Origin: Roseobacter sinensis
GTDB lineage: Bacteria; Pseudomonadota; Alphaproteobacteria; Rhodobacterales; Rhodobacteraceae
DNA length: 64,000 bases
Direction of reading: 5' to 3'
Assembly (NCBI RefSeq): GCF_025755255.1
Contig: NZ_JALIEB010000002.1
Location: forward strand, 287,282 to 351,281
The position numbers and the translations under genes were made by a program. Below are positions 1 to 64,000 of the stretch, one piece after another (the first letter of the stretch is position 1; every line of letters begins with the position of its first letter). The notes beneath the pieces are model-generated. The model was given only the letters and a program-made list of their open reading frames with translations. It was not told where the DNA came from and did no database searches.

Positions 1-615
1 CAGTTGATGGTCGAGACCGGGTCCTTGCAGGTTCTCGACATCCTGTCGAACGCCTCCGCCACTATCGCGGAGGGCGAAGTCCTGCAACTGACGGCGAGCC
101 AGGATCTGCGCACCACCGAAGAGATTTACATGCAGGTGATCCGCGGCAAGACGGCGGCTCTGTTCTCGGCGGCGACGGAGGTCGGCGGCGTGATCGCAGG
201 CGCGCCCGATGCCCATGTGCGGGCTCTTTTCGATTACGGGGATGCGCTGGGGATCGCCTTCCAGATCGTCGACGATTTGCTGGATTTCCAAGGCGATCCG
301 AATGCCATCGGCAAGAACCTCGGAGACGACTTCCGCGAACGCAAGCTGACCCTGCCGCTGCTGAAGGCGGTGGCGCAGGCAGACGCGGAAGAGCGCGCGT
401 TCTGGGAGCGCACCATCGAGAAGGGTAAGCAGACCGACGATGATCTTGAAGCCGCGCAGGCCTTGCTGCGGAAATACGATGCGCTGACGGATACGGCGGC
501 GGCGGCCCGGGATTGGGCGGCCAAGGCGCGGGCGGCGCTCGCCCCCCTGCCCGCCCATGCGATCAAGGACATGCTCGAGGATCTCGCCGACTATGTGGTC
601 GAGCGGATCAATTGA
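1..615 (+). CDS. Polyprenyl diphosphate synthase, C-terminal part (partial)
   Basis: This is the C-terminal two thirds of a trans-isoprenyl diphosphate synthase; the N-terminus and first Asp-rich motif lie before the window. About 203 residues are visible. The second Asp-rich motif DDLLD is at visible residues 90-94, preceded by FQIV and followed by the family-typical GKNLGDDF and KLTLPLL. Such enzymes condense isopentenyl diphosphate onto an allylic substrate using Mg2+ held by the two Asp motifs. The long-chain (octa/decaprenyl, quinone side chain) class fits the GKNLGDD segment better than farnesyl synthases, but chain length cannot be read from this part. The gene is convergent with ispE and their last 8 bases overlap. 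Confidence 0.93.
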   Translation, partial: QLMVETGSLQVLDILSNASATIAEGEVLQLTASQDLRTTEEIYMQVIRGKTAALFSAATEVGGVIAGAPDAHVRALFDYGDALGIAFQIVDDLLDFQGDPNAIGKNLGDDFRERKLTLPLLKAVAQADAEERAFWERTIEKGKQTDDDLEAAQALLRKYDALTDTAAAARDWAAKARAALAPLPAHAIKDMLEDLADYVVERIN

Positions 616-1423
616 GCACGGTGGGCACGCACCACCAGTCCGGGTGCCGCGTGGCAAGAGCTTTTGCAGCGGTCTGCGCATCGGACATGGACGGGTAGAG
701 GCCAAAACAGGTCGAGCCTGAGCCGGACATCCGGACCAGAAGAACCTCATCCGTCTCGGCAAGGGCTGAACAGACGTCACCAATGGCAGGCGCCAGCTGT
801 CGCGCCGCCCCCTCCAGGTCATTGCGCTGCGCCGCCAGCCAGTCGATCCAGATGCGGTCACCGGAGCCTGCGGCGGGCAAGTCCGGCATCGGCGGATTGT
901 CCTTCACCACCAGGTTCTGAAACACGGTCGGGGTCGCAATATGAACGCCGGGATTCACAAGCACGGCAAAGAACGACATCACATCCGCTGCAGGTGCGAT
1001 CTGATCGCCGATCCCGAGCATCCGGGCGGCCCGGCCAAACTGGCAGACCGGCACATCCGCCCCAAGTGACACCGCACCGTCCTGGACGCCAAGCGCCCTC
1101 AGAACAGCCCCCGCATCTGCCGACCCGCCGCCAATGCCGCCGCCATGCGGCAGGTGCTTCTCCAGTCGGATATGACCGCACCAGCCCGCCAGTTCCGCGG
1201 CCTGCCAGACGAGATTGCGCGCATCAGACGGCACGCCGGGCGCGAAGGGGCCCGCGATCTCCAGCATCAGGTCGCTCCCTGGTGTCAGCCAGAGCCGGTC
1301 GCCCACAGCAGCAAAGACCACCAAACTGTCGAGCAGGTGATACCCGTCATTCCTTTGGCCGGTGACATGCAGCGTGAGGTTGATCTTGGCCGGGGCAAAG
1401 CAACGGATCGTCCCGTCCGGCAA
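608..1423 (-). CDS. ispE: 4-diphosphocytidyl-2-C-methyl-D-erythritol kinase
   Basis: IspE phosphorylates CDP-methylerythritol in the MEP pathway that makes isopentenyl diphosphate. The GHMP-kinase signatures are clear: FAPAKINLTLHV at the N-terminus, then the ATP loop LPHGGGIGGGSADA, and a C-terminal glycine-rich RMSGSGSTCFG. No ATG lies just before FAPAKIN. A TTG at 1423, 7 bases after the upstream TPR gene stop, gives a normal 271-residue protein. The next ATG, at 1501, would overlap that gene by about 70 bases and add an unusual leader, so it is less likely. The ribosome site for the TTG is weak, suggesting translational coupling. Its end overlaps the convergent polyprenyl synthase gene, another isoprenoid gene. 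Confidence 0.93.
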   Translation of the reverse strand: MPDGTIRCFAPAKINLTLHVTGQRNDGYHLLDSLVVFAAVGDRLWLTPGSDLMLEIAGPFAPGVPSDARNLVWQAAELAGWCGHIRLEKHLPHGGGIGGGSADAGAVLRALGVQDGAVSLGADVPVCQFGRAARMLGIGDQIAPAADVMSFFAVLVNPGVHIATPTVFQNLVVKDNPPMPDLPAAGSGDRIWIDWLAAQRNDLEGAARQLAPAIGDVCSALAETDEVLLVRMSGSGSTCFGLYPSMSDAQTAAKALATRHPDWWCVPTVLN

Positions 1424-1430
1424 AGTCGGG

Positions 1431-3143
1431 TCAGTTTTCTCGGGCAAGATGCAAGGGCTCCGCACCTTCTTCTGCCAACACAGCGTCGAGCCCGACCTCA
1501 AGCTTGCGGCGAATGCGCTCCGGCTTGGCCTCGCTCATCGGGTCGTTCTTGTCGACGAAGGAGAGTGCCCGTTGCCACTGGAATTCCGCCTCGCGCTTGC
1601 GCCCGACCGCCCAGTAGACATCGCCCAGGTGGTCGTTGACCACGGGATCGACCGCCATCAGCTCCACTGCGCGTTCCATATGCGGCACTGCTTCTTCGTA
1701 GCGGCCAAGCCGGTAGAGCGCCCAGCCAAGCGAGTCGATGATATAGCCGCTGTCGGGGCTGGCCGCTACGGCGCGCTCGATCATCTCGAGCGCCTCTTCA
1801 AGCTTGATCTGTTTTTCCACCAGAGAGTAGCCGAGATAATTCAGCACCTGCGGCTGGCCGGGGTTGATCTCCAACGCGGCGCGGAAGTCAGCCTCGGCCT
1901 CCTCCCAATTGCCCTGCCGCTCATGCGAGATCGCCCGCGCGTAGTAGAGGAACCAGCTCGGCCCGCCGTGGTCCTCCACGAGGGCTGCGGCCCGGTTGTA
2001 GGCAACCACGGCTTCGGCAAAGCGGTCTTCCTGGCGCAGCGCATCGCCCAGCGACGAATGCACGGTGGCAAGGTGCCCGTGGCTGCGGGTGAGCTGTTCG
2101 AGCACTTCGATCGCCGCGTCGGGCTTGCCGCTGCGGCGCATCGCTTCGGCCCGCCCCAGTTCCGCCACATGGTAGGCTGGGTCGGCCTGCGGCACCTGGC
2201 GGTAGACCGCGATGGCCTGGTCGTACTGCTCCAGCGTGTCGAAGAGATCGGCGGTCAGAAGCAGGCCGTCCACGTGATCCGGACGCAGGGTCAGAGCGAC
2301 CTGCGCATAGAGGATGGTGTATTCCGGGCCCGCCTCATTGCGCAGCGCCGCGGCCACCGAATAGAACACCTCGGCAAAGCCGTCGCGCGCCGAGGTGATG
2401 TGGCGGAAGGGCATCGGCGTCTCGCCGTTCAGCGCTTCGATCACCTGCTCGATCTCGGGGTCGGTCGCGCCGCTGAACATGCGCTCAAGCAGTTGCAGCG
2501 CGTCCTCGTCCCGCTCCAGCTGCGACAGGATCTCGGCTCGGGCCAGCACTGCACGCCGGGTCTGCACGACGGTGCCGGTCGTATCGGCGCTGAAGATCTC
2601 TTCTGCGCCTTCGAAGTCGCCCACCGAAGCCAGAGCCATCGCCTTGTGATAAAGCGCAAAGCCCTGAAGGCCCGGCTCCTCCGCCACCTCATCAAACGCG
2701 GCGAGCGCATCGTTGGCCCGGCCCGCGCCGAGCAGGGCCCATGCCTTGATCAAACCATCGACCAGCGGGCCGACGCCCTGCCCCGCTGGCGTGCGCGCCA
2801 CCAGCGCGTCGTAGTCTTCGTTCAGGATCATGTCGGTGGTCAGCACGAGATCGGCGATCTGGCTGTTCTGGTCGATCGCGACGAGCGCTTCTGCAACCGG
2901 CACAGCGCGTTCGACCCGACCAAGCGCCAGCTGCGAGGCGACGACGCTCTCCATCAACGCAGGATTACGCGGATCCCGTGCAAGCGCCTGGATGAAATAG
3001 GTGGACGCCTGTTCGAAATCGCTCTGCATCGCCGCGGAGCGGGCTGCGAGATAGGGACCCGCAATGGACTGGGCCGCAAGCGGCAGGGCCGTCGTCATGG
3101 ACAGAACAAGCGCGGTTGCGGAGGCGGTCATCAATCGAAACAC
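1431..3143 (-). CDS. Secreted tetratricopeptide-repeat protein
   Basis: This is a protein of about 570 residues with an N-terminal export signal (hydrophobic stretch ending PLAAQ) followed by TPR units nearly to the C-terminus, for example around YNRAAAL, EADFRAALEINPGQPQVLNYLGY and AVPHMERAVEL. TPR arrays form helical scaffolds for protein binding; the partner is unknown. I chose GTG at 3143 because GGGAG lies 8 bases upstream. ATG at 3167 adds 8 residues but has AAAAGAG touching the start, and ATG at 3131 would also keep the signal peptide. The gene lies directly upstream of ispE and is probably co-transcribed with it. Homologues of this type are common in Rhodobacterales but have no assigned role that I know of. 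Confidence 0.85.
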   Translation of the reverse strand: MFRLMTASATALVLSMTTALPLAAQSIAGPYLAARSAAMQSDFEQASTYFIQALARDPRNPALMESVVASQLALGRVERAVPVAEALVAIDQNSQIADLVLTTDMILNEDYDALVARTPAGQGVGPLVDGLIKAWALLGAGRANDALAAFDEVAEEPGLQGFALYHKAMALASVGDFEGAEEIFSADTTGTVVQTRRAVLARAEILSQLERDEDALQLLERMFSGATDPEIEQVIEALNGETPMPFRHITSARDGFAEVFYSVAAALRNEAGPEYTILYAQVALTLRPDHVDGLLLTADLFDTLEQYDQAIAVYRQVPQADPAYHVAELGRAEAMRRSGKPDAAIEVLEQLTRSHGHLATVHSSLGDALRQEDRFAEAVVAYNRAAALVEDHGGPSWFLYYARAISHERQGNWEEAEADFRAALEINPGQPQVLNYLGYSLVEKQIKLEEALEMIERAVAASPDSGYIIDSLGWALYRLGRYEEAVPHMERAVELMAVDPVVNDHLGDVYWAVGRKREAEFQWQRALSFVDKNDPMSEAKPERIRRKLEVGLDAVLAEEGAEPLHLAREN

Positions 3144-3294
3144 TGGGGCTGCTCCCTCGCGAGACATCTCTTTTGCAACAGGCTAGCACGTTCGGGCCCA
3201 AGCGCAATGCCACCGTGGGCTCAGCGGCTGCATTCCACTGAGCCTGCGCGTTTGGTGATCGGCCCGGGCCGCAGCGGCTGTCGCTGCCAGCCTG

Positions 3295-4944
3295 CTACAT
3301 GTTGGGATAATTTGGCCCGTCACCACCCTGGGGGGTTGTCCAGACGATGTTTTGCGCCGGATCCTTGATGTCGCAGGTCTTGCAGTGCACGCAGTTCTGG
3401 AAGTTGATCACAAACCGCGGATCCTTGTCTGCTTCCTCGACAAACTCGTAGACCCCCGCAGGACAATAGCGGGCCGAGGGGCCTGCGTATTTGGGCAGGT
3501 TCACCTTCACCGGCACCTCCGCATCCTTGAGCGTCAGATGCGCGGGCTGGCTCTCCTCGTGGTTGGTGAAAGAGAAGGCGACATTGGTCAGCCGGTCAAA
3601 GGACAGTTTGCCATCGGGTTTCGGGTAGTCGATGACGGGGTGCTTGGAGGCTTCTTCGGTTGCTTCGGCGTCGGACTTGCCGTGACCGATGGTGCCAAAG
3701 AGCGAGAAACCCAAGGTGTTCGTCCACATGTCGAGCCCGCCCATCACAAGGCTGGCCGTCAGACCATACTTCGACCACAAAGGCTTGACGTTGCGGACTT
3801 TTTTCAGGTCCTTGCCGATCTTGCCCGCGCGCACTTCGGTCTCGTAAGCGGTGAGTTCATCGCCGCTGCGACCTTCGGCGATGGCGGCGATGGCCGCCTC
3901 GGCCGCCGCGATACCAGAGAGCATCGCGTTGTGATTGCCCTTGATCCGCGGCACGTTGACCATGCCGACGGAGCAACCCAGCAGCGCCACGCCGGGTGCG
4001 ACCATCTTGGGCATCGACTGGTAGCCGCCTTCCGAGATCGCACGTGCGCCGTAAGCCACGCGTTTGCCGCCCTTCAGAAGCTCGGCCACCATCGGATGAT
4101 GCTTGAACCGCTGGAATTCCATGTAAGGAAAGAGGTGCGGATTGCGGTAGTTCAGGTGAACCACGAAACCGACGTAAACCTGATTGTTCTCAAGGTGATA
4201 GATGAAGGAGCCGCCGCCTGCGTTCTTGCCCAGCGGCCAGCCCATTGTGTGCGTGACGGAGCCTTCGCGGTGCTTGGCCGGGTCGATCTCCCAGATCTCC
4301 TTCATACCGAGCCCGTATTTCTGCGGCTCGTGCCCGTCGGAGAGGTTGTACTTGGCGATCACCTGCTTGGAGAGCGAGCCGCGCACACCTTCGCTCAGAA
4401 ACACATACTTCCCGTGCAGCTCCATACCCGGCTCGTAGCCGTCGCCCTTGCTGCCATCGGGGTTCTTGCCGAACTCGCCTGCAACGACACCCTTGATCCC
4501 ACCGCCTTCGTCAAACACCAGCTCCGAGCAGGACATGCCGGGGAAGATCTCGACCCCCAACTCCTCTGCCTGCTCCGCCATCCAGCGGCAGACATTGCCC
4601 ATGGAGACGATGTAGTTGCCGTGGTTGTTCATCAGCGGCGGCATCGGGAAGTTCGGGATCCGTAGCTGGCCCGCTTCGCCCAGCATGTAGAAGTTGTCCT
4701 CGACCACCGGCACGTTCAGCGGTGCGCCCTTGGCCTTCCAATCCGGGATCAGCGTATCGAGGCCCACCGGATCCAGCACCGCGCCCGAGAGGATATGCGC
4801 GCCGACTTCGGAGCCTTTCTCCAGTACAACCACGTTGCAGTCGGCATCGAGCTGTTTCAGGCGGATCGCCGCCGAAAGGCCCGCGGGCCCCGCGCCAACG
4901 ATCACCACATCGTATTCCATTGCTTCGCGTTCCGTCTCGGACAT
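3295..4944 (-). CDS. Electron transfer flavoprotein-ubiquinone oxidoreductase
   Basis: ETF-QO takes electrons from electron transfer flavoprotein, reduced by acyl-CoA and dimethylglycine/sarcosine-type dehydrogenases, and passes them to ubiquinone at the membrane. The N-terminus has the FAD dinucleotide-binding motif VIVGAGPAGLSAA. The C-terminus carries the 4Fe-4S ligands: CPAG, then NCVHCKTCDIKDP, ending in TTPQGGDGPNYPNM, which is highly family-typical. The product is 549 residues, the usual bacterial length. ATG at 4944 was chosen because GAGGGAG lies 6 bases before it; ATG at 4959 is possible. Two likely clients are in the window: the acyl-CoA dehydrogenase at 15.5-17.2 kb and the dimethylglycine dehydrogenase-like protein at 34-36.6 kb. 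Confidence 0.97.
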   Translation of the reverse strand: MSETEREAMEYDVVIVGAGPAGLSAAIRLKQLDADCNVVVLEKGSEVGAHILSGAVLDPVGLDTLIPDWKAKGAPLNVPVVEDNFYMLGEAGQLRIPNFPMPPLMNNHGNYIVSMGNVCRWMAEQAEELGVEIFPGMSCSELVFDEGGGIKGVVAGEFGKNPDGSKGDGYEPGMELHGKYVFLSEGVRGSLSKQVIAKYNLSDGHEPQKYGLGMKEIWEIDPAKHREGSVTHTMGWPLGKNAGGGSFIYHLENNQVYVGFVVHLNYRNPHLFPYMEFQRFKHHPMVAELLKGGKRVAYGARAISEGGYQSMPKMVAPGVALLGCSVGMVNVPRIKGNHNAMLSGIAAAEAAIAAIAEGRSGDELTAYETEVRAGKIGKDLKKVRNVKPLWSKYGLTASLVMGGLDMWTNTLGFSLFGTIGHGKSDAEATEEASKHPVIDYPKPDGKLSFDRLTNVAFSFTNHEESQPAHLTLKDAEVPVKVNLPKYAGPSARYCPAGVYEFVEEADKDPRFVINFQNCVHCKTCDIKDPAQNIVWTTPQGGDGPNYPNM

Positions 4945-5096
4945 CTCCGGCTCCCTCACACTCCATCGGGGCGCGGCCCCACCCGCGCAACAATCGTTCG
5001 CGATTGGCTAAACCACGTCCCCGGTCAATGCAATCGCAACGAAACGTCATAGTCAGTCTTCGTGAAAAAAATCAAGAAAAATTCACGTGATTTCGG

Positions 5097-5552
5097 TCAT
5101 GTCTCGGGGCGGTCGCCCATAAGATAGCGCGGCCCTGCCCCTTTTTCGCCTGCACGGTCGGTTGGATTGTAGAGCGCACAGTTGGGCAGAGAGAGGCAGC
5201 CGCACCCGATGCAGCCGTCGAGATTGTCGCGCAGACGGGTCAGCGTCTCGATCTTTTCGTCCAGCCGCGCGCGGAATCCCGCGCTGATCCGCGTCCAATC
5301 GGCCTTGGTGGGCGTGCGCTGCCCGGGCAGCCTGTCGAGCTCGGCGCGAATCTGCGGCAGGGTGAACCCGAACTGCTGCGCGATCATCACGAAGCTGAGC
5401 CGCCGCAGGTCCGCGCGGTCGAACCGCCGCTGACCGCCCGCGTTACGCCAGGGCCGGATCAGCCCCTGCGCCTCGTAGTAACGGATCGCCGAGACGGCGA
5501 GACCCGTGCGGGCCGCTAGCGCGCCAATCGACAAACCTTCGTTGATCGCCAT
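5097..5552 (-). CDS. soxR: Redox-sensitive transcriptional activator SoxR
   Basis: SoxR is a MerR-family dimer that activates promoters when its [2Fe-2S] cluster is oxidised by redox-cycling compounds. The 151-residue protein has the MerR helix-turn-helix at about residues 8-40 (IGALAARTGLAVSAIRYYE) and a linker helix. The diagnostic cluster is C114-x2-C117-x-C119-x5-C125 (CIGCGC, then LSLPNC). It diverges from a VOC-fold gene. The intergenic region holds a SoxR-box-like palindrome inside a 19-base promoter spacer facing that gene. Outside the enterics SoxR usually controls small sets of efflux or redox genes directly rather than a soxS gene, so the neighbour is the obvious target. Confidence 0.96.
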   Translation of the reverse strand: MAINEGLSIGALAARTGLAVSAIRYYEAQGLIRPWRNAGGQRRFDRADLRRLSFVMIAQQFGFTLPQIRAELDRLPGQRTPTKADWTRISAGFRARLDEKIETLTRLRDNLDGCIGCGCLSLPNCALYNPTDRAGEKGAGPRYLMGDRPET

Positions 5553-5567
5553 GAAAAAAAAAGCTCC

Positions 5568-5598
5568 TTGACCTCAAGTTAGGTTTAGAAATTACGAT
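5568..5598 (+). promoter_or_regulatory. SoxR-dependent promoter with SoxR box
   Basis: A -35 hexamer TTGACC (5568-5573) and a -10 hexamer TACGAT (5593-5598) are separated by 19 bases, the over-long spacer typical of MerR/SoxR-activated promoters. The 18-base segment CCTCAAGTTAGGTTTAGA at 5572-5589 fills the spacer. It matches the enterobacterial soxS box CCTCAAGTTAACTTGAGG at 14 of 18 positions by my count, with a strong left half. It faces the VOC gene, whose ATG is 36 bases downstream of the -10. Confidence 0.85.
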
Positions 5599-5633
5599 CC
5601 GACTCATCAAGGGCTTTCGAAGGAGAACAGACG

Positions 5634-6014
5634 ATGACCACACAGCTTGAACACGCGAATTACACCGTCTCCGACGGCGCCGCGACCGCCGCCTGGATGC
5701 AGGACCTCTTCGGCTGGCACATCCGCTGGCAGGGCGCGGCCAAGGACGGCGGACACTCGATCCACGTCGGCACCGACACACAATACCTTGCGCTTTACAC
5801 CCCCGGGACCGACACGACACACGGGCCCAGCAGTTACGTCACGCGTGGCGGGCTCAACCATATCGCGGTGGTGGTCGATGACATCGACGCGATGGAAGAC
5901 GCGGTGAAGGCCGCGGGCTTCACCCCCGGCAACCACGGCGACTATGAGCCCGGGCGCCGGTTCTACTTTCATGATCACGACAACATTGAATACGAGGTGG
6001 TGCAATACGACTGA
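5634..6014 (+). CDS. VOC-fold (glyoxalase/bleomycin resistance-type) protein, probable SoxR target
   Basis: This 126-residue protein has the paired beta-alpha-beta-beta-beta layout of the vicinal oxygen chelate fold. Candidate metal ligands are H8 in LEHANYTV, the central [12 protein letters not shown], and a C-terminal glutamate in [11 protein letters not shown]. Members include glyoxalase I, fosfomycin or bleomycin resistance proteins and dioxygenases; the sequence alone does not fix the substrate. The start is well supported by AAGGAG 8 bases before the ATG. Divergence from soxR and the SoxR-type promoter imply induction by redox-active compounds, so a role in detoxifying or binding such a compound is a reasonable inference. 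Confidence 0.88.
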
Positions 6015-6018
6015 AGGC

Positions 6019-6082
6019 GGTTGGCACAGCCACAGGATCCTCTTGCATTTTCCTCCGTATTTGGGTCAGCTATCTGCCAACC
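6019..6082. promoter_or_regulatory. Inverted repeat with anti-Shine-Dalgarno-like loop upstream of greA
   Basis: Perfect 8-base arms GGTTGGCA (6019-6026) and TGCCAACC (6075-6082) enclose 48 bases that include TTTTCCTCC. It lies between the VOC gene stop and the greA start. It could be a terminator for the VOC gene, a greA leader structure or a small RNA. There is no T-run after it. Confidence 0.35.
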
Positions 6083-6139
6083 TTCACCAGCGGCCCCCGG
6101 GCATCCCCGGCGGGCCGCGTCATTTCGTGGACGAGACAG

Positions 6140-6610
6140 ATGGACAAGATACCCATGACCCGCAAGGGTCACGCCGATCTGGAAGCGGAGCTGAAGCAGC
6201 TGAAATCCGTGGAACGCCCAGCTATCATCGCCGCCATCGCCGAAGCGCGTGAACACGGTGATCTGTCGGAAAACGCCGAGTATCACTCTGCCCGCGAGAA
6301 GCAGTCCTTCATCGAGGGCCGGATAAAGGAGCTGGAGGGCGTGCTGGGCCTCGCGGAGGTGATCGACCCCTCCAAGATGTCCGGCACGATCAAGTTCGGC
6401 GCCACGGTGACGCTGGTCGACGAGGACACCGACGAGGAGAAGACCTGGCAGATCGTGGGCGAGCACGAGGCCAACATCGAAGCCGGCCTGCTGAACATAA
6501 AGTCGCCGATTGCCCGCGCTCTGATTGGCAAGGACGAAGGCGACAGCGTAGAAGTGCGCACGCCGGGCGGTGAGAAATCCTACGAGGTGCTCAAAATCGT
6601 CTACGCCTGA
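6140..6610 (+). CDS. greA: Transcription elongation factor GreA
   Basis: GreA enters the secondary channel of RNA polymerase and stimulates cleavage of backtracked transcripts. The 156-residue length is standard. The coiled-coil tip motif [16 protein letters not shown] is intact, with the acidic residues (D and E of GDLSENAEY) that coordinate the catalytic Mg2+. The C-terminal FKBP-like domain follows and ends in SYEVLKIVY, as usual. The start at 6140 gives MDKIPMT, the usual family beginning; the upstream purine stretch GACGAGACAG is only a weak ribosome site. The next gene starts 13 bases after the stop, so co-transcription is likely. Confidence 0.97.
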
Positions 6611-6623
6611 CGGGAACGGTGCG

Positions 6624-7661
6624 ATGACGGACACGATAGAGACAAAACAGACCGCGGAGCCAGGCACGCGCCCCACACCCCTGGGCATCTACGACCGCCC
6701 CGGCACCGATGGGATCACGAGCATCGAGGTGATCGCACTCGCGCTCTCGGGTCTGTGGCTGCTGGCAGCGGCGCTGTTTTTTCTGTTGGTGCCGACGGAC
6801 GGCGAGGGCCTCGCCGGGCTGCGGTTCGTGATGATCCTGCTCGCAATCTTCCTGCCGGTCGGTATGATCTGGGTGGCGGCCACCACCGCCCGCTCCAGCC
6901 GGGTCCTGCGCGAAGAGAGCCAGCGCCTGCAGACCGCGATCGACGCCATCCGCCACACCTATATCGCCCAGACCCAGAGCGGCGTGATCGGGCCCGAGCC
7001 CGGCTCGGTGGCGCGCAAGCTCGACGAGATTGCCGAAGCGGCCCGCAAGACCGAGAGCGCGCTTGCGACCTTCACCTCCCGCCGCGAACAGGACCGCGTC
7101 GTGACACCGCCTGCAGAAACGGCATCGGATACGGCAGCCGATGCCCAGCCGGCGCTGGCGCTCGGAACACAAGCGGCCGATATGGCCCCGCCGCTGGCAA
7201 CCGAAGATTTCATCCGTGCCCTGAACTTCCCTGAGACCGCCGAGGATGAGGTGGGATTTGCCGCCCTGCGGCGCGCCCTGAAGGACCGCACCGCGGCACA
7301 ACTCATCCAGGCCGCCCAGGACGTGCTCACCCTGCTCAGCCAGGACGGCATTTACATGGACGATTTGCGCCCGGATCGGGCGCGGCCCGAGATCTGGCGC
7401 CAATTCGGCCAGGGCGCGCGAGGTCGGCCCATCGCCGCACTTGGCGGCGTCCGCGACCGCTCATCTCTGGCGCTGACGGCCGGGCGCATGAAGCAGGACC
7501 CGATCTTCCGGGATGCCGCGCATCACTTCCTGCGCCGCTTCGACAAGACCTTTGCCGCCTTCGAGGCAACGGCCACCGACAGCGAGATATCTGCGCTGGC
7601 CGAGACGCGCACCGCACGTGCCTTCATGCTTCTGGGGCGCGTGGCCGGCACCTTCGATTAG
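6624..7661 (+). CDS. Conserved membrane protein of unknown function
   Basis: This 345-residue protein has two predicted membrane helices near residues 34-57 and 66-87. A charged, probably helical segment follows at about 88-160 (VLREESQRLQTAIDAIRH), then a low-complexity Ala/Thr linker and a C-terminal globular domain from about 195 with DEVGFAALRRALKDR. I do not recognise an assigned family; the arrangement is common in Rhodobacterales. ATG at 6624 was chosen over an in-frame start at 6570 that would overlap greA by 40 bases. The TAG stop is the first three bases of a palindromic repeat. Confidence 0.8.
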   Translation: MTDTIETKQTAEPGTRPTPLGIYDRPGTDGITSIEVIALALSGLWLLAAALFFLLVPTDGEGLAGLRFVMILLAIFLPVGMIWVAATTARSSRVLREESQRLQTAIDAIRHTYIAQTQSGVIGPEPGSVARKLDEIAEAARKTESALATFTSRREQDRVVTPPAETASDTAADAQPALALGTQAADMAPPLATEDFIRALNFPETAEDEVGFAALRRALKDRTAAQLIQAAQDVLTLLSQDGIYMDDLRPDRARPEIWRQFGQGARGRPIAALGGVRDRSSLALTAGRMKQDPIFRDAAHHFLRRFDKTFAAFEATATDSEISALAETRTARAFMLLGRVAGTFD

Positions 7662-7764
7662 AGCGTTTCGCCTTTGACCTAAGATAGGATATGTCACCTA
7701 TCGCATTGATTTCATTGCAACCAGGCAGCAACAGGGGATGCGGGTTCAAGGCGAATTACTCTAG
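7659..7764. repeat. Intergenic palindromic repeat, family 1, copy A
   Basis: This 106-bp element begins TAGAGCGTTTCGCCTT and ends GGCGAATTACTCTAG, so the ends are imperfect inverted repeats. The middle has CACCTATCGC and TTGATTTCATTG, shared with the copies at 12999 and 18243. Its first TAG is the stop codon of the membrane protein gene. It sits between that gene and the convergent moeA fusion gene, 20 bases from the latter's stop. Confidence 0.85.
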
Positions 7765-7784
7765 GCGCGCCGCACCCTTCGAGT

Positions 7785-9905
7785 TTACAGGCCGAAACTG
7801 CCGAACGGGATGTAGCGCACGGGCGTACCGGGGCTGATATCGGCCGCCCCATGCGGCAGCTCCACCAGACCGTCGGCCCAGCTCAGGCCAGACACGCGCC
7901 CTGAACCTTCCGAGGGGAAGACCTCGACCCGCCCTGCGTTGATCCGCGCGCGCAGGAACTCCGACCGACCCGGTTTCTTCGTCTTTGTGAAGCCCGCGGG
8001 CACGTCGAAGCCCTGCGGCTCGGGCCAGGGCTCTCCGGCCAGGCGCGCCATCGCCGGGCGCGCAAAGATCAGCGCGCAGGTCATCGCGGCCACCGGATTG
8101 CCCGGGAGCCCGAACACCGGAACGCCGGACCAGAACCCCAGCGCGAGCGGGCGCCCGGGCTTGACCGCAATGCGCCAGAGCGTCATGGCACCCGCCTGTT
8201 TCAGAAGGGCCGAGACGTGGTCCTCATCGCCCGCCGACGCACCACCGCTGGTCAGGATCAGATCGGCCTCGACCGCCGCACGGTCGAGGCGCGCGGAGAG
8301 CACCACCCGGTCGTCCGGCACGATACCCATGTCTACGGGCACATGGCCAAGCCGCCGGACGATCTCGAGCAGCATCGGGCGGTTGGCATCGAAGATCTGC
8401 CCCGGGCCAGCGGCAGCGGCAGCCTCGACAAGCTCTGCCCCGGTCGAGATCACCGCGACCCGCAGTGCGGCATGCAGCGCGACCTCTCGAACGCCGACAG
8501 CCGCCAGCAGCGCGGCCTCGGCTGGTCCCACACGTGTGCCCCGTTTCAGCGCAACCGCGCCTTTGGCGACGTCCTCGCCGGCGGCGCGGGTGTTCGCACC
8601 GGGCTTGATTGGTCCCCGAAAGGCGATCTGGTCGCCTTGAAGCGTGACGTCCTCTTGCAGGACGACCGTATCCACTCCCTCTGGCAAGGCCGCTCCGGTG
8701 AGGATGCGCACCGCCCTTCCCGGCGCCACGGCACCGGGTCGGTCGCCAGCAGCAGCGCGCCCGGCCGTCAGCGGCATGCGATGCACGCCCTCGCCCTTGC
8801 CGCCTGCAAAGCCATAGCCATCCACCGCCGTGTTCGGCAGCGGCGGATTGGAGCGCAAAGCGATCACATCCTGCGCCAACACGCGGCCAGCGGCCTCAAT
8901 CACGGCGCAGCGCGTCACCCCAGTAACCGGAGACAATCGTTCGCGCAACAGCGCCAGCGTTTCATCGACCGGCGTCCAGTCGACACCACGGGGGAGGGCG
9001 AAGCAATCGCTACTCAGAGGGGGCGGGGACAGTCGCGCAGGCCCGCCCATCGCCGCGGCATGCAGCGCTTCCGCATCACTGACACCGAGGATCGTCCCCT
9101 CTTCCTTGTCCCCTGCGCGCAGCATTGCGTTGAGGGTTTCCGGCGGGAGGCGCGACATTGCCCCGGCTAGAACGCGTACCTGCGCCCGGTCGAGGATTTC
9201 ATGGGGTTGGCGCAAGTCCGCTATGGCCACCCGCAGAAGCGAAGGCCAAACCTCGGCGAGCACGATAGGCCTGTCGTGCGATTGAAAGGGGGCAACGGCG
9301 ACCTCGTCGCCGAAGCGCTGCCGCAGGATCTGCAGGCGCGGCAAACCGAGCAGAGCTTGAGACCCGACCGATCCCGTGGTGAAAAGCTTCCAGCATGGTT
9401 GGGTAGTGGGCAAAGACTGTTCGACACCACGTCGTTCGGGCAAACCGTGGTCCCTGCGCAGCGTACCCCGTGCTGGCAAGTCTGGCGTCGCGCGCCCGGG
9501 CGGACAGCCCCAGAACGGGCCAATGCCCGGGCAGAGACGGTTCAGGTCTTCCGCAACGTCGAAACGGTTGTTGGCGTTGTTCGGATGATCTTTGATTCGC
9601 TCGGCCAGCGCCGCCCATATGGCCAGCGGATCGTCGCCTCCCGTCACTATCCGGGCGAATCCACGTGGATAGCCGAAAGGAAAATCGAAGCCCAGAAGCA
9701 CTCGCCGCCCTGCACCCCGTTCATCAGACACGAGTGCTATCAGCGACTGCATCGCTTCGTGGCGCGTGCGATGATAGTCGCATGCAACATCTTCGGACCC
9801 CAACCGGGCGACACCCACCCAAATCGCGTCCGGCGAGGGCCGTTTGGGCGAAGGTTCTTTCTTGGCAGACCAATCCACCACCACGAACGTATCGAACGGC
9901 CTCAC
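7785..9905 (-). CDS. moeA: MoeA molybdopterin molybdenumtransferase with N-terminal DUF429-like domain
   Basis: This is a 706-residue two-part protein. Residues from about 315 on are MoeA, which inserts molybdate into adenylylated molybdopterin. Recognisable motifs are PNTAVDGYGF, ILTGAALPEGVDTVV, TSGGASAGDEDHV and FGLPGNPVAA. The N-terminal 310 residues start TFVVVDWSAKKEPSP and contain LLGFDFPFGYPRG, a pattern that resembles DUF429-type RNase H-like domains; that assignment is tentative and its function unknown. A normal MoeA is about 400 residues. The ATG overlaps the mobB stop by 4 bases, making this the last gene of a fdhD-mobA-mobB-moeA operon. No frameshift is needed, so the fusion looks real. 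Confidence 0.93.
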   Translation of the reverse strand: MRPFDTFVVVDWSAKKEPSPKRPSPDAIWVGVARLGSEDVACDYHRTRHEAMQSLIALVSDERGAGRRVLLGFDFPFGYPRGFARIVTGGDDPLAIWAALAERIKDHPNNANNRFDVAEDLNRLCPGIGPFWGCPPGRATPDLPARGTLRRDHGLPERRGVEQSLPTTQPCWKLFTTGSVGSQALLGLPRLQILRQRFGDEVAVAPFQSHDRPIVLAEVWPSLLRVAIADLRQPHEILDRAQVRVLAGAMSRLPPETLNAMLRAGDKEEGTILGVSDAEALHAAAMGGPARLSPPPLSSDCFALPRGVDWTPVDETLALLRERLSPVTGVTRCAVIEAAGRVLAQDVIALRSNPPLPNTAVDGYGFAGGKGEGVHRMPLTAGRAAAGDRPGAVAPGRAVRILTGAALPEGVDTVVLQEDVTLQGDQIAFRGPIKPGANTRAAGEDVAKGAVALKRGTRVGPAEAALLAAVGVREVALHAALRVAVISTGAELVEAAAAAGPGQIFDANRPMLLEIVRRLGHVPVDMGIVPDDRVVLSARLDRAAVEADLILTSGGASAGDEDHVSALLKQAGAMTLWRIAVKPGRPLALGFWSGVPVFGLPGNPVAAMTCALIFARPAMARLAGEPWPEPQGFDVPAGFTKTKKPGRSEFLRARINAGRVEVFPSEGSGRVSGLSWADGLVELPHGAADISPGTPVRYIPFGSFGL

Positions 9906-10393
9906 AGCCCAACCTCGGAAAGAATGAAATCCGCGATGGCGACCGTGTCATCCAGGTCGAAGACAGGCCGGTCGATTTCGACGGGGCTGTCGCTGGCAAC
10001 GGCGCGGACGGTCGGGTCATCCGGCGCAATCAGTGTGTTGCCGGTCACGGCGCGAAACGCTTCGATCTTCGGGTGCGCATCGCGCTTGTAGCCCTCCACC
10101 AGCACCAGATCGACCCGGCTGAGCTTGGTCAGGAGTTCAGCCAACGACGGCTCTTCGGATTCGCGCAACTCGTGCATCAGAGCAAAGCGCTTGCGCGAGG
10201 CCAGCAGCACCTCGGTCGCACCCGCCTGCCGGTGGCGATAGCTGTCCTTGCCGGGTTGATCCACATCGAACACGTGATGGGCGTGTTTGACGGTCGAGAC
10301 CGATAGCCCGCGCCCGGTGATTTCGGTCACCAAGCGCTCCATCAGGCCGGTCTTGCCGGCGTTCTTCCACCCGACGATGCCATAGAGTTTCAT
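9902..10393 (-). CDS. mobB: Molybdopterin-guanine dinucleotide biosynthesis adaptor MobB
   Basis: MobB is a GTP-binding accessory protein for converting molybdopterin to the guanine dinucleotide form used by DMSO reductase-family enzymes. The 163-residue protein begins with a Walker A loop, GWKNAGKTGL, and continues with STVKHAHH, and VLVEGYKRDAHPKIE in place of Walker B, all typical. It overlaps mobA upstream and the moeA fusion downstream by 4 bases each, so the three are translationally coupled. Confidence 0.95.
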   Translation of the reverse strand: MKLYGIVGWKNAGKTGLMERLVTEITGRGLSVSTVKHAHHVFDVDQPGKDSYRHRQAGATEVLLASRKRFALMHELRESEEPSLAELLTKLSRVDLVLVEGYKRDAHPKIEAFRAVTGNTLIAPDDPTVRAVASDSPVEIDRPVFDLDDTVAIADFILSEVGL

Positions 10394-10998
10394 AACAACG
10401 CCTCGGCGCGGGCAAGATCCTCTGGCGTGTTGACGTTGAAGAAGGGATCGAATGTCGCCACCGGGAAGGACGCGGTGCGCCCCTCATGCCGGTCGCTCCA
10501 GAGCACCACTTTCCGCAGCCCGCCCTCCAGAGCATCCCGCAGATCGTCGCGCAGGCTGACCGGCCAGAGGCCGAAGGTCGGGTGGCGGATCTGCCCGCGT
10601 TTTTCGTCAGGCGTAGCCGCCAGCACGAGTGGGTGGGCCATCCCCTCGCCGGCCAACAGCAGCTGCGGCACCAGATCGGCGGGGAAAAACGGTGTATCGG
10701 CAGCGGCGGTGACAATCGTCTCCGCCCCCTGCTCGGCCGCCCAGTCGAGCCCGGCCAGCACCCCCGCCAAGGGCCCCGCGAAGCCAGCCACGCTGTCGGC
10801 GAGCACCGGCAGGCCAAAGGACGCGAAACGCGACGGATCGCCATTGGCGTTCAGCGCCAGTGCCGCGACCTGCGGCGACAGGCGCTCGATCACCCGGTCG
10901 AGCAAGGTCTGCCCGCCCAGCGTCAGCAGCCCCTTGTCGCCCCCGCCCATCCGCGTGGCCTGCCCACCCGCGAGGATCACGCCGAGGGGTTGCTTCAT
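10390..10998 (-). CDS. mobA: Molybdenum cofactor guanylyltransferase MobA
   Basis: MobA transfers GMP from GTP to molybdopterin-Mo to form the guanine dinucleotide cofactor. The 202-residue protein starts with the nucleotidyltransferase signature GVILAGGQATRMGGGDKGLL; Lys22 in GGGDKGLL is the expected nucleotide-binding lysine. The internal TAAADTPFFPADLV supplies the metal-binding Asp. Start and stop overlap fdhD and mobB by 4 bases. Its presence indicates that the organism makes bis-MGD enzymes such as formate dehydrogenase or nitrate/DMSO reductases. Confidence 0.95.
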   Translation of the reverse strand: MKQPLGVILAGGQATRMGGGDKGLLTLGGQTLLDRVIERLSPQVAALALNANGDPSRFASFGLPVLADSVAGFAGPLAGVLAGLDWAAEQGAETIVTAAADTPFFPADLVPQLLLAGEGMAHPLVLAATPDEKRGQIRHPTFGLWPVSLRDDLRDALEGGLRKVVLWSDRHEGRTASFPVATFDPFFNVNTPEDLARAEALL

Positions 10999-11882
10999 TC
11001 GGCGGCCTTCCGCCCTGCGCGGCGCGGCTCGTCCGGGACCGCTGCGGGGTCTGCATCGCGGCGCAGCCGTGCCTCGCCCGAGAGGCAGAGGAACCGCTTC
11101 CCCTTCATGCGCCCGATCAGCGTGAGCCCAACCTGCTGCGCAATCTCCACCCCCCAGGCCGTGAACCCGGACCGGGACGCCAGAACGGGGATGCCCATCA
11201 TCGCGGTCTTGATCACCATCTCGGAGGTCAACCGCCCGGTGGTGTAGAGGATCTTGTCCGCCGCGCCGACGCCTTCGGCCAGCATCCAGCCGGCGATCTT
11301 GTCTACCGCGTTGTGACGCCCCACGTCCTCCATATAGACCAGCGGCCTGTCCTCGCGGCAGAGCACCGTCCCATGAATCGCACCGGCTTCGAGGTAGAGC
11401 GACGGTGTGCGGTTGATCCGGGCGCTCAACGCGTAGAGCCAGGAGGTGCGCACTTCGGTCTGCGGCAGCACGACCCCGTCGAGCCCTGCCATCATGTCTC
11501 CGAACACGGTGCCGACCGCGCAGCCGCTGGTGCGGGTCTTCTTGCGCATCTTCTCCTCGAAGTCGGTCTGGCGCGCGGTGCGTACCACCACCGTTTCCAG
11601 CTCTTCGTCGTAGTCGACACGGGTGATCTCGTCATCTGCGCGCAACATGCCCTGATTGCGTAGAAATCCAAGTGCGAGATAGTCGGGATAGTCGCCGATG
11701 GTCATAGCCGTCACGATTTCCTGACCGTTCAGAAAGATCGTCAGAGGCCGTTCTTCGACCACATTGGTCCGCACCGGGGCGCCGGTATGATCTGTGCCCA
11801 TCACCGCGCGGGTCAGCCGAGGTGCATCCGGCATCGGCGCGATCAGGTAGTCGCCGGTGTCCTCCAACTTGGCCAATTGCAT
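10995..11882 (-). CDS. fdhD: Formate dehydrogenase accessory sulfurtransferase FdhD
   Basis: FdhD passes sulfur from a cysteine desulfurase to the molybdenum cofactor of formate dehydrogenase. The 295-residue protein has EERPLTIFLNG, the conserved cysteine loop KTRTSGCAVGTVFGD and the signature VYMEDVGRHNAVDKIAG. The frame stays open to 12674, but that extension is antisense to azlC. ATG at 11882 is directly preceded by GGAGG with no spacing, so TTG at 11876 could be the true initiator at better spacing. It is the first gene of the molybdenum cofactor operon and diverges from azlC. Confidence 0.94.
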   Translation of the reverse strand: MQLAKLEDTGDYLIAPMPDAPRLTRAVMGTDHTGAPVRTNVVEERPLTIFLNGQEIVTAMTIGDYPDYLALGFLRNQGMLRADDEITRVDYDEELETVVVRTARQTDFEEKMRKKTRTSGCAVGTVFGDMMAGLDGVVLPQTEVRTSWLYALSARINRTPSLYLEAGAIHGTVLCREDRPLVYMEDVGRHNAVDKIAGWMLAEGVGAADKILYTTGRLTSEMVIKTAMMGIPVLASRSGFTAWGVEIAQQVGLTLIGRMKGKRFLCLSGEARLRRDADPAAVPDEPRRAGRKAAE

Positions 11883-11930
11883 CCTCCGTCGGGCTGAGCT
11901 ACGCCTTGGGCGACACATTAGAAGCATAAC

Positions 11931-12665
11931 ATGCGCTCCACCACAGCGAAAACACATCGAAGGGTGACCCCCTATTGGAAGGGCTTTGCCGATGGCGCGC
12001 CCTTCATCCTGGTGATCGTGCCCTTCGCCATGCTCTTCGGGGTTCTGGCGACCGAAGCGGGGCTCAACGTCTTCGAGACCCTGACCTTTTCCGCCGTGGT
12101 CTTCGCGGGGGCTGCTCAGTTCACCGCGCTGCAGCTGATGCAGGAAGAGGCACCGACGCTGGTTGTCCTGATCTCGGCGCTGGCGGTCAATCTGCGGGTC
12201 GCGATGTACTCGGCCTCGCTGACCCCGTGGATCGGCGCCGCCCCCTTCTGGCAGCGCGCGATTGCCGCCTATTTCACGGTCGACCAGTCCTATGCCTGTT
12301 CGGTTGCACAGTTCGAGAAAGAGCCGCAGATGACCGTGCCGCAACGCATGGCCTATTTCGCAGGCGTGCTGAGCCCGATTGTGCCGCTGTGGTATGTCAG
12401 CTCGGTGGTCGGTGCGCTCATGGGCACGCAGATCCCGCCCGGATGGGCGCTCGATTTCGCGCTGCCGATCACCTTTCTGGCGCTGGTCGCCCCGATGCTG
12501 CGCACGGCAGCCCATGTGGTTGCGGCACTGGTGGCGATCGTGACCAGCCTGCTGACGGCCGCCATCCCCTATTCGCTGGGGCTGATCATCGCCGGGACCT
12601 TCGGCATGATGGCCGGCGCGCAGGCCGAGCTTTGGCTCGACCGGAGGCGGTTGCGCGATGATTGA
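11931..12665 (+). CDS. azlC: AzlC-family branched-chain amino acid exporter, large subunit
   Basis: AzlC with AzlD forms an exporter for branched-chain amino acids and analogues. This 244-residue protein is almost entirely hydrophobic with several membrane spans and has the family-typical FADGAPFILVIVPFAMLFGVL near the N-terminus, then AGAAQFTALQLM and AVNLRVAMYSASL. It overlaps the downstream azlD by 8 bases. It diverges from fdhD with only 48 bases between the starts, so the two promoters must overlap or be very short. Confidence 0.93.
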   Translation: MRSTTAKTHRRVTPYWKGFADGAPFILVIVPFAMLFGVLATEAGLNVFETLTFSAVVFAGAAQFTALQLMQEEAPTLVVLISALAVNLRVAMYSASLTPWIGAAPFWQRAIAAYFTVDQSYACSVAQFEKEPQMTVPQRMAYFAGVLSPIVPLWYVSSVVGALMGTQIPPGWALDFALPITFLALVAPMLRTAAHVVAALVAIVTSLLTAAIPYSLGLIIAGTFGMMAGAQAELWLDRRRLRDD

Positions 12666-12987
12666 GCCGCTCACCCTCTGGATCGTGATCGTCGGGCTGG
12701 GCGTCGGCAGCTACGCCTTGCGATTTACCTTTCTGGGCCTGGTCGGAGACCGCCCGATGCCCGGCTGGCTGTTGCGCCATTTGCGTTACACCGCGGTTGC
12801 GATGCTGCCGGCGCTGGTGGCGCCCCAGGTGGTCTGGCCCGCAGCCACGGATGGCGCGCCGGATCTGCCGCGCATGTCCGCCGCAGCGGTGACGCTCGCA
12901 GTCGGGCTGATCACCAAGAATACGCTGGCTGCGATCTTTGCCGGGGCAGCAACACTCTTCGGGCTGTTGTGGCTGACGGCGGTCTGA
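12658..12987 (+). CDS. azlD: AzlD-family branched-chain amino acid exporter, small subunit
   Basis: This 109-residue protein has four hydrophobic segments, as expected for AzlD. Family features include the N-terminal WIVIVGLGVGSYALRFTFL and MPGWLLRHLRYTAVAMLPALVAP, and a C-terminal TKNTLAAIFAGAATLF. It overlaps azlC by 8 bases and would form the small partner of the same exporter. The stop is 11 bases before palindromic repeat copy B. Confidence 0.93.
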   Translation: MIEPLTLWIVIVGLGVGSYALRFTFLGLVGDRPMPGWLLRHLRYTAVAMLPALVAPQVVWPAATDGAPDLPRMSAAAVTLAVGLITKNTLAAIFAGAATLFGLLWLTAV

Positions 12988-12998
12988 CGCAATCAGCC

Positions 12999-13103
12999 TA
13001 GAGCGTTTCGCCTATACCCTGAGACAGGGTCTAACACCTATTGCGTTGATTTCATTGAAATCAGGCAGGATAGGTTGTGCAAGTTCAAGGCGCATTGCCT
13101 TAG
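12999..13103. repeat. Intergenic palindromic repeat, family 1, copy B
   Basis: This 105-bp element begins TAGAGCGTTTCGCCTAT and ends GGCGCATTGCCTTAG. The centre holds a perfect TGATTTC-ATT-GAAATCA hairpin, with CCTAT and ATAGG outside it. It separates azlD from a convergent lipoprotein gene. The lipoprotein gene's TAA stop (13100-13102 on the minus strand) lies within the last bases of the element. Confidence 0.85.
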
Positions 13104-13696
13104 CCTTCGACGGGGGTGATCCCGTCACGCACATTGCCTTCGTCATCCTCGTAATAGCGGTCCGTGACCACACCGGGGCGCGCGGCAATCTGATCCATCA
13201 GCTTCACGGGGTAGAAGGTGGCCTCAATGCTCTCGAACCCCGGCACCTTCCGCAGGATGTCGGTGGTCGAGCGTGTGCAGAAGGCGCCTGCCACCGCGCC
13301 GTTCTGGCGCACCAGTTGAAGGGCGATCTCCGCTTGCTCCGGCGTCACGACGATTTCCTGCGTGACCACGTGATGCGAGTTGCGCGCATGCGCACTCTTG
13401 TAGGCCTGCACCCAGGCCGGGGACATCCCGTAGAGCACATCGCCGCGCTCGGCGACCAGATCATGCTGAAAGGAACCCGCGGGGTCGAAAATCACCTGCT
13501 GCGAGCCCGAAACCATCAGGGCCGTGTGCCCGCCTGCCCCGGTCGTGTTGTTGACCATGGTGAAGATCGTCAGCTTGGGCGGGCCGTCCGGCACATAGGC
13601 CTTTGCCGCGATCTCTTCGGGTGACGCCTCGAACGGCGATGACACGGCACAGGCCGACAGCACGGCCAGGACGGCCAGCATCGCAAGCATTCGCAT
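13100..13696 (-). CDS. Lipoprotein, possible permuted papain-like fold
   Basis: This 198-residue protein starts with a lipoprotein signal peptide and lipobox LSAC (Cys16), so it should be lipid-anchored after export. Two conserved-looking spots stand out: GAGGHTALMVSG with a histidine, and about 80 residues later GAFCTRSTTDIL with a cysteine. A His-then-Cys order is what circularly permuted NlpC/P60 (LRAT/YiiX-like) hydrolases show. I offer that only as a hypothesis. It is followed by a gene-end repeat that supplies its stop, and the next gene upstream is the cytochrome oxidase small subunit. Confidence 0.75.
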   Translation of the reverse strand: MRMLAMLAVLAVLSACAVSSPFEASPEEIAAKAYVPDGPPKLTIFTMVNNTTGAGGHTALMVSGSQQVIFDPAGSFQHDLVAERGDVLYGMSPAWVQAYKSAHARNSHHVVTQEIVVTPEQAEIALQLVRQNGAVAGAFCTRSTTDILRKVPGFESIEATFYPVKLMDQIAARPGVVTDRYYEDDEGNVRDGITPVEG

Positions 13697-13723
13697 CGCA
13701 GGCTGCTCCGACAGGGTCCGGGA

Positions 13724-13858
13724 TCAGGTGATGAAGATCGCCATCAGGATGATGATCGCCAGGATGACGATGACGGTCCGGGTGGTGAACTGCATGAAGC
13801 CCTCGAAGGTCTTCTCCTGCACTTCGACATCCATCTCACCGTGTTTGTGTTCTGCCAT
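13724..13858 (-). CDS. aa3-type cytochrome c oxidase subunit IV
   Basis: This is a 44-residue protein with a hydrophilic, histidine-containing N-terminus (MAEHKHGEMDVEVQEKTF) followed by one membrane helix, TRTVIVILAIIILMAIF. It matches the small bacterial aa3 oxidase subunit IV found in Paracoccus and Rhodobacter, a single-helix subunit of the proton-pumping terminal oxidase. The reading frame extends upstream to 13918, but the family always begins at this MAEH-type methionine. The main oxidase genes (ctaC, D, E) are not nearby. Confidence 0.88.
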   Translation of the reverse strand: MAEHKHGEMDVEVQEKTFEGFMQFTTRTVIVILAIIILMAIFIT

Positions 13859-13951
13859 TGCCGCAGCCCTTCCGTTGTCGTTGCATTCAGCCCTACTGGA
13901 TTCGGGATGCGATGTCACCTCTCCGCACCCAGGGTTGCGACGAAATGCGCT

Positions 13952-14410
13952 CTAACTGTTGTCTTCGATGTCCTGCGCGAGGCGAAAGCCGATGCGGCGG
14001 GCTTCGGTCTTTTCCGCAGGTTTCGGCAGCGCGCGCAGCATCACGTTGAGCTGACTGACGTGCTGCACAAGCTGCGTGCGCCCGCCTGCGCCGTCCGAGC
14101 CGTAGAAGGTGACGATATCGGGATCGAAGTAGCCCATCCCTTCGATACGCAGCACGCCGGCATCGCCGCCTGTGAACCCCATGGCCACCTCCTGGGTGTT
14201 GTCGAGCTGCTCCTCGAAATTCTTGAGGTACAGGATAATCCGCTCATAGGCCCATTGCGCGGGCGACTTCTGCGCCGCGGGTGTGCGCGTGATTGCTTTT
14301 GGCACATCCATCGCGGGCGCGGGCGTCTCCGGATCGCAATGCACCTCATGGCGCCGCGGTAGCGCGTCCGCTTCGACGGCTTCGGCGGAGGTCTCGATCT
14401 TCTCGCCCAT
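13952..14410 (-). CDS. Conserved hypothetical protein (DUF6173-like)
   Basis: This 152-residue soluble protein has no signal peptide or membrane helix. The N-terminal 45 residues are acidic and probably disordered. The remainder has PAQWAYERIILYLKNFEEQL, then FTGGDAGVLRIEGMGYFDPDIVTFYG and QLVQHVSQLNVMLRALPK, a compact conserved block that I associate with the uncharacterised DUF6173 family of Alphaproteobacteria. It starts 3 bases downstream of the MBL-hydrolase stop and is probably the last gene of the acyl-CoA dehydrogenase-MBL unit. Confidence 0.75.
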   Translation of the reverse strand: MGEKIETSAEAVEADALPRRHEVHCDPETPAPAMDVPKAITRTPAAQKSPAQWAYERIILYLKNFEEQLDNTQEVAMGFTGGDAGVLRIEGMGYFDPDIVTFYGSDGAGGRTQLVQHVSQLNVMLRALPKPAEKTEARRIGFRLAQDIEDNS

Positions 14411-14413
14411 GGC

Positions 14414-15460
14414 TCACCCTTTGCGCTGATACTCCCAGGCATCATCGGCGCGCCTGTTCCGCGTGGCAAGCCCCTGCTGATAGAGGTGGCTGAGGTGTGC
14501 CACGGATTCGACCAGCGCCAGCCCATACTCCCCCGCCCCGATCTTGCGCTTGAAGAGCGGCGCGAAACACTCGGCCGCCGTCTTCGGCGTCTCGATGAAC
14601 GCCAGCAGCCGGTCCAGCGCCCCGTGATGGTTCTCGATCAGCTGCCGCATCCGCGTGGGCAACCCGGTGAAGGGCAGCTTGTGCCCGCCCAGCACCAGAT
14701 GCTCGGGCCGTGCCAGCTCCGCCAATCGGTTGCACGCCTCCAGCCAGTCCGAGACCGGGTCGGCCATGGGCTCGGTCGCGTAGACACCGATATTGGGACT
14801 GATCGACGGCAGGATCTGATCGCCCGCCAGCACCAGCGCATCGTCCCGGCTCCAGAAGGTGGCGTGCTCGGGGGCGTGCCCGTTGCCGATGTGCACATCC
14901 CAGGTGCGCCCGCCCATGGTGAGCGTGTCGCCCTGGCGGATGCGGGTATAGCCCAGCGGCAGGGGGGCGACGACATCGGCAAAATTGAAGGGCCGTTCGC
15001 GCGCCCGTTGGGCGTAGATCTCCGGGGCCATACCGGCGCTGCGGTAGAACGCCAGTGTCTCGGGCGCTGGCACCGCTTGCTCGTCCAGGGTCAACATCCG
15101 CGCGGTCAGCCAGGCGGTGCGCGTGGTGACGAGCTCGGCGCCCTGCGCGCTCTGGAACCACCCCGCCATCCCGATGTGATCGGGGTGATGGTGCGTGACC
15201 ACCACGCGGGTGATCGGTTTGCCCTTGAGCGGCCCGGCCATCTGGCCTTGCCACAGAGCCGTGCCGCGCTTCGAGGAAAACCCGGTGTCGATCACCGTCC
15301 AGCCGTCGCCGTCGTCCAGCGCATAGACATTCACATGGTCGAGCTTCATTGGCAGCGGCAAGCGCATCCACAGCACGCCGGTCGCCACCTCCACAGCCTC
15401 CCCCTCGGCGGGCGGCGCCTCCCACGGATAGCGCAGACCTTCGTGGGGCTGATCTTTCAT
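14414..15460 (-). CDS. MBL-fold metallo-hydrolase
   Basis: This 348-residue enzyme has the metallo-beta-lactamase zinc motif VVVTHHHPDHIG at residues 87-98, followed by GNGHAPEHATF, VLAGDQILPSISPN and GHKLPF, which supply further metal ligands. It resembles the LACTB2/glyoxalase II-like branch with a C-terminal helical domain; a thioester or phosphodiester substrate is plausible. The start at 15460 overlaps the acyl-CoA dehydrogenase stop by one base (ATGA), so they are coupled. The longer frame up to 15706 runs inside that gene and is not credible. Pairing with an acyl-CoA dehydrogenase favours an acyl-CoA or related thioester substrate, by inference only. Confidence 0.9.
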   Translation of the reverse strand: MKDQPHEGLRYPWEAPPAEGEAVEVATGVLWMRLPLPMKLDHVNVYALDDGDGWTVIDTGFSSKRGTALWQGQMAGPLKGKPITRVVVTHHHPDHIGMAGWFQSAQGAELVTTRTAWLTARMLTLDEQAVPAPETLAFYRSAGMAPEIYAQRARERPFNFADVVAPLPLGYTRIRQGDTLTMGGRTWDVHIGNGHAPEHATFWSRDDALVLAGDQILPSISPNIGVYATEPMADPVSDWLEACNRLAELARPEHLVLGGHKLPFTGLPTRMRQLIENHHGALDRLLAFIETPKTAAECFAPLFKRKIGAGEYGLALVESVAHLSHLYQQGLATRNRRADDAWEYQRKG

Positions 15461-17166
15461 CAGGCGGCGAACTCTTCCGGTGTCAGGGCATAGACGTCGT
15501 AATCGCCTGCCTGCGCCTGCGCAAGCAGGCTGTTGTGATCGGGTAGGAGGCGCTGGATATAGAATGTCGCCACCTTGGCGCGCGGGCCCTTCGGGTCCTG
15601 CAGGGCCGAGGCGAGATGGATATGCCCGCCCAGCACCCGTGCAAAGGCGCGCAGGTAGGGCACGGCGCCCGCAAAGCGGACACGGTGGTCCTGTCTGATC
15701 ATCCACTCGGTCGTCTCGCGCAGGGATTCGCTGGCCTGCCAGACCGGCTCGGCCAGCTCCGGCAGCACATCCCGCGCCGCCTCCGCCGCCGCCTCGATCT
15801 CGTCCATGAGCTGATAGGCCGCCTCGCCGCCATCCATCATCTTGCGCGCCACCAGATCCATTGCCTGGATCCCGTTGGTGCCCTCGTAGATCGTCGTCAC
15901 ACGCACGTCGCGGGCGTATTGCGCGGCCCCCGTCTCCTCGACAAAGCCCATGCCGCCGTGCACCTGGATGCCCATGGCAGCGACCTCATTGCCGATGTCG
16001 GTGCCGAACGCCTTGGCGACCGGTGTGAGCAAGGCTGCCCGGGATTTCCACCTATCCTCGCCCGTCGCGGTCGACATGTCGATGGCCGCGGCGCAGAGCA
16101 GCGCGATGCCGCGCGCCGCAAAGGTGTCGGCACGCATGGTCATGAGCATGCGCCGCACGTCGGCATGGTCGATGATCGCCGCCGTTTCACCCTCGGTGCG
16201 GCCCTGCTTGCGGTCGAGCGCATAGGCCAGCGCGTGTTGATAGGCACCTTCCGCCGCGCCTACGCCCTGCCCACCGACGCCGAGGCGCGCGTTGTTCATC
16301 ATCGTGAACATCGCCGCCATGCCGCCACCCTCGGGGCCCACAAGCCAGCCGGTGGCACCGTCGTATTGCATCACGCAGGTGGGCGAGCCGTGCAGGCCCA
16401 TCTTGTGCTCGAGGCTCACGACCTTGAGGCTGTTGGCCACGCCCGCGTTCCCATCCTCATCGGGCAGGTTGCGCGGCACGAGGAACAGCGAGATGCCCTT
16501 GGTGCCCGCCGGGGCGCCCGGCAGCCGCGCCAGCACCAGGTGGCAGACGTTTTCGGTGAAGTCGTTGTCGCCCCAGGAGATGTAGATCTTCTGCCCGGTG
16601 ATGCTGTGGGTGCCGTCGCCATTGTCCTCGGCCTTGGTGCTGAGCGCGCCCACATCCGAGCCCGCCTGCGGCTCGGTCAGGTTCATGGTCCCGGTCCATT
16701 CGCCGGAGATGAGTTTGGGCAGGTAAAGCGCCTTGATCTCGTCCGAGGCATGGTGCTCCAGCGCCTCGATCTGGCCTTGGGTCATCAGCGGCGCGAGCTG
16801 CAGTGACAGGCAGGCGGCACTCATCATTTCGTTCACAGCCGTGGTCAGCGTCATCGGCAGGCCCATCCCGCCGTACTCCGGGTCGGCGGCCATACCGACC
16901 CAGCCGCCCTCGGCGATGGCCTGATAGCCCTCGGCAAAGCCGGGCGAGGTGCGCACCACACCGTTTTCCAGCCGCGCCGGATACAGATCGCCCGGGCGCT
17001 GCAACGGGGCCAGCACCTCGTCGCACAGCTTTGCCGCTTCGGTCAGGATCGCTTGCGTGACATCCGCACTCGCTTCGGCGAACCGCTCGGTCGCCTGCAC
17101 CTCGTCAAAGCCCACCACATGGTCGAAGAGAAAAGCATAGTCATCCACGGGTGCGCGATAGGGCAT
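15460..17166 (-). CDS. Acyl-CoA dehydrogenase, DmdC-like
   Basis: This is a 568-residue FAD-dependent acyl-CoA dehydrogenase with a C-terminal extension, as in long-chain types and the DmdC 3-methylmercaptopropionyl-CoA dehydrogenases of DMSP degradation. Visible motifs are MNLTEPQAGSDVGAL (FAD/substrate contacts), KIYISWGDND and YEGTNGIQAMDL, which carries the expected catalytic glutamate. ATG at 17166 gives the family start MPYRAPV; the in-frame ATG at 17244 adds 26 atypical residues. Electrons would pass via ETF to the ETF-QO encoded at 3.3-4.9 kb. DmdC specificity cannot be proved from sequence alone. Confidence 0.9.
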   Translation of the reverse strand: MPYRAPVDDYAFLFDHVVGFDEVQATERFAEASADVTQAILTEAAKLCDEVLAPLQRPGDLYPARLENGVVRTSPGFAEGYQAIAEGGWVGMAADPEYGGMGLPMTLTTAVNEMMSAACLSLQLAPLMTQGQIEALEHHASDEIKALYLPKLISGEWTGTMNLTEPQAGSDVGALSTKAEDNGDGTHSITGQKIYISWGDNDFTENVCHLVLARLPGAPAGTKGISLFLVPRNLPDEDGNAGVANSLKVVSLEHKMGLHGSPTCVMQYDGATGWLVGPEGGGMAAMFTMMNNARLGVGGQGVGAAEGAYQHALAYALDRKQGRTEGETAAIIDHADVRRMLMTMRADTFAARGIALLCAAAIDMSTATGEDRWKSRAALLTPVAKAFGTDIGNEVAAMGIQVHGGMGFVEETGAAQYARDVRVTTIYEGTNGIQAMDLVARKMMDGGEAAYQLMDEIEAAAEAARDVLPELAEPVWQASESLRETTEWMIRQDHRVRFAGAVPYLRAFARVLGGHIHLASALQDPKGPRAKVATFYIQRLLPDHNSLLAQAQAGDYDVYALTPEEFAA

Positions 17167-17297
17167 GTGTCGTCTCCGGTCCGGTGCTGGCAGCGGCCTG
17201 TCTTGGCAACAGGCAAGGGACTCTATAAGGGTTTGCGCTACCATTCATGGGCCGCAATGCCGCCTGCGGCAACCGAAACGCGGCGTCACGGAGCCCG

Positions 17298-18245
17298 ATG
17301 ACCTCAGCCCCTCCCCTTCTCCTGCGCCCCGATGCGACGGGCATCGACCAGGCGGCAGCACTGCTCGCCCGTGGTGCGCTGGTGGCCTTCCCGACCGAAA
17401 CGGTCTACGGCCTCGGGGCAGACGCGCGGAACGGCGAAGCGGTGGCCGCGATCTACGCTGCCAAGGGCCGTCCCAGCTTCAATCCGCTGATCGTGCATCT
17501 GCCCTCGACCAAAGCCGCACAGTCTTACGTGCAGTGGTCCGACACCGCAGATCGGCTGGCCCAGGCCTTCTGGCCCGGCCCGCTCACACTCGTCCTGCCG
17601 CTTCGGAAGGATCACGGTCTCTCCGGTCTGGTCACGGCGGGGCTACCCACGGTGGCGCTGCGGGTGCCGGCGCAGCCGTCGGCACAGCGCTTGCTGCGTG
17701 CCTTCGCAGGGCCGGTCGCCGCCCCCTCGGCCAACCCCTCGGGCCGCATCAGTCCAACAACGGCGCAGCATGTGGTCGCGGGCCTTGGCGAGACGGTTGC
17801 GGCGGTGCTTGACGATGGGCCCTGTGCAGTAGGGCTCGAAAGCACGATCATCGGGCTCGATGGCGTGCCCGCACTTCTGCGCGCGGGCGGCTTGCCGCTG
17901 GAGGCCCTCGAGGCGGCCCTCGGCGCGCCACTTCCGCATGCGACGACGCCCGTGGCGATCACCGCGCCCGGCCAGTTGGCCTCGCACTACGCACCAAAGG
18001 CCGCCCTGCGCACGAACGTGACGGAGGCCGGTCCGGACGAGCTGCTGCTCGGTTTTGGCCCCATGGCAGCAGACCTGAACCTCTCGGCGCGCGGCGATCT
18101 GCACGAGGCGGCGGCCAATCTCTTCGAGATGCTGCACCGGTTGGATGCCAAGGGGCAGCCCATCGCCGTGGCTCCGATCCCCGATCACGGGCTGGGCCGC
18201 GCCATCAACGACCGGCTGGCGCGCGCCGCTGCACCGCGCGCCTAG
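17298..18245 (+). CDS. L-threonylcarbamoyladenylate synthase (Sua5 type)
   Basis: The enzyme makes threonylcarbamoyl-AMP from threonine, bicarbonate and ATP for the t6A37 modification of ANN-decoding tRNAs. The 315-residue length indicates the two-domain Sua5 form rather than short YrdC/TsaC. The YrdC domain shows GALVAFPTETVYGLGADA, KGRPSFNPLIVHL and APSANPSGRISPT. The linker and Sua5 domain begin near APGQLASHYAPKA, the conserved loop that gates the active site. ATG at 17298 was preferred to 17247. The TAG stop is the start of palindromic repeat copy C. Confidence 0.94.
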   Translation: MTSAPPLLLRPDATGIDQAAALLARGALVAFPTETVYGLGADARNGEAVAAIYAAKGRPSFNPLIVHLPSTKAAQSYVQWSDTADRLAQAFWPGPLTLVLPLRKDHGLSGLVTAGLPTVALRVPAQPSAQRLLRAFAGPVAAPSANPSGRISPTTAQHVVAGLGETVAAVLDDGPCAVGLESTIIGLDGVPALLRAGGLPLEALEAALGAPLPHATTPVAITAPGQLASHYAPKAALRTNVTEAGPDELLLGFGPMAADLNLSARGDLHEAAANLFEMLHRLDAKGQPIAVAPIPDHGLGRAINDRLARAAAPRA

Positions 18246-18348
18246 AGCGTTTCGCCTTTGACCAGAGACGGGATGTGTCACCTATTGCGTTGATTTCATC
18301 GAAGTCAGGCCGCGATAGGGGATGCAGGTTCAAGGAGAATTGCTTTGG
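18243..18348. repeat. Intergenic palindromic repeat, family 1, copy C
   Basis: This 106-bp element begins TAGAGCGTTTCGCCTTTG and ends CAAGGAGAATTGCTTTGG. Inside, CCTATTGCG pairs with CGCGATAGG (one G-U) and TGATTTC pairs with GAAGTCA (one G-U), so the fold seen in copy B is kept despite base changes. The first TAG is the Sua5 gene stop. The convergent yqgE gene ends 22 bases beyond. Confidence 0.85.
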
Positions 18349-18369
18349 GATCCGTCCGGAAAGGCGCCG

Positions 18370-18954
18370 TCAGGCCCGGCCCGCCGAGGACGACAGCCCG
18401 AGCGGGTCGATCCCGAGGCTGAGCAGCGCCTCGGACCATTTGTCCTCAGCCGCGACGTCGAAGACCAGCCGCTGCGTCGCGCCTGCCGTCAGCCAGCCGT
18501 TGCGCGCAATCTCGCTCTCCAGCTGCCCGGGCCCCCAGCCCGCATAGCCCAGCATCATCAGCGCATGGTCCGGGCCCCGGTCGCGGGCAATCTCCTCGAG
18601 AATGTCGAGCGTCGCGGTCATACCGAACCCACCCTGAACACGCAGGGTGTGCAGGCTCGACTCGTAGTCATCGGAATGCAGCACGAAGCCTCGGCCGGTC
18701 TCGACCGGCCCGCCGAAATAGACCGGCATCCGGGCCGCATCCTCCGAGGGGGCAATCTCCAGCTGATCCAGCACGTCGCTCATCCGCACGTCGCTGCTGG
18801 GTTTGTTCAGGATCAACCCCATCGCTCCTTTCTCGGAATAAGCGCACATCAGTATCACCGAACGCTCGAAGCGCGGATCACCCATGGACGGCATCGCGAT
18901 CAGAAGCGCGCCGGTCAGATCAAGCGTGTCTGTCTCGTGAACGGGTTCGCCCAT
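18370..18954 (-). CDS. YqgE/AlgH family protein (UPF0301)
   Basis: This 194-residue cytoplasmic protein has the family hallmarks: [20 protein letters not shown] at the N-terminus, [27 protein letters not shown] and [15 protein letters not shown]. The family is widespread in Proteobacteria; its biochemical role is not established. It stands alone, ending at repeat copy C and beginning in a 117-base divergent region shared with the DsbD-domain gene. I see no clear promoter in that region. Confidence 0.92.
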
Positions 18955-19071
18955 GCCCTCAGCATGACCTGCGGCCGAGACGGGTGCAAGGGCAATAGCC
19001 GGACAGATGGCGAAACATGGCTAACCGTATCGTGACTTGGCATTTCACTCTCGCTCGCGCATATCCACATC

Positions 19072-19878
19072 ATGAGACACCTGCGCCTCGCCTTCGCCCT
19101 CACCGCCCTCGCTGCCCTGCCGGCTGCCGCGCAGGATCGCTTTGCGATGCCGGTAACCGCGCAGGTCCTGCATGGCTGGGTCCAGGCCGATGGCAGTCGC
19201 ATGGCCGCGGTTCACATGGATCTTGAAGCGGGCTGGAAGACCTATTGGCGCGCGCCGGGCGATGCTGGCATCCCGCCGAGCTTCGACTGGCGCGGTTCGC
19301 GCAATCTGCACTCCGTCGCGATCTCCTGGCCGAGGCCGGACGTCTTTGACGAAAACGGCATGCGTTCGATCGGATATTCGGAGAGGCTGGTGATCCCGCT
19401 GTCGATCACGCCGAAAGAAGCAGGGTCGCCCGTGCACGTACGGTTGAGCATGGATATCGGCATCTGTGCGGATATCTGCATTCCGCACCGGCTCGAGTTC
19501 GACGAGGTGATCGCGACCGACGAGACGCGCCCGACCCCAGCGATTGCCGCGGCGCTGGCCGACGGGCCCTATTCGGCAGCCGAGGCAGGCGTGACCTCCG
19601 CGCGCTGCACCATCGAGCCGACGGCGGAAGGGTTGCGCATCGAGGCGCGCGTGGGCGTGCCTCATACCGGCGGCACCGAGGTGATGGTGATCGAGTCCGG
19701 ACTTCCGGATATCTGGGTCAGCGAATCCGATACGCGCCGCAGCGGCGACGAGGTGATCGCCGTCTCCGAAATGATCCATGTGAACGGTGGGCCGATTGCG
19801 CTGGATCGTTCGGCCATCCGGCTCACGGTGCTGGGCAGCAACCACGCGGTCGATGTCCGGGGCTGCAGCGCCGGTTAG
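19072..19878 (+). CDS. Periplasmic protein with DsbD N-terminal-like domain
   Basis: This 268-residue protein has a signal peptide ending near LPAAAQ and a single immunoglobulin-like domain of the DsbD alpha type. GWKTYWRAPGDAGIPPSFDW and DIGICADICIPHRLEF are typical. The two cysteines of CADIC match the reducing pair in DsbD-alpha, which passes electrons to periplasmic thiol proteins. Unlike full DsbD there is no membrane domain or thioredoxin domain, so it would need a separate electron donor such as CcdA. ATG at 19072 begins the signal peptide. The TAG stop is the first triplet of the repeat at 19876. Confidence 0.85.
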   Translation: MRHLRLAFALTALAALPAAAQDRFAMPVTAQVLHGWVQADGSRMAAVHMDLEAGWKTYWRAPGDAGIPPSFDWRGSRNLHSVAISWPRPDVFDENGMRSIGYSERLVIPLSITPKEAGSPVHVRLSMDIGICADICIPHRLEFDEVIATDETRPTPAIAAALADGPYSAAEAGVTSARCTIEPTAEGLRIEARVGVPHTGGTEVMVIESGLPDIWVSESDTRRSGDEVIAVSEMIHVNGGPIALDRSAIRLTVLGSNHAVDVRGCSAG

Positions 19879-19990
19879 AGCGACGTCGGTCTGAGTGCCA
19901 CCAAAGCATGTCGAAATCCGCGGCTCGACCAGCACCTTGCGGGGTGAGGGGTCTTGGATCTTGATTGAGATTGAAGGGGTTCTGCTCTAG
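19876..19990. repeat. Intergenic palindromic element, second type, between convergent genes
   Basis: This 115-bp stretch begins TAGAGCGACGTCGGTCTG and ends GGGGTTCTGCTCTAG. The ends TAGAGC and GCTCTA are exact inverted repeats and match the ends of the family-1 elements, but the interior differs. The left TAG is the stop of the DsbD-domain gene. The right CTAG supplies the TAG stop of the RND permease on the other strand. Only one copy is in the window. Confidence 0.6.
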
Positions 19991-22900
19991 GCCGCGCCTC
20001 GCTTCCGACTAAGCAGCAATACGATGGCGGCCACCACATAGCCGGCCAAGACCAGCACGGCAGCGCCGCCGATGAAGGTCAGAAGTGCGGCACTCATCGC
20101 CGGCCAGCGCGCCAGTTCCGGAAAGAAACCGAGCACGACGGGAGACAGGCCGCCCTGAAGGAGTGTCCACCCCAATGTCGCCCCGCCCCAGAGCGCGATC
20201 AGCCCCCAGAGCCCGGTGAAGCCCGCGCGCACCACAGCGACCGGGGCCACCAGCCCGCGCCGCATCGCCTTGATCTGGCGCGAGAGGTCGTGCTTGATCG
20301 CGATCAGCGCGGGCACCAGAAGCAGCACGATGACCATGCCGAAGCCCAATCCATAGACCAGCGTGATCACCGTCGGTTTCAGGAAAGCGGCCTGACGGCT
20401 GGTCTCCTGCAGCATCGGCAACATGCCCAGCACGGTGGTCATCGTTGTCAGCATGACCGGCCTGAGCCGGTCTGCCGCGCCGTCGATGATCGACGGGATC
20501 AAGCCGCGTTCCTCTGCGTATTCGTCAATCGTCGTGATCAGCACGATGGAATCGTTGATGATGATGCCCGTCATGCCCAACAGCCCGACCACCGTGAAGA
20601 TGTTGAGCGGCATGTCCCAGGCCATATGACCGTAGATGACGCCCACGAGACCAAAAGGCACGACCGACATCACAAGCAGCGGTCGCGTCCAGCTGCCGAA
20701 GACCCAGGCCAGCACAAGGTAGATGCCGAAGAGGCACAGGATCAGACCGTTCAGCGCCTCGCTCAGGAAGCGGTCTTCCTCTTCGGCAAGACCCGAAAGC
20801 CTCCAGTCCACCTGATGCTCGCTCTCGATGCTGGGCAGAATGTCTTGTTCGAGCGCCCGTTCGATCTCGGCCGCGCGTTGCGGGTCATCGGCGGAGATGT
20901 CCCCCCTCACCCAGATCACCCGCACCCCGTTCACCCGACTGATGGTGCGAAAGCCGATCCGGCTCTGCACCGTGACGATATCGGACAGCGGCACGTAGAC
21001 CCCATCCGGAGTGCGCATTTGGGTGCGGTCGAGGAAATCGGCGGTCAGCTCGTCCTTGGGCAACTGGACCTCGATGGTCGCACTGCGCGGACCATCCGGG
21101 AAGGTCGCCGCCTCGATTCCGCCGAGGCGGTGGCGCAGCACCCGGCCAAGCCCGTCTATGGTGAATCCCAGCGCCTGACCACGGGGTGTCAGATCGAGGA
21201 TCAGCTCCTCGCGGTCATAGGTGAGATTGTCTTCAACCGCGAGCACCTCGGGATAGCGCAGCAGGGCTGCCTGCAGATCCAGACTGGCCGCCTTCAGCGT
21301 ATCACTGTCCTGACCCGAGAACTCGACGCTCAGCGCATCGCCGCCCTGCCCGTCGCGCTGCCCGTGGAACGACAGGACCTCGGTCAACGGATGCTGCGTC
21401 ACCAGGTCACGCAGATCGGCCGTGAAGGCGAAGCTGGAATAGGGACGATCATCTGGACTGATCAGCGTGATCGAAATGGATCCGAGCAGGTCTGGATCCT
21501 TGAATTCACTGCCGGAGAGCCCACGCCCCGCCGTGCCACCGACCTCGGCAATGGCATGCAGCACCGGGTTGACGCCGTAGCGCGCCTCATAGTCGGCGGC
21601 CAGCGCCTCCGTGGCCCGCTGCAGCTCCAGCATCATGGCCTGGGCATCCTCGCGCTGTGCCCCTTCGGCCATGGCAAAGTTGCCCGTGACCGAGCTGCGT
21701 TCGGGTGCGTTCCAGAAGCGCCACTGTGCCTCGCCGCTGATGAAGTACGAGACCTGGAGGGCCAGGATGAGAATGAGGCCCGACAGCACCGCATAGCGCG
21801 CGGTGATGACGCCTGCGATCATCGGCTTGAAGAGCCTGTGCCGCACCCAGACAAAGCCGCGGTTCACCTGTCGGCTGGGCCAGTCATACCAGCGCTCCTT
21901 GGCCTGGGCAGCCAGGGCATGGGCCATGTGATTGGGCAGCACGAGGAAGCACTCCACCAATGACGCCAGCAGCACCGCGATCACGGTGAAGGGGATGTCC
22001 TTGACGATCGTACCGAACCACCCGCCAACCAGGAACAGCCCCATGAAGGCGATCACCGTGGTGATCGTGGCCGCAAAGACCGGCAGCGCCATGCGGCGCG
22101 CCGCGCGCTCGGCCGCCACGAAGGGGGGCTCGCCGAAATGGCGTGCGCGGTGATCGGCGTGTTCGGCCACCACAATGGCGTCATCGACGACGATCCCCAG
22201 CGTGATGATCAGCCCGAAAAGCGAGATCATGTTCAGCGTCAGCCCGGCGGCATACATCAGGCCAATGGCCGCCAGCATTGCGGCAGGAATGCCCGCGGCC
22301 ACCCAGAAGGCCGTGCGCGCGTTCAGGAAGAGAAACAGCAGGCACACCACCAGCCCCAACCCGGTCAGCCCGTTGCTGAGCAGCGTATTCAGCCGTGAGG
22401 TGATCGCCTCTGCGCGGGTCCGGATCAGCTCGATGCTCATCCCGTCCTGCAGGGTCGCGCGCATCTCGGCAGCAACCCGTTCGACCGTGCGCTGCACGCC
22501 GATGGAATCGCCACCATCGGCCCGGTCGACGCGGATCGAAATCGCCGGGTGTGGTCCTACGAAATAGGCGCGCTCCCGATCCGGGCCTTCCTGGGTGACC
22601 TGCGCGATGTCGCCGACGCGCAGCTTTGATCCATCGGGGTTGGAGCGCAGGACGATCTCGGCAATCTTCTCGGGCACGCGCTTTTCGGTCCCGGTCCGCA
22701 CCCGCGTATTGGCGCCGGCGACGTTGCCTGCCGGGTCGGTGTCGACCTCCGCTGCGATGGCCTCGGCGATCTCGGCCATGGTGACATCGTTGGATATCAG
22801 CTTGATCGAGGGCACCTCGACAGTGATCTGCGGGGCGGCGTAGCCGCGGAAGGTCGTGCGCGTGACGCCCGCCGCAAACAGCCGTTTGACGAATTCGTCG

Positions 22901-23391
22901 CCATAGAGCCCCAGTTGTTCGGGCGAGACCGGCCCGGCGATGATCACATCCGTGACCCGGTCGCGCCGGGCCGCGCGGCGGACGCGCGGCTCCTCGACGT
23001 CCTCGGGAAGCTCCGTCACGGTATCGACGGCGTCCTGCACCTCGGTCGCGGCGCGCGACATGTCCCAGTTCGGCTCGAACTCGAGCCTCACGGTTCCGGT
23101 GTCGGGGCGCGCCACCGCCCAGCTCTTGGTGACGCCCTCCACCTGCATCAGCACCGGTTCCAGCACCTGGATGATTGCGCTGTCCACATCGTCGGCGCTG
23201 GCCTGATCCCAGGTCACGGTCACGGTCACCTGATCGAAGGTTGCATCGGGGAAGAACTGCGACCTGATGTTTGGAAACGCGAACAGACCGGCGACGACCA
23301 TCGCCACGAAGACGAGGTTGGCCACCGTACGGTGCCGCGTGAAATAGGACAGGATGCCGCCTGCGGCGTCAGATATCGGACCCGATTGCAT
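19987..23391 (-). CDS. RND-family efflux transporter permease
   Basis: This 1134-residue inner-membrane protein has the RND layout: TM1 near residues 22-40, a large periplasmic loop, TM2-6 (about 340-560), a second loop and TM8-12. Signatures include VTVTWDQASADDVDSAI, GIVVDDAIVVAEHADH in TM4, the proton-relay region, and GMTGIIINDSIVLITT in TM10. It belongs to the HAE-1-like drug/solute efflux group; the substrate is unknown. The ATG follows the adaptor stop directly (TAGATG), so the pair is coupled. No outer-membrane channel gene is adjacent. The TAG stop comes from the 19876-19990 repeat. Confidence 0.95.
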   Translation of the reverse strand: MQSGPISDAAGGILSYFTRHRTVANLVFVAMVVAGLFAFPNIRSQFFPDATFDQVTVTVTWDQASADDVDSAIIQVLEPVLMQVEGVTKSWAVARPDTGTVRLEFEPNWDMSRAATEVQDAVDTVTELPEDVEEPRVRRAARRDRVTDVIIAGPVSPEQLGLYGDEFVKRLFAAGVTRTTFRGYAAPQITVEVPSIKLISNDVTMAEIAEAIAAEVDTDPAGNVAGANTRVRTGTEKRVPEKIAEIVLRSNPDGSKLRVGDIAQVTQEGPDRERAYFVGPHPAISIRVDRADGGDSIGVQRTVERVAAEMRATLQDGMSIELIRTRAEAITSRLNTLLSNGLTGLGLVVCLLFLFLNARTAFWVAAGIPAAMLAAIGLMYAAGLTLNMISLFGLIITLGIVVDDAIVVAEHADHRARHFGEPPFVAAERAARRMALPVFAATITTVIAFMGLFLVGGWFGTIVKDIPFTVIAVLLASLVECFLVLPNHMAHALAAQAKERWYDWPSRQVNRGFVWVRHRLFKPMIAGVITARYAVLSGLILILALQVSYFISGEAQWRFWNAPERSSVTGNFAMAEGAQREDAQAMMLELQRATEALAADYEARYGVNPVLHAIAEVGGTAGRGLSGSEFKDPDLLGSISITLISPDDRPYSSFAFTADLRDLVTQHPLTEVLSFHGQRDGQGGDALSVEFSGQDSDTLKAASLDLQAALLRYPEVLAVEDNLTYDREELILDLTPRGQALGFTIDGLGRVLRHRLGGIEAATFPDGPRSATIEVQLPKDELTADFLDRTQMRTPDGVYVPLSDIVTVQSRIGFRTISRVNGVRVIWVRGDISADDPQRAAEIERALEQDILPSIESEHQVDWRLSGLAEEEDRFLSEALNGLILCLFGIYLVLAWVFGSWTRPLLVMSVVPFGLVGVIYGHMAWDMPLNIFTVVGLLGMTGIIINDSIVLITTIDEYAEERGLIPSIIDGAADRLRPVMLTTMTTVLGMLPMLQETSRQAAFLKPTVITLVYGLGFGMVIVLLLVPALIAIKHDLSRQIKAMRRGLVAPVAVVRAGFTGLWGLIALWGGATLGWTLLQGGLSPVVLGFFPELARWPAMSAALLTFIGGAAVLVLAGYVVAAIVLLLSRKRGAA

Positions 23392-24849
23392 CTAGCCGCC
23401 CATGCGGCTTTCGATCCGCGCCACCATCTGCGCAGGCACCTCGCGTTCAGCAAGCTGCGCCAGGACACGTTCCTTGGTTTCGGCCGGCATATGCTCCGTG
23501 CCTTTCACAAAAGCCACGAGCCGCGCCCGCCGCTCTTCGCTGAGCTCCAACATGTCCGGCACGCCAGCGGAAACCACTGCCTCCTGGCGCAAGACCCGGA
23601 TGGAGACCCCTGGTCCAAGGAGCGGGGTCCGAGTGGTGACGACATCGCGCCCCTCAAGCCCCTCCCCGCGGACCAGAACCTGATCGCCCTGGCGCCGAAG
23701 GAGCGTGACCGCCAGCACTTCCAGACGGTTATCCTCGCCGTTAACCAGCACCGTGGAGTCAGACCCCAACGCAGAAGCCGGCAGGCTGATCACATCCGGT
23801 AGCGGCTGCTCCTCGATCTCCAGGGTGACAAAATCGCCCGGACGGAACCCGGACGCATGGGTGAGGCGCGCAAAGACGCGGCGTCCGGTCTGCCCGTCAC
23901 CGGCGCCGGCGCTGACACGTGAGAGGCTGCCAGTGGCCTGTGCATCCACGCCGGCCACATCCAGGCGCGCCAGCACGCGTGTGTCGATCAGACCGCCCTC
24001 GGGGTTCAACAGCCGCGCATATTGCGCTGTGGACACCTGGAAGGAGACTTCGAGATCGTTGGGGTCGATCAGATCGGCCAGTCGCTCGTTGGCCGAGACC
24101 AGACGCCCCTCGACGACGCTTGTGTCGCTCAACGTGCCGCTGAAGGGTGCTTCGATGGCGGTATCGGCGAGCGTGCGTCGGGCTTCGGTGAGCGCAATCC
24201 GTTGCCGCAGTAGGCGCGTTGCGGCCTGATCCACCCGTGCTTCCGCACGGGCCACGTCCTGGCGCCGCGCCAAGACGGTGGCCCGGGCCGCCGCGGCCTG
24301 AAGCTCGGCGGTTTCGACGGCAGCCGTCGATCCGACCCCGCGCCCCGCCAGATCGAGCTGCCGATTGTAGGCTTTCTCGCGCAGACTCACCTGGTGTTCG
24401 GCCGCTGTCTGCTCGGCTCCGGCGAGGTCCCGCGCACGTCGCGCATCGCGAATCTCTGCTTCAGCGTCCGCCAGATCCGCAGACAGCCGGTCGACCGCCG
24501 CCTGCATTTCGGACGGATCAATCCGGACCAGCACCTCCCCCTGGGTTACACGGCCGGCATCTTCGAAGTTCTCGTGCAGAGCCGTCACCCGCCCGGCGAC
24601 GGCCGCGCGCAACTCCAGCGTCCGGCGTGATGAAATCTCGCCAAAGGTCTCCATAACCGGCGTGATGGTCCGGGCCTCGGCCCGCTCAAGATGGACCGCA
24701 AAGACCCGCTCGCGCGGGGGTGGCGCCGGTGCGTCGTCGCTCAGCCGCGCCTGCACTGCGCTCTGCACGACATAGGCCGCATAAACCAGCAAACCCAGGC
24801 TGACCGCCGCGAGGAAGACCCCGATCATACTCTGGCGCAGAAACCGCAT
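23392..24849 (-). CDS. RND efflux periplasmic adaptor subunit
   Basis: This 485-residue membrane fusion protein has an N-terminal anchor helix (GVFLAAVSLGLLVYAAYVV). The barrel-sandwich/lipoyl half SSRRTLELRAAVAGRVTAL follows, then a helical hairpin rich in Ala, Arg and Glu (about residues 120-215), the second lipoyl half with IEAPFSGTLSDTSVVEG, and a beta-barrel domain. It links the permease to an outer-membrane channel. The C-terminal 60 residues, with ERRARLVAFVKGTEHMPAETKERVLAQL, are an extra tail of unknown role. It is the first gene of the two-gene operon. Confidence 0.94.
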   Translation of the reverse strand: MRFLRQSMIGVFLAAVSLGLLVYAAYVVQSAVQARLSDDAPAPPPRERVFAVHLERAEARTITPVMETFGEISSRRTLELRAAVAGRVTALHENFEDAGRVTQGEVLVRIDPSEMQAAVDRLSADLADAEAEIRDARRARDLAGAEQTAAEHQVSLREKAYNRQLDLAGRGVGSTAAVETAELQAAAARATVLARRQDVARAEARVDQAATRLLRQRIALTEARRTLADTAIEAPFSGTLSDTSVVEGRLVSANERLADLIDPNDLEVSFQVSTAQYARLLNPEGGLIDTRVLARLDVAGVDAQATGSLSRVSAGAGDGQTGRRVFARLTHASGFRPGDFVTLEIEEQPLPDVISLPASALGSDSTVLVNGEDNRLEVLAVTLLRRQGDQVLVRGEGLEGRDVVTTRTPLLGPGVSIRVLRQEAVVSAGVPDMLELSEERRARLVAFVKGTEHMPAETKERVLAQLAEREVPAQMVARIESRMGG

Positions 24850-24943
24850 ACCGCCGTAATCCTAATACCTTAACCCCTGGGCGTTTATACCCCAAGATCG
24901 CCGAGAAATACACCGATCCGCCGCAACGTTACGGACGAATTTG

Positions 24944-25486
24944 CTATTTCCGTCGCCGATGTTCATCCAGACGCGGAAAAATCTCCACAAAGTTGCACGG
25001 ACGGTGCCGATAATCGAGCTGCCGGGCGAGAATCTCATCCCACGCGTCCTTGCAGGCACCCGGGCTGCCCGGCAACGCAAAGAGGTACGTGCCATTGGCG
25101 ACCCCGCCCGTTGCCCGGCTTTGAACCGCACTGGTGCCGATCTTCTGCATCGAAACCATGGTGAAGACGGTCCCGAAGGCATCGATCTCCTTTTCGTAGA
25201 CGTCCCGATGCGCCTCGACCGTCACGTCGCGCCCGGTCAGCCCCGTGCCGCCGGTCGAGAGCACCACGTCAACGCCTGAATCCTTGCACCAGGCGCGCAG
25301 CTGCGCCGCAATCTGCGTCCGCTCGTCCGGCAGGATACGCCGGTCGGCCAGCTCGTGCCCGGCCTCGAGCAGCCGCTGCACCAGCACATCACCCGAGCGG
25401 TCTTCGGCGAGGCTGCGGCTGTCCGAGACCGTCAAAACGGCGATGCGCACAGGGATGAACTCGATACTCTCGTCAATGCGGCTCAT
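24944..25486 (-). CDS. moaB: Molybdenum cofactor biosynthesis protein B
   Basis: MoaB/MogA-type proteins adenylylate molybdopterin before MoeA inserts molybdate. The 180-residue protein shows VRIAVLTVSDSRSLAEDRSG, the substrate loop LSTGGTGLTGRDVTVEA and FALPGSPGACKDAWDEIL, all characteristic. Start at 25486 (MSRIDESIEF) is the family beginning; the longer frame to 25600 lies in the upstream gene. Only one base separates it from the lysE-type gene stop. It supplies a step needed by the separate moeA/mobAB operon at 7.8-11.9 kb. Confidence 0.95.
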   Translation of the reverse strand: MSRIDESIEFIPVRIAVLTVSDSRSLAEDRSGDVLVQRLLEAGHELADRRILPDERTQIAAQLRAWCKDSGVDVVLSTGGTGLTGRDVTVEAHRDVYEKEIDAFGTVFTMVSMQKIGTSAVQSRATGGVANGTYLFALPGSPGACKDAWDEILARQLDYRHRPCNFVEIFPRLDEHRRRK

Positions 25487-25487
25487 G

Positions 25488-26099
25488 TCAGGCTTTCTCC
25501 AAGACGGCGAGGCGTGCGGCCAAGGCAGCGAAGATGCCTGCAGTGAGATAGTCCAGTATCCGGCTGCCCCGGGCCAGCCGCTGGCCTGCGGAGCCCGCAA
25601 AGACGCCGACGAGCCCGTTGATCACGAAGCCACCGATACCAATCACAGCCCCGAACACCAGGAATTGTCCGAGCACCGATCCCGCCTCGGGCCGCACGAA
25701 CTGCGGCACGAAGGCCAGCACGAAGAGGATCACCTTCGGGTTCGTCAGGTTGACCAGAAGACCGGACCGGAATGCATCTCGCGCCGCTCCTTTCGGCGGC
25801 GCATCGGCTGGCGGGGCGGCGCGCAGTGCCTGCCAGGCGAGCCAGAGCAGATAGCCCACTCCGATCCATCGGATCACATCGAAGGCCCAGGGCACCGAGG
25901 CCACCAGCGCGCTCAGACCCAGCCCCGCCATCGCCACATGGATCATCCCGCCGGTGGCGATCCCCGCGCTTGCCAGCCAGGCCGCCTTGGGGCCAGCCCG
26001 CAGGCCCTGCCCAAGGCAGAACATCATGTCCGCCCCCGGCGTGAGGTTCAGCGCAAGCGCGGCCGGGATGAAGGCTGCAAGGACAATCGGATCAACCAT
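25488..26099 (-). CDS. LysE-family amino acid/metabolite exporter
   Basis: This is a 203-residue protein with about six membrane helices. The N-terminal ALNLTPGADMMFCLGQGLRAG is the family signature (NxTPGP-like), and FRSGLLVNLTNPKVILFVLAFVPQF, the second conserved block, is present. LysE/RhtB proteins export amino acids such as lysine, homoserine or threonine; the substrate here is not deducible. The ATG overlaps the uracil-DNA glycosylase gene by 8 bases, and moaB follows after one base. Confidence 0.92.
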   Translation of the reverse strand: MVDPIVLAAFIPAALALNLTPGADMMFCLGQGLRAGPKAAWLASAGIATGGMIHVAMAGLGLSALVASVPWAFDVIRWIGVGYLLWLAWQALRAAPPADAPPKGAARDAFRSGLLVNLTNPKVILFVLAFVPQFVRPEAGSVLGQFLVFGAVIGIGGFVINGLVGVFAGSAGQRLARGSRILDYLTAGIFAALAARLAVLEKA

Positions 26100-26868
26100 C
26101 GGACAGCCGCGCCTTCAGGCTCAGGAGATCGGCCCATGCCTCGCGCTTGGCCGCCGGCTGGCGCAGCAGGTAGGCCGGGTGGAACATCGGCAGCGCCGGC
26201 AGGCCGCAGGCGTCCGTCCATATCCCGCGCAGCCGCGTGATGCCGCGCTTGCCCAGGAGCGCCTGCGCGCTGATGTTGCCCATGATTACGAGAACCTTTG
26301 GCTGTGCCAGCGCGATGTGCCGCTGCAGGAAGGGCCGCATCATGGCGATCTCCTCGGGCTGCGGGTCGCGATTCTGCGGCGGGCGCCAGGGCAGCACGTT
26401 GGTGATGTAGACCGGTGCGGCCTGATCGGCGCGGCCCATGTCGATGGCCGCCAGCATCCGGTCAAGAAGCTGACCCGCACGCCCCACAAACGGCCGCCCC
26501 TCACGGTCCTCGTCGCGGCCGGGCGCCTCGCCGACGATCATCACGGGCGCACCGGGGATGCCGTCTGAGAACACCAGAGTCCGCGCTCCGCGTTTCAACC
26601 CGCAATGCTCGAAACCGGCCAGCGCCGTCTGCAACTCGTCCAGATCCGCAGCAGCTGCGGCCAGCTCCTCGGCCTCCACAACGGGATCGACTGGTGTCGC
26701 AACCGCAGGAGCCGCTGGCGGCTGCGCCGGTGCGGCCGGCTTCGGCGCCGTCAGCCGCTCGGGCAGTTCGTAGCAATTGACCGGCGCGTCACAGATCGCC
26801 TCGGTCGCGCCCAACTCGACCTGCCACTCCAGAAGCGCCAGTGCGTGATGAAATTCGGATGATTCCAT
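26092..26868 (-). CDS. Uracil-DNA glycosylase, family 4-like, lacking most Fe-S cysteines
   Basis: The enzyme removes uracil from DNA. The 258-residue protein has an Ala/Pro-rich N-terminal extension (about residues 40-70), then the catalytic core: motif [36 protein letters not shown] and motif [12 protein letters not shown]. Family-4 enzymes carry four cysteines for a 4Fe-4S cluster. Here one remains in FEHCGL, while the usual Cys before RPP is Trp and the usual Cys after PEEI is Met. It therefore probably has no cluster, as in other alphaproteobacterial members. It is first in the udg-lysE-moaB unit and diverges from pyrB. Confidence 0.9.
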
Positions 26869-26975
26869 GGCCGCAGCCTACGACGTTGCCTGGCCGAGAT
26901 GAACCGCTATCCGACCCGCTTGCCCGTCCGCCATGCGCTGCCTATAACGCAGGAAATCACGATGAGCTGCAGCCC

Positions 26976-27923
26976 ATGAGTTTTCCGCACCGCCACCTGC
27001 TTGGGATCGAAGCCCTGCGCCCGGAGGAGATCGCATCGGTGCTGGATCTGGCGGACCGCTACGCAGCCCTCAACCGCCAGCCCGACAAGCATGGCCATGC
27101 GCTCGCCGGGCTCACCCAGATCAACATGTTCTTCGAGAACTCCACCCGCACGCAGGCGAGCTTCGAGATCGCGGGCAAGCGGCTCGGGGCGGATGTGATG
27201 AACATGGCGATGCAGGCGAGCTCGGTGAAAAAGGGTGAGACGCTGATCGACACGGCGCTCACGCTCAACGCCATGCACCCCGATCTGTTGGTCGTGCGCC
27301 ACCCGCAGTCGGGCGCCGTCGATCTGCTGGCCCAGAAGGTGAACTGCGCGGTGCTGAACGCGGGCGACGGGCGGCACGAACACCCCACCCAAGCCCTGCT
27401 CGATGCGTTGACGATCCGGCGCGCCAAGGGGCGGCTGCACCGGCTGTCGATCGCGATTTGCGGGGATATCGCGCACAGCCGCGTGGCGCGCTCGAACATC
27501 CTTCTACTGGGCAAGATGGAGAACCGCCTGCGCCTCATCGGCCCGCCGACACTCCTGCCCTCGGGCATCGCCGAATTCGGCGTGGAGGTCTTCGAGAACA
27601 TGGCCGAGGGGCTCAAAGACGTCGACGTGGTGATGATGCTCCGCTTGCAAAAGGAACGCATGGACGGCGGGTTTATCCCCAGCGAACGCGAGTACTACCA
27701 CCGGTTTGGCTTAGATGCCGAGAAGTTATCCCATGCCAAGCCCGATGCCATCGTGATGCATCCCGGGCCTATGAATCGCGGCGTGGAAATCGACGGCACG
27801 CTCGCCGATGACATCAACCGCAGCGTCATTCAGGACCAGGTCGAGATGGGCGTCGCCGTGCGTATGGCGGCGATGGACCTGCTCGCCCAGAACCTCAAGC
27901 TGACGCGGGCCGAACCCGCATGA
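26976..27923 (+). CDS. pyrB: Aspartate carbamoyltransferase catalytic subunit
   Basis: PyrB condenses aspartate and carbamoyl phosphate in pyrimidine synthesis. The 315-residue protein has the carbamoyl-phosphate motif [13 protein letters not shown], the catalytic [25 protein letters not shown] and the C-terminal [15 protein letters not shown] at 26976 is preferred; the upstream in-frame start at 26841 lies within the udg promoter and coding region. No regulatory pyrI follows. It overlaps the next gene by 4 bases and heads an operon that contains a degenerate dihydroorotase, the arrangement known for the Pseudomonas pyrB-pyrC' complex. Confidence 0.97.
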
Positions 27924-28465
27924 GTACCACCATCGAGATCCCTCCGAACGAGCGCGGGGTGATCCGCGTCTTCGCGATCAACGCGCCGCCCGATGAGATC
28001 AAGGATCAGCTGGCGTCCATGCCAAAGCCGGACCTTGCACGCCAGTTGCTGAACAGTCCCCATCTCGACACCACCAGCGTCGAGATCTTCCCAGTCAGCG
28101 ATCTGACCGGTATGGGGCTGACTGCCTACCTCACCGAAGGCTACGCGGTCGAGGAAAATGCGCTCGCCACCGACCGCGCCAAGCTCGATGCGCTCGCCGG
28201 CTACGTGCTGCTGCTCTTTTCGGAAAGCTTCAAGGGCGCCAGTGCCACGCTCAGCCCGAGTGCCGAACTCACGCTCATCGGCAGCTACCGCGAGTACCGA
28301 CCCGCGGCAGGCGGCCCTACCATCGACGCGGAAAGCGCCAGACCCTATAGCGGGACCCCGCAGATGACGCCCAATGTCCCGGCGCGGGGGCCGGCGGGCA
28401 GCGCCATGGTGGTGCTCGCGATCATCGTGCTGATCGGGCTGGGCCTCTGGTGGCTTCTCACATGA
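27920..28465 (+). CDS. Hypothetical protein with C-terminal membrane anchor
   Basis: This 181-residue protein has a soluble domain at residues 1-125 (begins [21 protein letters not shown]; includes [16 protein letters not shown] and [12 protein letters not shown]), a Pro/Ala-rich linker and one C-terminal membrane helix (about 160-180, [18 protein letters not shown]). That is a tail-anchored layout with the soluble part probably cytoplasmic. I do not recognise the family. It overlaps pyrB by 4 bases and precedes a 33-codon membrane gene and pyrC', so its expression is tied to pyrimidine synthesis. Confidence 0.8.
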
Positions 28466-28484
28466 CGACAAAGGCGCAAGAGAG

Positions 28485-28586
28485 ATGAAAGAACCCAAAG
28501 ACCCCAAGATGTCCGGCCGCATCGCGATGATCGCCCTGCTGGTCGCCTTCGGCGTTGTCGGCCTGATGATCTGGGTCGGCGCGTGA
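28485..28586 (+). CDS. 33-residue single-span membrane protein
   Basis: This short reading frame starts MKEPKDPKMSGR and has one hydrophobic helix, IAMIALLVAFGVVGLMIWVGA, to its end. AAGAGAG, a purine-rich ribosome site, immediately precedes the ATG. Its TGA overlaps the GTG start of pyrC' (GTGA), which points to translational coupling and supports it being real. The charged start followed by a helix gives a tidy membrane topology. Function unknown. Confidence 0.7.
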   Translation: MKEPKDPKMSGRIAMIALLVAFGVVGLMIWVGA

Positions 28587-29866
28587 GCAAGCTGACCTTC
28601 CTCAACGCGCGGCTGGTCGACCCTGAAAAGGACGAGATCGTGATCGGCGGCCTCGTGGCCGAGGACGGGCGCATCACCAGGCATCTACCGAAGGATGCGC
28701 CACGGCTCACGTCCGGCAGAGTGATCGATTGCGGGATGAAATACCTCGCCCCTGGCCTCGTGGACCTCGGCGTGAAGGTCTGCGAGCCGGGCGAACGGCA
28801 CAAGGAGAGCTACCGCTCCGCGGGCCTCGCGGCGGCGGCCGGCGGTGTGACCACGATGATCACCCGCCCGGACACCGACCCCGCCATCGACAGCCCCGAA
28901 ACGCTCGAATTCGTCGCGCGGCGCGCAAGCGAGGCCACCCCGGTCAACGTGCTGCCCATGACCGCGTTGACCAAGGGGCGGCAGGGGCGCGAGATGACCG
29001 AGATCGGCTTCCTGATGGACGCGGGCGCCGTCGCCTTCACCGATTGCGACCGCGTGATCACCGACACCAAGGTGTTCAGCCGGGCGCTCACCTATGCGGC
29101 TGGTCTCGGCGCGCTGGTTGTCGCGCATCCGCAGGAGCCGGGTCTGAGCAAAGGTGCCGCCGCGACCTCGGGCAAATTCGCCTCACTGCGCGGCCTGCCC
29201 GCCGTTTCGCCTATGGCCGAGCGCATGGGCCTCGACCGCGATATCGCGCTGGTGGAGATGACCGGCGCGCGCTACCACGCCGACCAGATCACCTGCGCCC
29301 GTGCCTTGCCTGCGCTGGCACGCGCCAAGGCAAACGGGCTTGATCTCACCGCGGGCACGTCGATCCACCACCTAACGTTGAATGCGCTCGATGTGGCCGA
29401 CTATCGCACTTTCTTCAAACTGAAGCCCCCTTTGCGCGACGAGCAGGACCGGCTCGCCGTAGCCGAGGCGGTGAAGTCGGGGCTGATCGACGTGATCAGC
29501 TCCATGCACACGCCGCAGGACGAGGAGAGCAAGCGGCTGCCCTTCGAGGAAGCAGCCTCTGGCGCGGTGGCGCTCGAAACCCTGCTGCCAGCGGCCATGC
29601 GCCTATATCATGCGGACCTTATACCCCTCCCGACCCTGTGGCGTGCGATGTCGTTCAACCCGGCCAAACGCCTTGGGCTTGCCTGCGGGCGGCTGAGCGT
29701 CGGCGCGCCCGCCGATCTGGTGCTTTTCGATCCCGACGCGCCCTTCCTGATGGACCGCAGCACCCTGCGATCGAAATCGCAGAACACCCCCTTCGACGGC
29801 GCCCGGATGCAGGGCAAGGTGCTCTCCACCTTCGTCGGCGGCACCTGCGTTTACGAGAGAAACTGA
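28583..29866 (+). CDS. pyrC: Dihydroorotase-like protein lacking metal-site residues (PyrC')
   Basis: The 427-residue protein is collinear with dihydroorotases of the amidohydrolase superfamily, but its metal ligands are altered. The usual DxHxH after PGLVD reads DLGVKVCEPGE. The position usually HCED reads AHPQEPG. The loop usually TDHAPH reads SSMHTPQ. GTSIHHLTL and GAVALETLLP keep the family pattern. It is therefore probably catalytically inactive and structural, as in the Pseudomonas PyrC' partner of aspartate carbamoyltransferase. GTG start at 28583 overlaps the 33-codon gene; plsY overlaps the stop. A true dihydroorotase should exist elsewhere in the genome. Confidence 0.9.
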   Translation: MSKLTFLNARLVDPEKDEIVIGGLVAEDGRITRHLPKDAPRLTSGRVIDCGMKYLAPGLVDLGVKVCEPGERHKESYRSAGLAAAAGGVTTMITRPDTDPAIDSPETLEFVARRASEATPVNVLPMTALTKGRQGREMTEIGFLMDAGAVAFTDCDRVITDTKVFSRALTYAAGLGALVVAHPQEPGLSKGAAATSGKFASLRGLPAVSPMAERMGLDRDIALVEMTGARYHADQITCARALPALARAKANGLDLTAGTSIHHLTLNALDVADYRTFFKLKPPLRDEQDRLAVAEAVKSGLIDVISSMHTPQDEESKRLPFEEAASGAVALETLLPAAMRLYHADLIPLPTLWRAMSFNPAKRLGLACGRLSVGAPADLVLFDPDAPFLMDRSTLRSKSQNTPFDGARMQGKVLSTFVGGTCVYERN

Positions 29867-30474
29867 TGCCCACGCTCGAGCACGCCGCCCCGCTTCTCGC
29901 CTTCTGGGCCGTCCTCGGCTATCTGCTGGGCTCCATACCCTTTGGTATGGTGCTGGCGCGCGTGATGGGCCTCGGCAATCTGCGCGAGATCGGCTCGGGC
30001 AACATCGGGGCCACCAACGTGCTGCGCACGGGCAACAAGACCGCCGCGGCGCTGACGCTGCTGCTCGACGGCGGCAAGGGGGCCGTCGCAGTGCTGCTCG
30101 CCCGCGCCTTCGGCGGCGAGGACACCGCCCAGATCGCGGGGCTGATGGCGATGCTTGGCCACTGCTACCCCATCTGGCTGCGCTTCAAGGGCGGCAAGGG
30201 CGTGGCCACCTTCCTCGGCATCGTGCTCGCGCTGGCCTGGCCCGTCGGGGTCGGCTGCTGCCTCGCCTGGCTCGCCGGTGCCGCCACCTCGCGCATCTCG
30301 TCGATGGGCGCGCTCTTTGCGGCCGCGGCCAGCAGCCCGCTCATGGTCTTCACCGGCCACGCAGAGGGGCTGATCCTCGGCATCGTCCTCACCCTTCTGG
30401 TGTTCTGGCGCCACCGGGCAAACATCGCCCGCCTGCGCGCCGGCACGGAGCCAAAGATTGGCGGAAAATCCTGA
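29866..30474 (+). CDS. plsY: Glycerol-3-phosphate acyltransferase PlsY
   Basis: PlsY acylates glycerol-3-phosphate from acyl-phosphate, the first membrane phospholipid step. The 202-residue integral membrane protein has all three conserved blocks: LLGSIPFGMVLAR; GSGNIGATNVLRTGNK; and LRFKGGKGVATFLG. Its ATG shares a base with the pyrC' stop (TGATG), so pyrimidine and lipid genes are coupled in one transcript. The frame upstream of 29866 belongs to the shadow of pyrC'. Tandem GC-rich hairpins follow about 70 bases after the stop. Confidence 0.96.
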   Translation: MPTLEHAAPLLAFWAVLGYLLGSIPFGMVLARVMGLGNLREIGSGNIGATNVLRTGNKTAAALTLLLDGGKGAVAVLLARAFGGEDTAQIAGLMAMLGHCYPIWLRFKGGKGVATFLGIVLALAWPVGVGCCLAWLAGAATSRISSMGALFAAAASSPLMVFTGHAEGLILGIVLTLLVFWRHRANIARLRAGTEPKIGGKS

Positions 30475-30540
30475 GAGCCTCTCCCCCGAACAAGTCGCCA
30501 CTCGGCCAGGGGCGCGCCTGAGGCATCGCATCCCGCCTCC

Positions 30541-30592
30541 TGCCCGGCGGCACCGCCGGGCAGCGCCCGCCCGCCCCCCGGGCGGGCGCTGC
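30541..30592. terminator. Tandem GC-rich hairpins between plsY and ectC
   Basis: A first hairpin has perfect 9-base arms (TGCCCGGCG, 30541-30549, and CGCCGGGCA, 30554-30562). A second has perfect 14-base arms (30560-30573 and 30579-30592) with a 5-base C loop. They share three bases, so only one can fully form at once. No T-run follows on either strand. They lie in a convergent junction and probably serve as bidirectional termination or 3'-end protection structures. Confidence 0.6.
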
Positions 30593-30708
30593 CCTCAGGG
30601 TCATGTGGAAACCGAGCAGACATGCCGTGCAGTGCGGTATGAGCAGGTTCGGTCCGTGGTCATTGACCCACGTCCGGCGCAGATCCTCGGGCCAGAGCGC
30701 CTGCGACG

Positions 30709-31095
30709 TCAGGACGGCGCATAGCTGCCATCGGGGTCGTGCACCTCGTCTCCCTGCAAAGCCGGCGAGAAGACGCAGATCAGATGCAGCGGCGCGGCGC
30801 CAATCACCCGCAACTCGTGACGATCATGCGCATCGGGTGCATAGAGCACACCGGGTTCGATCCGGTGCACCGCGCCGCTATCCACTTCGGTGACCTCCCC
30901 GGCCCCGCCGATGCAATAACACGCCTCGATATGGTGCTTGTAGTGCAGGCGCAGCACAGCCCCCGGCATCACCTTCGTCTCGGTCATCGAAAACCCCATG
31001 CCATCGCTCTTGACCAGCAGCCGCAGGCTGGTCCACCCCGGCCCCTCGGCATCTCGGACCGTGCCCTGCAGATCTGTCTTTCGCGTCACGATCAT
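30709..31095 (-). CDS. ectC: L-ectoine synthase (solitary)
   Basis: EctC cyclises N-gamma-acetyldiaminobutyrate to the compatible solute ectoine in an iron-dependent reaction. The 128-residue cupin starts MIVTRKTDLQGT and matches the family throughout: WTSLRLLVKSDGMGFS, HYKHHIEACYCIGGAGE (metal-ligand Glu) and LYAPDAHDRHELR (ligand Tyr and His), ending GDEVHDPDGSYAPS. ATG at 31095 has GAGGTGCG just upstream. The longer frame to 32184 is antisense to the next gene. No ectA, ectB or ectoine-linked aspartokinase is nearby, so this is a solitary ectC, diverging from an aldo/keto reductase. Confidence 0.94.
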   Translation of the reverse strand: MIVTRKTDLQGTVRDAEGPGWTSLRLLVKSDGMGFSMTETKVMPGAVLRLHYKHHIEACYCIGGAGEVTEVDSGAVHRIEPGVLYAPDAHDRHELRVIGAAPLHLICVFSPALQGDEVHDPDGSYAPS

Positions 31096-31167
31096 GCGCA
31101 CCTCCTCGCAGCTTGCGTTCGTTATTGAGTGTTGCATGGCTGCGCCCGCCATGCCACTTCTGACCGC

Positions 31168-32106
31168 ATGACACAGCCGCTGACCAGCCCTGATGGCACC
31201 CCCGCCAGCCGCCTTGCCTTTGGCACCATGCAGTTCGGCGGCCGCGCCGACGCCGCCGCCTCGCGCGCCATGTTTGACGCCTGCATCGCCGCCGGGATCA
31301 CCCATTTCGACACCGCACATGTTTACACTAACGGCGCGTCGGAGGAACTGCTGGGTGCCATGCTCGGGCAGCACCGTGACCGCCTGATCATCGCGACCAA
31401 GGCCGCCTATACCGGCGGTGGGTCGAAAAGGAATATCCACGACAGCTTTGCTATCTCGCGTAAGCGGCTGAGCATGGATATGGTCGATGTCCTCTACATG
31501 CACCGGTTCGATCCAGACACCGACCTGCACGAAAGCATGGAGGCGATGGCCGAGCTCAAGGCTCAAGGCCTCATCCGCTATGTCGGTGTGTCGAACTTCG
31601 CCGCCTGGCAAGTGGTCAAGGCCATCGGCATCGCTGCCAAGTTCGACATCACCATCGACATCCTGCAGCCCATGTACAACTTGGTGAAGCGCCAGGCCGA
31701 GGTGGAAATCCTGCCCATGTGCGCCGATCAGGGCGTGGCCTGCGCGCCCTACTCGCCTCTGGGCGGCGGGCTGCTGACCGGCAAATACAGCGGCGGCGGC
31801 GCCGGGCGGCTGACGGAAGACGACCGCTACGCCGCGCGCTATGGGCAGGGCTGGATGCACGCGGCTGCGCAAGGCCTCAGCACGATCGCTGAGGAGATCG
31901 GCGCTGACCCGGCCACGCTCGCCGTCGCCTGGGCCGCGGCCCATCCCATGGGGCCCACGCCGATCATCTCCGCCCGCTCGGCGGAGCAGCTTGCGCCCTC
32001 GCTCGACGCACTCAGCTACGAGATGAGCCCCGAGCTTTACGCCCGGCTCGCAGCGCTCAGCCCGACCCCGCCACCGGCCACCGACCGCCTCGAAGAGCAG
32101 GTCTGA
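31168..32106 (+). CDS. Aldo/keto reductase
   Basis: This 312-residue NAD(P)H-dependent oxidoreductase is predicted to be a TIM barrel. The catalytic tetrad is visible: Asp and Tyr in THFDTAHVYTNGASEE, Lys in LIIATKAAY and His in VLYMHRFDPDTD. The cofactor end has YSPLGGGLLTGKY and a C-terminal PIISARSAEQLAPSLDAL. The substrate is unknown. ATG at 31168 gives MTQPLTSPDGTPASRLAFGTM, a good family start; 72 bases separate it from the divergent ectC start. Confidence 0.92.
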   Translation: MTQPLTSPDGTPASRLAFGTMQFGGRADAAASRAMFDACIAAGITHFDTAHVYTNGASEELLGAMLGQHRDRLIIATKAAYTGGGSKRNIHDSFAISRKRLSMDMVDVLYMHRFDPDTDLHESMEAMAELKAQGLIRYVGVSNFAAWQVVKAIGIAAKFDITIDILQPMYNLVKRQAEVEILPMCADQGVACAPYSPLGGGLLTGKYSGGGAGRLTEDDRYAARYGQGWMHAAAQGLSTIAEEIGADPATLAVAWAAAHPMGPTPIISARSAEQLAPSLDALSYEMSPELYARLAALSPTPPPATDRLEEQV

Positions 32107-32182
32107 GACCCCCAAGGGCGTAGCGGCAGGCTGGACGCCGACGCCGCGCGCGCTATGTCCTGCGATGTCAGAGCAATGCAAC

Positions 32183-32205
32183 ACTTGATCGCGTCAAGTT
32201 ATACT
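32183..32205 (+). promoter_or_regulatory. Palindrome with candidate -10 upstream of the repeat-protein gene
   Basis: ACTTGA-TCGCG-TCAAGT (32183-32199) is a perfect 6+6 palindrome abutting TATACT (32200-32205), a plausible -10. It lies about 160 bases before the ATG of the tandem-repeat protein. No good -35 is seen, as for an activator-dependent promoter. The rest of the 258-base gap 32107-32364 holds nothing else I can support apart from AGGAGG before the ATG. Confidence 0.35.
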
Positions 32206-32364
32206 GACATTATTGAACCAGCTTTTCCCCTGTGGCTTGGCAAGAAAAAACGGGTGAAAAGATCGTTTCAGTCAAGCCACTGGTTTTCCCAGTCGCCGTG
32301 CACAATTGGTCGATTCAGCGCTGATCCTCGATGGATCCAGTGAGGCCGACAGACAGGAGGGACC

Positions 32365-33414
32365 ATGACGAAGGTCATCACGCGTTATTTCGAGAGTACC
32401 GCCACCGCCCGCGCCGTTCGCAAAGAACTGCTGTTCATGCGGCGGTTCTCCAAGCGAATTGTTCATCTCTTCGAGGAGGCCGAGGACGCCGACGCGCGCT
32501 TGATCCGCGCAGGCGTGAACACCGAGACCGCGGAGGCCTACAAGAAGCGCTTGGCCAAGGGTGGTGCGGTGCTTATGGTCCGCGCCGGCTACAAACCGTT
32601 GAGCGTGGCGCAGACCACCCGCGATGTGACGGCCGAGATGGGCGCCGTGGATATGGGTGATCTGATCGAGGAGGTCCAGGTCAGCGACAGGGTGGACCGG
32701 CGGTTGAGCGTGCTCACCGACCACCCGCACATGCTGATGGCGCCGCGCGATCCTGATGCCAACAACTTCTACATGGCCAACTGGCCGATCCCGCTGATCA
32801 GCCGCCGCAAACCCTTTGCCATGTCCGTCTTTCCGCGGCATGCACGGATGGCGAATTTCCCGATCCCGCTGATCAGCAAGCGCAAACCTTACGATGAGTT
32901 TGCCTTCCCGCGACACAAGCGCATGGCAGACTTCCCGATCCCGCTGCTCAGCAAGCGTAAGCCTTACGACAAATTCGCCTTCCCGCGTCACAGGCGCATG
33001 GCCGATTTCCCCATTCCCCTGATCAGCAGGCGAAAGCCCTACACGGGCTCACTGATCCCACGGCACCAGCGCATGGCGGCCTGGCCCTTCCCGCTGCTCA
33101 TCAACGGGAAGACCGGTACAAATGCGCTGATACCAGGTGGTCCGAGGATGGCGAACTTCCCGATCCCGCTGATCAGCAAGCGCAAGCCCTCGGACGCCTT
33201 CGCCTTCCCCCGCCACGCACGCATGGCGAACTTCCCGATCCCGCTGATCAGCAAGCGCAAGCCTTACGATCAGTTCGCCTTCCCGCGTCATGCCCGCATG
33301 GCCGATACGATCCTGCCACTGGTCATCCGGCGAGAGGAGAAGGGCGAGAGCGCCCCACCGAAGAGAACCTCGCTGTCGGGGATGCTGGGTCTGCCCACGG
33401 TGGTAAGACGCTGA
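32365..33414 (+). CDS. Tandem 25-residue repeat protein with stress-protein-like N-terminus
   Basis: This 349-residue protein has no signal peptide. Residues 1-110 form an alpha/beta domain (VITRYFESTATARAVRKEL, LAKGGAVLMVRAGYKPL) resembling YflT/general-stress-17M domains; this is tentative. From residue 137 there are seven consecutive units of exactly 25 residues. Each follows the pattern M-A-(N/D/A)-(F/W)-P-(I/F)-P-L-(I/L), then a basic patch RKP, and ends FPRHAR; a degraded eighth unit begins at 33298. Unit 5 diverges (PFPLLINGKTGTN, LIPGGPR). The repeats are strongly basic. AGGAGG precedes the ATG by 6 bases. I know no function for it. Confidence 0.85.
   Translation: MTKVITRYFESTATARAVRKELLFMRRFSKRIVHLFEEAEDADARLIRAGVNTETAEAYKKRLAKGGAVLMVRAGYKPLSVAQTTRDVTAEMGAVDMGDLIEEVQVSDRVDRRLSVLTDHPHMLMAPRDPDANNFYMANWPIPLISRRKPFAMSVFPRHARMANFPIPLISKRKPYDEFAFPRHKRMADFPIPLLSKRKPYDKFAFPRHRRMADFPIPLISRRKPYTGSLIPRHQRMAAWPFPLLINGKTGTNALIPGGPRMANFPIPLISKRKPSDAFAFPRHARMANFPIPLISKRKPYDQFAFPRHARMADTILPLVIRREEKGESAPPKRTSLSGMLGLPTVVRR
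32773..33297 (+). repeat. Seven tandem 75-bp coding repeats
   Basis: Units start at 32773, 32848, 32923, 32998, 33073, 33148 and 33223, each 75 bp and in frame. The block CCGATCCCGCTGATCAGC recurs almost unchanged in units 1, 2, 6 and 7. Units 6 and 7 are nearly identical, which suggests recent duplication. Unit 5 is the most diverged. A partial eighth unit follows at 33298. Confidence 0.95.
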
Positions 33415-33441
33415 CCCAGCCGGCCGCGATCTGAAGTGACC

Positions 33442-33783
33442 TCAGCAGCCGCGTGCCAGCTGCACCCGGTCCAACTCGTTGATCCGGCCCTTTGCCACGG
33501 CGATGGTGGCCTCCTTGTCGTTGCCGGACATGCTCGACAACGGTAGTCCCAGCAGGAATACGCCCCAGGCATCCCCGCTCGCGGCACGCTTCTGTGCGGC
33601 AGAGGCTGCTTGCAATTCCTGAGAAATCTTCAAGTGCTCGGCGGCGAGCTGCTTGCAGGAAAAACCCTTGTAAGGTGTGCCTGAAACTTCGATTGCAGCA
33701 ATGCGTTCCGGTTGTTGTGCGCAGCCTGCAAGACTGCCAGACACGATGAGGCCGAATGCCATCATTTTTACGGATTTTATCAT
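33442..33783 (-). CDS. Small lipoprotein of unknown function
   Basis: This 113-residue protein has a signal peptide and lipobox LAGC (Cys21). The mature part has GTPYKGFSCKQLAAEHLKISQELQ, a helical segment with Gln/Ala, then GVFLLGLPLSSMSG, ATIAVAKGRINELDRVQLARGC. Two further cysteines (in FSCKQL and the terminal ARGC) could pair. Similar small lipoproteins with a C-terminal EL-dxV-xxxxC ending are widespread and uncharacterised. It is convergent with the tandem-repeat gene, 27 bases apart. Confidence 0.82.
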   Translation of the reverse strand: MIKSVKMMAFGLIVSGSLAGCAQQPERIAAIEVSGTPYKGFSCKQLAAEHLKISQELQAASAAQKRAASGDAWGVFLLGLPLSSMSGNDKEATIAVAKGRINELDRVQLARGC

Positions 33784-34128
33784 AAAGCTCCACTCGTTAG
33801 ATACATTTTCTGGTCAAGATCGGAGGCCTGCGTCGTCCGCCTTGGCGTCCCGCAATGGAAGAACCATCCGTCGCATTCTGCGCGGACATTCCGGCGCTCC
33901 TCATCACCCGGGGAAATGGGGCAGTGCAACCAAATTGATTAAAATCGGTTAATGTTGGTTTTGGACATTGCTTAGGTGCCGGGCGCATACTCAATCCTGC
34001 AAGGCAGCCAAACGCAGCTGCGCGCACCGACATGAGACAGACATTGGATCTTGCGCCTTTTTCAGGCCCCCTGACCAATGCCCCCGCGCAGGGGTCCGCG
34101 CCCCTTCAGTTCCCGCGCAGGTGCTGTT
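33784..34128. other. Intergenic region without recognised gene
   Basis: These 345 bases lie between the lipoprotein start and the stop of the flavoprotein gene. The stretch 33930-33965 is AT-rich (CAAATTGATTAAAATCGG) and could hold the lipoprotein promoter on the minus strand. I see no repeat, RNA gene or convincing reading frame. Confidence 0.5.
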
Positions 34129-36621
34129 TTACCCGTCGACGCGTATGCGCGCGTTGGTCGAATCGTAGGGGCTGTCCTCGGCGACTTCGGCAGGCCAGAG
34201 CTGGTCGAACATCTTCACCTGCAGTTTGGTGCCAGGCACCGCCAGATCCGGCGTGACGTACCCCATGCCAATGCTCTTGCCGAACGCCACGGAGTATCCA
34301 CCCGAGGTCAGGCGCCCAACCCGCGTGTCTCCGTCATAGAGAGCTTCGCGACCCCACGGATCCGCATCCGCCGGCCCATCGATCAGCAGCGTGACGCATT
34401 TGGATCGCACGCCGGTCGCCTCCAGTCGAGCCTTGCCGTGGAAGTCTTTGCCGAGGTCGACGAAACGCGGCAGATCCGCCTCCAGCGGTGTGGCATCGCG
34501 GCCCAGCTCTGTCCCAAACGCACGATAGCTCTTCTCCTGCCGCAACCAATTCTGGGCCCGCGCGCCGACCAGTTTCATCCCGTGCTTTTCTCCGGCCTTT
34601 TCAAGCTGATCGAAGAGGTAGTTTTGCATCTCGATGGGGTGGTGCAGCTCCCATCCCAGCTCGCCGGTGTAGGCCACACGGATCGCGCGCACCGGGCACA
34701 TGCCCAGCTCGATGTTACGCACCGAGAGCCACGGAAACCGCTTGTTCGACAGCACCGTCGCCGGGTCCGCGTCCTTCACGAGCGCGTTCAACACGTCCCG
34801 CGAGTTCGGTCCGGCAATGGCAAAGACGCCCCATTGCGTGGTCACGTCCTGCTCGTTGATGCGCCCGAACTCGGGCTCCTTTTCCATGATCGCCTTGTAG
34901 AGGTAATCCTGGTCGTAGGCGTGCCACGCGCCCGCCGAGACGAGATAGTAATCATCCTCCGCGACCCGCACGATGGTGTATTCCGTGCGCGTGGTGCCGT
35001 GATCTGTCAGCGCGTAGGTCAGGTTGATGCGCCCAACCTTGGGCAGTTTGTTGGTCGTGAACCAATCCAGAAACGCGGTGGCGCCCGGCCCGCTGATCCG
35101 GTGCTTGGCAAAGGCCGTCGCATCAATCAGTCCCACGCTGTCGCGGATGGCCTTGGCCTCCTCGACCGCGTATTGCCACCAGCCGCCGCGCCGGAAGGAG
35201 CGCGCGTCGTGGTCGCTAAACCCTTCCGGTGCGTAGTAGTTCGGGCGCTCCCAGCCGTTCACCTGCCCGAACTGTGCGCCGCGCGCCTTTTGCCGGTCGT
35301 ATGCCGGCGAGGTCCGTAGCGGGCGACAGGCGGGCCGTTCTTCGTCGGGGTGGTGCAGGATATAGACGTGTTCGTAGCACTCCTCGTTCTTGCGCGCGGC
35401 GTACTCCGTTGTCATCCAGTCGCCGTAACGCTTGGGGTCGAGCGAGGCCATGTCGATCTCGGCCTCGCCTTCGACCATCATCTGCGCGAGGTAGTATCCC
35501 GTGCCCCCCGCCGCCGTGATCCCGAAAGAAAAGCCTTCGGCCAGCCACATATTGTCCAGCCCAGGTGCCGGGCCGACCAGCGGGTTGCCATCGGGGGTGT
35601 AGCAAATCGGTCCGTTGAAATCGTCTTTCAGCCCGCAGTCTTCGCAGGAGGGAATGCGGTGGTTCATCGCCATATACTGATCTTCGATGCGCTCCAGGTC
35701 CAGCTGAAACAGGTCGGCACGGAAGCTGTCGGGAACGCCGTATTCGAAGCGCGCAGGCGCGTCTTTCTCATAGACACCAAGAATCCAGCCGCCGCGTTCT
35801 TCCCGCACATAGGATTGCGCATCGGCATCGCGGATAACCGGGTGCTCCACGTTGCCTTCGCTGCGGAACTTCACCAGCTCGGGGTCCTGATCCATCACGA
35901 TGAACTGGTGTTCAACCGGGATTGCGGGGATCTTGATCCCCAGCATCTTGGCCGTGCGCTGCGCGTGGTTGCCGGAGGCCGTCACAACATGCTCGGCGGT
36001 GATCACGACCTGCTCCTCGGTGGGCACAAGGTTGCCGCCCTTCTCGCCCATCTTGGTCGCGGTCACCTCCCAATGGGTGCCGGTCCAGTGGAACGCATCC
36101 GCCTGCCACTTGCGCTCGATCATCACGCCCCGCTGCCGCGCCCCCTTGGCCATGGCCATGGTCACATCCGCCGGATTGATATAGCCGTCCGTGTGGTGGT
36201 AGAGCGCGCCCTTCAGGTCCTCGGTGCGGATGAGCGGCCATTTGGCCTTGATCTCGTCGGGCGTCATCCACTGGTAGGGAACCCCGCAGGTCTCGGCGGT
36301 GGACGCATAGAGCATGTACTCGTCCATGCGTTCCTGCGTCTGGGCCATGCGCAGGTTGCCGACCACGGCAAAGCCCGCGTTCAGCCCGGTCTCTTCTTCG
36401 AGTGTCTTGTAAAAACGAATGGAGTAGTCGTGGATATGCGTGGTGGCGTAGGACATGTTGAAGTAGGGCAGCAAGCCGGCCGCATGCCAGGTGGAGCCCG
36501 AGGTCAGCTCGTCCCGCTCCAGTAGCATCACGTCGTCCCAGCCGGCACGGGCAAGATGATAGGCAATCGAGGTGCCAACGGCGCCGCCGCCGACAACGAG
36601 GGCTTTGACTTGGGTCTTCAT
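34129..36621 (-). CDS. Dimethylglycine/sarcosine dehydrogenase-like flavoprotein with GcvT domain
   Basis: This 830-residue two-domain enzyme is of the type that demethylates N-methylated glycines and hands the one-carbon unit to tetrahydrofolate. The N-terminal DAO domain has the FAD motif VVGGGAVGTSIAYHLA and ELTSGSTWHAAGLLP, whose His is the usual covalent FAD site. A FAO-type segment links to the GcvT-like folate domain from about residue 430, with TRTEYTIVRV, GPNSRDVL and YTGELGWELHHP. The exact substrate (dimethylglycine, sarcosine or a related amine) is not fixed by sequence. Electrons would go to ETF and the ETF-QO at 3.3 kb. It probably follows dld in one unit separated by a large hairpin. 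Confidence 0.9.
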   Translation of the reverse strand: MKTQVKALVVGGGAVGTSIAYHLARAGWDDVMLLERDELTSGSTWHAAGLLPYFNMSYATTHIHDYSIRFYKTLEEETGLNAGFAVVGNLRMAQTQERMDEYMLYASTAETCGVPYQWMTPDEIKAKWPLIRTEDLKGALYHHTDGYINPADVTMAMAKGARQRGVMIERKWQADAFHWTGTHWEVTATKMGEKGGNLVPTEEQVVITAEHVVTASGNHAQRTAKMLGIKIPAIPVEHQFIVMDQDPELVKFRSEGNVEHPVIRDADAQSYVREERGGWILGVYEKDAPARFEYGVPDSFRADLFQLDLERIEDQYMAMNHRIPSCEDCGLKDDFNGPICYTPDGNPLVGPAPGLDNMWLAEGFSFGITAAGGTGYYLAQMMVEGEAEIDMASLDPKRYGDWMTTEYAARKNEECYEHVYILHHPDEERPACRPLRTSPAYDRQKARGAQFGQVNGWERPNYYAPEGFSDHDARSFRRGGWWQYAVEEAKAIRDSVGLIDATAFAKHRISGPGATAFLDWFTTNKLPKVGRINLTYALTDHGTTRTEYTIVRVAEDDYYLVSAGAWHAYDQDYLYKAIMEKEPEFGRINEQDVTTQWGVFAIAGPNSRDVLNALVKDADPATVLSNKRFPWLSVRNIELGMCPVRAIRVAYTGELGWELHHPIEMQNYLFDQLEKAGEKHGMKLVGARAQNWLRQEKSYRAFGTELGRDATPLEADLPRFVDLGKDFHGKARLEATGVRSKCVTLLIDGPADADPWGREALYDGDTRVGRLTSGGYSVAFGKSIGMGYVTPDLAVPGTKLQVKMFDQLWPAEVAEDSPYDSTNARIRVDG

Positions 36622-36726
36622 GGCTTAGGCTCCGTCGTGCAGGTGTTGCGCTAGCATTAGCGCCTGGGTGTGGCAGGGCCAAACCGCGCCCGACCGGTCA
36701 TGGCGGGAAAGCGACATGGCGATCGA

Positions 36727-36801
36727 GGTGGCCTGAAAGCCCACCTTACCTGCCGGTCCTGATCGTCTGTGCTGGCAGGTAGGGTGGGCTTTCAGGCCAC
36801 C
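36727..36801. terminator. Large inverted repeat between flavoprotein and FAD-oxidase genes
   Basis: Two 28-base arms (36727-36754 and 36774-36801), with one mismatch by my comparison, flank a 19-base loop. The arms begin GGTGGCCTGAAAGCCCACC. It lies just after the dld stop (36814) and about 105 bases before the flavoprotein ATG, both on the minus strand. It probably ends or attenuates transcription from dld; there is no T-run. Confidence 0.65.
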
Positions 36802-36813
36802 CGTGCCAACAGA

Positions 36814-38211
36814 TCAGAGGATCTTGCCGGGGTTCAGGATATCCTGCGGATCAAGCGCCTGCTTGATCGCGCGCATGACGTCGGTCGCTCCACCAAGTTC
36901 GCGCTCCAGATAGGGCCGCTTGCCCTGCCCGATCCCGTGCTCCCCCGTGCAGGTCCCGCCCATGGAGATCGCCAGCTCATTCAGCCAGCTGACAAACCCG
37001 GCGGCCCTTTCGATCTCCTCCGCATCCGACATATCCACGAGCGGCGAGACATGGAAATTCCCGTCGCCCGCATGCCCCACGATGGGAGCTATGAGACCCA
37101 ACTCCGCCACGCGCGTCTGGGCTGCGGTGACGCATTCGGCCAACCTCGAGATCGGCACGCAGACGTCCGTAGCGATCCCTTGCGCGCCCGGGCGATACTG
37201 CAGCATTGCCGGGTAGGCGTCGTGGCGCGCCTTCCAGAGCCGGTTGCGTTCTTCGGTCGTGGTCGTGGCGCTGTAGCCATGTCCGCCCTGCTCTTGCGCC
37301 AGCGCACCAAAGATCTCGGCCTGTTCCACCACGCCCGTATCCGTGCCGTGAAACTCCAGCAGGAGCAGCGGGGTTTCCGGCAGATCGAGCTTGGAATGGG
37401 CGTTCAGCGCCTTCACCATCACATCGTCCAGAAGCTCGATCCGTGCGACCGGTAGCCCATACTGGATCACCGAAATCACCGTCTGGCAGGCGGCATCGAC
37501 CGTCGGGAAAGAACAGCTCGCCGCGCTGATGGCCTCGGGGATACCCTGCAGCTGCAGCGTGATCTCCGTGATCAGGCAGAGCGTCCCTTCCGAACCGACC
37601 AGCAGCCGTGTCAGGTCATAGCCTGCGGAGGATTTGCGCGCGCGCGTGCCAGTCCGGATGACACGGCCATCGGCCATCACCGCTTCGACCGCCAGCACGT
37701 TGTCCTTCATCGTGCCGTAGCGCACTGCATTGGTGCCCGAGGCATTGGTGGCGGTCATGCCCCCCAGCGAGGCATTGGCGCCGGGATCAATGGGGAAAAA
37801 CAGACCCTGATCGCGCAGATGCACATTCAGCGCCTCGCGGGTGACACCCGGTTGGACGCGGCAATCAAGATCGCCCGGGTTGACCTCCAGCACGCGGTCC
37901 ATCTGGCTGAGATCGACACAGACCCCGCCCGCGGGCGCGTTGATATGGCCTTCCAGCGAGGTGCCGGTGCCATAGGCGATGATCGGAACCTCATGTTGCG
38001 CGCAGATGCGAACGATCTGCGAGACCTCCTCGGTGCTCTGCGCAAAGACAACCGCATCGGGCGGCTGGTTCTCGATCCAGGTCGTCGTGTGGCCGTGCTG
38101 CTCGCGGATCGCCTGACCGGTCTGAAACCGCTCGCCGAACTGCTGTTTCAGTATCCCGAGCGCGGTGGCGATCCCCGCCTCGTTGCGGGGCAGCGTTGCG
38201 TGTTGAACCAT
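36814..38211 (-). CDS. FAD-linked D-lactate/2-hydroxy acid dehydrogenase
   Basis: This 465-residue enzyme is of the vanillyl-alcohol oxidase fold. The FAD PCMH domain shows PIIAYGTGTSLEGHINAP, PGANASLGGMTATNASGTNAVRYGTM and LLVGSEGTLCLITEITL. The C-terminal FAD-oxidase domain has IVGHAGDGNFHVSPL and GTCTGEHGIGQGKRPYLE, whose histidines bind the metal and substrate. Closest types are cytochrome-linked D-lactate dehydrogenase and D-2-hydroxyglutarate dehydrogenase; sequence alone does not choose between them. It sits 20 bases after the gamma-glutamyltransferase start-side gene boundary, in the same direction. Confidence 0.92.
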   Translation of the reverse strand: MVQHATLPRNEAGIATALGILKQQFGERFQTGQAIREQHGHTTTWIENQPPDAVVFAQSTEEVSQIVRICAQHEVPIIAYGTGTSLEGHINAPAGGVCVDLSQMDRVLEVNPGDLDCRVQPGVTREALNVHLRDQGLFFPIDPGANASLGGMTATNASGTNAVRYGTMKDNVLAVEAVMADGRVIRTGTRARKSSAGYDLTRLLVGSEGTLCLITEITLQLQGIPEAISAASCSFPTVDAACQTVISVIQYGLPVARIELLDDVMVKALNAHSKLDLPETPLLLLEFHGTDTGVVEQAEIFGALAQEQGGHGYSATTTTEERNRLWKARHDAYPAMLQYRPGAQGIATDVCVPISRLAECVTAAQTRVAELGLIAPIVGHAGDGNFHVSPLVDMSDAEEIERAAGFVSWLNELAISMGGTCTGEHGIGQGKRPYLERELGGATDVMRAIKQALDPQDILNPGKIL

Positions 38212-38231
38212 GGTCTGCCTTTCTTGCGTCC

Positions 38232-40013
38232 CTATTGCCCCAGCGCGATGCCCTCACGCCGCGGATCGGCCCCGCCTTGCAGCCCGTCCCTGATGGCGAT
38301 GGCGTGCAGGCCCGAGGTCAGCGCGCGGCTTTCCACCTCATATCCCAGCTCCGTCAGCGCCTCGGTCAGACCTTCGGCCGAGGTGCCCTGCTCTACATCG
38401 TATGTCCCGAAGCGGTTCACCGCATGCGGCACCGAAAGGGCCTGCTGCACATCCAAACCCCAGTCCAGATGCGCGATGATGCTGGTGGCCACATAGCCGA
38501 TGATCCGGCTGCCCCCCGGGCTGCCGATGGCCAGAACCGGGGCACCATCCTTCATCACGATCGTGGGCGCCATGGACGAGCGGGGCCGCTTGCCGGGCTC
38601 CACCCGATTGGCAATTGGCACACCATCCGCATGGCTCTTGAACGAGAAATCGGTGAGTTCGTTGTTCAACAGGAACCCACGCACCATCAGCCGGCTGCCA
38701 AAGCCATTCTCGATGGTTGTCGTCATCGAGGCCACGTTACCCGCCGCATCGACAATCACGAAATGCGATGTGGACGGCAGCTCGATCGAGACATCATCGG
38801 CCCAGTTGAGCGCGTGGTCGAACTCGGGTGCGCCGGGTGCCACTTCGGGCAGCGCATCATCACCCGACAGCAGCTTGGCCCGCTCCGCAAGATATCCCGG
38901 ATCGACAAGGCCTTCCGTGGGCACAGGCACGAAGTCGCTGTCCGCCATGTAGCGGCCCCGATCTGCAAAGGCGAGCCGCGAGGCATCGCCGATCAGGCGG
39001 CGGACATTTGCGTCGCCCGGCCCGGCCGAGAGGTCATGGCTTTCCAGCATGCCAAGGATCTGCCCCACCGTCAGCGCGCCCGAAGAGGGCGGACCCATCC
39101 CGCAGACATCATGCGCGCGATAGGTCACGCAGACCGGGGCGCGTTCCTTCACCTGATAAATGCTGAGATCGACCGTCGACAGCACGCCCGGATTGCCCTC
39201 GGCGCCGCGTACGGTTGCGACGATGTCCTGCGCGATCTCACCGGTGTAGAAGGCACGTGCACCGTCTTCGGCCATGGCGCGCAAGGTTGCGGCATAGTCC
39301 GGGTTCTTCAACAGCTCGCCCGCTTCCAGAGGTGTGCCGCCGGGCATGAAATAGTCCGCGGTGGTCTCAAAACGCCCGAGCCGCTCCATATCGCCCGCAA
39401 TCAGGCCCGCAAGTCTTGGGGAGACGTCAAAGCCCTCCTCGGCGCGGGTGATCGCAGGCGCCAGAAGGTCGGGCCAATCAAGCGCGCCCCAGCGCACATG
39501 CACCTCCTCCATCAGCGCAGGTGTGCCCGGTGTTCCGACGGAGAGACCGCCAACCACAGCGTCGAAAAACGCGAGCGGCTCACCGTCGCCATCCTGGAAC
39601 AACCGTGGGGTTGCGGCAAGCGGTGCGGTTTCGCGGCCGTCGAGCGTGGTCAGCGTGCCGCTTTCCGCATCATAGTAGACCAGAAACGCGCCGCCACCTA
39701 GACCGGAGGACTGCGGCTCGACCAGCCCCAACATCGCCTGCACGGCGACCAGCGCATCTGCGGCAGTGCCGCCCTGCGCCAAGACGTCCGCCCCCGCCTT
39801 CACGGCCCAGGGGTTCGCGGCCGCGACCATCCAGGTGTCTGCGGTCACCGGGGTGCCTGCGAATTTCGCCTCAAGTGCCGCGGCCACCTCGGGTGAGATT
39901 GCTTCGAATGCGCCTTGCGTGGCGGCTTCGGGTTGGACCGCATCGGCGGCCTGCTGGGCGACGGCGACTGTCCCAAGGAACAGGGCTGCGCCCGTTGTCA
40001 AAACATATCGCAT
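38232..40013 (-). CDS. ggt: Gamma-glutamyltransferase
   Basis: This 593-residue periplasmic enzyme cleaves the gamma-glutamyl bond of glutathione and related compounds. A signal peptide ends near VAVAQ. Family motifs are AANPWAVKAGADVLAQGGTA, VEPQSSGLGGGAFLVYYD and GPPSSGALT. The processing site is LPSTSHFVIVDAAG, where the first Thr (after PS) becomes the N-terminal nucleophile of the small subunit, and GSPGGSRIIGYV forms the oxyanion region. It is expected to self-cleave. ATG at 40013 has GGAGAG 3 bases upstream. It follows the 2-hydroxyacid dehydrogenase gene and precedes dld. Confidence 0.95.
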   Translation of the reverse strand: MRYVLTTGAALFLGTVAVAQQAADAVQPEAATQGAFEAISPEVAAALEAKFAGTPVTADTWMVAAANPWAVKAGADVLAQGGTAADALVAVQAMLGLVEPQSSGLGGGAFLVYYDAESGTLTTLDGRETAPLAATPRLFQDGDGEPLAFFDAVVGGLSVGTPGTPALMEEVHVRWGALDWPDLLAPAITRAEEGFDVSPRLAGLIAGDMERLGRFETTADYFMPGGTPLEAGELLKNPDYAATLRAMAEDGARAFYTGEIAQDIVATVRGAEGNPGVLSTVDLSIYQVKERAPVCVTYRAHDVCGMGPPSSGALTVGQILGMLESHDLSAGPGDANVRRLIGDASRLAFADRGRYMADSDFVPVPTEGLVDPGYLAERAKLLSGDDALPEVAPGAPEFDHALNWADDVSIELPSTSHFVIVDAAGNVASMTTTIENGFGSRLMVRGFLLNNELTDFSFKSHADGVPIANRVEPGKRPRSSMAPTIVMKDGAPVLAIGSPGGSRIIGYVATSIIAHLDWGLDVQQALSVPHAVNRFGTYDVEQGTSAEGLTEALTELGYEVESRALTSGLHAIAIRDGLQGGADPRREGIALGQ

Positions 40014-40039
40014 CGTCTCTCCACTCCTCTAGCCAGGGT

Positions 40040-41026
40040 CTAAAGCATTGAGGGCACGACCTGATCGGGAGGTCGGTGCCCGTCGTCGAAGGTCTTGATA
40101 TTGATGATGACTTTTTCCCCCATCTCGATCCGGCCCTCGCGGGTGGCCGAACCCATATGCGGCAGCAGCACAACGTTGCCAAGTTCGCGCAGGCGCGGGT
40201 TCACGCGGGTGCCATGCTCGTAGACATCGAGCCCGGCGCCCGCGATCGCTCCCGCACGCAGCATCCGCGTGAGTGCCGCTTCATCCAAGACTTCGCCGCG
40301 CGAGGTGTTCACGATCACCGCTTCGGGCTTCATCAGCTTGAGCCGCCGCGCGTTCATGAGATGAAAGGTCGAAGGCGTCGCAGGGCAGTTGATCGAAATC
40401 ACGTCCATCCGCGCAACCATCTGATCGAGGCTTTCCCAATAGGTGGCCTCGAGCGCCTCTTCGACCTCGGGCCGCAGCCGCCGCCGGTTGTGGTAATGAA
40501 CCTGCATCCCGAAGGCACCGGCCCGCCGTGCCACCGCCTGGCCGATGCGCCCCATGCCAAGGATGCCCAGCCGCCGCCCCGCAACCCGCCCGCCGAGGTA
40601 AGCCGTGGGCGCCCAGCCATCCCATTCGCCCGACTGCATGACGCTGAGCCCTTCGGGAATCCGCCGCAGCACCGCGAGCAGAAGCGCCATGGTCATATCC
40701 GCGGTGTCATCGGTCAGAACGCCCGGCGTGTTCGAGACCAACACGCCGCGCTGGCGGGCTGTCGCCACGTCGATGTGATCGACACCGGCCCCGTAGTTCG
40801 CGATCAGTTTCAGCCGGTTGCCGGCCTGGCTGATCAGCGCGGAATCGATCTCGTCCGTCACCGTGGGCACCAGCACATCCGCGGATTTCATCGCCTCCGC
40901 CAGATCGGACCGGCTCATCGGCGTGTCGTCCTCGCGCAGCTTGACGTCAAAGAGTTCGGACAGCCGCGTCTCGACCGCTTCCGGCAACCGTCGCGTGACG
41001 ACAACACTCAACCTCTGCTTCGCCAT
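40040..41026 (-). CDS. D-isomer specific 2-hydroxyacid dehydrogenase
   Basis: This 328-residue NAD(P)H-dependent enzyme is of the glyoxylate/hydroxypyruvate reductase type. The nucleotide motif is RLGILGMGRIGQAVARRA. Catalytic residues appear as Arg in VNTSRGEVLDEAAL, Glu in DVYEHGTRVNP and His in LLPHMGSATREGR. ATG at 41026 gives MAKQRLSVVVTRRLPEAV; the frame to 41095 is less likely, since GAGGTGCA is a ribosome site just before 41026. It heads the 2-hydroxyacid dehydrogenase-ggt-dld-flavoprotein series. Confidence 0.93.
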   Translation of the reverse strand: MAKQRLSVVVTRRLPEAVETRLSELFDVKLREDDTPMSRSDLAEAMKSADVLVPTVTDEIDSALISQAGNRLKLIANYGAGVDHIDVATARQRGVLVSNTPGVLTDDTADMTMALLLAVLRRIPEGLSVMQSGEWDGWAPTAYLGGRVAGRRLGILGMGRIGQAVARRAGAFGMQVHYHNRRRLRPEVEEALEATYWESLDQMVARMDVISINCPATPSTFHLMNARRLKLMKPEAVIVNTSRGEVLDEAALTRMLRAGAIAGAGLDVYEHGTRVNPRLRELGNVVLLPHMGSATREGRIEMGEKVIINIKTFDDGHRPPDQVVPSML

Positions 41027-41144
41027 TTTGCACCTCCCCGGACTTGGCGCCGCACGCGCTTTCGTGGCATGGTGGCCGAGATGCGGGCGGGGCACAAGAA
41101 CCTCGCGGCCTCAAACGGGCAAATTGCAAAGAACAGGCAATGTC

Positions 41145-41648
41145 ATGACGAATTTCCTCCTCGGGGCCCTCGCTGCGGCGATCTCGGTGGTTTTGTGCGC
41201 TGGCCCGTCGGTTGCACGGGACACAGGGCCTGTGACGAATCTGCCTCTGCCCCGGTTCGTGTCCATGAAAGCCTCGGAAGGGAACGTCCGGCGTGGCCCG
41301 TCACTGACCCACCGTATCGACTGGGTCTTCAAGCACCGCGACATGCCCTTGCAGGTCACCGCAGAGCACGGCCACTGGCGCCGGGTGCAGGATCGCGAGG
41401 GTCAGGGCGGCTGGATCCACTATTCTCTGTTGTCAGGCGTACGTACCGTGATCGTGGAGCATGACATGGTGTCCCTGCGGATGCGGCCCGATCCCGACGC
41501 GCCCGTGGCCGCCGCACTCGAGCGTGGGGTGATCGCGCGGCTTGGCAAATGCGGTCCGGAGTGGTGCCAGCTGCGCTCCAGCGGCTACCGGGGCTGGGCT
41601 CCGAAATCGCGGCTTTGGGGCGTCGCCCCGGATGAAATTCGCGAGTGA
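41145..41648 (+). CDS. Exported SH3-domain protein
   Basis: This 167-residue protein has a signal peptide (MTNFLLGALAAAISVVLCAGPSVA). It then has two bacterial SH3-like repeats: ASEGNVRRGPSLTHRIDWVFKHR, ending with GGWIHYSLL, and DMVSLRMRPDPDAPVAAALERG, ending with RGWAPKSRLWGV. This SH3_4-type family is common in Alphaproteobacteria and is thought to bind cell-wall or surface ligands. The start at 41145 fits the signal peptide. It diverges from the 2-hydroxyacid dehydrogenase with 118 bases between starts. Confidence 0.9.
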   Translation: MTNFLLGALAAAISVVLCAGPSVARDTGPVTNLPLPRFVSMKASEGNVRRGPSLTHRIDWVFKHRDMPLQVTAEHGHWRRVQDREGQGGWIHYSLLSGVRTVIVEHDMVSLRMRPDPDAPVAAALERGVIARLGKCGPEWCQLRSSGYRGWAPKSRLWGVAPDEIRE

Positions 41649-41737
41649 GGAAAAGCCGTCCGCACGGCCGTGCTGCGCATTGCGGGCCGCGCCCGAACCC
41701 GTAGGATAGACGCGCAGAGCTCAATGACAGGGGGATC

Positions 41738-42733
41738 ATGATGCGGGCTGTCGGATACAGACAATTTGGGCCGGCCTCCGAGGTACTGTCCGTGGTCGAT
41801 ATCGAGCCGTCGCCTCCGGCGGCTGGCGAGGTCTCTGTAGATCTGGTCTTCTCGGGCGTGAACCCCTCGGACGTCAAGGCGCGCGCCGGGGCGCGGCCGG
41901 GCGTGACGGCGCCGCCGTTTCCGCTGGTTGTGCCGCACAGCGATGGATCGGGGCGCATTTCCGCGGTTGGCCCCGACCTCGATCGCAGCCTGATCGGCCT
42001 GCCCGTCTGGATCTGGAACGGCCAATGGCAGCGGGCGTTTGGAACAGCAGCCACCCGGATCACCCTGCCCGCAGCACAGACGGTCCCGCTGCCGGAGGGT
42101 GTCGGCTTCGAGACAGGAGCTGTGCTCGGCATCCCGGGGCTCACGGCAGCCCATGTGGTTTTTGGTGGTGGAGAGGTCGATGGGCAGACGCTGCTGATCC
42201 AGGGCGGTGCCGGAACCGTCGGCTTTCTCGCCGTTCAACTGGCGAAATGGGGTGGTGCGCGGGTGATCGCGACCGCCCGGGGCCCTGGCCTTGCGCAGTG
42301 CGAGGCTGCGGGCGCCGATGTAGTGCTCGACTACACGGCACCGGATCTGGCCGATCAGATTCTCGCGGCCAGCGACAGTGCGCTCATCCCGCGGATCATC
42401 GAGGTCGAGTTCGGCCGAAACATCGAAACGGACACCGCCGTGATCGCGCCGAACGGTACGATTGCGGCCTATGGATCCGCGCTCGACATGACCCCGACGC
42501 TGCCGTTCTACCCGCTGTTGTTCAAGGCGGTGACAATCGACATCGCACTGATCTACCTTCTGGATCCGGCGGGGCGGCAACGCGCCATCGACAAGCTACA
42601 CGGCGCCTTGGCCGACGGCGCGCTGCACTGCCCGATCCAGACCGTCTTTCCGCTCGCCGAAACGGCAGCGGCCCATGAGGCGGTCGAGCGCGGCCAGCGC
42701 ACAGGCGCGGTGCTGGTCGATGTCCAAACCTGA
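41738..42733 (+). CDS. Zinc-independent quinone oxidoreductase-type alcohol dehydrogenase (MDR family)
   Basis: This 331-residue medium-chain dehydrogenase/reductase has the N-terminal GroES-like domain (GVNPSDVKARAGARP) and LVVPHSDGSGRISAVG. A Rossmann domain follows with TLLIQGGAGTVGFLAVQLAKWGGARVIATA. No structural-zinc cysteine cluster is present, which fits NADPH:quinone/enone reductases rather than zinc alcohol dehydrogenases. Start at 41738 (MMRAVGYRQFGPA) has GGGGGATC upstream. It stands alone, followed by a possible stem-loop terminator. Confidence 0.92.
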   Translation: MMRAVGYRQFGPASEVLSVVDIEPSPPAAGEVSVDLVFSGVNPSDVKARAGARPGVTAPPFPLVVPHSDGSGRISAVGPDLDRSLIGLPVWIWNGQWQRAFGTAATRITLPAAQTVPLPEGVGFETGAVLGIPGLTAAHVVFGGGEVDGQTLLIQGGAGTVGFLAVQLAKWGGARVIATARGPGLAQCEAAGADVVLDYTAPDLADQILAASDSALIPRIIEVEFGRNIETDTAVIAPNGTIAAYGSALDMTPTLPFYPLLFKAVTIDIALIYLLDPAGRQRAIDKLHGALADGALHCPIQTVFPLAETAAAHEAVERGQRTGAVLVDVQT

Positions 42734-42750
42734 TGCGACGGCCCACGAGG

Positions 42751-42782
42751 TGCGAGCAGTTTTGACCCAACTGCGGCTCGCA
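42751..42782 (+). terminator. Possible stem-loop terminator after the quinone reductase gene
   Basis: TGCGAGC-AGTT (42751-42761) can pair with AACT-GCG-GCTCGCA (42769-42782), an 11-pair stem with a 3-base bulge and a 7-base loop. It begins 18 bases after the stop. No T-run follows, so a role in termination is only likely from position. Confidence 0.4.
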
Positions 42783-42868
42783 TCCGTTGGTTGAAAATTA
42801 ACCATGAAGCGGCTACATCCTTGGCGAGTGTTCGGCCACGACATATGCGGAATTTTGCAATTCGGGTC

Positions 42869-42897
42869 TTGCACGTTGTCTTGGGTCAGCTTATTCA
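42869..42897 (+). promoter_or_regulatory. Probable promoter of tRNA-Gln
   Basis: TTGCAC (42869-42874) and TATTCA (42892-42897) are 17 bases apart. The tRNA 5' end is 12 bases after the -10, so the leader would be very short. Confidence 0.5.
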
Positions 42898-42908
42898 GCG
42901 CCCGTCGT

Positions 42909-42983
42909 TGGGATGTAGCCAAGTGGTAAGGCAACTGTTTTTGGTACAGTGTACCGTAGGTTCGAATCCTACCATCCCAGCCA
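42909..42983 (+). tRNA. tRNA-Gln (anticodon TTG)
   Basis: A complete 75-base cloverleaf with encoded CCA. The acceptor TGGGATG pairs with CATCCCA. The D-arm has GCC/GGC, the anticodon stem ACTGT/ACAGT encloses the loop TTTTGGT with anticodon TTG, and the T-arm is GTAGG-TTCGAAT-CCTAC. The discriminator base is G. Confidence 0.97.
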
Positions 42984-43091
42984 CTCTTTTCGTCCGTCGA
43001 TAGGAGCTTGGTAGATGGCGGGCCGTCATCTCCGTTCCCCGCGCAAGCATCGCGCACGCGGTTTTCGCGCCCCGGCTGGAAAACCCAAGCC

Positions 43092-43715
43092 ATGAAGATC
43101 CAGAAGGTCGAAGATTATCTCGCCAGAGGGTGCGGACGTTGCGACCGGTTCGACACGCCGGAGTGTTCCACGACGCGATGGGCCCAAGGTCTTGCAGAGT
43201 TGCGGAGGATCTGTCTCGCCGCCGGGCTGGAGGAGACTGTGAAATGGGGGCAACCGTGCTACCGCCACGCGGGCCGCAACATCGCGATCATCGGTGCGTT
43301 TCGCGACAGTTTCGTTCTGGGGTTCTTTCACGCGGCCTTGATGAAAGACCCTGAGGGGGTGCTCGAAAAGCCCGGACCCAATACCCAGCACGCCGATACG
43401 ATCCGGTTCCGCGACAACGCAGAACCTGCAGGGATGGACCGGACGGTTCGGGACTATCTGGCAGAGGCGCAGAGCTATGCGGAGACAGGCCAGACCGCAC
43501 CAAGGACCACACGCCTGCCAGACTTGCCGGACGAGCTGATCGCGGCGCTGGACGCCGACCCGGACTTGGCAGAAGCCTTTCATGCGCTGACACCCGGACG
43601 GCAGCGCAGCTATGTCATCAACCTGAGCACGGCCAAGGCCAGCGAGACGCGGATGCGGCGAATCGCGAAGTTTCGCGAAAAGATCATCGCAGGCAAGGGC
43701 GCGAACGAGCGATAA
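43092..43715 (+). CDS. DUF1801/YdeI-family protein
   Basis: This 207-residue soluble protein has two parts. Residues 25-110 resemble the DUF1801 fold (ETVKWGQPCYRHAGRNIAIIGAFRDSFVLGFFH). The C-terminal part, DLPDELIAALDADPDLAEAFHALTPGRQRSYVINLSTAKASETRMRRIAK, is the OmdA/YdeI bacteriocin-protection-like helical domain. These are widespread and poorly characterised. ATG at 43092 (MKIQKVEDYLA) was chosen; the frame from 43008 starts in the tRNA downstream region and has an atypical leader. It is convergent with the TRAP permease gene. Confidence 0.85.
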   Translation: MKIQKVEDYLARGCGRCDRFDTPECSTTRWAQGLAELRRICLAAGLEETVKWGQPCYRHAGRNIAIIGAFRDSFVLGFFHAALMKDPEGVLEKPGPNTQHADTIRFRDNAEPAGMDRTVRDYLAEAQSYAETGQTAPRTTRLPDLPDELIAALDADPDLAEAFHALTPGRQRSYVINLSTAKASETRMRRIAKFREKIIAGKGANER

Positions 43716-43784
43716 GCGACGCGGGACGGCACGCGGTGTCCACCTTGGGTTTGACCGACCACAAGGCTTAGGAAGGCTCGTCCG

Positions 43785-45062
43785 TCACGGCATCAGGACC
43801 AATGGCAGCCACGTCGCGATTGGCGGCACATAAGAGACCAGCAACAAGACAAGGATGTTCGTCGCGATGAAGGGGAGGATGGCCACGACCACCGGGCTCA
43901 ATGGCAAGCGTGCGATTCCGGCACAGACGAAGAGGCACACGCCCAGCGGCGGTGTCGTCAGGCCGATCATCAGGTTCAGCACCGCGAATGTGGCGAAATG
44001 CAGCGGGTCGATGCCCACGGAGGTGGCCAGCGTCAGCAATGGCACGAAGAGGATGATCAGGGCCGCAATCGTCTCCATGAACATACCGACGACCAGCAAC
44101 AGCACATTGACGATCAGGATGATGACAAACTTGTTTTCGGTCACGGAGAGGACGGACGTGGCGATCAGTTGCGGGATCCGTTCGGACACCAGGATCCAGC
44201 CGAAGACATTCGCGAATCCCACCAGAACGAGGATGCCTGACGCGGCCACGGCGCTTTCCACGACGATCTTCGGGATTTGCGGCAAGGTGAGTTCCCTGTA
44301 GACGAAAAGACCGACCACCAGCGCATAGACACTCGCAACGATCGCGGTCTCCGTCGGCGTCGCCACCCCGCTGAGCAATCCGTAGAGGATCAGGGCGGTC
44401 ATTGCGAGCGCCCAGAACGCCCCCGCAAAGGCGCGCCCGATCTCGGCGACGCCCTGCCAGTCCTGCTTGGGAAAGTTCCGGCGGCGGGCGATCAGATAGG
44501 TGGTGACCATCATCGCCACACCCATCAGGACGCCCGGTACCGCGCCCGCGAGGAACATCTTGCCGACCGAAATCCCCGACAGGGCGCCGACGATGATCAT
44601 CGGAACGCTGGGCGGAATGATCGGGCCGACCGTGGAGGAGGCCGCCGTGACCGCGGCGGCAAACTCAGGAGGATAGCCCGCCTTCTTCATGCCCGGGATC
44701 ATCACGCCACCAATGGAGGCCGCATCAGCCACGGCTGTTCCGGTGATCCCACCAAAAAGCATGGAGGCGCCTACATTGGTCAACCCCAGCCCGCCCCGGA
44801 TCCACCCCACGAGCGCGTTGGCAAAGCGGATGATCCGCTCGGTGATTCCGCCGCGGTTCATCAGATTGCCCGCCAGAATAAAGCCCGGGATGCTGAGCAG
44901 CACGAACACATCCATGCCCGCATACATCTTTTGCGGCATCACCACCGGGGGAATTCCCATGATCAGAATGTAGCTCAGCGAACTCAGGCCGAGCGTGATG
45001 GCAACGGGCACGCCGATCACCAGGCCCAAGACGAAGACAACAACGAGAACGGTCAGGCCCAT
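43785..45062 (-). CDS. TRAP transporter large permease (DctM type)
   Basis: This 425-residue membrane protein has about 12 helices and forms the ion-coupled channel of a tripartite ATP-independent periplasmic transporter. The family motifs are GIPGFILAGNLMNRGGI-like (SIPGFILAGNLM), FGGITGTAVADAASIGGVMIPGM and ASSTVGPIIPPSVPMI, plus the second-half repeat GLTTPPLGVCLFV. ATG at 45062 lies one base after the small permease stop; the frame to 45164 is inside that gene. The substrate is set by the binding protein DctP encoded upstream. Confidence 0.95.
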   Translation of the reverse strand: MGLTVLVVVFVLGLVIGVPVAITLGLSSLSYILIMGIPPVVMPQKMYAGMDVFVLLSIPGFILAGNLMNRGGITERIIRFANALVGWIRGGLGLTNVGASMLFGGITGTAVADAASIGGVMIPGMKKAGYPPEFAAAVTAASSTVGPIIPPSVPMIIVGALSGISVGKMFLAGAVPGVLMGVAMMVTTYLIARRRNFPKQDWQGVAEIGRAFAGAFWALAMTALILYGLLSGVATPTETAIVASVYALVVGLFVYRELTLPQIPKIVVESAVAASGILVLVGFANVFGWILVSERIPQLIATSVLSVTENKFVIILIVNVLLLVVGMFMETIAALIILFVPLLTLATSVGIDPLHFATFAVLNLMIGLTTPPLGVCLFVCAGIARLPLSPVVVAILPFIATNILVLLLVSYVPPIATWLPLVLMP

Positions 45063-45063
45063 T

Positions 45064-45558
45064 CTACGTCTCCGCGCGATTCTCTGGCTGGCCGTCATCT
45101 CCGCAGAGAGCCATCGCAATGACCCGAAGCACGGCGAAAATCGCGAGGGTAGACAGGAGGGCAAAGACCGAGAAATGGATCAGATCCATGCGCACGCCCA
45201 GTGCGGGCGAGGTCTGAAGCGCACCGACGGAAACGTATTTCCAGGCCGCGGGAATCAGATAGAGGCAGAGACCCGCCGTCGCGGCTCCGCAGAGCAAACG
45301 CAGCCGCCAAGGCCACGCACCGGGCAGGCGTTCGCAGACGATGTCGACGTTGACCAGATCGCCGGAGCGAAACGCAAGCCCGGCCCCGAACGCCACGGTA
45401 TAGAGCATCGCAAAGCGGGTCAGCTCCTCGGTCCAGACGGGGGAGCTGCCAAAGCCCCGTCCGATAACCTGCACGAGAACCGCAAAGACCAACACGAGAA
45501 ACGATAGGCCGACGCCGATGCTGCAAGCCGTGACGATCCATCTCTCAATGCGTTTCAT
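45064..45558 (-). CDS. TRAP transporter small permease (DctQ type)
   Basis: This 164-residue protein with four membrane helices is the small membrane subunit of the TRAP transporter. Typical features are the N-terminal IERWIVTACSIGVGLSFLVLVFAVLVQVIGR and SPVWTEELTRFAMLYTVAFGAGLAFRSGDLVNVDI, the conserved W-EE-R region. It sits between dctP (75-base gap) and dctM (1-base gap). Confidence 0.94.
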   Translation of the reverse strand: MKRIERWIVTACSIGVGLSFLVLVFAVLVQVIGRGFGSSPVWTEELTRFAMLYTVAFGAGLAFRSGDLVNVDIVCERLPGAWPWRLRLLCGAATAGLCLYLIPAAWKYVSVGALQTSPALGVRMDLIHFSVFALLSTLAIFAVLRVIAMALCGDDGQPENRAET

Positions 45559-45633
45559 GCTTGGTGTCCTAGTTCAGGCATGTGAAAGGGTCGCCAAGCC
45601 GCGGCTGGCAACCCTTTCGGACGAAGGCGGATG

Positions 45634-46611
45634 TCACTCGGCGAAGAACCCTTCAACAATCGGCCGGATTTCCTCGCTGACATTGGCGAGAACTGCATCC
45701 TTCGCCGCGGCCTGGAAGGCGGCGCCGTCTACATCGACGAAGGTCATGCCATTGGCTTCGAGATAGGCGCGATCCTCCGCGAGGCTTTCCAGAAGCAGGC
45801 TGCGCTCATACTCCTGTGCCACGGCAGCGGCCCCCATGACCGCGGCCTGATCTTCTTCGGTGAGCTTGGCCCAGGTGGATTCGGCAATCGTGAGGTAGAT
45901 CCACGAGCGCACGTGTTCGGTCAGGTTCACATAGCCCTGAACCTCGTTGAAATTGGCGGACCGGATGAGCGCCAGCGGGTTCTCCTGCCCGTCGATCACA
46001 CCGCTTTGCAGCGACGTGAACACCTCCGAGAAGGCCATGGGCGTCGGCGCGGCGCCCAGCGCACTCCAGACATCGACGAACAGCGGCACATTGGGCACAC
46101 GCATCTTCATACCGTCCAGATCGTCCGGCGAGGCGATCGGGCGCTGCGATGTCAGGTTGCGCGGCCCGCGCGCGAAGTATGCGATCGGGCGGATCTGGGC
46201 GCGTTCGATGATCTGTGCCGAGATCTGCGCGCCGATCTCGCCCGAGGCCACCTCGTCCATCTGTTCCAGGGTGGCGTAGGCGTAAGGGACAGCCAGCAGC
46301 GCCGCCATCGGCGCCCAGTTCTGCAGGCTTTCCCCGGTGATCGTCATGTCGACGGTTCCCAGTTGCATGCCGTTGATCAGATCGATTTCCTTGCCGAGGG
46401 ATTCATTGGGAAAGACTTCCACAGCGATCCGGCCATCGGTCCGGGCCGACAGTTCTTCGCCGAATTTCACCGCCGCGAGATGCCAGGCGTTCTGCTCATT
46501 CGCCAAATGGCCCAGCTTCAGCGTCATCTCCTGCGCAAAGGTCGTGGTCGACGCCAGTGCCGCAACACATGTGGCGGCGCCCAGCATTTTGAGTTTCGTC
46601 ATCAACCGCAT
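45634..46611 (-). CDS. TRAP transporter substrate-binding protein (DctP type)
   Basis: This 325-residue periplasmic solute receptor has a signal peptide ending STTTFAQ. Mature-domain hallmarks are LKLGHLANEQNAWHLAAVKFGEEL, RIAVEVFPNESLGKEIDLINGMQLGTVDMTI, and the substrate-contact region KMRVPNVPLFVDVWSALGAAPTPMAFSEVFTSLQSGVIDGQENP with the ligand Arg. Such proteins bind carboxylic or sugar acids; this one is not assignable. ATG at 46611 has GGAGGAG 6 bases before it. The frame to 46881 runs into gntR. It lies 26 bases after gntR. Confidence 0.95.
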   Translation of the reverse strand: MRLMTKLKMLGAATCVAALASTTTFAQEMTLKLGHLANEQNAWHLAAVKFGEELSARTDGRIAVEVFPNESLGKEIDLINGMQLGTVDMTITGESLQNWAPMAALLAVPYAYATLEQMDEVASGEIGAQISAQIIERAQIRPIAYFARGPRNLTSQRPIASPDDLDGMKMRVPNVPLFVDVWSALGAAPTPMAFSEVFTSLQSGVIDGQENPLALIRSANFNEVQGYVNLTEHVRSWIYLTIAESTWAKLTEEDQAAVMGAAAVAQEYERSLLLESLAEDRAYLEANGMTFVDVDGAAFQAAAKDAVLANVSEEIRPIVEGFFAE

Positions 46612-46637
46612 CGGTTTCTCCTCCAGTTTGAAAAGCA

Positions 46638-47351
46638 TCAGTCCGGGTTTGACGGTGATCCTTCGAAGTAGTCCGGATACAGCGTCTGAATTTTCGGCAG
46701 CGCGTTCAGTATCTCCCTCAGATGCGCGCGCATGGCCTGCTCGGCCGCATCCCGGTCGGAGCGCTCTATGGTGTCCACGACCGTTTCGTGCTGCTTGATG
46801 AGGCGCGCGACCGGAAATTCCTCGTTCGAGATGAAGCGCACCCGGTCCATCTGCGATTTGATCGCGTTGAGGTACTCCCAAGCGCTCTCGACCCCCGCAG
46901 CATGGGCGAGCGTGCGGTGAAAGGCCTCGTCGAGCTCAATGAAATGACTGAAATTGCGACGCGCCACATCCGCTTGCCCTGCGATCTGGTGGCGCAGCTC
47001 GCGGATCAAAGCGGGATCGGGGTTTGCGGCGAGAAGCCGGACGATATCGGCTTCGACCGCCTCTCGCACGAACCGGCCGTCCAAGACGGATTGGTAGTCG
47101 ATCCGTTTCACGAAGGTGCCCCGCTGCGGGCGGATTTCGAGCAGCCCTTCATTCACAAGGGTGATGAAGGCCTCGCGCACGGGTTGGCGGCTGACGGCAT
47201 AGTGCTTGGCCAACTCAGGTTCCGACAGCCGGCTCATGGGGCGCAGATCATTGCGGATGATGCGGCTGCGTAGAATGAGCCGCAGTTGTGGCGCTACCGC
47301 TTGTAGCGGATCCAGGCGCCACCGGTTGAGATCACCCAAAACCAGATTCAT
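46638..47351 (-). CDS. GntR-family (FCD/FadR-type) transcriptional regulator
   Basis: This 237-residue regulator has the N-terminal winged helix (AVAPQLRLILRSRIIRNDLRPMSRLSEPELAKHYAVSRQPVREAFITL) and the C-terminal FCD ligand domain with D/H residues in ELDEAFHRTLAHAAG and KQHETVVDTIERSD that usually bind a metal for an organic acid effector. ATG at 47351 is preceded by GGGGGAA; the frame to 47393 is less likely. It is the first gene of the gntR-dctPQM unit and should control that transporter in response to its substrate. Confidence 0.93.
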   Translation of the reverse strand: MNLVLGDLNRWRLDPLQAVAPQLRLILRSRIIRNDLRPMSRLSEPELAKHYAVSRQPVREAFITLVNEGLLEIRPQRGTFVKRIDYQSVLDGRFVREAVEADIVRLLAANPDPALIRELRHQIAGQADVARRNFSHFIELDEAFHRTLAHAAGVESAWEYLNAIKSQMDRVRFISNEEFPVARLIKQHETVVDTIERSDRDAAEQAMRAHLREILNALPKIQTLYPDYFEGSPSNPD

Positions 47352-47572
47352 CCATTCCCCCGAAGAGATGCATACTTCCCTACTACCATACAAGTCAACG
47401 GAGTATATCTTTCGCAGGTTCCCTCAGTGCCCCCTTGGGTACGTCCAAGCGGACGTTCAGGGGTGACGCGTGATTGCGCTGACAGGCAACGCACGACTTG
47501 TTGCCCCGGGTGCAATCCCTAAGATGTGAAACACGGACACCGAAGCTCGCGCACCGCTGGATCTTGACGACC
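47352..47572. promoter_or_regulatory. Divergent intergenic region between gntR and mlaE
   Basis: The 221 bases separate the divergent gntR-TRAP and lipid-transport operons and must hold both promoters. The AT-rich stretch around 47380-47410 (ACCATACAAGTCAACGG) is the likely gntR promoter or operator area. I found no clear palindromic FadR-type operator. Confidence 0.4.
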
Positions 47573-48697
47573 ATGACATCAGCCCTGCTCAGTCTGGACG
47601 ATACCGGCGACCCGGCCACCCTGCGGCTCTCGGGGCGATTGGTCACTGAGACCCTTGCGAGCGTCGAGATGGACTTCCGCAACACGACCGTTCAGGCGCC
47701 TGCCCTGCAGATCGACCTGAGCGGGCTCGATGCAATGGACACGGGCGGTGCCTGGCTGATCGCCGATCTGCAAGCGCGGCTTGAAAAGCAGGGCGTGCGG
47801 ATCGCCTTCAGTGAATCAGACACGCCGCGGACCGATCTGATCGCAAAGGTGGCCGCCGCCCTGCCCAAAGAAGAAGGCATCGAAGATCGGCCGCGCGGCA
47901 TCATTCCGTGGATCACCGGGATCGGCGAGACAACCGCAAACGTGGGCCGGTCCATGGTGTCCTTGCTGAGCTTCATGGGCGAGGTGCTGTCCGCCTTTGC
48001 GGCCACCGCTCTGCGCCCGCGCCGTTGGCGCCCTGCCGCTTTGGTCAGCCAGATGGAGGAAACCGGCCTCAACGCCATCCCCATCGTGGTCCTGATGAGC
48101 TTCCTGATCGGGGTGGTCCTCTCCTTTCAGGGCGCGGCGCAGCTGCGCCAGTTCGGCGCCGAGGTCTTTGTCGTCGACCTGATCGCCATCTCGATCCTGC
48201 GGGAATTGGGCATCCTGCTGACCGCGATCATCGTTGCGGGCCGCTCGGGCTCGGCCTTCACGGCGTCGATCGGCTCCATGAAGGTGCGCGAAGAGCTCGA
48301 CGCGATGCGCACCCTCGGCCTCGACCCCATCGTGGTGCTGGTCTTGCCGCGGGTGATCGCGCTTGTCATCGTGCTGCCGATCCTCGGCTTTATCGCCAAT
48401 ATCTCTGGGCTTGTGGGCGGAGCGCTGATGAGCTGGGCAGAGCTGAACGTGAGCCCCGGCATGTTCATCACCCGCCTTCACGAGAACACCGACATCTGGC
48501 ACCTCGCCATCGGGATGATCAAGGCGCCGGTCTTCGCCGCCATCATCGCGACGGTTGCCTGCTGGCAGGCGATGCAGGTGCGCGGATCGGCTGACAGCGT
48601 CGGACGCCACACCACAATTTCGGTCGTTCAGTCGATCTTCCTGGTCATCGCGGCAGATGCGCTGTTCTCGATCCTCTTCGCCGAGCTCGGCCTGTGA
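47573..48697 (+). CDS. MlaE-family ABC transporter permease with N-terminal STAS domain
   Basis: This 374-residue protein has an N-terminal STAS-like domain (about 1-95; VQAPALQIDLSGLDAMDTGGAWLIADL). It is followed by five or six membrane helices of the MlaE type: QMEETGLNAIPIVVLMSFLIGVVLSFQGAAQLRQFG, VAGRSGSAFTASIGSMKVREELDAMRTLGLDP. It is the inner-membrane permease of a phospholipid transport system that maintains outer-membrane asymmetry. The STAS domain is within the permease here, whereas MlaB is a separate protein in E. coli. ATG at 47573 follows GACGACC; the frame to 47498 is less likely. Confidence 0.93.
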   Translation: MTSALLSLDDTGDPATLRLSGRLVTETLASVEMDFRNTTVQAPALQIDLSGLDAMDTGGAWLIADLQARLEKQGVRIAFSESDTPRTDLIAKVAAALPKEEGIEDRPRGIIPWITGIGETTANVGRSMVSLLSFMGEVLSAFAATALRPRRWRPAALVSQMEETGLNAIPIVVLMSFLIGVVLSFQGAAQLRQFGAEVFVVDLIAISILRELGILLTAIIVAGRSGSAFTASIGSMKVREELDAMRTLGLDPIVVLVLPRVIALVIVLPILGFIANISGLVGGALMSWAELNVSPGMFITRLHENTDIWHLAIGMIKAPVFAAIIATVACWQAMQVRGSADSVGRHTTISVVQSIFLVIAADALFSILFAELGL

Positions 48698-49479
48698 CCG
48701 CTCCGCCCGACACCAACCGAGAGCCCGTGATCCGGGTCCGGGGTCTGCGGACGCAATTCGGCCCGCAGGTGGTGCACGACCAGCTCGACCTCGATGTCTG
48801 GCGGGGCGAAGTCCTTGGCATCGTCGGAGGATCGGGTACCGGCAAATCGGTTCTGCTGCGCACGATTGTCGGGCTGAACCGTCCGGCGGCAGGGTCGATC
48901 CACGTGCTGGGCGCCGATGTCCTGCATGGCAGCCGACAGGACCGGGCCGACACGGAACGCCGCTGGGGTGTCGCCTTCCAGGACGGCGCGCTTTTCTCGT
49001 CGCTGACCGTGCTTCAGAATGTCATGGCACCGATGCGAGAACACCTGAACCTGTCGCATGGCCTGATGAAAGCGCTCGGGGAGTTGAAGATCAGCCTTGT
49101 CGGCCTGCCCCCCTTCAGCTGCGGCAAGCTGCCCTCCGAGTTGTCGGGCGGTATGCGCAAACGCGCAGCTCTGGCGCGCGCCCTCGCGCTGGACCCCGAG
49201 ATCGTGTTTCTGGATGAGCCCACCGCGGGCCTCGATCCGATCAGTGCCGCCGCATATGACGACCTCATCGGCGAGCTCAAGCGCGCGCTGGGGCTGACGG
49301 TGTTCATGGTGACCCATGACCTCGACAGTCTCTATGCGATCTGCGACAGAATTGCAGTGCTGGCGGAGCAGAAATTGCTCGTCGAGGGCCCGATCGAGGA
49401 GATGGCCAAAGTCGATCACCCCTGGGTGCAGGCCTACTTCACCGGGCCGCGGGCGCGTGCCGCCCAGGACAAGACATAG
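48694..49479 (+). CDS. MlaF-like ABC transporter ATP-binding protein
   Basis: This 261-residue ATPase powers the MCE lipid transporter. Walker A is GGSGTGKSVLL, the signature LSGGMRKRAALARALA, and Walker B IVFLDEPTAGLDP with the H-loop in VTHDLDS. GMRKR in the signature, rather than GQ, is typical of MlaF/Ttg2A members. It starts at GTG 48694, overlapping the permease stop by 4 bases (GTGA). It is the second gene of a four-gene operon. Confidence 0.95.
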   Translation: MTAPPDTNREPVIRVRGLRTQFGPQVVHDQLDLDVWRGEVLGIVGGSGTGKSVLLRTIVGLNRPAAGSIHVLGADVLHGSRQDRADTERRWGVAFQDGALFSSLTVLQNVMAPMREHLNLSHGLMKALGELKISLVGLPPFSCGKLPSELSGGMRKRAALARALALDPEIVFLDEPTAGLDPISAAAYDDLIGELKRALGLTVFMVTHDLDSLYAICDRIAVLAEQKLLVEGPIEEMAKVDHPWVQAYFTGPRARAAQDKT

Positions 49480-49495
49480 GAGCGGACAGGCGGTT

Positions 49496-50845
49496 ATGGA
49501 GACCAAGGCGAACTACCTGCTGATCGGTGTCTTCACCCTGCTGGGGGTGATTGGCGCCGTTGGCCTGTTGCTGTGGTTGGCCAAGATCGAAGTCGACCGG
49601 CAGTATGCGTACTATGATATCCTGTTCGATGATGTCGCGGGCCTGGGCGCGGCCAGCGGTGTGCGGTACAGCGGCCTCCCCGTAGGGCAGGTGATCGACC
49701 TCGCGCTCGACGAACAGGACCCGTCGCGCGTCCGCGTGCGCATCGAGGTGGAAGCGGAGACCCCGATCACCTCCGAAACCGTGGCACGGCTGCAGGCGCA
49801 GGGGGTCACCGGTGTCAGCTATGTCGCCTTGTCGGGCGGATCGCAAACCGCGCAGCCGCTTCCGGAAGACGCGGTCATCCGCTCTGAGCGATCGGCGCTG
49901 CAATCGGTCTTCGAGGGCGCGCCCGAGTTGCTCGAACGCGCGATCGGGCTGCTCGACGACATCAACACCGTCTTCGATGATCAGAACCGGCAGGCCGTGA
50001 CCACCATCCTCGACAACCTCGCCACATCCTCGGGCCGGCTCGACAGCGTGCTCAGCGATGTCGAGACGCTCTCGGCCGATCTGGGTTCGGCCGCGCAGGG
50101 TGTCGCTGCTTTCGCCGACCGGCTGGAACGATTGGGCGATACGGCGGAAACCACGCTGACGACGGCCAACGACATGCTGAACCGTGCAGGCCAGACCTTT
50201 GACAGTGCAAATGAGACCATCACAACCATCGAGACCTTCACGACGGATCAGCTCACACCGCTTGCCTCCGACCTGCGGAGCACGGTCCGGTCTGGCGGGG
50301 AGGTGATCGAGCGTCTGGGCGAGAATGCCGACACCGTCACCGGACGGCTGAACACCTTGGCAGACGAGGGCGAGACCGCCCTCGCATCTGCCACACAGGC
50401 CTTCGACCGGGCCACCGCGTCACTGGAACTCATCGATACCGCCATGCGGGATGCATCACAGACACTCACATCGGCCAACGAGACCTTCAGCTCGGCAAAT
50501 GCGCTGATCGCGGACGACATCGGCAGCATTGTCGAGGACCTGCGCGGCGCAGCCACCGCCTTCACCACCGCTGTGGAGGACGCGGCAACGAATATCGACT
50601 CGATCTCCGGCGAGGTTCTGGCCGCATCACAATCTGCGGCGCGATTCACCGGGACGCTCGACGAGGTCTTCACCGGCAACGAACGCCAGCTCTCCGAGTT
50701 CCTCCGTGTCGGATTGCCGGAGTTTCTGCGCTTCACCGAAGAGGCGCGTGGCCTTGTCGTCAACCTGGAGCGCCTTGTGAACAAGATCGAACGCGACCCG
50801 GCGCGCTTTCTCCTCGGCACCCAAAATTCGGAGTTCCGCCGATGA
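49496..50845 (+). CDS. MCE-domain (MlaD-like) protein with long coiled-coil tail
   Basis: This 449-residue substrate-binding component has an N-terminal anchor helix (METKANYLLIGVFTLLGVIGAVGLLLWLA). One MCE domain follows at about residues 38-120 (YDILFDDVAGLGAASGVRYSGLPVGQVIDLAL), then some 300 residues rich in Thr, Ala, Leu, Asp and Glu that are predicted helical. E. coli MlaD is about 180 residues; the long tail is more like LetB/PqiB or Mce tunnels that reach across the periplasm. ATG at 49496 is 16 bases after the ATPase stop. The reading frame upstream is a shadow of that gene. Confidence 0.93.
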   Translation: METKANYLLIGVFTLLGVIGAVGLLLWLAKIEVDRQYAYYDILFDDVAGLGAASGVRYSGLPVGQVIDLALDEQDPSRVRVRIEVEAETPITSETVARLQAQGVTGVSYVALSGGSQTAQPLPEDAVIRSERSALQSVFEGAPELLERAIGLLDDINTVFDDQNRQAVTTILDNLATSSGRLDSVLSDVETLSADLGSAAQGVAAFADRLERLGDTAETTLTTANDMLNRAGQTFDSANETITTIETFTTDQLTPLASDLRSTVRSGGEVIERLGENADTVTGRLNTLADEGETALASATQAFDRATASLELIDTAMRDASQTLTSANETFSSANALIADDIGSIVEDLRGAATAFTTAVEDAATNIDSISGEVLAASQSAARFTGTLDEVFTGNERQLSEFLRVGLPEFLRFTEEARGLVVNLERLVNKIERDPARFLLGTQNSEFRR

Positions 50846-51498
50846 TGATGATGTCCCGCGCGGCGCGCATTATGCTCCTCCTGTTGCTGACGGCGCTCTC
50901 CGGCTGCACCGGGCTTGCGAACCTGTCCGGTGTGACCACGCCGACGGATCTCTATGTGCTCAGCCCGAAGAGCACCTTCAGCGCCTCGCTGCCGCAGCTG
51001 CGCGATCAGATCGTGGTGCAACAGCCGACCGCCACCGCTGCGGTCGACACCGACCAGATCGCAGTGCAACCGACCCCGCTTCAGGTTCAGTACCTGCCCG
51101 GCGTGCGCTGGGTCGACCGCGCACCCCTGATCGTCCAGGCGCTGATGATCGAGAGCTTCGAGAATACCGGAAAGGTGCCCGCGGTCGGCAGCTCCACCAT
51201 CGGCCTGCGCGCGGACTACCTGATCGTCACGGACATCCGCGAGTTTCAGGCCATTGTTCCGCCCGGCCCGGACGCCTCCGCGCTTCAGATCGACGTGCGC
51301 CTGAACATCAAGCTGATCGACTCGCTGTCAGATCGGATCATCGGCTCGCGCTCGTTCGAGGAGATCGTGCCCTCTGCCTCCGACGCGCCCGATGACGTCA
51401 CGCAAGCCTTCGATGAAGCGCTCGGCGACACGATGCGCGATGCCATAGAGTGGAGCATTCGCACGATCGCGCAGCACGCCGCAACGGGTGAGGGCTGA
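50842..51498 (+). CDS. ABC-type transport auxiliary lipoprotein (PqiC/MlaC-adaptor-like)
   Basis: This 218-residue lipoprotein has lipobox LSGC (Cys22). The mature region TDLYVLSPKSTFSASLPQLRDQIVVQQP, RWVDRAPLIVQALMIESFENTGKVPAV and DYLIVTDIREFQAIV match the ABC_trans_aux (PF03886-type) family. This lipoprotein is found beside MCE operons, where it is thought to link the periplasmic chain to the outer membrane. It overlaps the MlaD-like gene by 4 bases and is the last gene. Start codons ATGATGATG precede it; the exact first Met is uncertain by a few residues. Confidence 0.88.
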   Translation: MMMMSRAARIMLLLLLTALSGCTGLANLSGVTTPTDLYVLSPKSTFSASLPQLRDQIVVQQPTATAAVDTDQIAVQPTPLQVQYLPGVRWVDRAPLIVQALMIESFENTGKVPAVGSSTIGLRADYLIVTDIREFQAIVPPGPDASALQIDVRLNIKLIDSLSDRIIGSRSFEEIVPSASDAPDDVTQAFDEALGDTMRDAIEWSIRTIAQHAATGEG

Positions 51499-51542
51499 GT
51501 GATCCGAACTTGGCGGCGTTCCCTGTGACCGCACCGGTGGGG

Positions 51543-51568
51543 CCCTACCGCTCTCCCCGCCGGTAGGG
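51543..51568. terminator. Hairpin at the convergent end of lipid-transport and ABC operons
   Basis: CCCTACCG (51543-51550) and CGGTAGGG (51561-51568) are perfect 8-base arms around a 10-base loop. They begin 44 bases after the lipoprotein stop. The minus-strand permease gene ends inside the left arm, so its last codons form part of the structure. No T-run is visible. Confidence 0.5.
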
Positions 51569-52486
51569 GGTCATCAGGGCTGCGGGAACCTCGGCGCGCC
51601 GTGCCACGAGGATCAGGGCCACAATCGACAGGATGTAGGGCGCCATGAGGAAGAGCTGATAGGGCACCCCTTCGACCACAGTCTGAAGGCGCAGCTGGTA
51701 CGCATCGAAAAATGCAAAGAGCAGCGCGCCCAGAAGCGCCTTGCCCGGACGCCAGGATGCGAAGACCACCAGCGCGATGCAGATCCAGCCCCGGCCCTGC
51801 ACCATGCCGGGAAAGAAGCTGTCGAAGGCAACCATGGTCAGGAAACTGCCGCCAACGGCCATCAGGGCCGAGCCTGCAACAACCGCGCCGATCCGGATCC
51901 GGAACGGGTTGAGCCCCTGGGCTTCGACCGCGTGCGGGTTCTCGCCGGTCATGCGAATCGCAAGCCCAAGCGGTGTGCGCGCGAGCACATAGGCCATCAC
52001 GGCCACCGCAAAAAGCGCGATATAGGTAGGCATTGCCTGTGAGAAAAGCACAGGTCCAAGCAGCGGCAGATCCGACAGCAGTGGGATCTCAAGGGCGCGG
52101 AACGGCTCGATCGTGGGCGGTAGGTCACCCACCTCGACAATCAAGCGATAGAGGTAGTAGGCCAGCGCCGAGGCGAAGAGCGTGATGCCGAGCCCTGACA
52201 CATGCTGCGAGAGGCCAAGAGGCACAGTGAGGATCGCGTGGACCAGCCCCATCGCAGCACCACAGAGAGCCGCAACCAGCAGACCGACCCAGAGCGGCGC
52301 GCCCAAGAAGACTGCCAGCCACCCGGTCATCGCGCCCATGGTCATGATGCCTTCGATCCCCAGGTTGAGCACCCCGGCGCGCTCGCACAGGAGCGCGCCC
52401 AGCACCCCGAAGATGAGCGGCGTTGCGATGCGCAGCACTGCGGCCCAGAGGCTGGTGTTCAGCAGCAGATCCATTGCCTCGGTCAT
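51545..52486 (-). CDS. ABC transporter permease, nucleoside/BMP type (second subunit)
   Basis: This 313-residue membrane protein is of the BPD_transp_2 family. It shows RIATPLIFGVLGALLCERAGVLNLGIEGIMTMGAMTGWLAVFLG (the family signature with GVLNLGIEG), LPPTIEPF, and GENPHAVEAQGLNPFRIRIGAVVAGSALMAVGGSFL. These permeases pair with BMP binding proteins and a duplicated ATPase to import nucleosides or bases. It overlaps the preceding permease gene by 4 bases and is the last gene of the six-gene set. Confidence 0.93.
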   Translation of the reverse strand: MTEAMDLLLNTSLWAAVLRIATPLIFGVLGALLCERAGVLNLGIEGIMTMGAMTGWLAVFLGAPLWVGLLVAALCGAAMGLVHAILTVPLGLSQHVSGLGITLFASALAYYLYRLIVEVGDLPPTIEPFRALEIPLLSDLPLLGPVLFSQAMPTYIALFAVAVMAYVLARTPLGLAIRMTGENPHAVEAQGLNPFRIRIGAVVAGSALMAVGGSFLTMVAFDSFFPGMVQGRGWICIALVVFASWRPGKALLGALLFAFFDAYQLRLQTVVEGVPYQLFLMAPYILSIVALILVARRAEVPAALMTPYRRGER

Positions 52487-53526
52487 CGGCGCACCCGGTA
52501 CGTGGTGAAGAGAAGGGCGACGATCATGGTCAGCAGGCAGAGGGCGACGATGACATCTGCAATGAAGCTGGGCACACCGGTGGCGCGACTCATGGCGTCC
52601 GCGCCGACAAAGACCGTGGCGACGAAGATCGCGGCCGCCACCACGCCCGCGGGGTGAAGCGCTGCAAGCATGGCCACCACAATGCCGGCGTAGCCGAAGC
52701 CCGGGCTCATGGTCGTGGTCACCCCGGCGGTCACGCCCAGCACCTCGACCGACCCGGCGAGGCCAGCCAGCGCGCCCGACAGCAGCGCCACGCCCATCAG
52801 CGTTCGCGGCAGAGAGATACCGGCGAAGGCGGCCGCCCGGGCATTCAGACCGGCTGCGCGGGTTTCGGCCCCGAAGACCGTGCGCGCCAGCACAAGCCAG
52901 ACCAGACCGGCCGCGGCGACACCGATCAGAAGCCCGACATGAAGCCGGGTCCGCGGGATCAGATCGGGCAGCCGGAAGCTGCTGTCCACGGGCACCGACT
53001 GCGGCCAGCCGAAGGCCAGCGGATCCCGCAGTGGGCCCTCGATCATCAACCCGACGAAGAGCACCACGATGAAGTTGAGCAGCAGCGTGGTCACCACTTC
53101 ATCCACGCCGAACCGCAGCCGTAGATAGGCCGGACCCGCCAGCAGCAGCGCCCCCGCCGCCATTCCGGCGAGCAGCAGAACCGGCACCCCGAGCCAGCCT
53201 GGTGCGGCCAGCGTATGCCCGATCCAGGCGGTGATGAGAGCGCCGGCAAAGAACTGGCCCTCGCCGCCGATGTTCCAGAGCTTTGCGCGAAACGCGACGG
53301 CGGCGGCCAGCCCGGTGAAGATCAACGGGGTGGCGCGGGTCAGCATCTCGGTGATGGACAGCCGCGACCCCAGCGCTCCGCGCAGCATCTCCCCATAGGC
53401 GCCCAAGGGGTTCACCCCCGCCGCCGCGATCAACCCCGCCGCCAGCAGCAATGCCGCGCAGATGGCGGCCAAAGGCGCGAGCAGGACCAAGTGCAGCGGT
53501 GCGTGGGCGCGGCGTTCAAGACGCAT
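52483..53526 (-). CDS. ABC transporter permease, nucleoside/BMP type (first subunit)
   Basis: This 347-residue protein of the BPD_transp_2 family has about nine helices. The block ITEMLTRATPLIFTGLAAAVAFRAKLWNIGGEGQFFAGAL, with the WNIGGEGQ core, and VVTTLLLNFIVVLF with GLNARAAAFAGISLPR identify the NupP/YufP-like class. It overlaps the ATP-binding gene by 11 bases and the second permease by 4, consistent with one coordinated transcript. The two permeases form the heterodimeric channel. Confidence 0.93.
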   Translation of the reverse strand: MRLERRAHAPLHLVLLAPLAAICAALLLAAGLIAAAGVNPLGAYGEMLRGALGSRLSITEMLTRATPLIFTGLAAAVAFRAKLWNIGGEGQFFAGALITAWIGHTLAAPGWLGVPVLLLAGMAAGALLLAGPAYLRLRFGVDEVVTTLLLNFIVVLFVGLMIEGPLRDPLAFGWPQSVPVDSSFRLPDLIPRTRLHVGLLIGVAAAGLVWLVLARTVFGAETRAAGLNARAAAFAGISLPRTLMGVALLSGALAGLAGSVEVLGVTAGVTTTMSPGFGYAGIVVAMLAALHPAGVVAAAIFVATVFVGADAMSRATGVPSFIADVIVALCLLTMIVALLFTTYRVRR

Positions 53527-55036
53527 GGGCTTGCGCCTCCCAAACGCCCGCCATCATCAGCCCAAGCCGCTGGGGGTCGGCCTCGTCGGCACCGATCGGC
53601 TCGGACAATCGGCCCTTCACAATCGCCTGAATGCGGTCGGAGAGCGCGACGGCCTCCTCCAGCTCCTCCGAGATCAACAGGATCGCCGCCCCTGCCGTCC
53701 GGGCCGCCAGCAACTCGGCATGCACCGCGGCAATCGCCCCTTCGTCGAGCCCACGGGTCGGCTGGTTCGCCAGAACGAAGCGCGGATTTGACGACAGCAC
53801 CCGGCCCAGGATCAGTTTCTGCATATTCCCCCCGGACAGGAGCCGCGTGCGGGTCTCCGGCGTGGCGCCGCGGATATCGAAGCGGGCGACGATCTCGGCG
53901 GCATGAGCCTTGCAGGCGGCACGGCGCACGAACCCCATGCGCGAGAAAGTCGGCGTGCGCAGCCGCTCGAGCACGGCGTTTTCCCAGAGGCCGAGTTCGC
54001 CCACCACGCCTTCGACGTGACGATCCTCGGGGATCCGCGCGGCGCCTGCCCGGATCATGCCGCGCGGACCGAGCGCTGCGACGTTCTCGCCCGCAAGCGT
54101 CAGGCGCCCGGCGCTTGGTTGCATGAGCCCCGACAGCAGCGCGCCCAGAGCGGCCTGCCCGTTGCCCGAGACGCCAACGATGCCGAGGATTTCACCGGCC
54201 TGCACCGTGAAGGACAGCTCATCCAGCGCCCTCGCGCCCTGCGGCCCGACCGAGACCCGTTCTGCCACGAGGACCGGTCCGCCGGTCCGATGCGCTTCAC
54301 GGACAGGCCGCTCCACTCTGCGGCCGACCATCAGCTCGGCCAGTTCCGCGGGGCTGGTCTCGGCCGTCGCACGCTCGGCCACCATCCGGCCTCCCCGCAG
54401 AACCGCGACGCGATCCGAGGCCGACATCACCTCGTGCAGCTTGTGGCTGATGAAGATGAGCGACAGCCCCTCGCGGGTCATGTCGCGCAATGTCTCGAAG
54501 AGCCGCTGCGCCTCGGGGCGCGCGAGCACCGCAGTGGGTTCGTCGAGGATCAGGATCCGGGCATCGCGATGGAGCGCCTTCAGGATCTCGACACGTTGAC
54601 GCTCGCCCACCGAAAGACGCCCCACCCTCGCATCCGGATCCACCGGGAGGCCGAAGCGGTCGGCGATCTGCAGCAGCTTTCTCCGCGCCGCGATCCGCGC
54701 CGACCGGAGCCGGGTCAGCGGTTCGGAGCCCAGCATCAGGTTGTCGAGCACCGTGAGGTTTCCGGCGAGGGTGAAATGCTGATGCACCATCCCGACACCG
54801 GCGGCGATGGCCGCCCGAGGGGTGGCGGGCGGCAGCTCCTGGCCGAAGACACGGACAGATCCCGCATCGGCGGCGTAGTGTCCGAAGAGGATGTTCATCA
54901 GTGTGGTCTTGCCCGCGCCGTTCTCGCCCAGCAGCGCAAGGATTTCCCCCTGATGCAGCGAGAGCGTCACATCCTCATTGGCGGTGAGGGCGCCGAACCG
55001 CTTGGTGATACCCTCAAGCTCCAGCACCTTGGTCAT
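53516..55036 (-). CDS. ABC transporter ATP-binding protein, duplicated, nucleoside/BMP type
   Basis: This 506-residue protein has two ABC cassettes. Domain 1: Walker A GENGAGKTTLMNILFG, Q-loop MVHQHFTL, signature LSVGERQRVEI, Walker B ILILDEPTAVL. Domain 2: GVSGNGQAALGALL, signature LSGGNMQKLILGR, and FVLANQPTRGLD, where the expected DEP is NQP, so the second site is degenerate as in the RbsA/NupO group. ATG at 55036 overlaps the amidase stop (TGA/ATG, 4 bases). The frame up to 55174 is in the amidase gene. Confidence 0.95.
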   Translation of the reverse strand: MTKVLELEGITKRFGALTANEDVTLSLHQGEILALLGENGAGKTTLMNILFGHYAADAGSVRVFGQELPPATPRAAIAAGVGMVHQHFTLAGNLTVLDNLMLGSEPLTRLRSARIAARRKLLQIADRFGLPVDPDARVGRLSVGERQRVEILKALHRDARILILDEPTAVLARPEAQRLFETLRDMTREGLSLIFISHKLHEVMSASDRVAVLRGGRMVAERATAETSPAELAELMVGRRVERPVREAHRTGGPVLVAERVSVGPQGARALDELSFTVQAGEILGIVGVSGNGQAALGALLSGLMQPSAGRLTLAGENVAALGPRGMIRAGAARIPEDRHVEGVVGELGLWENAVLERLRTPTFSRMGFVRRAACKAHAAEIVARFDIRGATPETRTRLLSGGNMQKLILGRVLSSNPRFVLANQPTRGLDEGAIAAVHAELLAARTAGAAILLISEELEEAVALSDRIQAIVKGRLSEPIGADEADPQRLGLMMAGVWEAQAHAS

Positions 55037-56391
55037 GCCGGCAGCCCTGCAATCGGAAAGGGAAAGGAGAGCGCGGGCGCGCGCGCCTCGATCTCGGCGC
55101 CCAGATCGAGGAGTGTCTGATCGGCCCCGCGCGGCCCGATCAGTTGCACCCCCAGGGGCAGCCCGTCTGCGCATCCGAACGGCAGCACAAGCGCAGGCAG
55201 GCCTGCCACATTGGCCAGCGCCGCATTCGGCGCAAAGGCACCGAGGCGCTCCCTGTGAAGAGTGGTGTTCGTGCCCGAAAGATCGAACGCCCCGACGGGC
55301 GGCGGTGGCGCCGCAAGCATGGGCATGAGGAGCGCATCTGCCTCCGAGAAGAGCGCCGAGGCCGCGTCGGCCAAACGCGCGCCCTCACGGGCCGTGGCAA
55401 AGAGTTCGGTGGCGGGCATCCTGCGCCCCTCGGCGGCCATGGCCGCAGCCAGCGGTGGCACCTCGTCATCGGAGATGTCGAGTGCTGCCAGCCACTCGGC
55501 CAGCGACACGGCGAGGATGGTCCAGGCCACCTCCTGCGCCTCCGACCCGATGCGATCCGGAGCCGGGATCTCCTGCACCTCATAACCCGCATCGCGCAGG
55601 GCATCGGCAGCAGCGTCCGCGGCACGGCGCTGCGCGGCGCCGCAACGCTCTGGCAGCGCAAGCCCAACCCGCCGCTGTATCCGCGCCGGAGGTGCCACGC
55701 CCGGCTGACGCACAGCCTGGAACGTCGCTTCGACGTCGCAGACGGAGCGGGCCAGCACCAGTTCCGACACGATGCCCATGAGATGATTGCGGAAGTCGGG
55801 CCCGCCCGGCACCGACCCACGCGAGGGTTTGAGACCGGTCAGACCACAGCAGGCTGCGGGCACCCGGATCGAACCCGCCGCATCGGTGGCATGTGCGATG
55901 GCAACGATCCCGGCCGCCACGGCGGCAGCCGCTCCGCCGGACGAGCCGCCCGGCGTGAGATCCGGGTTCCAGGGGTTGCGGGTCGGCGGCAGTGCCTCTG
56001 GCTCGCAACTGAGCGACAGACCGAAGGGCGGCGTCGCCGTCAATCCGAAGGGCAAGAGGCCGGAAGTCCTGAATGCCTTCATCAGATCACAATCGGCCCG
56101 GGGCACCAGCCGCCGCCGGCGCAGGGCGGCCGACCCCGCCGCAGCAGGCAGGCCGCGGGCCGCGCCGCCGAGGTCTTTCACCAGAAACGGCACGCCATGG
56201 AACGGACCGCGTTGGTCGGGAGGGACCGCATCGGCGGCGGCGGCCGCAGCGCGTGCTGCGACCGCATCGAGATGCACCACGGCGCCAAACCCCTCGCGCG
56301 CCGAAGCTGCCGCGAGGCTCTGCTCCATGGCCGCGCGCGCGGTGGTGCGCCCCTCACGGATCGCGGCTGCGAGGGCCGTGGCATCGCTCAT
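55033..56391 (-). CDS. Amidase (amidase signature family)
   Basis: This 452-residue serine hydrolase has the Ser-cisSer-Lys triad. The lysine is in FLVKDLGG, the middle Ser in LTPGGSSGGAAAAVAAG, and the nucleophile in HATDAAGSIRVPAACCGLTGLKPSRG. It hydrolyses an amide, plausibly a ring-opened nitrogenous-base intermediate given the transporter and deaminase genes on either side, but the substrate is not known. It is in the middle of the operon: 15 bases after the BMP-protein gene and overlapping the ATPase start by 4 bases. Confidence 0.93.
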   Translation of the reverse strand: MSDATALAAAIREGRTTARAAMEQSLAAASAREGFGAVVHLDAVAARAAAAAADAVPPDQRGPFHGVPFLVKDLGGAARGLPAAAGSAALRRRRLVPRADCDLMKAFRTSGLLPFGLTATPPFGLSLSCEPEALPPTRNPWNPDLTPGGSSGGAAAAVAAGIVAIAHATDAAGSIRVPAACCGLTGLKPSRGSVPGGPDFRNHLMGIVSELVLARSVCDVEATFQAVRQPGVAPPARIQRRVGLALPERCGAAQRRAADAAADALRDAGYEVQEIPAPDRIGSEAQEVAWTILAVSLAEWLAALDISDDEVPPLAAAMAAEGRRMPATELFATAREGARLADAASALFSEADALLMPMLAAPPPPVGAFDLSGTNTTLHRERLGAFAPNAALANVAGLPALVLPFGCADGLPLGVQLIGPRGADQTLLDLGAEIEARAPALSFPFPIAGLPA

Positions 56392-56406
56392 CGGTGCGAC
56401 CGCCGG

Positions 56407-57390
56407 TCAGGCCGGCTCACTCTCGTCGATCGGCAGGGTCCATTCGCCGGACGAGATCGCCGCCTGCTTGGCCTCCATCGGCGGGATCGCCTCGGCCGGC
56501 ACGTCCTCGGGCACATAGATCAGCTCGTTCCCGCCGTAGGCCATGAAGGAATACTCGGTATAGTCGCGCCCCACCGCAGTGCCCGCCTGAATGTCCGCAA
56601 CGATGGCCGCGATGGTCGGACCGTAGTTCCAGATCGCATTGGCAAAGACCGTGCCTGGATACCGTGGCGTATAGTCGATGAGCGAGCCAATCGCCTTGAT
56701 GCCGCGCTCTTCGGCGGCATCTGCGGTGCCGATACGTTCACCGAAGAGGATATCTGCACCTGCGTCGATCTGGGCAATGGCCGCCTCCTTGGCGCGCGCA
56801 GGGTCAAACCAAGCGCCGATGAAACCGTTGAGGAAGCTCGCATCGGGGTTCACCTCGCGCACACCGGCGCGGAAGGCGTTGATCAGCAGGTTGACCTCGG
56901 GGATCGGATAGCCGCCGACCGAGCCGAAGACGTTGCTTTGCGACATACGCCCGGCCAGCATGCCGGCAAGATATGCCGCCTCGTGGTTGCGCGTCCCGAA
57001 GACACCGAAATTGTCGCCTTGCGGGCCGCCGGAGGAGCCCATGAGGAAAGCGGTTTCGGGATAGTCCGCGGCAACTTCACGGGCCTCGCGCTCAACAGCG
57101 TAGGACTCGCCCCAGACAAGCTGCGCGCCACCTTCGGCGTATTCCGCCATGGCGCGGGGGTAATCCGTGGGCGCGACCCCTTCCGAGAATTCGTAGGAAA
57201 TGCTGCCCGCGGCTGCGGCCTCCTGAAAGGCGAGATGGATGCGGCTGTTCCAAGCGTTTTCCACGGGCGAGTTGTGCACGGCGGCCACGCGGATCACCGA
57301 TTGCGCGGTGGCGCGGCGGAGGTAGGCCGGCAGCGCAAGCGTTGCGGCAGCGCCGACCATAAGGTGGCGACGTGTGGTCTTGAGTGTCAT
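56407..57390 (-). CDS. BMP-family ABC transporter substrate-binding protein
   Basis: This 327-residue periplasmic binding protein of the PnrA/Med (BMP) family has a Tat-like N-terminus (TLKTTRRHLMVGAAATLALPAYLRRATAQ, twin-Arg RRH). Key blocks are AAVHNSPVENAWNSRIHLAFQEAA, FLMGSSGGPQGDNFGVFGTRNHEAAYLAGMLAG and GSVGGYPIPEVNLLINAFRAGV, the nucleoside-binding segments. ATG at 57390 begins the signal. It follows codA by 43 bases and precedes the amidase by 15, so it supplies specificity to the two permeases and ATPase in the same set. Confidence 0.94.
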   Translation of the reverse strand: MTLKTTRRHLMVGAAATLALPAYLRRATAQSVIRVAAVHNSPVENAWNSRIHLAFQEAAAAGSISYEFSEGVAPTDYPRAMAEYAEGGAQLVWGESYAVEREAREVAADYPETAFLMGSSGGPQGDNFGVFGTRNHEAAYLAGMLAGRMSQSNVFGSVGGYPIPEVNLLINAFRAGVREVNPDASFLNGFIGAWFDPARAKEAAIAQIDAGADILFGERIGTADAAEERGIKAIGSLIDYTPRYPGTVFANAIWNYGPTIAAIVADIQAGTAVGRDYTEYSFMAYGGNELIYVPEDVPAEAIPPMEAKQAAISSGEWTLPIDESEPA

Positions 57391-57433
57391 CTGGAGATCC
57401 TTCCTTGTTGGTCTTTCAATCTGTTGTGTGGGG

Positions 57434-58729
57434 CTACCCATCCTCGGCAACGGGCGCATAGGCCGCCGGGTCGAGCGTGTCGGGACGGTCCGGCAGGTCG
57501 AGCGTCGCGACCCGCGGTGCTGTGCGCGACAGCACCTTGCCACTGCGAATGACCGCCAGCCGGGTGGCCTTCATCCGAACCGCCTCGATCGGGTCCCGCG
57601 CCTGCAGAAGCACCATATTGGCCGGACCGCCCTTGCGGAGTGTCGGGTCCGGCAGGCCCATTGCCCTGGCACCGTTGAGCGTGACCGAGGTGAAGGCCCA
57701 GGCCATCGCCTCGCGCGAGGTCATCGGTACCGCGTGTACGCCCATATGTGCCACTTCAAGCATGTCGGCAGAGCCGAGCGGATACCACGGATCCATCGTG
57801 CAATCCTGCCCGAAGGCCACGTTGACGCCGGCGCCGCGCAACTCCTGCACCCGCGTCAGGCCACGGCGCCGCGGATAGGTATCGGACCGGCCCTGCAGCG
57901 TGATGTTGATCAGCGGGTTCGGCACAATGTTCATCCCGGACTCCGCGATCAGCGGGACCAGCTTGCTGGCGTAGTAGTTGTCATAAGAATGCATTGCCGT
58001 CGCATGGCTTGCCACCACCCGCTCGCCAAGTCCCAGCCGCGTTGTCTCATGCGCCAGTGTTTCGATGTGCCGGGACATCGGGTCGTCGCTCTCGTCGCAG
58101 TGCAGATCCAGCATCAGGCCGCGCTCTGCCGCGATCTCTGCAAGCCGCGTGACCGACCGCGCGCCCTCGGCCATGGTCCGTTCGAAATGCGGAATGCCGC
58201 CGACCACGTCGACGCCCATGTCGAGCGCGCGCAGCAGGTTGGCTTCGGCCTCCGCCGCGCGGAAAAGCCCATCCTGAGGGAAGGCGACCAGCTGAAGATC
58301 GATGTAGGGGGCCACTTTCCGGCGCACCTCCAACAAGGCCTCGACGCCAACCAGCGGTGCGGTGGAGACATCCACATGCGAGCGGATCGCCAGCAGACCT
58401 TGCGACACCGCCAGATCGCAGTATCGCATCGCGCGCGCCGCGACGGCCTCGACGGTCAGCAGCGGTTTCAGCTCGCCCCAGAGCGCGATGCCCTCCAACA
58501 GGGTGCCCGAGACGTTGAGGCGCGGCAGGCCGAGGCTCAGCGTCGCATCCATGTGGAAATGCGGATCGACGAAGGGCGGAGAGAGCAACTGGCCCCTTCC
58601 GTCGATGTCCTCGCGCGCCTCCGCCTCGATTGCGGGCGCGATATCTGCCACCACGGCGCCCCGAATGGCAACATCCAAAGGCCCGCGCCCATCCGGCAAG
58701 CGGACGTTCCTGATAATGAGATCCAGCAT
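57434..58729 (-). CDS. codA: Cytosine deaminase-like amidohydrolase
   Basis: This 431-residue enzyme has the CodA pattern along its length. The metal motif is FVDPHFHMDATL. Others are DLHCDESDDPMSRHIETLA, VVASHATAMHSYDNYYASKL, INITLQGRSDTYPRRRGLTRV and GQDCTMDPWYPLGSADML; the catalytic Asp is in GQD. It should hydrolyse the amino group of cytosine or a related heterocycle; a different ring such as an N-substituted triazine is possible. ATG at 58729 gives MLDLIIRNVRL. It is first in the operon before the BMP-type importer, so base salvage follows uptake. It lies 172 bases from the AraC-type regulator. Confidence 0.91.
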   Translation of the reverse strand: MLDLIIRNVRLPDGRGPLDVAIRGAVVADIAPAIEAEAREDIDGRGQLLSPPFVDPHFHMDATLSLGLPRLNVSGTLLEGIALWGELKPLLTVEAVAARAMRYCDLAVSQGLLAIRSHVDVSTAPLVGVEALLEVRRKVAPYIDLQLVAFPQDGLFRAAEAEANLLRALDMGVDVVGGIPHFERTMAEGARSVTRLAEIAAERGLMLDLHCDESDDPMSRHIETLAHETTRLGLGERVVASHATAMHSYDNYYASKLVPLIAESGMNIVPNPLINITLQGRSDTYPRRRGLTRVQELRGAGVNVAFGQDCTMDPWYPLGSADMLEVAHMGVHAVPMTSREAMAWAFTSVTLNGARAMGLPDPTLRKGGPANMVLLQARDPIEAVRMKATRLAVIRSGKVLSRTAPRVATLDLPDRPDTLDPAAYAPVAEDG

Positions 58730-58901
58730 CCCCCGACACCCTTTTGCCGCCACGATACGGAGAATTTCGAGAACCTCCAATGATTTCATTCGGCGGCCTG
58801 CCGAAAACGCGCTCTGACCGATCTTTCGGCCATTTTGGCCGCAATCGGCCTGCGGCTCTCCGCCCAAGTGGTGCCATATCGTTCAGAGGGATGTCGCTGC
58901 T

Positions 58902-60122
58902 TCAGGCGCGGGCCGGCTGACGGTCGTCGGCGGTGGCGCTTTGCCGATACTCCGACGGCGTCATGCCGACCTTCTGCTTGAAGGCGCGGTAGAAGACCGA
59001 ACGGGAATTGAAGCCGACATCATATGTGATGCTCAGGATCGAACCTTCTGTTTCGGCCAACTGCCGCTTGGCCTCTTCGATGCGGAAGCCATTCACATAG
59101 TCAAAGAAGTTCTGACCCAGCCGCTCGTTGAGCGCCTGCGACACATAGTGCCGCCTGGCCCCGACACGCTCGGCCAGATCCCAAAGCGACAGTTCAGGGT
59201 CGCGGTAGAGCCTGCCCTCTGCCATCGACTTGTCGATTTTCCCCGCGATGCGGGCCAGATGCGCGCCGTCCTGCGCCGCATGTCCGTATTTCCGCACAGT
59301 CTTGGTCGGCGCCCGCTTTTCAACTGCGACGGGCCGCTTCGGCATCATACCGGGCTGTTGGCGCACGCCCCAGATCGCGATGGTCCACAAGAGCGCAATC
59401 TGCGCCAGCGCACCAGCAAAGAACGACACCGCGGGTGTAAGCATAGCTTTTGCGGTCCCCGCCGCCTCCAGCAGGATGCTGATCAGGTTGACCCCCCAGA
59501 AAAGCGCAACAACCGCCGTCAGGGCCCAGATCCACCGCAATTCTCGACCCTCGGTGCTGGCATAGAGGTCCTTCAGCCGGGTTCTGTAGGCCAGCAACCG
59601 CCGCACCGTCAGACCGGCGTAGAGAGGAACAAGCGCGTAAAAGAGCAACGTCACGGACCACAAAAGACCGATGGTCACCGGTTGCAGCTGCACTGCAACA
59701 TCGAGGCCAGCAGACACCCCGGCCTGCTGCGCAAGGACAAACACATAGGTGACCACCGCATAGACAACCGGCGCCGCATGCAGCCGGGTGCGCATGGGGG
59801 CGTCGGGCCGGGTCGGGTCGGCCGTCAGTCGTCGAACGTAGAGCCACAGCAGCATCGGCTGCACTGTGCTCAGGGGCACCTCGGCCAAGTCCAGCGCCAG
59901 GCTCATCAGCGGCATCGGATTGCCGAGGGTCAGATGCTCCACCGGCAGCGCCACCAGCCGCGCTGTATTCGAGAGAAAGAACACGCCCAGCGGCAGGCGG
60001 ACCGACCGGTTGGGACCCGGCAGAAGCAAAAGATGCGCGCAAAAGGCCGAGACCATGAGTACACCGACGGCAAGCGCCAGCCGCCAGGTCTCAAGCTCGG
60101 CCGATTGGGTCGCAATATCCAT
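58902..60122 (-). CDS. AraC-family transcriptional regulator with N-terminal membrane domain
   Basis: This 406-residue protein has about seven membrane helices at residues 15-270 (including LALAVGVLMVSAFCAHLLLLPG, AVSFFAGALAQIALLWTIAIWGVRQQ). It ends in an AraC DNA-binding domain with ELSLWDLAERVGARRHYVSQALNERLGQNFFDYVNGFRIEEAKRQLAE and SITYDVGFNSRSVFYRAFKQKVGMTPSEYRQS. The membrane part resembles 7TM-type signalling domains; it would put the regulator at the membrane to sense an extracellular or periplasmic cue. ATG at 60122 gives MDIATQ, removing an implausible leader. It is 84 bases from the serine hydrolase-RTX stop and transcribed the same way. Confidence 0.9.
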   Translation of the reverse strand: MDIATQSAELETWRLALAVGVLMVSAFCAHLLLLPGPNRSVRLPLGVFFLSNTARLVALPVEHLTLGNPMPLMSLALDLAEVPLSTVQPMLLWLYVRRLTADPTRPDAPMRTRLHAAPVVYAVVTYVFVLAQQAGVSAGLDVAVQLQPVTIGLLWSVTLLFYALVPLYAGLTVRRLLAYRTRLKDLYASTEGRELRWIWALTAVVALFWGVNLISILLEAAGTAKAMLTPAVSFFAGALAQIALLWTIAIWGVRQQPGMMPKRPVAVEKRAPTKTVRKYGHAAQDGAHLARIAGKIDKSMAEGRLYRDPELSLWDLAERVGARRHYVSQALNERLGQNFFDYVNGFRIEEAKRQLAETEGSILSITYDVGFNSRSVFYRAFKQKVGMTPSEYRQSATADDRQPARA

Positions 60123-60206
60123 CTCAAATCCGACGCAACGGGCCTGCGACCTTGGCCACCAGACCGGCACCAAGATCGCAGGCGGAACGATCCTCACAAA
60201 ATGCGA

Positions 60207-62135
60207 TCAGAATATGAACACATCCTCGGTGAGGTCTGTAAGCGATACACCGATCAGATCAATCTCATTCTTGCCATAAGAAATCTGAACCCGGCCCCAG
60301 CCGCAGCTTTCGATTGTCAGATCCTTGTAGCCGAGACCCGTGGCTGAGAAGTCCAGCGCATCGCGCTCCGCATCGAACCAGTAGATACGATCGTGTCCGG
60401 CGTCCTCTCCGAAGACGAAGACATCGGCGCCCTGTCCGCCCCACATCCGGTCATTGCCACTGCCGCCGTCAAGCGTATCGTCGCCCGAGCCGCCATAGAG
60501 CATGTCATCGCCCGACCCGCCGGAGAGCGCATCGTCACCCTTGTCGCCGAAGAGGCGATCCCGGTCTGCGCCGCCGTCGAGCCTGTCCGCGCCGTGGCCC
60601 CCGCGCAGCAGATCCGCGCCCTCGCCGCCACGCAGGTCGTCATTTCCGTAATCGCCATACATCCGGTCACTTCCCGCACCGCCATCCAGAGTGTCATCAC
60701 CGGCGCGCCCTCTCAGGTAGTCCCGGCCCCCGCCGCCGCCGATCCAGTCGTCACCGAAGCCGCCGCGCAGATGATCGTTGCCCTGCAGTCCCAAAAGCTG
60801 GTTGTCCGCATCCACGGCCCCCGGCGCGGCGCGCAGGATGTCGATGTGATCGCCACGGCCCGATCCGATCCGCAGAACCGAACCATCCTCGAAACTGAAC
60901 CGGTCCGCATCGAACTCCGCCAGCGCGCCGTCGAGGCTGAGGCTGACGCCGTCGAGGCTCAGCTTTGTCTCCGCATTGCCCCGCACATCAATGCCTTCGC
61001 TGAGCGTCACCTCAGCGGCCGAGGCCGCGATCTCGAAGCTGCCGGCGTCGGGGTCGAAGCTTGCCCAATTGTCATCGTCGAAGATGGCCGCGAAGGCCGC
61101 GGCGAGAAGGTCGACCGGCTCGGCGCCGGAATGCGAGACCGCAACTGTCACAATCGTCCCGCTGTCGACGTGTACGAACGTCCCAGAGTTGGTTCCGAGC
61201 GTTCCGCCCTGAAACCCGATCAGCTGTTGGCCGAAGACGATGCCTGAGGAGAGACCGAAGCTCTCTCCATCCAGGCTCGGCGTGCCGTCCGGTGCCCGAA
61301 AGTCCAGCATCTGGGCCAGCTGCTCCGGGGGCAAGAGTGTCTTGGACAGCAGCAACGCATCCATGAAGCGCACCATATCACCCGTGGTGGAAACCGCACC
61401 GCCCGCAGCCCCGAAATGGAGCGGAGCGTCGGTAACATCGAAGGGTTGGCCGGGGACAAGCTCCGCATAGGAGCGCAGCATCGACGCCGTCCCGCTGTGC
61501 GGCGCGAAGACGGTATCGGCCATGCCCGCGGGGGTGAACATCTGCGCCTCCAGCACCTCGCCAAAGGACTGGCCGGTCACCTGCTCGACCAGCTTTTCGA
61601 GAAGCAGGAAGTTGGTGTTCGAATACGCGTAGGCCTCGCCCGGCGCAAAGGCCGCCGGCTGCCCCGTCGCTATGCCCAAGAGCGCGTCGGTGCCCATCGG
61701 TTGGGTCGGATCGGCGAGTAAGGCCTCAATGAAGGCCGGCAGCCCGCCGCTGCCCGGCACGCTGTCGAAGTCCGGGATGCCGGACCGGTTGGCGAGCAGT
61801 TGCCGGACGGTGACCGTCTCGATGTTCGCAATGCCCTCCAGCCCCGCGATATCCATCTGATCCGCCAGCGGCGCGTCGAAGTCGATCGCGCCGCTGGCGA
61901 CGAGGTTCAGCACGACAACCCCGGTCATCATCTTGGTTTGCGATCCGATCTGGCACGCGTGATCGGTCGTTGCCGCGGCGCCGCTGGCCAGATCGGCAAC
62001 GCCGCGTGCCTCCGCGACAGAGAGCCCGTCGCGGTGTATCTCCATGAGAACGGCGGGCGCCGGCGTGCTGCCGTGAAACGCGTCGATGACGGCACGCGGA
62101 GCGGCTTGCAGGGCGCTGAGGTCGAAAACAGGCAT
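60207..62135 (-). CDS. Secreted serine hydrolase (beta-lactamase/DD-peptidase fold) with RTX repeats
   Basis: This 642-residue protein has no N-terminal signal peptide, as expected for type I secretion. The first 340 residues are a class C beta-lactamase/D-aminopeptidase-type domain: SxxK motif GSQTK (Ser65, Lys68), Tyr motif YAYSNTNFLLLE, and a third block with HSGAEPVDLL. A beta-rich linker follows. The C-terminal part has RTX nonapeptides such as GGAGSDRMYGD and GGSGDDTLDGG from about 485 to 585, which bind Ca2+, then a C-terminal secretion region. Likely acts outside the cell on a peptide or ester. ATG at 62135; the frame to 62198 is less likely. Confidence 0.92.
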   Translation of the reverse strand: MPVFDLSALQAAPRAVIDAFHGSTPAPAVLMEIHRDGLSVAEARGVADLASGAAATTDHACQIGSQTKMMTGVVVLNLVASGAIDFDAPLADQMDIAGLEGIANIETVTVRQLLANRSGIPDFDSVPGSGGLPAFIEALLADPTQPMGTDALLGIATGQPAAFAPGEAYAYSNTNFLLLEKLVEQVTGQSFGEVLEAQMFTPAGMADTVFAPHSGTASMLRSYAELVPGQPFDVTDAPLHFGAAGGAVSTTGDMVRFMDALLLSKTLLPPEQLAQMLDFRAPDGTPSLDGESFGLSSGIVFGQQLIGFQGGTLGTNSGTFVHVDSGTIVTVAVSHSGAEPVDLLAAAFAAIFDDDNWASFDPDAGSFEIAASAAEVTLSEGIDVRGNAETKLSLDGVSLSLDGALAEFDADRFSFEDGSVLRIGSGRGDHIDILRAAPGAVDADNQLLGLQGNDHLRGGFGDDWIGGGGGRDYLRGRAGDDTLDGGAGSDRMYGDYGNDDLRGGEGADLLRGGHGADRLDGGADRDRLFGDKGDDALSGGSGDDMLYGGSGDDTLDGGSGNDRMWGGQGADVFVFGEDAGHDRIYWFDAERDALDFSATGLGYKDLTIESCGWGRVQISYGKNEIDLIGVSLTDLTEDVFIF

Positions 62136-62847
62136 GATAGGATCCTTGATCATTGCAAAAGTCAGCGGGCGGATGGCCCGGTGACGCATCTGCCTCAACC
62201 CGGCCGCCTTGGCGTCCGGCTGGATCGGTCAGGACACATCAGAACAGAGGAGCGGCGGATCGCCCTGGCCCGGAGGACAGACACCTCCGCTGCCGAGTGC
62301 GCAACCACAGGGTCTCGCGAACGGCAGCGTGGGGCCACCTCGCTGTAGGGCGGGCACCAACCGGGCTGACGCCTGCCGGATCCACCGGACCTGCGCGCGC
62401 GCCCTGCGGGGCCGCTCCGCATCTCCCTGGCTGGGTCGCGATGCGCTCGACTGGATGATCATCTGGACGCTGCTGTCCGAGGATCAGGCCGCACAGGCGG
62501 ATGCGTGCGGCAGAGAAGACACAATCGTTGGGCGCTCGGAAACGAGAGGGCGAGGATCCCGCCGAAGCCGCGCGCCATGCCGACATCCGCTCGCCCCGAA
62601 CAGAGCCATGGACGATCGGGTTACAGCCGACAGTCGAACAGCTCCCGAAAGGCCTTCAGGTCGACACACGGTCGACCTTGACCGAACGCGTTGCAGCTCT
62701 TCACCGTATGGTGCGTGATGCTGAGGCCCCCGACAAGGCAGTGCAGGAGAGGCTGCCGCGCTTCCGCGGCCTGCGGCGCGACAGATGGGCTGGGTGGCGA
62801 GCCTGCCGGGGGGGGGGGGGGGGGGCCCCCCCCCCCCCGCAGGCGCT
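62136..62847. other. Intergenic region with G/C homopolymer palindrome
   Basis: These 712 bases lie between two minus-strand RTX genes. The end near 62848 holds an 18-G run (62808-62825) directly followed by 13 C (62826-62838), flanked by GCCTGC and GCAGGC. A second palindrome, AGGTCGAC-ACACG-GTCGACCT, is at 62658-62678. Reading frames across the region, including a 62501-63019 one, are low-complexity and I take them as non-coding. Confidence 0.6.
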
Positions 62848-64000
62848 CTACGCCCAGACCTCATCAACGAAAAACAAGGTGTCTCCAAGCGAGAGGTCGC
62901 CCGCCTCCACTGAACGGAAGAGTGCTATTTCATCCCCCCCAACCGTGAGGATCGCATCGGTTCCGATATCGATGACATCGACCTCGTCCTGCGGTTCGAA
63001 CCCGACCAGCTGTACCTGATCCCGGTTGCGGTTGAAGTCCGCGACCACATCGAAGCCGGTCTCGCCAAGCCGGAACAGGAAGACATCCGCGCCGCGACCG
63101 CCGCTCAGGAGGTCGAACCCGTCGCCTCCGGACACAGTATCGCGCCCAGCCCCGCCGGAGACCGTGTCATTGCCGCGATCACCCTCGACGAGATCCGCGC
63201 CGGCACCGCCATCGAGCTCGTCATCATCGCGCCCGCCTGACAGCGTATCACGACCCTGCTCTCCGAAGACCGTATCGCTGCCACGCCCGCCTGACGCCGT
63301 GTCATCGTCACGACCACCATGCACCAGGTCGTCGCCCCGCCCCCCGGCGATCATGTCATCGCCGCGGCCGCCGTAGATCGTGTCGTCATCGCGCCCGCCG
63401 AAGAGGCTGTCATCGCCGAGGCCGCCTTTCAAGAGGTCATCATCACGCCCGCCGCGGAGCGTATCATCGCCCTCGCCGCCGATCAGCGTGTCTTCATCTC
63501 GCTGACCGCGCAGGCTGTCATCGCCCTCGCCGCCATCCAGCAGATCGCCTCCACGACCGCCACCCAGATCGTCATCGCCTGATCCACCTTCGATCTCGTC
63601 ATCGCCACGCCGTCCAACGACCGTATCGTCACCCGCGCCGGCAATGGTAAGCCCGCCGTCGCGGTCCGTGACGATCCTGTCGTCACCGCCCCGGGTGAAC
63701 AGCGCCTCCCAGCGGATCTCGGCATTGGCGGCAACCTTGCGACCGATCTCGAGACCGTTCAAATTGCCGTCCTGAATGTGGATGCCACCGTAGAGCCGCG
63801 AGATACCGGCCTCTTCAGCGGCCTCGGTCAAGGTCTCCCACTGGAGGACCACGGGCGGCCCCTCACCAAAATCCTCGAAAACCAATTCACTGGTCTCGTA
63901 ACGGCCCAGCAGATCGGTGCCCGGAACGCCGTCGAGATCGTAATTGCTGAGCGACGTCCCGTCGTAGTAGGCGTCCGAGCCGACAAAACTCGCGATGGTC
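62848..64000 (-). CDS. RTX protein with vanadium haloperoxidase-type C-terminal motif (partial, 5' end outside window)
   Basis: About 384 codons are visible; the frame stays open to the window edge, so the start is further downstream of 64000. The visible N-terminal part contains EEAGISRLYGGIHIQDGNL, an SRxxxGxH-type motif seen in vanadium haloperoxidases and PAP2 phosphatases. From about residue 100 follow roughly 20 RTX units such as GGEGDDTLRGG and GGRGDDMIAGG, then RGADVFLFRLGE and a C-terminal FEPQDEVDVIDIG secretion-type region ending VWA. It would be a large Ca2+-binding secreted enzyme. The haloperoxidase name is inference from one motif region. Confidence 0.85.
   Translation of the reverse strand, partial: TIASFVGSDAYYDGTSLSNYDLDGVPGTDLLGRYETSELVFEDFGEGPPVVLQWETLTEAAEEAGISRLYGGIHIQDGNLNGLEIGRKVAANAEIRWEALFTRGGDDRIVTDRDGGLTIAGAGDDTVVGRRGDDEIEGGSGDDDLGGGRGGDLLDGGEGDDSLRGQRDEDTLIGGEGDDTLRGGRDDDLLKGGLGDDSLFGGRDDDTIYGGRGDDMIAGGRGDDLVHGGRDDDTASGGRGSDTVFGEQGRDTLSGGRDDDELDGGAGADLVEGDRGNDTVSGGAGRDTVSGGDGFDLLSGGRGADVFLFRLGETGFDVVADFNRNRDQVQLVGFEPQDEVDVIDIGTDAILTVGGDEIALFRSVEAGDLSLGDTLFFVDEVWA

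Follow-up and report, generated by a model that had tools for sequence, protein, structure and literature searches.

A head-plus-repeat protein family that accompanies LH2 antenna genes in Rhodobacteraceae and other Alphaproteobacteria

What is the role of a protein that joins a compact N-terminal head to a long, regular array of basic repeats and resembles no named family? The question is raised by gene X, located in a 64,000-nucleotide stretch of the Roseobacter sinensis genome (assembly GCF_025755255.1, contig NZ_JALIEB010000002.1, positions 287,282 to 351,281), hereafter the window. Gene X is the plus-strand open reading frame 32365-33414, which starts with ATG and encodes 349 amino acids. 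In the description that follows, the presence and position of this gene are compared with those of the genes for the LH2 antenna, which is generally pictured as rings of alpha and beta subunits; X probably coats this antenna or takes part in building it, and is probably not a general stress protein. The locus comprises the following parts, all in window coordinates:

32166..32183, plus strand: PpsR/CrtJ-like box TGT-N12-ACA (TGTCAGAGCAATGCAACA), right half imperfect, 199 bp 5' of the start codon
32355..32361, plus strand: ribosome-binding site AGGAGGG preceding the start codon, read from the sequence
32365..33414, plus strand: gene X, 349-aa head-plus-repeat protein of an LH2-associated family (open reading frame and homologues)
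32365..32700, plus strand: head domain, residues 1-112, predicted alpha/beta, perhaps distantly YflT-like (AlphaFold2; weak PF11181 match in 8 of 60 heads)
32701..32772, plus strand: linker, residues 113-136; an H-P motif is conserved here (alignments)
32773..33072, plus strand: units 1-4, 25 residues each, MA[ND][FW]PIPL[IL]S-x-RKP...PRH-x-R (repeat analysis)
33073..33147, plus strand: unit 5, a divergent yet conserved landmark, MAAWPFPLLINGKTGTNALIPGGPR (unit comparison between species)
33148..33297, plus strand: units 6 and 7 (repeat analysis)
33298..33411, plus strand: degenerate eighth copy (MADTILPLVIRR) and a C-terminal tail that is alike among homologues with 25-residue units (alignments)

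Architecture of the X protein

The repeat array starts at residue 137 and consists of seven 25-residue units in exact register. The first-pass annotation had described seven exact repeats; the number of units and their spacing are borne out, whereas the sequences are not exact, with a mean pairwise identity of 63.8% (mean 8.1% and maximum 13.3% in 5000 shuffles), and a degenerate eighth copy follows from residue 312, before the C-terminal tail. Tandem Repeats Finder identifies the array at 32772-33302, with a period of 75, 7.1 copies, 68% matches and a score of 358. Units 6 and 7, previously singled out as nearly identical, share 92% of their residues in the protein, and so do units 2 and 7. 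Unit 5 is strongly divergent, as originally noted, with 32-44% identity to the other six units, yet it is the most conserved unit between species (79% same-position identity over 22 proteins, compared to 62-71% for the other units); judged by this comparison, it is a conserved unit and not a product of decay. The basic character attributed to the repeat region is evident from the 35 K+R versus 7 D+E among its 175 residues and from a pI of 11.9, and the tail is rich in proline as well. No segment of X fits a membrane helix, the highest 19-residue hydropathy mean being 0.74.

Structure prediction separates the two parts of the protein. The AlphaFold2 model of the head, built from an alignment of 60 sequences, has a mean pLDDT of 88.9 over residues 1-135, and in the full-length model, ten-residue blocks score 71-94 across residues 1-110, with the predicted order strand-helix-strand-helix-helix-strand-helix-strand. 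From residue 141 on, the pLDDT is 31-42, and neither a strand nor a helix of at least four residues is predicted within the seven units. In these models, both of which are single-chain, the head is predicted to fold and the tail to have no fold of its own when alone. The solenoid considered earlier is rejected because no structure is predicted in the repeats, and no evidence was found for the polyanion binding proposed along with it. A Foldseek search of the PDB with both models produced no match at E<=0.001, and a sequence search of solved structures produced no credible match.

The only match in a Pfam scan was far under the cut-off (ribosomal L12, E 0.15), and an NCBIfam scan gave none; the repeat, initially reported as having no known family, indeed appears in neither database, and no description of the X family was found in the open-access literature searched. 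The suggested likeness of the head to YflT stress domains survives in part: PF11181 (YflT) matches 8 of the 60 family heads at E<=10, with a best E-value of 5.2e-4, and the head from the window itself has no match at this threshold. On these profile matches, the X head is perhaps distantly YflT-like.

Gene neighborhood and occurrence across genomes

Homologs of X were detected in 15 of the 59 genomes searched and, separately, in five named records from Marivita, Tateyamaria and an uncultured Roseobacter, with Marivita hallyeonensis DSM 29431 among the carriers; the lack of homologs that the first-pass annotation named among its refuting conditions is thereby contradicted. A profile of the head identified X in 48 of the 394 genomes of the window's family, which the named relatives indicate to be Rhodobacteraceae/Roseobacteraceae. 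Some X genes may be missing from this number since the family-wide and class-wide head searches scored at most ten first-look candidates per genome; the window's own genome is counted in both surveys.

Within the family, 57 of the 61 X genes are immediately preceded by pucC; the two genes overlap by 4 bp in 38 cases, and in the other 19 the gap measures -13 to 106 bp. At loci for which a wide neighborhood was available, the gene order is pucB-pucA-pucC-X, and pucA is found upstream of X in 19 of the 20 (two of them, L018 and L027, represent a single genome), the orphan L031 being the exception. The four X genes located away from pucC (the window copy, L031, L055 and L056) are all long forms in the sense defined below, and the genomes of the latter three also carry a short X behind pucC (L036, L069, L079). 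The 61-gene set excludes the duplicates L027, L039, L040, L041, L050 and L070; L062 and L069, for which the start was wrongly picked; and L081, L086 and the second gene of L052/L070, for which start picking left less than 140 aa. L064, a gene in two frames, belongs to the set and is outside the 60-row alignment; the head-profile match in G337 is counted in the family survey and is outside the locus set.

Two features of these loci deserve mention in their own right. In L070 (G277), pucC is followed by two genes in tandem, a long X and another gene that carries the head. The PucA proteins of L017-L036 and L122 have about 106-119 residues, compared with 48-71 in the PDB alpha chains matched by one of them; the excess is a long C-terminal extension.

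A class-wide search of 385 genomes with the head profile yielded 16 matches besides the window's own. Seven of these, picked by eye for their repeat-like tails, come from outside the family, and all seven adjoin LH2 alpha or beta genes; the other nine have neither a repeat tail nor pucC within 1.5-kb flanks. In the outside-family loci, X sits between pucA and pucB or pucC (for example, in the order pucB-pucA-X-pucB-pucA-pucC) or points away from pucBA; at L121, one of these loci, PUCC is matched weakly. The sequence SSFGLPLLSK occurs in some of the tails. In another alphaproteobacterial family, the LH2 loci L116 and L118 contain two pucBA pairs with X between them.

The distribution of X among genomes is in line with its position. 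X is present in 44 of the 52 family genomes with at least four LHC hits, which presumably represent LH1 plus LH2, in 4 of the 113 with one to three (G000, the window genome; G140; G168; G337) and in none of the 229 without any, that is, in 4 of the 342 genomes with fewer than four (Fisher test, 2.7e-45, for species that are not independent). All 48 X genomes encode at least one PUCC match. X is absent from the remaining 8 of the 52 genomes with four or more LHC hits, and the stretches around their pucC contain no ORF that matches the head profile; because of these genomes, LH2 can be said to do without X.

The window's genus allows LH2 to be separated from the reaction center. X is present in 14 of the 14 genomes that have an extra PUCC gene or, in the case of G000 and G016, pucC alone, and in none of the 5 genomes with a reaction center and only two PUCC genes; the puc-type pucC in this count was assigned from the number and place of the PUCC matches. 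A link of X to the reaction center was ruled out, given that PF00124 is found in 5 of the 5 congeners without X and in neither of the X-bearing G000 and G016. Thus, the presence of X follows the LH2 genes, not the reaction center, and gene order and occurrence together make for a strong association of X with LH2.

Tail types, selection and the window genome

Three types of X tails can be distinguished: long25, with 25-residue units; long15, with mainly 15-residue units (MAKFPFGHIVPGHKF); and short, with few units, many of which are of the type FWPMPLLS...SVIxGG. A different regular array, with about four units of the type RFGDFLFPLISKRKPWGLTVYKGTK, is present in L083 (G096), a short-form relative. 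In a tree of 60 heads, 31 short forms are split from 29 long forms by one branch with support of 99/97, and the long15 label switches at least twice on starred branches, the tree being built on few columns. In particular, L030, with 15-residue units, is placed beside L026, with 25-residue units, and both come from the window's genus. Whole repeat arrays seem to have been converted or exchanged while the head and the central unit stayed in place.

This central unit, of the unit 5 type, is present in 22 of the 22 long25 proteins and in 5 of the 6 long15 proteins, the sixth (L049) being cut by a contig end. In all 22 long25 proteins, its first residue falls at positions 233-241, and 107-114 residues extend from that point to the C-terminus; the corresponding values for the four complete long15 proteins are 251-253 and 98-115. 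The array length in the long forms is about 190-230 residues. Among the 132 ordinary long25 units, His occurs in 97%, and Ser at its commonest position in 46%. A role of this His as a universal bacteriochlorophyll (BChl) ligand is not supported, given its absence from unit 5 and its lack of conservation in the short forms.

The dN/dS ratios for the head and the repeats range from 0.04 to 0.19 in five gene pairs, values that are rough since pS reaches 0.70, near saturation; taken as such, they point to purifying selection on both parts. For the window X compared to two congeners, the ratios are 0.07-0.19.

In the window genome, X is an orphan long form, and pucBAC resides on another contig (C69:120248-122187; L037) with no X behind it. 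The next gene after pucBAC there, which we take to be dnaB, is also present in congener G011, where it comes after pucC and a short X. The pucB, pucA and pucC reading frames are open both in G000 (L037) and in G016 (L022), and neither assembly contains a match to the reaction center (PF00124) or to BchY. Either the photosynthesis cluster has been lost or remained unassembled in these two genomes, or they harbor a real orphan antenna. A plasmid location was considered and discarded, with no match at E<=1e-5 among 72,556 PLSDB records. Elsewhere in the window, 27-bp tandem arrays are found at 60462-60554 and 63328-63534; read on the minus strand, they may encode RTX-type repeats of nine residues.

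The box upstream of the window X has the TGT-N12-ACA pattern, which we take to be the PpsR/CrtJ motif. Of 5000 stretches of 258 bp drawn at random from the window, 2.2% contain this pattern, and one to three copies lie within 400 bp 5' of pucB in 20 of the 20 promoters found by our script (with L018 and L027 representing one genome, and L021 and L031 giving no pucB row). The orphan X of L031 has such a box 348 bp upstream, and the orphans of L055 and L056 have no PpsR-like box within 400 bp.

Possible roles of X and comparison with known systems

On balance, and with moderate confidence, we favor the view that X is an LH2 accessory protein whose tail extends along the LH2 ring or the surrounding lipid head groups and stabilizes the ring. 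The tail would lie extended along the cytoplasmic rim of the ring, or on lipid head groups nearby, where the repeated F/W-P-x-P-L-(I/L)-S and basic motifs could provide evenly spaced contacts to successive alpha-beta pairs, by analogy with the gamma chain discussed below. Such a ribbon would stabilize the LH2 ring and, more speculatively, might add bacteriochlorophyll at one residue per unit. The head would serve to dock this ribbon or to cap it at one end. The unfolded prediction for the tail alone agrees with a ribbon but proves nothing, and against it stand the four long X genes, the window copy included, that lie away from pucC, two of them without a PpsR-like box within 400 bp.

The main rival, which we regard as rather unlikely, is that X acts in LH2 assembly alongside the membrane protein PucC: it would hold nascent PucA/PucB or BChl at the membrane while the ring is being built, through repeats acting as several low-affinity docking sites, and would be absent from the finished complex. 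The overlap of X in 38 of the 61 genes with pucC, and not with pucBA, the basic, proline-rich tail and the tolerated absence of X from 8 of the 52 genomes are all compatible with such a factor. However, the nearly fixed place of the central unit and of the length behind it in 22 proteins better suits a structural ruler, and in the loci outside the family, with X inserted between pucA and pucB or pucC, or oriented away from pucBA, the overlap behind pucC is not the rule.

That X links LH2 rings to each other or LH2 to LH1, with the arrays flanking a hinge-like central unit binding two rings and organizing the antenna lattice, appears improbable. The central unit does divide the array in 27 of the 28 long forms (the remaining one is cut), and the array is longer than the 97-residue gamma chain, but the short forms, with few units and no such central unit, do not fit a linker of this kind.

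Very little weight can be given to the view that X is a YflT-type protein of general or photo-oxidative stress that uses its basic tail to bind nucleic acid or lipid. The weak PF11181 similarity of some heads and the resemblance by eye of some class-wide head matches to generic stress-type proteins speak for it; this reading, close to that of the first-pass annotation, is nevertheless rejected as the main one because X goes with the LH2 genes, its occurrence tracking LHC genes and its position tracking pucC, and the nine class-wide matches that lack repeats also lack pucC in their flanks. For the window copy only, persistence as a relic without present function in a cell that cannot make bacteriochlorophyll is hardly credible: the missing PF00124 and BchY matches and the separation from an X-less pucBAC would fit, but X and pucBAC are open, the dN/dS ratios against congeners are low at 0.07-0.19, and the photosynthesis cluster may have been missed in the assembly or may have disappeared during cultivation.

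Whether X wraps the ring or assists its assembly, the family, unnamed in Pfam and NCBIfam, accompanies LHC genes in 44 of the 52 sampled family genomes with at least four of them and stands beside LH2 genes in other alphaproteobacterial families as well. X is a direct candidate for an extra LH2 subunit or assembly factor of aerobic phototrophs. Because the length of its array hardly varies, the idea of a molecular ruler on a pigment ring can be put to the test.

Among the systems with which X can be compared, YflT (PF11181), a heat-induced stress protein, shares with it the weak profile likeness of 8 of the 60 heads, and differs in that the window X has no PF11181 match and that neither the tail nor the gene context is like that of a stress protein. 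In Rhodobacter capsulatus, the PucD/PucE genes are located downstream of pucBAC in the puc operon and account for the 14-kDa LH2 gamma chain; their sizes presumably differ from that of X. The puc operon of Dinoroseobacter shibae is given as Dshi_2897-2900, locus tags that span four genes, and its transcripts are lower in the light and higher in a ppsR mutant (PMC10890935).

The closest parallel is the gamma chain of Rhodopseudomonas palustris LH2 (RPA1495; PDB 7zcu, 7zdi, 7ze3, 7ze8). The 2022 paper describes gamma as an extended ribbon with six repeats, located close to the cytoplasmic side, which surrounds six of the nine LH2 alpha-beta pairs and binds six BChl; it reports gamma in Rhodopseudomonas only (PMC9618040). 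Both X and gamma go with LH2 and consist of tandem repeats, most of whose units contain an aromatic residue followed by P-L-(I/L), and both lack regular secondary structure, gamma being extended in the complex and the X tail having none predicted. In contrast, gamma (chain 7zcu_S, 97 aa) is headless and built of six 16-residue units, whereas X combines units of 25 or 15 residues with a head, about 110 residues long, that is predicted to fold; Ser is the BChl ligand in the gamma units, but is found at its commonest position in 46% of the ordinary long25 units, and an array of approximately fourteen 15-residue units cannot be matched one to one with a nonamer.

Profile comparison of the repeats, with cores picked by pattern and decoys taken from six-frame ORFs, gave mixed results. 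With the long25 profile, the score of the best site in gamma was equaled by 350 of 1000 shuffles and by 2102 of 3787 decoys, and with the non-Rhodobacteraceae profile by 157 of 1000 shuffles and by 221 of 3787 decoys; with these two profiles no better than chance, repeat homology between X and gamma was not shown by this test. For the short-form profile, the respective numbers are 1 of 1000 and 55 of 3787, a likeness in sequence that is suggestive only. Sums over five sites were equaled by 0, 0 and 23 of 1000 shuffles and by 1, 7 and 634 of 3787 decoys (non-Rhodobacteraceae, short and long25, respectively), and were set aside because gamma repeats itself, so that one chance match counts five times. 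A search of 17 genomes of family f16 for gamma, conducted without a positive control, found none. Since the long25 and non-Rhodobacteraceae profiles are at the level of chance and the short form is only suggestive, X is not classed as gamma; by analogy, it may work like gamma all the same.

A broader proposal, which we make tentatively as a possibility, is that X founds a widespread alphaproteobacterial family of head-anchored, modular, repeat-counted LH2 ribbon subunits that wrap, measure or bridge rings, maybe with extra bacteriochlorophyll, and in which different clades use units of 25, 15 or other lengths. The gamma chain of R. palustris would then be a headless or convergent example of such ribbons and not the curiosity of one genus.
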